The position numbers and the translations under genes are program-made. From IMG/VR virus record IMGVR_UViG_3300048036_000441, positions 1 to 21,989 of that record: DNA of 21,989 nucleotides; one strand, given 5' to 3'. Shown one piece after another: positions 1 through 21,989 of the stretch (position 1 is its first letter; each line of letters opens with the position of its first letter). The notes beneath the pieces are model-generated. The model was not told the DNA's origin. It searched no databases and was given only the letters and a program-made list of their open reading frames with translations. This DNA is from a virus.

Positions 1-1572
1 GCAACAGGTGAAATACGTTTTAGATGGAAACCTGGGGCAAGTGACAGTGTTGCAGGTGGTAATTTAATAATTAGCCCGAATGCTAAAATTCAATATGATA
101 ATAATGGTTTAACTTATTTTTTGAGAACAGATAAAGATGAGTTTTTATTACCAAAGAGTTCTAATAATTGGGTTAGAGCAAATATTATTCAAGGTGAATT
201 AGAAAATCAAACACAAACTGGAAATGGAGAAAGCATACAAAGTTTTAACATTCAAACTAATGGTACAACGGATCATAATTTAGTAAAGGTAAGTGTTAAT
301 GGTGAACAATGGACTAAATTTAATTCATTGTATGAAATGTTGACAAGCGATAAAGGTTATTTAGTAAAAACTGGAATTAGCGGGGGAATTGATGTTTATT
401 TTGGAACTGGTAATTTTGGTATTGTACCTTCAAATGGATCTACTATTGAAATAGAGTATATTAAATGTCAAGGAGCTGAAGGTAATTTAAATCAAGCAGG
501 TGACCTTACATTTAAATGGGTTGATGAAGGTAAAGACTCAACCGGAGATACGCATGATTTAAATGAGTTATTAGACGTTGAAACAACTACTTCACCGTTT
601 ATGGGAGCAGATCCTGAAAGTATTGAGTTTACAAAATTAATGGCACCCTTAGCAAGTAAAAGTTTTGTACTTGCAAATCCTGATAATTATGAATATTTTT
701 TAAGTAGGTATGCCCAATTTAGTTACTTAGATGCATATAACACAACGGATGACGGATACTTGGACGACGATAATGTAATTTATATTTTTGCAATTCCAGA
801 TTTAGAAAAAAGATTATTAAAAGGAACTGACTATTTTTCAGTTGACGAAAGTGAATTTTTCTTTGGTAAAGACGAAACCGATAGAATGCTTGGTGTAATT
901 GAAGATAGTGGTCAGCAAATGGTTACAAGTGAAGCAATCTTTGTACAACCTGAAGCTGTTAAATATAGAATGGATGTTTCAATTAGATGGTTTGAAGGAT
1001 TTAAACAACAAGATATTTTTAATGACATTAGAGCGGCTATCTCTAACTATTTAATAAAAACAATACGTAGAGACAAACTACCTAAGAGTGATATTATTGC
1101 AATTATAGAAGGTATTGAAGGTGTAGATGCAGTAAATGTACAATTTGTATCAAGTATTGAAGAGCAAGCAAGAAAAGATGGATATTATACTTATAATCAA
1201 GTTACTGTAACACCATCAACTCCAGAATTAGAAGGAGCAGATGGAGATCAAAAGAGACTTGTATTTTTTAAGAGAACTGAAGAAACTAAGAAAGTAACAT
1301 TAAACAATCCTGAATTATTAGTACCAGTAACTGGTGAACAGGCTATAAAAGATTGGTATAATAAAATAGGACTTGATAAATATGGAGATATTATTTTAGA
1401 TAAACAAGAAGTAGCAGTATTTAGAGGCGGATGGGAAGATAGAGATGGAGAACTAGTAAAGGATGAGCCAGCAATTGGAGAAATGGCTTCATTATCAGTT
1501 TACTTTGATAACCCTCCAGTGCCAAGAACTATTTATACAAGAGTTCAGGCAGGAAATAGAAGAGCAAGATAA
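1..1572 (+). CDS. Baseplate wedge protein, gp6-like (baseplate J family), 5' end missing
   Basis: The reading frame is open from the first base, so the gene begins upstream of the window; 523 codons are visible. A TTG at 121 is in frame, but the coding sequence continues unbroken to its left, so it is not the start. Residues 133-153 (counted from base 1) read YFGTGNFGIVPSNG followed by an IEIEY strand, the FGxGxxGxxPxxG signature of baseplate J / T4 gp6 proteins. Around residues 326-385 comes the usual C-terminal pattern: an RWFEGF strand, a helix (DIFNDIRAAISNYL), then 'I..IEGIEGVDAVNV'. In T4, gp6 dimers join neighbouring wedges into the baseplate ring and pair with gp7. T4 gp6 is about 660 residues, so roughly 140 may be missing here (inference). 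The stop overlaps the next start (TAATG), and a gp7-like gene follows, which supports the call. Confidence 0.82.
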   Translation, partial: ATGEIRFRWKPGASDSVAGGNLIISPNAKIQYDNNGLTYFLRTDKDEFLLPKSSNNWVRANIIQGELENQTQTGNGESIQSFNIQTNGTTDHNLVKVSVNGEQWTKFNSLYEMLTSDKGYLVKTGISGGIDVYFGTGNFGIVPSNGSTIEIEYIKCQGAEGNLNQAGDLTFKWVDEGKDSTGDTHDLNELLDVETTTSPFMGADPESIEFTKLMAPLASKSFVLANPDNYEYFLSRYAQFSYLDAYNTTDDGYLDDDNVIYIFAIPDLEKRLLKGTDYFSVDESEFFFGKDETDRMLGVIEDSGQQMVTSEAIFVQPEAVKYRMDVSIRWFEGFKQQDIFNDIRAAISNYLIKTIRRDKLPKSDIIAIIEGIEGVDAVNVQFVSSIEEQARKDGYYTYNQVTVTPSTPELEGADGDQKRLVFFKRTEETKKVTLNNPELLVPVTGEQAIKDWYNKIGLDKYGDIILDKQEVAVFRGGWEDRDGELVKDEPAIGEMASLSVYFDNPPVPRTIYTRVQAGNRRAR

Positions 1573-1841
1573 TGGGATTGTATGATGATTTATATAGATA
1601 TAAGAGAGTAAAACTCTACAGTGCTAGGAAAGAAGCAAAAAACAATAAAAAATATTTAGGATTGGACTATAAAAATACTTTTATAATTAACTTTTTATCT
1701 AGACATATTTGGAGGAATGATAGAATGTATGATTTTTTAGGATTTTGTACTGACTACTTTTATAACACAATTAAACAAATCCGTGTAATGAAAAACTGGA
1801 AAAATTACACATCAAACAAAGATGATAAAAGCGTAAGATAA
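1572..1841 (+). CDS. Small basic protein between gp6-like and gp7-like genes, unknown function
   Basis: This 89-residue protein is rich in Lys, Arg, Tyr, Asn and Phe and strongly basic. It has no signal peptide, no clear membrane segment and no motif I recognise. It shares one base with the gene before it (TAATG at 1570-1574) and one with the gene after it (TAATG at 1839-1843), so its translation is probably coupled to both. The position inside a baseplate operon, directly between the two partners of the wedge heterotrimer, suggests a small wedge component or assembly factor. That is inference from context only. The two overlaps and typical codon use make it very likely to be a real gene. I see no convincing resemblance to T4 gp53 or gp25. 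Confidence 0.7.
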   Translation: MGLYDDLYRYKRVKLYSARKEAKNNKKYLGLDYKNTFIINFLSRHIWRNDRMYDFLGFCTDYFYNTIKQIRVMKNWKNYTSNKDDKSVR

Positions 1842-4588
1842 TGGGCAAGTATTCACATTTAAGGTTTTTTAATGGTGTTGAAAATGAATTAAATCTCAAC
1901 TACGATTCTACTAATGAAAAGTGGAGAGGGACTGTTTATTTACCAGAGGTATCAGTTGGTCTATATGAGACTTTTAACTTATTTATATTAGAAGAGCTTG
2001 TAGATCCTACTGGTTATGTTGTATATGGTAGACCTGTTTCTGTAGATAGCAGCGGTAGTAATTTTAAATTTAGTTGGAAAGATGACATATATGCAAGTCA
2101 AGATATTTTTATTTATGGCACACAATTAGAAGATAATGTTTTAAAGGTACAAAATTTAGATAGTTTAAATATTCAAGTCTTAGATCACGTGGATGTTGTA
2201 TCAGTGGTAGCTGGTCTAAAAACTGTAAATAGTTTTACAAACGACGCATTACAGGCTAATATTGCTCTTTCATCTCAGTCTGAAAAAAGACATGAAAGAA
2301 CATTAATAATTACCGATGATAGTGATGGTCATGTTGTTGCTGAAATATTAATTTATGGAGAAACTATAGGAGAAGACGAGAGAATGAGAGACCTGTTGCA
2401 AAATTTAGGTGCAACATTAGATGATGGTGATTTTATAATTTTTAAAGAGCACGATATTAATGAGATGGGAATTGATTGGAGACTCATGAATCTAAAAAGA
2501 AGAGAGCTACTTTTAGAATTACACAATATTAAACCTTTCGTTGGAACTTATAAAGCTGTATTAAATGCAATTGATTTTTTCGGTTATAATAATATTACAC
2601 TTAAAGAATATTGGCTAAATATAAATCAAGATAGTGATAGTTTTGGAAAACTAAAAGCTGTATCAGTTCCAGATAAAAACGCCGGATTTAGTTATAAGAA
2701 AAGAAAGCAATTTAATTTGCCTTCTACTACAATGAAAAAAACAAGCAGATTTTCATTGGTTTATAAATTAAACGAACCTAATGGATCATTTGATTATTGG
2801 GATATTCCTAATGTCGATGAGGTATTTGATTTTACACCAGAAGAAATTTTAATAAAACTATACGGGCTTAAAAATAAATTACAAAGAGAGTATCTTCCAC
2901 TTCAAGCAAAAATTGTAGATATTACAGGAGAAGGAAGTTATTTTGATCAAAAGAATTTAAACGTTTGGAATAATCAACAGCCGATTGTTTCATTTAACGA
3001 GGGAAAAGATGTTGAATTTAAAGTATATCCTGAGAATAAACAACTTTACATTGAAGATTATGCACTTGTTTCAAATAATAATATTTTAATAGATAATGTA
3101 GATTTTAAACCAATAGATTTAAGTGGATTTGGAGACTTAAACGAAACTGAATATGAAACTTTATTATTAGATTTTGAAACATTTTACAATAATTATTATA
3201 TAAATAAAAAGGAAACTTTTAACAATGATACTCCTGGAGCACATTCAGTTCCAGTTGGAGCTCCTATAATTTTAGAATGTACATCACTTCCACATGAATG
3301 GGAATTTGCTAACTTTACTTGGTTAGACGCTATTGATTCTACTATTACTTGGAATAATTGGTGGAAACAACACGTTTATGAATTAGAATGGGTAGTTACA
3401 GGACCTAAAGGATATTCACAGTCGTTTAGAGGGAGTATTGGGTATTATGAAGCCAATGGAACTTTTCATCCTGGATATTTAAGGTTTCCAATGATTGTTC
3501 CATTTGAAGGAAATTACAATGTAGAATTAAGAATGTATGACCTTCAAGGATTTATGAGCTTTAGAAAAGAATCAGAATTTTTTAACGTAAAGGTAAAACC
3601 TCTTGAAATATATGGAATATATCAATGGAAAGAAGACATTGAATGGAAAGATTGGAAAACCCAATGGAATAAAAGTGGAGGTTATTGGGATATTCCTTCT
3701 GAAAATTTACAAAAAGTACAAGATAGCTTTCAATCTTTATATCTTACAATGGATAGGGCTAATTATATTAACGATGATTCTCAAGGAAAAATATTTAGCA
3801 CAGTGAGAAGATATATTGATAAAAATTTATCTAATCCAACTGGATATGCTGAAACTACTGGTCCTTATAACTGGGATGAGATGGAAAATATAAGATGGAT
3901 AGATGGACAACATAACTGGTGGAATGCTACTAGAATTGGGATGGATTTAACATCTAGCTTTAAAATATACGATATTCAACAAGGTAGTCTTTTAACTATT
4001 ACTCATAAAAATCCTACTACTAACTTAATTGAAACTGCTAGCCATATATTGTCAGCCATTACTCCTACTGGAAATACTGATATTACAGGTTGGCAAGCAG
4101 TTGCCGATGAATTAAACGCATCTACTAATTCTATTATAAGTAAATTTAACTATAATCCTGTATTTGAAGATACAGATGATGATGGAATTAATGATGTATT
4201 TTTATTTATATTATGTGTAGGTAAAGGTTATTCTAGAACATATAATTTTGAAACAGTTGAACTCACAAATGGAAACGTTTTAGGAGAAGTACATTATGTA
4301 AACTACAATCCAACATTTGATACTGTTAGAATAATTAACGGTAGCGCAGAAGTAGAAAGATCAACACATGTTACATTTGCTTTAGATAAATCTCAAATGG
4401 CAGGTATTAAGGGGCCTGTATGGAAGATATATAAAGATAGTAGTCAAATAGAACGTGATATATATTATGATAATATGTGGTTGACATATATCTTTAAGGA
4501 AGCAGGTTCTTACAGAATTTCAGCTGAGGTTGAAGATACTAATGGCAATACTAATATTGTCGAAAGAAATATGATAATTGTAAAATAA
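1841..4588 (+). CDS. Large baseplate wedge protein, gp7 / P2 gpI-like, with Ig/PKD-like domains
   Basis: This 915-residue protein follows the gp6-like gene as gp7 does in T4 (gp7 is about 1030 residues). Residues 225-258 contain ELHNIKPFVGTYKAVLNAI followed by DFFGY and LKEYW. This fits the 'KGT..A...A....GY....EW' core of P2 tail protein I, the counterpart of T4 gp7. The N-terminal 200 residues are beta-rich, with a Fn/Ig-like look. Two later segments look like PKD/Ig domains: about 468-592 (PVGAPIILECTSL...GNYNVELRMYDLQG) and 842-915 (ending AGSYRISAEVEDTNGN). Three Trp-rich repeats begin near residues 491, 594 and 676. A DTDDDGINDVF stretch near residue 780 resembles a calcium-binding acidic loop. 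The expected role is the wedge arm that pairs with gp6 and carries peripheral baseplate proteins. The family call rests on one core motif plus gene order, so it is moderate. The start is fixed by the TAATG overlap. Confidence 0.62.
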   Translation: MGKYSHLRFFNGVENELNLNYDSTNEKWRGTVYLPEVSVGLYETFNLFILEELVDPTGYVVYGRPVSVDSSGSNFKFSWKDDIYASQDIFIYGTQLEDNVLKVQNLDSLNIQVLDHVDVVSVVAGLKTVNSFTNDALQANIALSSQSEKRHERTLIITDDSDGHVVAEILIYGETIGEDERMRDLLQNLGATLDDGDFIIFKEHDINEMGIDWRLMNLKRRELLLELHNIKPFVGTYKAVLNAIDFFGYNNITLKEYWLNINQDSDSFGKLKAVSVPDKNAGFSYKKRKQFNLPSTTMKKTSRFSLVYKLNEPNGSFDYWDIPNVDEVFDFTPEEILIKLYGLKNKLQREYLPLQAKIVDITGEGSYFDQKNLNVWNNQQPIVSFNEGKDVEFKVYPENKQLYIEDYALVSNNNILIDNVDFKPIDLSGFGDLNETEYETLLLDFETFYNNYYINKKETFNNDTPGAHSVPVGAPIILECTSLPHEWEFANFTWLDAIDSTITWNNWWKQHVYELEWVVTGPKGYSQSFRGSIGYYEANGTFHPGYLRFPMIVPFEGNYNVELRMYDLQGFMSFRKESEFFNVKVKPLEIYGIYQWKEDIEWKDWKTQWNKSGGYWDIPSENLQKVQDSFQSLYLTMDRANYINDDSQGKIFSTVRRYIDKNLSNPTGYAETTGPYNWDEMENIRWIDGQHNWWNATRIGMDLTSSFKIYDIQQGSLLTITHKNPTTNLIETASHILSAITPTGNTDITGWQAVADELNASTNSIISKFNYNPVFEDTDDDGINDVFLFILCVGKGYSRTYNFETVELTNGNVLGEVHYVNYNPTFDTVRIINGSAEVERSTHVTFALDKSQMAGIKGPVWKIYKDSSQIERDIYYDNMWLTYIFKEAGSYRISAEVEDTNGNTNIVERNMIIVK
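3311..3364 (+). repeat. Trp-rich repeat 1 in the gp7-like protein
   Basis: Residues 491-508 read NFTWLDAIDSTITWNNWW. The pattern is W, a short acidic segment, I-x-W, then a Trp pair. Related copies start at 3620 and 3866. The repeat lies inside the first PKD/Ig-like region. Confidence 0.6.
3620..3667 (+). repeat. Trp-rich repeat 2 in the gp7-like protein
   Basis: Residues 594-609 read YQWKEDIEWKDWKTQW. This is the shortest copy; it keeps the first Trp, the acidic pair, the I-x-W step and further Trp residues. Confidence 0.6.
3866..3922 (+). repeat. Trp-rich repeat 3 in the gp7-like protein
   Basis: Residues 676-694 read YNWDEMENIRWIDGQHNWW. It matches copy 1 in ending with a Trp pair and copies 1 and 2 in the I-x-W step. 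Spacing between copies is about 82-102 residues, the size of one Ig-like domain, so the repeats may mark domain boundaries. Confidence 0.6.
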
Positions 4589-4597
4589 AAAAATAAA
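4589..4597 (+). promoter_or_regulatory. A-rich translation leader AAAAATAAA
   Basis: The 9-mer lies between the stop of the gp7-like gene and the next ATG, 3 bases before it. No Shine-Dalgarno sequence is present. The same 9-mer occurs before three other starts in this window. A-rich leaders replacing Shine-Dalgarno pairing are known for Bacteroidota; the role here is inferred. Confidence 0.45.
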
Positions 4598-4600
4598 ACT

Positions 4601-5137
4601 ATGGCGGTTACAGAAATTTTAGGAACAGATTCTCTTTCTTCATCAAGAATTACTCTAAATGATAATTTCACAACAATAGAAGATGAAATAACGAATTTAA
4701 AGGGGTATTTGGATCCAACTGCTGCAACTCTTTCAGGAGTTACAGTAGCAACAAGTCAACTCGCAGTTGGTGCAAGTGTTTTAAACGCTTCGTCTGCTAC
4801 TATTGGAGTTGCAACTACTATTAGTGCCAATGTAACACTTGGTGCTAGTGTTATTAAATCAGGAATTAGCGGAACAAGTTCTGCTGGTTTAACTACATTG
4901 CCAGCTACATTAGCTCATTCAACTTATTTTGTTGATGCTACTGCACAAATTGCATTGGCAGCGAGTACAATAGTTGGACAAGAAATAACATTAATAGCAC
5001 AGGTGAGTGGAGATATTGAAGCGACAAATGTTGCAGGTGCAGCTTCAATTACTTTAGCACAAAACGGAACATTAACTTTAAGATCTGATGGTACTAGTTG
5101 GTACATTATTGGTTCTTATGGTGCAACTATTGCTTAA
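4601..5137 (+). CDS. Short fibre-like virion protein with beta-repeat body
   Basis: This 178-residue protein is rich in Ala, Ser, Thr, Val and Ile and almost free of aromatic residues in its middle. The N-terminus (GTDSLSSSRITLNDNF followed by a short helix) resembles N-terminal docking segments of marine phage fibre proteins, from memory. Residues about 45-90 show a regular pattern of small and hydrophobic residues (AVGASV, ATIGVA, TLGASVIKSG), suggesting a beta-solenoid or triple-beta fibre shaft. The C-terminal third (GQEITLIAQ, ITLAQNGTLTLRSDG, SWYIIG) looks like a compact beta-sandwich tip of a type common in phage fibres. It could be a short tail fibre, a head decoration or a baseplate spike subunit; the sequence does not decide. 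The start is preceded by the AAAAATAAA leader, and the gap to the previous gene is 12 bases. Confidence 0.55.
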   Translation: MAVTEILGTDSLSSSRITLNDNFTTIEDEITNLKGYLDPTAATLSGVTVATSQLAVGASVLNASSATIGVATTISANVTLGASVIKSGISGTSSAGLTTLPATLAHSTYFVDATAQIALAASTIVGQEITLIAQVSGDIEATNVAGAASITLAQNGTLTLRSDGTSWYIIGSYGATIA

Positions 5138-5144
5138 AAATAAA
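5136..5144 (+). promoter_or_regulatory. A-rich translation leader AAAAATAAA
   Basis: The 9-mer overlaps the stop codon of the short fibre-like gene and lies 10 bases before the ATG at 5155. It is the second of four exact copies found before starts. The leader also contains TATAAATG running into the start codon, which resembles a T4 late promoter but is too AT-rich to judge. Confidence 0.4.
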
Positions 5145-5154
5145 CTTATTATAA

Positions 5155-7101
5155 ATGGCTACACCATTAGTTAGAACGCCGCAAATACAGGGAGGAACAA
5201 TGTACGCTTTCGCAAGTGGTACAAGAGATTTGACTCGAGCTTTTCAAAATCCAGACATTAAATTTGAATTTAGTAAATATGCTCTGTTAGATATTCCAAA
5301 TTTTGAAGAGTCTGTAAATGGCAAAAATACAGTTGATTTTGATCAAATGTTAGACTATAGCAATGTAGCTTACTCTCCAGTTGGAAATGCTGGACATGAC
5401 TTTGCAATTACATTTCAAAATTATGCTCTTAACTTAGAAGAAGAGCTATTACAAGATGATGACTTTGACAGTGCATTGTATGGATCAGATGCTGAACAAA
5501 TATTTTTTAAGTGGTTACATAAAATGGGTGCGATCAGATTTAAAACCGCCGATTCAACTGAAGCAACCCTAACAGGTTTAACTACTGAAGAATTAAACGC
5601 AACAGGTACTGGTACAGACTATGATAGAGTAGTTAAATACTTAGGAAGTATTGATGTTGGTAACGATATTCAATATAAAGGCAACGCCTACCATGAAGTA
5701 TACATTAACGTGCCGTCATCCATTGGCTACACGCCAACAGTTTTATTTAATTCTAAAACATATAACACCACGGCTAACAAGGTTTATCCTGAGGCAACAA
5801 TCAGTGGTAGAAACGGACAGACACATCCTGATGTTAACATGAATTTAGAAACTTTAGTTGATACAGTAGATACTTCTGATCCACAAAACTTAATTCCTTA
5901 TTATGACATTGATGTAAATTCAACTCCTAATTTTGGAATTGACTGGACAGCAGGTGACTATCATGGTATTGCGACTAATTCAGATCTTAATACTTTACAG
6001 GACTATGCTAAACAAGGTGGAGACTTTAGATTTAATGCAATTCTTGTTTATTATGATTTATATAGTGAATCTGTGCCAGCAAATAGAGAAACTAATCTAT
6101 ACGGTATATTAATATTAGATAATCCTCAAGATAATCCTGGAGCAGCAAACAGTTCTTACATTCCTGAACTTATTAAATATAAGCCAAATGAAATTACTGG
6201 CTTGAATGGAAATGCATTTGGTCTTAAATTAAATATTAAATTTAATTCATCTCTTGATAATGTTGGCGTTGAAGTAAATATCAATGACTTTACAACATTC
6301 TCAATGGATTTATTCATGGATACGACAAGCGCCTTAGAGAATGCTGGTAAATTATTATCGGATGCAAATGCTAGATATAGTAGAATTAAAGGTAGAGTTG
6401 ATGAATTAGAAAACTTAGTAATGTCAATGGATTCAAGTACTGAATTACTTAGTAGAATAACTCAATTAGAAACAGAATTTCAAAACACATCTGTTAATTT
6501 AGCAGATAGCAATAGTCTTTTACAATTAATCACAAATGCAAATCAAAGAATTAATCAACTCATAGACGGTACTATCCCGTCAGAAGTACAATATAATGTT
6601 GATGTTCTTTTCAATGGACCTGGCATTATCGTTGATAAAACAGTTCCTAACAAAATTAAAATTAAAAATGATTTAAAAGCTTATGTATTTGGAAAGCCAT
6701 TTTTATGGAATGAAAGTACATTAACCGTTTCTAATGAAATTACAAGTTCAAATCAATACGATCCAGCTAATGCAACAGGCTTTGGTGTTTGGACAAGACT
6801 TAAAGAATTTTCTAACCAACTGAGACTTGCAGGTAAAACTACTACTCAGGCGGCTGATAATAATATTAATATATACATAGATGATAAACTTATAAAATGG
6901 CAAGATGGTCAAAGTTATAAGGTTGTTTTTGAAGCATTAGACTTAAATAGCAATAACATCAATATTTACACAAACTATTCCAATAGTTTTAATACACTTA
7001 TTGGAAGTGTTTCAAGTGCATTGGTTGGAAGCAACCCATACTTTGAAATAGTTTGTACAAATGCGGCAACGTATGAATTTGAAATAGACATTATAAGATA
7101 A
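5155..7101 (+). CDS. Virion structural protein with central coiled coil, unknown role
   Basis: This is a 648-residue protein. The N-terminus (MATPLVRTPQIQGGTMYAF, then RDLTRAFQNPDIKFEFSKYAL) looks like a conserved lead segment of structural proteins in marine T4-like phages; that is my recollection, not a search result. The first 380 residues are mixed beta structure with acidic segments. Residues about 395-475 form heptad-rich helices (NARYSRIKGRVDELENLV; LLSRITQLETEF; ITNANQRINQLIDG), probably a trimeric coiled-coil stalk. The last 165 residues are beta-rich. No signal peptide or enzyme motif is visible. Layout of globular head, stalk and beta tip suits a fibre or baseplate appendage. It sits between a fibre-like gene and a larger structural gene, four bases upstream of the latter. 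Product class is likely, exact function unknown. Confidence 0.55.
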   Translation: MATPLVRTPQIQGGTMYAFASGTRDLTRAFQNPDIKFEFSKYALLDIPNFEESVNGKNTVDFDQMLDYSNVAYSPVGNAGHDFAITFQNYALNLEEELLQDDDFDSALYGSDAEQIFFKWLHKMGAIRFKTADSTEATLTGLTTEELNATGTGTDYDRVVKYLGSIDVGNDIQYKGNAYHEVYINVPSSIGYTPTVLFNSKTYNTTANKVYPEATISGRNGQTHPDVNMNLETLVDTVDTSDPQNLIPYYDIDVNSTPNFGIDWTAGDYHGIATNSDLNTLQDYAKQGGDFRFNAILVYYDLYSESVPANRETNLYGILILDNPQDNPGAANSSYIPELIKYKPNEITGLNGNAFGLKLNIKFNSSLDNVGVEVNINDFTTFSMDLFMDTTSALENAGKLLSDANARYSRIKGRVDELENLVMSMDSSTELLSRITQLETEFQNTSVNLADSNSLLQLITNANQRINQLIDGTIPSEVQYNVDVLFNGPGIIVDKTVPNKIKIKNDLKAYVFGKPFLWNESTLTVSNEITSSNQYDPANATGFGVWTRLKEFSNQLRLAGKTTTQAADNNINIYIDDKLIKWQDGQSYKVVFEALDLNSNNINIYTNYSNSFNTLIGSVSSALVGSNPYFEIVCTNAATYEFEIDIIR

Positions 7102-7104
7102 TAA

Positions 7105-10100
7105 ATGGACACACAAAACTCATTTTCTGGAATAATTAAGCAATTCACACAAATGAATGCCAATGCGTTAGAAACTTTCGAACGTATTAATGAGGCAATT
7201 ACTAGTGAAAAGGATTCAATTACAGTTTCAGTAGACCTTTTTGGTACACCGGATGATGATGGTGTTACTACAATTAAAACTTATCAAATACCATCATTTG
7301 GTTTTATTGATAGAGAAATAAAAAGATTAGAAAATAATATTAAAGCACTAAGTGGCGTCGGAACTGCAGATGCAACTGTTCAAATGCCTGATGGTAGTTT
7401 TAAAAAGATTATTTCAAGAAAGCTTAAAACTCCAGCAAATGATATATCTTCAATTGCACTTCCTACAGAATTTGAAACTACTGATAATGACTTCTTTGAA
7501 GATTATTTAAACCCATTATTAACAGTTAAATTTGATGTTAGTGGACAGATTGCAGCTGACACTGAAAGAGTTTTAGTAAAAAGATATATTTTCCAAGCGA
7601 ATGATGAGTTTGCGGCTGCTTATTTTGATGATAATTACAGAAACGTAGATGAAATAAGTTATCAAACACTTGTTGATGATTTAGTAAGCAGTGGAGCAAA
7701 TACAACAGTTGATGAACAAGTTAGAGATTTACCATTTAAATCAACTCAATTTTATGGAGGCTTTGATGTATTGGCAGTTGAAGACGCTGAGAGAGAATTT
7801 ATAGTAGATGGAGAGCCAGTAATTAGATCAGTAAAATTATACACTTTAAACAAGTTAACTTATACTGATGGAGAAAAAGCATTAAAAGATACAGAGTTTA
7901 TTTCGATTGGAGACGAACTGTTAGTAAATAGTGGAAATAATAATACAAGATATAGAGTTCAAAATGTATATAGTGGAACTGGACAAGTTGAATTAAGATT
8001 AACTGAAGGATTCGATAGCATTAAAATAGGAGCTGATCAATTAAGAATTTATAAGGCATTAGAAAATACAGTTGCTTTAGGCATTAACGTTGGTTTTGAT
8101 GAAAGACAAGTAGTGTTCTTTAAATCAATTGATCCTGATTCTAAAATTATTGCAGAAAACTGGTCACCTGGTGTTGGTTTTTACTCAAACGATTTAACAA
8201 TTGAAAGCCAAACAGGAGGAACTCAAACATTGTCTGCATTTTACAGAGACAGTGTTGCTGATTTTGGTCAATTTATTAAATCATTAAAAGAAGATTTTAT
8301 TCCACCAGCAACTGTCGGTATTACTCCAGACCCAGTATTGTTAGATGCTACTAATTTTCAAGTAGTACAAATTAATACTCACTTAACGGAGAATGACGCA
8401 TTTGATAGCATAAAGAAATTAAACGGTGATAAAATTACAATTAGTGAAAGTATTAAGAAATTAGATGACACTATTGTAAGTAAGAGAAGTGAGATAGCAA
8501 CTAAGAAATATAAGTCTGAAATTGAAAAAAGTAAAGACAAAAATAACTTAAATACACTTATTGAAAAAAGAAGTGGAGAAGCACAATTATATTCTTCTGT
8601 TGTAAATCAAATCCAAAGTATTAGTTCAGATCAAAATGTAAAAGACATCAAGCCTAAATTTAGAGTTAGAGGTTTTTGGAAAATACCTGAAGCTAAAACC
8701 AATGCTGATACTCTTCCACAGGAAATTATAAAATTTAAAATTCAATATAGATATGTTTCTGCAAGTGGAAAAACAAGTAATATTGAACAAATACCATTTA
8801 CACAGGATAATAAAACAACTACTGCAAGTTTTTCAAATTGGAATCAATTAGATACACCGACTAGAAAAAGACAAAGAGATGTAATTACTAATAAATATAT
8901 TTGGGTTACTGAAAGCGTTGAAGATGGACAAGAAGTTAATTTTAATCAATTAGATCTTCCAATTAATCTCGGCGAAAATGTTGAAATAAGAATGAAAGCA
9001 GTTTCAGAAGCAGGTTACCCTTCTAACCCTATAGAGTCTGACTGGAGTGAAACTATATTAGTTGAATTTCCAGAAGGAATGTTAGATACTACTGACATTA
9101 TAAATCTAGTTGATGAAAATAGCAAAGAAACTACTTATGTAAAACTTGTTGAAGAATTAGATTCTAAAGGGGTTTATACTCACATTGCAGACAGTTTTAC
9201 CGCTAACGAAAAATATTTCGTACACGGTGCAACTTCTATTGCTTCCGGGTTTTTATCATCTGAGCAGACTCCAATTAGTTTATTTGATAAATTAATAGAT
9301 CTTCAAAGAGAGGTAGATAACTTAAGAGAACAGTTAGAAAACGCAGAAGGTGAGTTAATAGTTTCGATCGTTGATGAAGAAGGAAACGTTACAGTGGTTG
9401 AGGAAAACGGTACAACTAAAATATTTGCAGGGTATTATGCGGATGAAGTTGCTGATTTAAACATTAAAAAAGGACATATTGTTACAAAGACGTATAAGTT
9501 GATATTAGAAAACAGTAAAGCTACTGATTTAGAATTAATGGCTAGAATGATAGGTAAAAGAGATGAAGCTGTACAGGCTTCTTCTGCAACTGGAACTGAG
9601 GTTACATTTGAAATGGGTACACATAATTATAACACTGGCCCTAACCCTATCGTAAGTAGCAGAATAGAAAATGATACTTATTACACGGTTGAAGGTAAAT
9701 ATGATTTAGTCCCTATTCAATATCAAAACGTTTCTAATACAGAAAGACAAGAAATATTTAATAGTCGCGCTCCATTCCAATCTGCTCAAAGAAAAGGACA
9801 ATTTATATATGGAAGGTACTTAGATGTTGCTGGTGAAAATGCGCTATACGCAACCGCTCCTCTTGATTATTTAAATGGAGACACAACCGTGGTTAATGGT
9901 CCTGGTGAATTTGAGATTTATGGAAAAAGCGGAGTTGGTACAACAGGTGATGCAACTGACTTTATATGGGATGGTGCACATGATGGTAATGGAGAGCCAA
10001 CTACTGTTAAATTAGACTCTAGTTTAACTGACTACGATGAAAGCATATATGTACATATCGATCATCCTAATGTACAGAATGGATATAATTCAAATACTAA

Positions 10101-10683
10101 TACAACAACATGGTTACCTAATTACAGTGCTCAAGATAAATTTTCTACATTAAGATATGGAGAAGAAGATTATGCAGAACTACAGACTGCCTATAGATTT
10201 GAAAAATCTATTAGCTATTTAAGAGGAATGAAAATGTCCTTTGAAGATAATGATCAATATTTATTAGGTGGTAAATCTTGTGGGGCTTACCTATTCCTAT
10301 CTCCAACTAGGATAGGAAATTTAGCAGTTGATGGAGATAATAAATTTGGTAAAAGAGTTATTGGAAAAACAGATAATAAACAAGTTAATTCCTTAACATC
10401 TAAATCTTCTAATATTACAATAGATATAGTGTTTCAATATAGAATGACAGATTATTTTGGGGTAACTCAATCAGGTGGAGTTGATACATCAGACGGTAGA
10501 TTAGGAGGGTTAGATACTAATAGAATATCTAATTTAACTTATTCTAAAAAAATAGGTGTGGATTTATTTGATTCTAATGACAATCAGTTTTCCTTTGATT
10601 TAGAAGTATTTTCTAAATATAAATCTAGAGGATTTAACTTAAACAATACTAAGAAAGTTAGACTTAGAAAGAACGTGACGTAA
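7105..10683 (+). CDS. Giant virion protein with coiled coils and FnIII-like region
   Basis: This 1192-residue protein starts three bases after the preceding stop. The N-terminus has short amphipathic helices (SGIIKQFTQMNANALETF; DREIKRLENNIKALSG). Residues about 430-510 are Lys/Glu/Ser-rich and helical (ESIKKLDDTIVSKRSEIA...), a probable coiled coil. Residues about 513-657 look like a fibronectin type III-like beta-sandwich: an RVRGFWKIP strand, IIKFKIQYRYVSASG, a Trp strand, then EIRMKAVSEAGYPSNP and SDWSE. A second short coiled coil lies near 725-755 (LIDLQREVDNLREQLENAEG). The C-terminal 350 residues are aromatic- and Gly-rich beta structure. The composition suits a baseplate-peripheral or long fibre component. 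No catalytic motif is seen. I do not recognise a named T4 counterpart. Confidence 0.55.
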   Translation: MDTQNSFSGIIKQFTQMNANALETFERINEAITSEKDSITVSVDLFGTPDDDGVTTIKTYQIPSFGFIDREIKRLENNIKALSGVGTADATVQMPDGSFKKIISRKLKTPANDISSIALPTEFETTDNDFFEDYLNPLLTVKFDVSGQIAADTERVLVKRYIFQANDEFAAAYFDDNYRNVDEISYQTLVDDLVSSGANTTVDEQVRDLPFKSTQFYGGFDVLAVEDAEREFIVDGEPVIRSVKLYTLNKLTYTDGEKALKDTEFISIGDELLVNSGNNNTRYRVQNVYSGTGQVELRLTEGFDSIKIGADQLRIYKALENTVALGINVGFDERQVVFFKSIDPDSKIIAENWSPGVGFYSNDLTIESQTGGTQTLSAFYRDSVADFGQFIKSLKEDFIPPATVGITPDPVLLDATNFQVVQINTHLTENDAFDSIKKLNGDKITISESIKKLDDTIVSKRSEIATKKYKSEIEKSKDKNNLNTLIEKRSGEAQLYSSVVNQIQSISSDQNVKDIKPKFRVRGFWKIPEAKTNADTLPQEIIKFKIQYRYVSASGKTSNIEQIPFTQDNKTTTASFSNWNQLDTPTRKRQRDVITNKYIWVTESVEDGQEVNFNQLDLPINLGENVEIRMKAVSEAGYPSNPIESDWSETILVEFPEGMLDTTDIINLVDENSKETTYVKLVEELDSKGVYTHIADSFTANEKYFVHGATSIASGFLSSEQTPISLFDKLIDLQREVDNLREQLENAEGELIVSIVDEEGNVTVVEENGTTKIFAGYYADEVADLNIKKGHIVTKTYKLILENSKATDLELMARMIGKRDEAVQASSATGTEVTFEMGTHNYNTGPNPIVSSRIENDTYYTVEGKYDLVPIQYQNVSNTERQEIFNSRAPFQSAQRKGQFIYGRYLDVAGENALYATAPLDYLNGDTTVVNGPGEFEIYGKSGVGTTGDATDFIWDGAHDGNGEPTTVKLDSSLTDYDESIYVHIDHPNVQNGYNSNTNTTTWLPNYSAQDKFSTLRYGEEDYAELQTAYRFEKSISYLRGMKMSFEDNDQYLLGGKSCGAYLFLSPTRIGNLAVDGDNKFGKRVIGKTDNKQVNSLTSKSSNITIDIVFQYRMTDYFGVTQSGGVDTSDGRLGGLDTNRISNLTYSKKIGVDLFDSNDNQFSFDLEVFSKYKSRGFNLNNTKKVRLRKNVT

Positions 10684-10745
10684 TCTCTTGTATTAATTGT
10701 GATATATAATTTTATAAATTATATTATTGAAAAATAAAAAGATTA
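10684..10745 (+). promoter_or_regulatory. Only sizeable intergenic gap: AT inverted repeat and promoter-like sequence
   Basis: This 62-base gap separates the 1192- and 1602-residue genes. Bases 10704-10724 form a perfect 9-bp inverted repeat with a 3-base centre (ATATAATTT-TAT-AAATTATAT). It overlaps TATAAATT at 10713-10720, one base off the T4 late promoter TATAAATA. It also overlaps TAATTTTA at 10707-10714, one base off the Bacteroidota -7 element TAnnTTTG, with TTG at 10688-10690 at about the right distance upstream. A new transcript for the 1602-residue gene could begin here. All elements are pure A+T, so chance matches are likely. The hairpin has no G+C and no clean T-run, which argues against a terminator. 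Confidence 0.35.
10730..10738 (+). promoter_or_regulatory. A-rich translation leader AAAAATAAA
   Basis: The 9-mer lies 7 bases before the ATG of the 1602-residue gene and is the third exact copy. No Shine-Dalgarno sequence accompanies it. Confidence 0.45.
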
Positions 10746-13700
10746 ATGGCTAGAAGCATTAGAACTGACATAGAGAATAACGGTAAAGTAGATCATTTAT
10801 CCAGGCCAATATTTAGAACAAATCCAAAACTTTCAACTAATGTTAAATTAGTAGTCACTGACGAGGAAATGTATCTAGATAGCATTGATGCGTCTAATCT
10901 TTTATTAAATTCAAAATATAAAAAATATTTAATAAAAGATACTGGCTCATATGCGTATGATATTTCCAAATTTTGGAGATTAAATTCTACTCCTTTAGAT
11001 TTAGCTTTTAAAACTAAAAGAAATTATTCTGACTTTTCAGTATTAGATAGCTATGATAAACAATATGAAGATTCTTATTCTTATGGAACCGTTGGTAACT
11101 ATTCAAAGTTATACGATTATGAATATAGAATGTTTGCACCTATATGGTTAGATAAAAACATTCCTTCTAAATTTTTAATTTATAGAATAAAAGATCCTAT
11201 AAATTCTACTAATTATTCTAATGATAATAATTTAGATAGAATTAATGAAATGCTAGCTAAGTCTACTTTAATTAAAACTGTAGATTTATCAAGTTCAAGT
11301 AAAATAGGAAAGTACTTAAGAAATTATATAAGTGATGAAAACTTCCCATCTTCTCCATTAACTGTTTCCTTTGATAAAGATTCTCAAACATTTTATAACG
11401 GCGTAGATCTTCAAAAAGGCGGTTTCGTAAATAAAGGAGAGTATCAGTATAAAGACACTGTTGACTTAGATAAACCTCTTATAGAGTATAATAAATTTAT
11501 AAGTGAGGGTTTTGAAAGAAATTCAATGGTATGCGCAAACTTAATTAATCTAGAATTCATGTTTGACGATGATCAAACTGAAGAGTTTTCTATAAACCGA
11601 TATTTTGGCATTTATGTAGATGAACATGAAATAGGCAGCGGTTTAGTAAGTGATATTAATAATGATTTAGTTACCTTTTCTGAAATTAGCCATACATTAG
11701 ATTTAAATGGAAGTAATGATTTTTATGCAATCCCAGACTCTGATTTATATAAGAAATCACCTATGTTAGGGTGGGTTAAAAGCTTTTCAGGTTACCACAA
11801 CGTAAAAAACGGAGCAACCTGGAGCACAAAGAAAAATCAATTAAAGATAGATTCTAATAATAAAGACCTTAGTGCATTTTTAGGAATTAAAAAAACTGAT
11901 AATTTAATAGATTTGACTGAAAATAAAGAAGGGGTTGAAGACTTCTTAAGAGTGGAAATAATAAATAATCCAATAAGTGGTGACAGTTTTGGAATACATT
12001 CTCTTAAAAAACAAAGATTTGTGGTTTCTATATTAGATAATGTAAACGACTCTAATTCAATTTTTATATATGACAATACTGGTCAATATATTGAATCTGC
12101 AATTGGTACAACTGAAAAGGAAACTTTAGAGAATATTCAAACAGCTTGGTATACTGCAAGCACGTTTGATAGATATAATGTAGAATTAGAACAAATTAAT
12201 AATAAATATCAGTTAAGCTTGGTTGAAAAAGAATATAATTTTGATGAGAGTCATAACTTTTATTCATTAGATAGTGTTTCAGGTAGTTCTCCAGTTCAAG
12301 GCGTTTCTATAAGTGACACGATAGTAAAGGTTGAAAGAACTTTTACACCTATGGATGTTGTTAAAAACACATTTACCTGTGACAATTCCTTAGACAAAGG
12401 CAGGTTTACTGGTAATTCATTTTCAGGAAATGGAAGTATAAAAAACATTATTGCTGCTATTTCTAACATGTTAGATAATAAAACTAGATTTTCAACAATA
12501 GTTAGCGATGAAACTCTTTTAATAAAGTCTCCAATAAAAGGATATAATCGCAAAAGAGAAGTATTTTTAGAAAAAAATGGCAATAGTTCTTTTTTGCAAA
12601 TAAATTCAAATGAAGATATTAATAATAGTTTAAACTTAGGTACACTAGTGTTAAGTACACATACTTCTTATTTTTTAAAAGGAGGAAGCAATAAAGATGA
12701 GTCAGTTTATGTTAAAACAGATGATTTAGGACAAATACAAATTGGTGAATATTTAATAAATATAGATAATTCATTTAATAAAGTTTTAGATATTGTAGAA
12801 GATTCTAGAGATATTACATCTGATTATGGGCTTTTAATTTTAGAAAATAAAAACAAGAGTAACATTGGTATTAATAATGTGTATAGAGATTTTAAATTGG
12901 GATGGGGTATGTTTAGTGCATATGATATTTATGATTTTAATTTTGATTTTTATGATACTTCTAACTCTGATTTAAAGGAATTAGAATTAGAAGATGATAA
13001 CGCATATCCTAATGATAATGTAGTAGGTGTAGTAAGTGATCCAAATACTGAAATACAAGGTGATAGTCCATATGATGATAGAGATAGCCTGTTTAAGGAA
13101 TCAGTTGACTATTTTTCAAATTTAACACCTATATTAAACGATGAAAGCGTTGAAGAAGAATCTCTTGAAAAAATATACAGTGAATTTGATAGGCTTCAAG
13201 AAAATTACACAACTCAATTTGCAACTACTTCTAGAATAATTCCTACAATAAACAAGTGGTGTTTAAAAGATTCTAAAAATGTTAGAGAAAACAAATATTA
13301 TTTAAATGTTGATGAATCTTTTGGTGAAACAAACTTTTCACCTAATTTAGAAGTAGAGGAAAGAGATAAGGATAAAATGACACATGAATGGTTTTATTTA
13401 GACAATATACCTGATTATGTAAATACATCAAATAGTAGTGAAGTTTTTAGTTATGTAAATTTAGCAAAGGATTTAACATTTAGTTTAGAAAAATTAAAAG
13501 ATGTTAATTTTGATTATTTTAAGACTTACTTTTTAGGAAGTGGGTTTATGTCAGGTTCTCCTGTTTATTTTAACAAGACTGAGTCTTTTAAAAGATACAC
13601 ATTGCTTGAAGGAGGTAGTTCACAGAGTTTTGCGTCTACGATATTTAAAGGCTTAAAGTTTACTCCTAAATTGAGAAAAAAAATAGAAAATAAAATAACT

Positions 13701-15554
13701 AAAGAGTTTATTAAAAACTCAGAATTTAACGGTTATAGATTTTCAACTTGTTTAAAAACTAGATTTAATGAAAGTACCCCTAATTTCTTAAAAGTAAATG
13801 TCATTGAAAACAAAAGATTTAAAACAATAACCCTTGTTTTAGAATTAAATTTAAGCGATGATGCGTATGATTATTTAAATAGAAAATTACTATACGAGTT
13901 AGACCATAAAACTAAAAATAATTCATATGCAGATTCTTTAATATCAGGTGCATTGGATTTAAGTTCTGTTAATTTGTTCCAAGGAGGATTTACAACAATA
14001 TACGGGATAGAAGCTGCAAATGGATCTATTCCACAGTTTACTACACAAATACTCAAAGACCCTAATACTGGTCAATATGGCCCAATCTCTATAACAATTG
14101 GTACTTTAACATATTCTTTACAAGTGAATAGCGTTATAAATGATTCAGAGCTTAAGGTATCAGGGGCGATGTTAACAGATACTGGAGTTCCACAGCCTAC
14201 TACATATTATTCGAATAATGATTATATGGCAGCAGGTTATGGTTATCAAAATGGTGGAATATTTGCACATAAAACCCTTTTAGAGCAATTGTCACCTAGT
14301 GGAATATCTAATATTTTAAACAATACTAACAACGCTGAATATATTACAGTAAATGAGGATGGTTCAACTATAAATAATAGATTTTATTTGCAAATAGAAG
14401 ATGGTTTAGAAATAATAAAAACTTCTAAACTTTATCCAGAGGTAGACATTAATAAACCTAAGTCTTTTAAGCTATCTAATGAGGTAATTGGATATAATAT
14501 ACAAGAAAGAGCAGAATATTTCTCATTTTTAACTAGACAAAATGGTAATTACACAGTAGACATGCGACCTATTGTTACCTTTACCGAACCTTATTCTATG
14601 CATAAAATTGACACGGATTGGACGTCTGAATCTTATTCTAATAGTGTTTATAATTATGATATTTCTAAAGTAAATTTAAATAACTTAACAGCTGCTCTTT
14701 ATAAGAAGTTAAATGGATGTGGGGTATTATTTAACGTAGGTGAAGTTAAAGACGTTAGACATGATTTGAAATGGGGATTAATTAAAAATCATTTTTTCCA
14801 CAAGGTAAATGAAATTGATACCGAAGGTGTTATAAAGTTAACAGAAGTGGATGACTTATTACCTAAATATCAGTTAATTAATGAAATAGCAATAGATAAA
14901 AAAGATAAAAACGTATTTAAGTCTAGGTGGGAAAATAACTACTATACTAGAAGCTTAGATGGTGGAAATACAACGCTTTTACCAGGTACAAAAAATATAG
15001 TAGAAGAAAAGAGCTATATAGCATCTAGCGTAATTAAAACTAATGAATCTTATGATTTGTTTAGCTTTACTTCTCAACAGTTTGAAAATATAGAACAATT
15101 AAATGAGATTAGATTAGCAAATGTTACAACTTCTCAAATTAATTTCATAGATACTAAAACTGAAATAATTGCAGATTTTTATATAAATAAAAACTTAATT
15201 AGCTTTTTAGATAATAAAGGTATTAGGAAAACCCTCAAAAAATATGTTACTGCTGAAAATAGTTTTGGAAGAGTAGATACACTAGACGATGATATAGAAG
15301 GTTACATTTCTGAAAATATTATTAAAAAATATTCAATATCTTCAATAGATTTATATGTGTTAGAATCTAAAGAAATAAGTACTAATTTTGAATCTGTTGC
15401 AAGCTTGTCTATAATTGACACAGGTGGATATATAATAAATAATAATTATTCGTTTAAACTCGATCCTACAAACCCTCTTAATTTTAGATTAATATATAAT
15501 AAAAAAATAGGCTTCTCTTATGAGATTAGACCTTTAGTAAAAATAAAAGCATAG
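10746..15554 (+). CDS. Giant (1602-residue) virion structural protein, unknown role
   Basis: This is the largest gene in the window. The N-terminus contains NPKLSTNVKLVVTDEEMYLD followed by SIDASNLL and a Tyr/Lys-rich stretch. I associate this lead-in with giant structural proteins of marine T4-like and jumbo phages, from memory. Residues about 100-150 include MFAPIWLDKNIPSKFLIYRI. Residues 716-750 are Asp/Phe/Tyr-rich (AYDIYDFNFDFYD), followed by a very acidic region to about 810. Residues about 953-985 read LLEGGSSQSFASTIFKGLKF plus a basic tail, which looks like a conserved core. The protein is rich in Asn, Asp, Ser, Lys and Tyr, with no signal peptide, membrane segment or catalytic motif that I can see. 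Size, position between fibre-like genes and composition point to a tail or baseplate component. It ends in TAG, two bases before the collagen-like fibre gene. Confidence 0.55.
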   Translation: MARSIRTDIENNGKVDHLSRPIFRTNPKLSTNVKLVVTDEEMYLDSIDASNLLLNSKYKKYLIKDTGSYAYDISKFWRLNSTPLDLAFKTKRNYSDFSVLDSYDKQYEDSYSYGTVGNYSKLYDYEYRMFAPIWLDKNIPSKFLIYRIKDPINSTNYSNDNNLDRINEMLAKSTLIKTVDLSSSSKIGKYLRNYISDENFPSSPLTVSFDKDSQTFYNGVDLQKGGFVNKGEYQYKDTVDLDKPLIEYNKFISEGFERNSMVCANLINLEFMFDDDQTEEFSINRYFGIYVDEHEIGSGLVSDINNDLVTFSEISHTLDLNGSNDFYAIPDSDLYKKSPMLGWVKSFSGYHNVKNGATWSTKKNQLKIDSNNKDLSAFLGIKKTDNLIDLTENKEGVEDFLRVEIINNPISGDSFGIHSLKKQRFVVSILDNVNDSNSIFIYDNTGQYIESAIGTTEKETLENIQTAWYTASTFDRYNVELEQINNKYQLSLVEKEYNFDESHNFYSLDSVSGSSPVQGVSISDTIVKVERTFTPMDVVKNTFTCDNSLDKGRFTGNSFSGNGSIKNIIAAISNMLDNKTRFSTIVSDETLLIKSPIKGYNRKREVFLEKNGNSSFLQINSNEDINNSLNLGTLVLSTHTSYFLKGGSNKDESVYVKTDDLGQIQIGEYLINIDNSFNKVLDIVEDSRDITSDYGLLILENKNKSNIGINNVYRDFKLGWGMFSAYDIYDFNFDFYDTSNSDLKELELEDDNAYPNDNVVGVVSDPNTEIQGDSPYDDRDSLFKESVDYFSNLTPILNDESVEEESLEKIYSEFDRLQENYTTQFATTSRIIPTINKWCLKDSKNVRENKYYLNVDESFGETNFSPNLEVEERDKDKMTHEWFYLDNIPDYVNTSNSSEVFSYVNLAKDLTFSLEKLKDVNFDYFKTYFLGSGFMSGSPVYFNKTESFKRYTLLEGGSSQSFASTIFKGLKFTPKLRKKIENKITKEFIKNSEFNGYRFSTCLKTRFNESTPNFLKVNVIENKRFKTITLVLELNLSDDAYDYLNRKLLYELDHKTKNNSYADSLISGALDLSSVNLFQGGFTTIYGIEAANGSIPQFTTQILKDPNTGQYGPISITIGTLTYSLQVNSVINDSELKVSGAMLTDTGVPQPTTYYSNNDYMAAGYGYQNGGIFAHKTLLEQLSPSGISNILNNTNNAEYITVNEDGSTINNRFYLQIEDGLEIIKTSKLYPEVDINKPKSFKLSNEVIGYNIQERAEYFSFLTRQNGNYTVDMRPIVTFTEPYSMHKIDTDWTSESYSNSVYNYDISKVNLNNLTAALYKKLNGCGVLFNVGEVKDVRHDLKWGLIKNHFFHKVNEIDTEGVIKLTEVDDLLPKYQLINEIAIDKKDKNVFKSRWENNYYTRSLDGGNTTLLPGTKNIVEEKSYIASSVIKTNESYDLFSFTSQQFENIEQLNEIRLANVTTSQINFIDTKTEIIADFYINKNLISFLDNKGIRKTLKKYVTAENSFGRVDTLDDDIEGYISENIIKKYSISSIDLYVLESKEISTNFESVASLSIIDTGGYIINNNYSFKLDPTNPLNFRLIYNKKIGFSYEIRPLVKIKA
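15539..15547 (+). promoter_or_regulatory. A-rich translation leader AAAAATAAA
   Basis: The fourth exact copy, inside the last codons of the 1602-residue gene and 9 bases before the ATG at 15557. A short GGG also precedes that ATG, too close to act as a Shine-Dalgarno sequence. Confidence 0.4.
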
Positions 15555-15556
15555 GG

Positions 15557-17740
15557 ATGGCAATTAATATAAAAGAATTATTCGACGCAGATGCAGATAA
15601 TATTAAAGTTGATAAAATAAATTACAATTTCGATCAGCTATTAGCATCAGGCGGAGGCCCAATCGGCATTAAAGGAAATGATGGTCAAAGTGGTCAAACT
15701 GGTCAAAAAGGTGACACGGGTAACACCGGATCTAAAGGTGAAGTTGGAGATAAAGGAGACTCTGGTGCAAGTTCTAGTCTATGGGCAGCCGATGTCGTAG
15801 TAGATGGTGGAGCAGAAGTAAGAGTACTTAGACCAATTGATATAGATCCAGACCCTGCTGAGGATCCTGATTCAATAGCAGGCAGAAGAACAAGAGTAGT
15901 TTTAGGAGATGATACTTATACAAATCCTATTCCTGCCCCTGATACACCTACTTCTCTTTTAACTTTAATAAATCCACCAGTTGCAAATGGAGATATAACT
16001 ACTCAAATTATATTATTAAATGAGGAAACAGGTTCTCCAAAGGAATTTAAAATTACGACTGATTATACAAGTGGTTCTGGAACTACAATGACTTTAACCG
16101 CACTCGCTGCTGCGTCTGGAGAAGAGAGTAATTTAAATATAACAATACCTAATAAAATAAACATTCTTAGTGAAGAAACTAAAGTAGATTCAAATACTGA
16201 AACTCACATAAATTCAAATGGGGACATTAATATAAAGAATAACAACTCAGGTGACATTAACATAGGGGATTTAGCTGATACTGCGAATGTTTATATAAAA
16301 AGTGAATTACTAAGTCAAATAGAATCTGATGGAATAATAAATCTATCTTCACCAGACATTAATATAGTATCATTAAATGGAACTATTGATTTAACATCGT
16401 TTGGAGGAGATGTTTCGATTAATTCTGATACTATTTCAGCACTCACAACTTCTACCATAGAACTTGCAGGAAGTAATATTAGTATAAAAGGTTCTGCCAG
16501 TGGACAAGGAGTTGATATAGAAGCTGAATCTGGATATGGAGGAAGAATAAACTTAATTGTAGGAGGTTCTACAAAATTTAAATTAGAATCCTCTTTAAGT
16601 ACTTCGAATCAATCAATATATATGGCACCTACTGGTTTAACTTTAGGTGGAACATGGGATCAGGTTAATGGAGGCGTGCCGGCTACTGGTTTAGTAGCAG
16701 ACGTCGATGTAGACTTAGGACATGGTATTAGGTTTCCACAAGGCTCAAATTCTAATTTAGGAGGAGATAGCGCAGCTGCAAATTATGGATCTGCTATAGA
16801 GCAAAGAACTTTTGCTGATTATTTTTATAATCCGGATGTTAATTTATGGGGAGCAAGTAGCACTATGAAATATGCAAGTCCTCTAAAATGTTTAAATTTA
16901 CAAAATACAACATCCGGTACACCGTTTGATCCTACAACTACACCAGATGCTCCATTATGGTATAATGAAGGAGCTAGTGTTAATGGTTGGGGATCTGTAG
17001 TCGATCATCAAAGAAACTTATACAGTAATCTTATATCTTCTTCAAATTATGGTAATTTTGCATATGTAAAAACTGGTAATTTAATAAATGCATGGGGAGA
17101 GATTATAGTCGGCTCTAACACTGTAGCACCTACCGTAACACCTAATACTGGAGGAGCTTATCCAGCTGATGCACATGCAGATTATTGGTCTTATTATAGT
17201 GTAGTAGACCCTCAGTTTTCGAATACTGTTCAGTTTTCAAGAGATAGACAAGCTTTGATGTTATTATTAAATTTAGCTGGAGAGTTTCCTTATTTAAACT
17301 CTTCTAAAACAGCAGTGCACGTTGACGTACAGGTAAAGGCAGATAGTGATGGAGGATTTTTTACTGGATATGGGCATAGCTCATCTGGGCGTGGATCTGA
17401 ATTTCCGGGAACTGTACCTAATCCTATCACTTCTATTGAAAATGGACTTTCACATCTCATTGATATAAAGGGAATAATTAATCCAAATTCTAATAGAATT
17501 GTATTTTTATATGATAGTATGAATCCTAATAGAAAGGAACTAGGAGATACGGGTGATGGCCAGGTTAATGACATATACACTCAAGGATTAAGCCCTTCTA
17601 TGGTTTATCAACCTAATGCAGATTGGTTTCCAGGTATTACTTTAAGATTTAAGTTTACAATGCCAACTCATATAAATTCATACAATAATCGCGTTGTTAA
17701 TACTTCTAATTCTTCTAATTTATCTAATATTAATGATTAA
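15557..17740 (+). CDS. Collagen-repeat tail fibre with beta-solenoid shaft
   Basis: This is a 727-residue fibre protein. Residues 1-33 form a short N-terminal docking segment (DKINYNFDQLLASGG). Residues 34-72 are 13 uninterrupted Gly-X-Y triplets (GPIGIKGNDG onwards), a collagen-like triple helix that forces trimerisation. Residues about 199-345 show dense short alternating strands (GDINIKNNNSGDINIGD; SSPDINIVSLNGTIDLTS; STIELAGSNISIKGS), as in trimeric beta-solenoid needles and fibre shafts. The C-terminal 380 residues are Gly/Ser/Tyr/Trp-rich and probably form the globular receptor-binding tip. The very C-terminus is a low-complexity Ser/Asn run (NTSNSSNLSNIND). Expected location is the phage tail or baseplate surface. 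The stop overlaps the next ATG (TAATG). No chaperone gene or intramolecular chaperone motif is recognisable. Confidence 0.75.
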   Translation: MAINIKELFDADADNIKVDKINYNFDQLLASGGGPIGIKGNDGQSGQTGQKGDTGNTGSKGEVGDKGDSGASSSLWAADVVVDGGAEVRVLRPIDIDPDPAEDPDSIAGRRTRVVLGDDTYTNPIPAPDTPTSLLTLINPPVANGDITTQIILLNEETGSPKEFKITTDYTSGSGTTMTLTALAAASGEESNLNITIPNKINILSEETKVDSNTETHINSNGDINIKNNNSGDINIGDLADTANVYIKSELLSQIESDGIINLSSPDINIVSLNGTIDLTSFGGDVSINSDTISALTTSTIELAGSNISIKGSASGQGVDIEAESGYGGRINLIVGGSTKFKLESSLSTSNQSIYMAPTGLTLGGTWDQVNGGVPATGLVADVDVDLGHGIRFPQGSNSNLGGDSAAANYGSAIEQRTFADYFYNPDVNLWGASSTMKYASPLKCLNLQNTTSGTPFDPTTTPDAPLWYNEGASVNGWGSVVDHQRNLYSNLISSSNYGNFAYVKTGNLINAWGEIIVGSNTVAPTVTPNTGGAYPADAHADYWSYYSVVDPQFSNTVQFSRDRQALMLLLNLAGEFPYLNSSKTAVHVDVQVKADSDGGFFTGYGHSSSGRGSEFPGTVPNPITSIENGLSHLIDIKGIINPNSNRIVFLYDSMNPNRKELGDTGDGQVNDIYTQGLSPSMVYQPNADWFPGITLRFKFTMPTHINSYNNRVVNTSNSSNLSNIND
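15656..15772 (+). repeat. Collagen-like Gly-X-Y repeat, 13 triplets
   Basis: Thirteen in-frame triplets with Gly in each first place: PI, IK, ND, QS, QT, QK, DT, NT, SK, EV, DK, DS, AS in the X-Y places. Only one Pro is present; stability probably comes from Lys/Asp/Glu/Gln pairs, as in other bacterial and phage collagens. Confidence 0.9.
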
Positions 17741-18543
17741 TGATAATGGTTAAAAAAATAGAAATAAAGCCAATACATTTTATAGCTGTTATTTTAGTGC
17801 TTATTATAATACTAATGCATCAATGTAACAGGAATGGTAAAATAAAAGCTATTAATAAAGGTTTAGAAAATAAAGTTGAAAGAGTAGAGGCTAATGTTAT
17901 TGCAAGTAAAGATAGTATTAAGTACTATAAAAATGAAAATGACTATTTAGTTAGTGAGATAAGCTCATATGAGTTTACTGCTGAAGAATTAAAAAATGAA
18001 GCAAATAATTTATATGCAAAATATGAAGATGCTTTAGGAGATATTAAAAAACTTAAAAGAGTTAATCAGTTATTAAGTGCTGAAATCAGTATTAAAGAAA
18101 CTGATACGGTTTATGCATTTATTGAAAGCGATTCAGTTTTGTATTTTAATGATTCTACTGATTATGGAGATGGGAATTGGAGAAAATGGAATAGTAAAAT
18201 TAGCTTGTTTGAAAAAGATAATAAATTAACAGGTGCTTTAAATAGTTTTAGCTATGAACAAGGAATTAAGTTATACTCAAGTGTTGAGGAAATTGACGGA
18301 ATTAAAAAAATTAATATCGCTACAAAATATCCTGGTTTAACTTTTAATAGTATTGAAGGTATTAGTCTTATTGAAGATGAGATAAATAAAGCAAAAGAAG
18401 AAAATAAAAGTAAAGTTAGATTAGGCTTAGGTGTAGGTTATGGTTTAACATTTACTACTGGCAATTTAGTATATCATGGCCCACAGGTTGGAGTGTTTTT
18501 AACATATACACCAAAATTGTTTAATTTTAAAAGAGATAAATAA
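17740..18543 (+). CDS. Membrane-anchored coiled-coil protein, possible spanin-like protein
   Basis: This is a 267-residue protein. Residues 1-10 are basic, then 11-26 form one strongly hydrophobic segment (PIHFIAVILVLIIILM) ending in HQC. There is no lipobox, so it should stay as an N-in/C-out inner-membrane anchor. Residues about 34-110 are Lys/Glu/Asn-rich with heptad spacing, a probable periplasmic coiled coil. A mixed middle follows. Residues about 224-262 read VRLGLGVGYGLTFTTGN, then GPQVGVFLTYTPKLF, a Gly/aromatic beta segment. Bacteroidota phages often carry proteins of this plan (TM, coiled coil, GVGxGY-type end) that are suspected Rz-like lysis proteins; this link is from memory. Alternative: a tail or host-envelope membrane protein. 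The start overlaps the fibre stop (TAATG); an ATG two codons later, at 17746, is also possible. Confidence 0.6.
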   Translation: MIMVKKIEIKPIHFIAVILVLIIILMHQCNRNGKIKAINKGLENKVERVEANVIASKDSIKYYKNENDYLVSEISSYEFTAEELKNEANNLYAKYEDALGDIKKLKRVNQLLSAEISIKETDTVYAFIESDSVLYFNDSTDYGDGNWRKWNSKISLFEKDNKLTGALNSFSYEQGIKLYSSVEEIDGIKKINIATKYPGLTFNSIEGISLIEDEINKAKEENKSKVRLGLGVGYGLTFTTGNLVYHGPQVGVFLTYTPKLFNFKRDK

Positions 18544-18546
18544 ATT

Positions 18547-20538
18547 ATGGCAGAAAGTTCAAGATATTATAAAATTGATAATGATATACTCTTAGAGGTT
18601 ATCTATCATGACCAATCTGATCCTTCTTCTTATGAAATAGAAGTTGACGATAATGGTAGTGAGATAAAAATATTAGATACTGTTCAAGGAGATTCAACTC
18701 AATCAAGACATCTTATACATGAACTTGGCAGTTTAGTAGTAAACTTTGATGTAACTGAAGATGGTGCATATGTTGCCGTTGAAGGATTTGCCGCAAGAAC
18801 TTTATTATTAGAAGCTGGTAAAACTTATAAATTTAATTTAAGTGCACTTTCTACTCCATCAGATTTTTCAATTACAGGTACTAACAATGGCGCAGGTTTA
18901 GTTGGAACAACATTTGTTTATATCCCTGCAAATACAGGTAATTACGAATATAAATTAACTAATTATATAGGTGGTAAAGTAACTGTTGGTAATGTTGCAA
19001 ATCCATTATTTGCAACGCCAGATGAAGAGACTGGAAATAGTATAGTAACAGGCTCTGGCAGTATTGAAAGATACCATGCTGTAAAAGTTAATGAAAATAA
19101 ATACGCTCTTTTAGATAGTACAGACATATTTATAGATAGTGTTGAATGGACAGGTTCTGATTCAGCAGATTTATTAGCTAGTCAAACTAATGCTACTAAT
19201 GTTGTTAATACAATTAAATATGATAAAGTAAGACTTCATTTAAGGAGTGGTTTTAGTTTTGCAGCAAGAGGCTATGAAGGTTTTTTATTCGAAGTAAAAA
19301 CTAATAGAACTTCAGGAGTTCAAAACTTCTTAACACAGGCTGTTTATTTAAACACATCAAGTTTTGAAATTAAAAATCCTAGACCTTTTATTTTAAGTGA
19401 AACTTTATATAGTAATTTTATAGAGATTAAATTACCAACACTAAAGAGTCAATACAGTGATTTTGAAGATTTATTCTATGACAATGGAACAGGTGCTAGT
19501 GATTTAGATACTACTTCAAATTATGATATTTCTTTAAAGTTAATTGACAACATAGAAGATACGGCTGGTATTGATTATATTTACACAGGAGAAGAAACTA
19601 ATTTTATAGTTGCTAAAGAAGATGAATTCCAAGATTTTACAGTTGTTGTAGAAGAGGCAGTAGATGGAGACTACTTTGAAATATATGGTGAAAAAGATAA
19701 TAGCGCTGCTGATTTTGAGGCTTATGTTATTAATAGAATAGCAACAAGTTCTGATGATATTTCAGTTATATTTGATATTATAGTAAATGAACAAATAGGT
19801 ACAAGTTTTATAGAGACTTATGCGACTTCAATTACACAGACTCAAGATTTTGAAGAGCCAATTCAGTTTAGGCCTATTATAAAAAATGCAAATAATGCTG
19901 TAAGTTTTATGATTGATGTAACAATGAGAATTTATAATCAAACTGATAATACTCAAATTGTAAAAAGAGGAAGTTTAATAGGTAACAACGCCCCTAAATA
20001 TGGTAAGAGATTAATGAGAGTAAATATAGCATCGAGTGCTAATTTAACTAGAGTTTACAATACTCTTCCAAATTTACAGGCTACAAGAAATGTTGCACAG
20101 GTAGTTAATGCTAGTTTACCTAAAGCTCAGGTAAAATACGCACCAGCATTTGTTGAAAGATTGAATGTTGTTGTAAATGTTGGTAATGTAACTATTGAAG
20201 ATGGGCAAATAAGTTCTATTAATAATGATGAGGGATTAGAAATATCTCCATTTGATACATATATTAAGTTTAGTGTTTCTAAAATAGACAACGGTGAAAG
20301 AAAATCAGTTTCATTTACTAACTTAAAACATGTTAAACTTAATTTTGCTGATGGAATTTACTTTAACAATATTACAAGTTTTAAAGATGTTGATTTATCT
20401 AAGGGTGAAGTATTATTTAAAATAGATAAAGCTAATGCTACTAAATTACAAGGTTTAAATAATAAAAAATACTATATTTCAATAGATAATGGTAGCACTG
20501 AAACTATGGTATTTACAGGTGAATACTCGGCAATATGA
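18547..20538 (+). CDS. Virion structural protein with beta-sandwich modules, unknown role
   Basis: This is a 663-residue acidic, beta-rich protein starting three bases after the previous stop. The N-terminus begins MAESSRYYKIDNDILLEVIY. Residues about 75-145 form a compact module (AARTLLLEAGKTYKFNLS, FVYIPANTGNYEYKL, GGKVTVGN) that recalls a cupredoxin-like beta-sandwich without the copper-binding His/Cys/Met residues. The middle has several beta domains with many Asp/Glu loops. The final 130 residues include VGNVTIEDGQISSIN and another beta domain. No signal peptide, membrane segment or catalytic motif is visible. Overlap ATGA with the tail-tube-like gene downstream suggests coupled expression, so a tail or baseplate part is likely (inference). 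I do not recognise a named T4 counterpart. Confidence 0.5.
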   Translation: MAESSRYYKIDNDILLEVIYHDQSDPSSYEIEVDDNGSEIKILDTVQGDSTQSRHLIHELGSLVVNFDVTEDGAYVAVEGFAARTLLLEAGKTYKFNLSALSTPSDFSITGTNNGAGLVGTTFVYIPANTGNYEYKLTNYIGGKVTVGNVANPLFATPDEETGNSIVTGSGSIERYHAVKVNENKYALLDSTDIFIDSVEWTGSDSADLLASQTNATNVVNTIKYDKVRLHLRSGFSFAARGYEGFLFEVKTNRTSGVQNFLTQAVYLNTSSFEIKNPRPFILSETLYSNFIEIKLPTLKSQYSDFEDLFYDNGTGASDLDTTSNYDISLKLIDNIEDTAGIDYIYTGEETNFIVAKEDEFQDFTVVVEEAVDGDYFEIYGEKDNSAADFEAYVINRIATSSDDISVIFDIIVNEQIGTSFIETYATSITQTQDFEEPIQFRPIIKNANNAVSFMIDVTMRIYNQTDNTQIVKRGSLIGNNAPKYGKRLMRVNIASSANLTRVYNTLPNLQATRNVAQVVNASLPKAQVKYAPAFVERLNVVVNVGNVTIEDGQISSINNDEGLEISPFDTYIKFSVSKIDNGERKSVSFTNLKHVKLNFADGIYFNNITSFKDVDLSKGEVLFKIDKANATKLQGLNNKKYYISIDNGSTETMVFTGEYSAI

Positions 20539-21086
20539 TTTTAGATAGTAGAAATAATTCATTTGATTTTAGGTTTCCTAGGAAATTTATACCTCAAGAA
20601 ATTGTAGACAAATATAAACCTTATTTAAATAAAATACCAGGTAACTTATTTGAAGACCCTATTGATTTTATTAATTACGGAATTCAGTCTATTAATTTAC
20701 CAGGAATTTCGTATGATCCAGTAAGCCAAGCAGATAACGATGGAACTGTTCGTTATTTTAGGGGAAAGGTGCCAATTCAAAATACTATTAACAGGCAGTT
20801 TACTGTGACTATGCAATTAATGGATGGCTATATTAATTATTGGATGATGACAGATATTTTGTTATATTATTATGCGCCTACTACTAAGCAAAAACATATT
20901 AATGATTTAAAATTAGGTATATTAGACGCTGAAGATCTAGTACTTGCTAATATTACTCTTGAAAAACCAATCTTAAATCAGATAAGTGAATTAAACTTAA
21001 ATATGGCAGAGAACGTTGCTGAGTTTAATACATTTGATTTAAATTTTTACTACAATAAATTCCATATTAAAATTGATGTAGATTAA
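20535..21086 (+). CDS. Tail-tube-fold protein (T4 gp19-like)
   Basis: This 183-residue protein is close to T4 gp19 (163 residues). The order of segments follows gp19: an early FDFRF strand, then YGIQSINLPGISYDPV (gp19 has an 'ALPAG' turn here), a NRQFTVTMQL strand before a helix with YWMMTDILLYYY, then ITLEKPILNQISELNLNM and FNTFDLNFYYN at the end. The last two match gp19's 'KGLWPTNVGELQLDW...QTFEVTLALDY' pattern: a strand, the 'P..(I/V).EL.L' turn and a final strand. Tube proteins stack as hexamers to form the DNA channel; related folds occur in the gp48/gp54 tube initiators, so it could be one of those or a baseplate hub ring instead. The ATG overlaps the upstream stop (ATGA). Confidence 0.58.
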   Translation: MILDSRNNSFDFRFPRKFIPQEIVDKYKPYLNKIPGNLFEDPIDFINYGIQSINLPGISYDPVSQADNDGTVRYFRGKVPIQNTINRQFTVTMQLMDGYINYWMMTDILLYYYAPTTKQKHINDLKLGILDAEDLVLANITLEKPILNQISELNLNMAENVAEFNTFDLNFYYNKFHIKIDVD

Positions 21087-21100
21087 AAGATATATAACCT

Positions 21101-21469
21101 ATGAAAACATTTATAGAATATTTAGAAGAAAATAAAGTTACTCAAAGAGAGATGCAACTTTTAACAGAAGGTTTTCAACAAGAATGGACTCCTGAATTGG
21201 AAGAAAAAGTAGATCAAGCTGTCGATGCTTTTTTAAATGAATACAGAGATGAAAATGGAGAATTAGACGTTGATAGATTTAATAATGAAATGACTAACGA
21301 AGGTCTTTTAGGTTCTATTGTAGGTGGTCTTGCTGGTTTTGCTTTAGGAAAATCTATTGGAAAGATGGTAGCTAAAGTATTAGGCGTACAAAAAGGAGTA
21401 CTATATGATTTATTAACTTCACGACTCGTTGGAACTGCAATAGGTGCAACCATGGGTAAAAGATTTTAA
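21101..21469 (+). CDS. Small glycine-zipper protein, possible processed capsid-interior protein
   Basis: This is a 122-residue protein. Residues 1-22 form a charged amphipathic helix (MKTFIEYLEENK...). It resembles the N-terminal core-targeting peptides of T4-like internal head proteins. L21-T22-E23 before G24 fits the T4 prohead protease rule (L/I-x-E, cut before Gly/Ala). Residues 28-67 are acidic and helical. Residues 71-87 have Gly at every fourth place (G71, 75, 79, 83, 87), with a second run at G111, 115, 119: a glycine zipper, as in membrane-inserting or oligomerising helices. Two hydrophobic hairpin-like helices are likely (71-95 and 100-119). Candidates are an ejected membrane-active protein, a holin-like protein or a structural channel; none is proven. 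It starts 14 bases after the tail-tube-like gene. Confidence 0.6.
   Translation: MKTFIEYLEENKVTQREMQLLTEGFQQEWTPELEEKVDQAVDAFLNEYRDENGELDVDRFNNEMTNEGLLGSIVGGLAGFALGKSIGKMVAKVLGVQKGVLYDLLTSRLVGTAIGATMGKRF
21311..21361 (+). repeat. Glycine zipper, five Gly at four-residue spacing
   Basis: The codons for residues 71-87 (GSIVGGLAGFALGKSIG) place Gly at 71, 75, 79, 83 and 87. Such GxxxG runs pack helices tightly in membranes. Confidence 0.75.
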
Positions 21470-21470
21470 T

Positions 21471-21989
21471 ATGAATTTTATCACAATTGATTTTTCTTTA
21501 AATTCTCCAGGTATTTGTGTTTTTAATAGTAACACAGAACAATATCATTTTATTTCTTATTTAAAAAGATCAGGTACAAAGAAGGCTATTAAAATGCAAG
21601 AAGACTTTGCCTTAATAGGAGGCGTTACTCTTGTCTTTCAACCTGATTGGGAAACTCATGTAGATTATTCAAGTGTTGAGCTCGCAAAAATTAAGCGATA
21701 TGATATTATGTCAAATGATATTATCGAACTAATTACAAAGCACATAGATAAAGAAGACTCTTTTAAGATAGCATTTGAAGGGGTATCTTATGGTAGTTCT
21801 GCTGGGACTAATAATATTATTGATATGGCAGCCGCGGCATCTATTCTTAAGATTAAACTTCTCAAATACTTTAAGCCCGAAGACATTTTAACAATTGCTC
21901 CTTCAACAATTAAAAAACATGCGGGTAAAGGTAATATGAATAAGCTTGCTTTATGGGAAGTTTTTATAAATAATTCTACAGGTGAAAAA
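21471..21989 (+). CDS. RuvC-like Holliday junction resolvase (RNase H fold), 3' end missing
   Basis: An ATG at 21471, one base after the previous stop, opens a frame that runs off the right edge; 173 codons are visible. Strand 1 reads MNFITIDFSLNSPGICVF, with D7 in the place of the first catalytic Asp of RuvC-type resolvases (D-x-S, then a second strand). Residues 100-107 (IAFEGVSYGS) put E103 at the second acidic position. A Gly/Ser/Ala-rich helix follows (TNNIIDMAAAASILKIKL), then ILTIAPSTIKKHAGKGNMNK, matching the 'P...(V/I)KK...G.G...K' step before the last acidic helix. The remaining acidic residues should lie beyond 21989. Expected role: cutting branched DNA before or during packaging, or recombination. 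A related RNase H-fold nuclease is possible. Between strands 1 and 2 there is an unusual 40-residue insertion (about 35-75). Confidence 0.68.
   Translation, partial: MNFITIDFSLNSPGICVFNSNTEQYHFISYLKRSGTKKAIKMQEDFALIGGVTLVFQPDWETHVDYSSVELAKIKRYDIMSNDIIELITKHIDKEDSFKIAFEGVSYGSSAGTNNIIDMAAAASILKIKLLKYFKPEDILTIAPSTIKKHAGKGNMNKLALWEVFINNSTGEK

Follow-up and report, generated by a model that had tools for sequence, protein, structure and literature searches.

We think it fairly likely that the 122-residue protein described here, encoded in the 21,989-base window – the entire virus record, which is a 22-kb fragment of a large phage – belongs to the T4-type internal head proteins and has as its cargo a small, probably membrane-active, glycine-zipper domain. 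Judged from its sequence and those of its relatives, the protein is probably loaded into the capsid, cut back by a protease that the phage itself encodes and passed to the host along with the DNA, and its glycine-rich end may enter the host membrane. The translated sequence is MKTFIEYLEENKVTQREMQLLTEGFQQEWTPELEEKVDQAVDAFLNEYRDENGELDVDRFNNEMTNEGLLGSIVGGLAGFALGKSIGKMVAKVLGVQKGVLYDLLTSRLVGTAIGATMGKRF, and the coordinates of its features and neighbours are listed in Table 1; arrows mark candidate cleavage points.

Table 1. Features of the glycine-zipper gene and its two neighbours, in window coordinates.
Feature	Position	Strand	Basis
Glycine-zipper protein ORF, 122 aa	21101..21469	+	Translation; length and layout conserved in 62 distinct homologs
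Residues 1-10, MKTFIEYLEE, T4-type capsid targeting motif (aromatic 4 and 7, aliphatic 8, Glu 10)	21101..21130	+	Conservation; likeness to T4 IPII/IPIII; T4 mutational data (PMC9026906)
Candidate prohead-protease site L21-T22-E23↓G24	21161..21172	+	E23 in 62/62; P3 L44 I16 V2; P1' G45 S14
Acidic region, residues 24-67, pI 4.05, charge about -11	21170..21301	+	Computed; low-confidence models predict mainly helix
Second candidate cleavage site T65-N66-E67↓G68, directly before the zipper	21293..21304	+	E67-G68 in 62/62; Thr at P3 departs from L/I-X-E
Basic hydrophobic glycine-zipper domain, residues 68-122, pI 10.7, charge +5.8	21302..21466	+	Computed charge; zipper conservation; PF13488 match
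First Gly-x3-Gly run, Gly 71/75/79/83/87	21311..21361	+	Spacing count and conservation
Second Gly-x3-Gly run, Gly 111/115/119	21431..21457	+	Spacing count and conservation
Upstream neighbour, 183-aa protein ending the tail/baseplate-region gene run	20535..21086	+	Adjoins the zipper gene in 111/112 loci with room for it
Downstream neighbour, RuvC-like resolvase, cut short by the window end	21471..21989	+	phrog_159, E=4.7e-9; adjoins in 114/115 loci with room for it

IMG/VR was scanned once by protein and once by alignment, and at least 503 related stretches were found. Sixty-two distinct homologs, mostly from marine contigs, were aligned, and the conservation of the zipper glycines was read from 55 homologs. 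The copy on a 205-kb contig (G001) is 91% identical to the window protein; the homolog in the 462-kb phage LR756500.1 is 45% identical over nearly its full length, and the Lak megaphages encode one that is ~40% identical over the zipper half and has LTSR-LV in common with the family. A pattern search of 84,980 bacterial and archaeal genomes returned 18 matches, none of them a relative, and no named phage was found with a nucleotide match to the last 7 kb of the window. At the sensitivity used, the family is confined to phages; it is common in marine metagenomes and is also present in the gut Lak megaphages. Open reading frames in the relatives were called mechanically, and a few of their start sites may be wrong.

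The N-terminal ten residues, which the initial annotation passed over together with the invariant T65-N66-E67↓G68, resemble the T4 capsid targeting sequence. In T4 the first ten residues are enough for packaging; targeting depends most on residues 4 and 7, and processing on residues 8 and 10 (PMC9026906). In the family, positions 4 and 7 (F4 in 61 and Y7 in 59 of the 62 homologs) are better kept than positions 8 and 10 (L8 in 54, E10 in 53). The T4-type pair of aromatic residues is thus present in nearly all homologs and the processing pair in most, and another L/I-X-E, at residues 21-23, is present in 60. At positions 4, 7, 8 and 10, which mutation has shown to matter in T4, the family start, MKTFxxYLxE, matches MKTYQEFIAEA, with which IPII and IPIII begin in the T4 record; T4 IPI has MKTFKEF and then ITE↓A near residue 20, the same two-part layout as in the zipper protein. 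One clade has a degenerate leader, MKTFLDYMTNAN, lacking E10, yet keeps F4, Y7 and the E23 site. The LR756500 homolog also has a degenerate leader (METFIEYKNND), and in the Lak homologs the leader is not recognisable and the LFE↓G site alone remains.

A strict form of the motif, K[T/S][F/Y]xx[F/Y][I/L/V/M]xE, starts three G001 reading frames – the zipper gene, a 114-aa gene and ORF 176438 – and occurs internally only once among the roughly 186,000 residues examined in three phages. A looser form starts 15 G001 proteins, where 3.3 are expected from internal sequence, and 19 proteins in a 240-kb segment of LR756500, where 2.0 are expected; the corresponding figures for Lak-C1 are 4 and 1.3, and the tag is thus not shown in that phage. 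A leader profile built from the remaining tagged proteins scores the window protein within the top 0.03% of internal 8-mers. The profile was rejected as a classifier, some family members and T4 IPI scoring poorly.

The leader-tagged proteins of G001 and LR756500 may be capsid cargo. Tagged proteins in both begin with MKxIKxYxxFLNE and variants of it, and the residue following the leader Glu (P1') is often N, D or K, which speaks against the reading that we favour. Those recognised by eye include, in LR756500, leucine-rich-repeat proteins and, in G001, an S41-peptidase-like protein (54283); G001 130045 (polyA-polymerase/CCA-enzyme-like) and G001 131199 (a GNAT acetyltransferase) have weaker leaders. 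An orthologous protein of G001 (53010), G003, G004 and LR756500 (267941) has a KTDGQ nucleotidyltransferase-like motif, again by eye, and no Pfam match; in it a variable leader is followed by a conserved LILE↓GG opening the shared domain, a two-site layout like that of the zipper protein.

Among residues 1-68, no position is the same in all 62 homologs except E23, E67 and G68. The L-T-E before Gly that the initial annotation singled out is L21-T22-E23↓G24, and the P3 residue conforms to L/I-X-E in 60 of the 62 homologs and to V-X-E in two; beyond the Gly and Ser listed in Table 1, P1' is Asn in two and Gln in one. T4 gp21 cuts after L/I-X-E (PMC9026906), a rule with which E23 agrees well and E67 only loosely. 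Cleavage after E23 is likely. A related protease, gp245 of SPN3US, prefers serine at P1' (PMC10052503), and the same Gly/Ser swap recurs in the candidate propeptide site near the N-terminus of the relatives' capsid protein (PIIE↓S versus PIIE↓G). The second site has Gly after E67 in all 62 homologs and Thr at P3 in 59, with the counterparts INE↓G in LR756500 and VDE↓G in Lak. Residues up to E67 have a charge of about -12 to -14, and the freed 68-122 segment would be 55 aa long with a charge of +6; E67↓G68 could instead be a helix cap. Beyond residue 25, [LI]NE[GAS] is approximately 5-fold enriched in the leader-bearing proteins of G001 and absent there in LR756500, and motif counting was for that reason set aside as proof of the E67 site, to which it lends weak support.

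T4-type head genes are present in the relatives. A Peptidase_S77 (gp21-type) match lies above the cut-off in seven of nine relatives' records, so that the gp21-like protease gene that the initial annotation proposed looking for, and the lack of which it would have taken as a refutation, has been found in relatives, including on the 205-kb contig; the window's own genome is known only from the 22-kb fragment, which has no such gene. The G001 protease (phrog_207 head maturation protease, E=1.9e-38) adjoins a gp23-like major head protein (phrog_138, E=3.7e-42), and the portal matches Portal_T4 (PF07230, E=9.9e-71). The portal gene is followed by the leader-bearing small gene, the protease gene and the capsid protein gene, an order that resembles 20-67/68-21-23 of T4, and the small gene, which encodes an acidic protein of 114 aa, occupies the position of the T4 core genes 67/68. 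Its leader is kept in relatives (MKLKTFNQFILE, MKKVRLYEDFIAE), even at 37% identity, and its location at the core-gene position ties the leader motif to the prohead core. Together with the T4-type leader and the (L/I/V)-X-E↓(G/S) site with its invariant Glu, these genes lend good support to the earlier suggestion of a protease-trimmed protein of the capsid interior. About 4 kb separate the protease and zipper genes of Lak-C1. A second, weaker Peptidase_S77 match in LR756500 (154951-155127, E=2.5e-4, in a 135-aa frame) is possibly a diverged protease paralog, as reported for SPN3US.

The glycine periodicity that first drew attention to the protein, five glycines at every fourth residue followed by three more, is borne out by translation, and all eight (G71, G75, G79, G83, G87, G111, G115 and G119) are invariant in the 55 homologs. 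A run of five at i+4 spacing arises in 0.7% of shuffles of residues 67-122 and is by composition only moderately rare; we regard the zipper as meaningful because the glycines are conserved, which is the stronger argument. Residues 69-92 match the Pfam family Gly-zipper_Omp (PF13488) at 24 bits against a cut-off of 25, and 36 of the 55 family members match it at E≤0.01; the likeness to Pfam glycine-zipper domains is a Gly-x3-Gly run in a hydrophobic helix, whereas the window protein lies just under the curated cut-off and in a different context. The acidic stretch before the zipper is also as first described, its helix being predicted in AlphaFold models of low confidence (pLDDT 61 and 59, from 21 and 55 sequences respectively). 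Searching solved structures with the family profile gave one chance match only (NDUFA8, E=0.21).

The mean hydropathy of residues 68-122 is +0.82, and the maximum Kyte-Doolittle 19-mer value of 1.4 is moderate, which makes transmembrane insertion uncertain; the hydrophobic, basic glycine-zipper half is compatible with insertion at DNA entry, which may occur. The main competing explanation is that the protein is packaged and trimmed as we propose and, once mature, functions as an internal protein in solution or in association with DNA, its glycines serving tight helix packing and not membrane insertion. The leader and the cleavage-site evidence fit this equally well, the hydrophobicity is moderate, Lys 84, 88 and 92 are spaced within the first zipper, and residues 68-122 are basic (pI 10.7), a property also ascribed to the internal proteins of T4 (PMC9026906). 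We nevertheless consider it unlikely, as the G71-G87 run with its LLGSIVGGLAGFAL core matches PF13488, and the family is conserved across distant phages, unlike the poorly conserved internal proteins of T4.

The zipper gene itself lies beside tail-region genes and RuvC, away from the head cluster, and its position gives no support for a role in the head. This location bears on a further alternative, that the protein is a membrane-active component of the tail or baseplate, which might, for example, leave the tip of the tail tube together with the tape measure. The 183-aa gene that adjoins it in 111 of 112 loci ends the tail-region block, and there is a weak tape-measure match (phrog_794, E=0.1). 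That match is not significant, however, and by inspection the leader is missing from all other reading frames in the window but present on the core-like gene next to the protease; we therefore hold a tail function to be improbable. In the window, positions 15557-17740 encode a tail-fibre-like protein (phrog_5073, E=1.2e-8) with a collagen-like Gly-x-y repeat. Positions 17740-18543, within the tail gene run, encode a 267-aa protein that weakly matches a spanin-like family (phrog_9841, E=0.0026) and has an N-terminal hydrophobic segment and a coiled coil.

The holin role that the initial annotation gave as its main alternative, or another lysis role, in which the protein would accumulate in the inner membrane late in infection, is similarly hard to sustain. 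The small size, the two hydrophobic helices rich in glycine and the charged tail would suit a holin, but the leader and the gene location both tell against it: the protein has a long acidic N-terminal half, conserved protease sites and a T4-type leader that a holin role would not explain, the neighbours in nearly all loci are the tail-region protein and RuvC, and in G001 the endolysin gene (at 126 kb) is about 79 kb from the zipper gene (at 46.7 kb). No holin family is among the PHROGs or Pfam matches of the protein. Small membrane-type phage proteins often serve superinfection exclusion or host takeover, but a membrane protein of that kind, made in the infected cell and bearing the leader by coincidence, is very hard to reconcile with a strict motif so rare by chance and with an E23 that is invariant, with L/I/V at P3, in 62 of 62 homologs.

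For the internal head protein that we favour, the following course can be envisaged. The MKTFxxYLxE leader would bind the prohead core and carry the protein into the head, as the identity of the motif with that of T4 suggests, and the gp21-type protease would cut after E23 during maturation and possibly also after E10 and/or E67, the conserved sites being the guide. If E67 is cut, the 55-aa basic hydrophobic domain would be freed from an acidic propeptide that keeps it soluble and core-bound. The mature protein would be packaged with the DNA and, on the precedents of T4 and SPN3US, exit through the tail at infection; more speculatively, the two Gly-x3-Gly helices would pack in the host inner membrane and either aid DNA entry or act on the membrane early. 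A bolder version, which we put forward tentatively and do not expect to hold in full, is that the head of these contractile-tailed phages stores a protease-activated membrane peptide: the E67↓G68 cut would unmask a 55-aa cationic glycine-zipper hairpin that, once ejected, oligomerises in the inner membrane and forms or lines the channel by which the DNA of Lak-related giant phages enters.

Other proteins of these phages too have an acidic N-terminus that closes with L/I-X-E and is followed by a basic, often hydrophobic region; the recurrence is suggestive only, and motif counts were mixed. Examples in G001 are the products at 70210 (LINE↓GLF) and 149872 (LLNE↓GIFG). LR756500 has an extra gene between the zipper gene and RuvC (281958-282809), the 283-aa product of which has a 140-residue N-terminus with a charge of -43, LEE↓G, and a part rich in Lys and Gly that includes a hydrophobic, glycine-rich segment. 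The divergently oriented neighbour of the Lak-C1 zipper gene (153318-154568, + strand) encodes 416 aa with an acidic N-terminus, LNE↓LFG and a long basic region with hydrophobic segments, and is possibly a second internal protein.

Among known systems, the closest in layout are IPI, IPII and IPIII of T4, which share the leader, an L/I-X-E site at about residue 20 (ITE↓A in IPI) and a basic mature part, and relatives of the zipper phage encode the accompanying gp21-type protease, T4-type portal and gp23-like capsid protein. No sequence similarity is seen beyond the leader, however; the zipper protein has a long acidic propeptide and a hydrophobic glycine-zipper domain, which the T4 proteins lack, and the zipper family is conserved across distant phages whereas the T4 internal proteins are variable. 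One of the latter, IPI, inhibits a restriction enzyme. The head protein gp47 of the giant phage SPN3US loses a long propeptide by cleavage, has a predicted transmembrane helix and is inferred to be ejected (PMC5694885). Together with other ejection proteins of the phiKZ group it resembles the zipper protein in layout, coming from a giant phage and having several candidate protease sites in an N-terminal propeptide and a hydrophobic segment in the mature part; the SPN3US propeptides are mostly longer and the protease motif differs. Podovirus ejection proteins (T7 gp14-gp15-gp16, P22 gp7/gp16/gp20) form a trans-envelope conduit, and the likeness to these is confined to the proposed role, the phage type being different and no homology being seen.

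How the genomes of giant contractile-tailed phages cross the inner membrane, and what cargo is delivered with them, is poorly known, and we found no virion proteomics on this phage group. The T4-type leader offers a simple sequence rule for predicting head-loaded proteins in uncultured phages, and the 15 and 19 leader-marked proteins, a few of which are expected by chance, constitute a candidate injected set that can be tested by virion proteomics. Cleavage at E67, if it takes place, would be an attractive way of keeping a membrane-active domain soluble until maturation.
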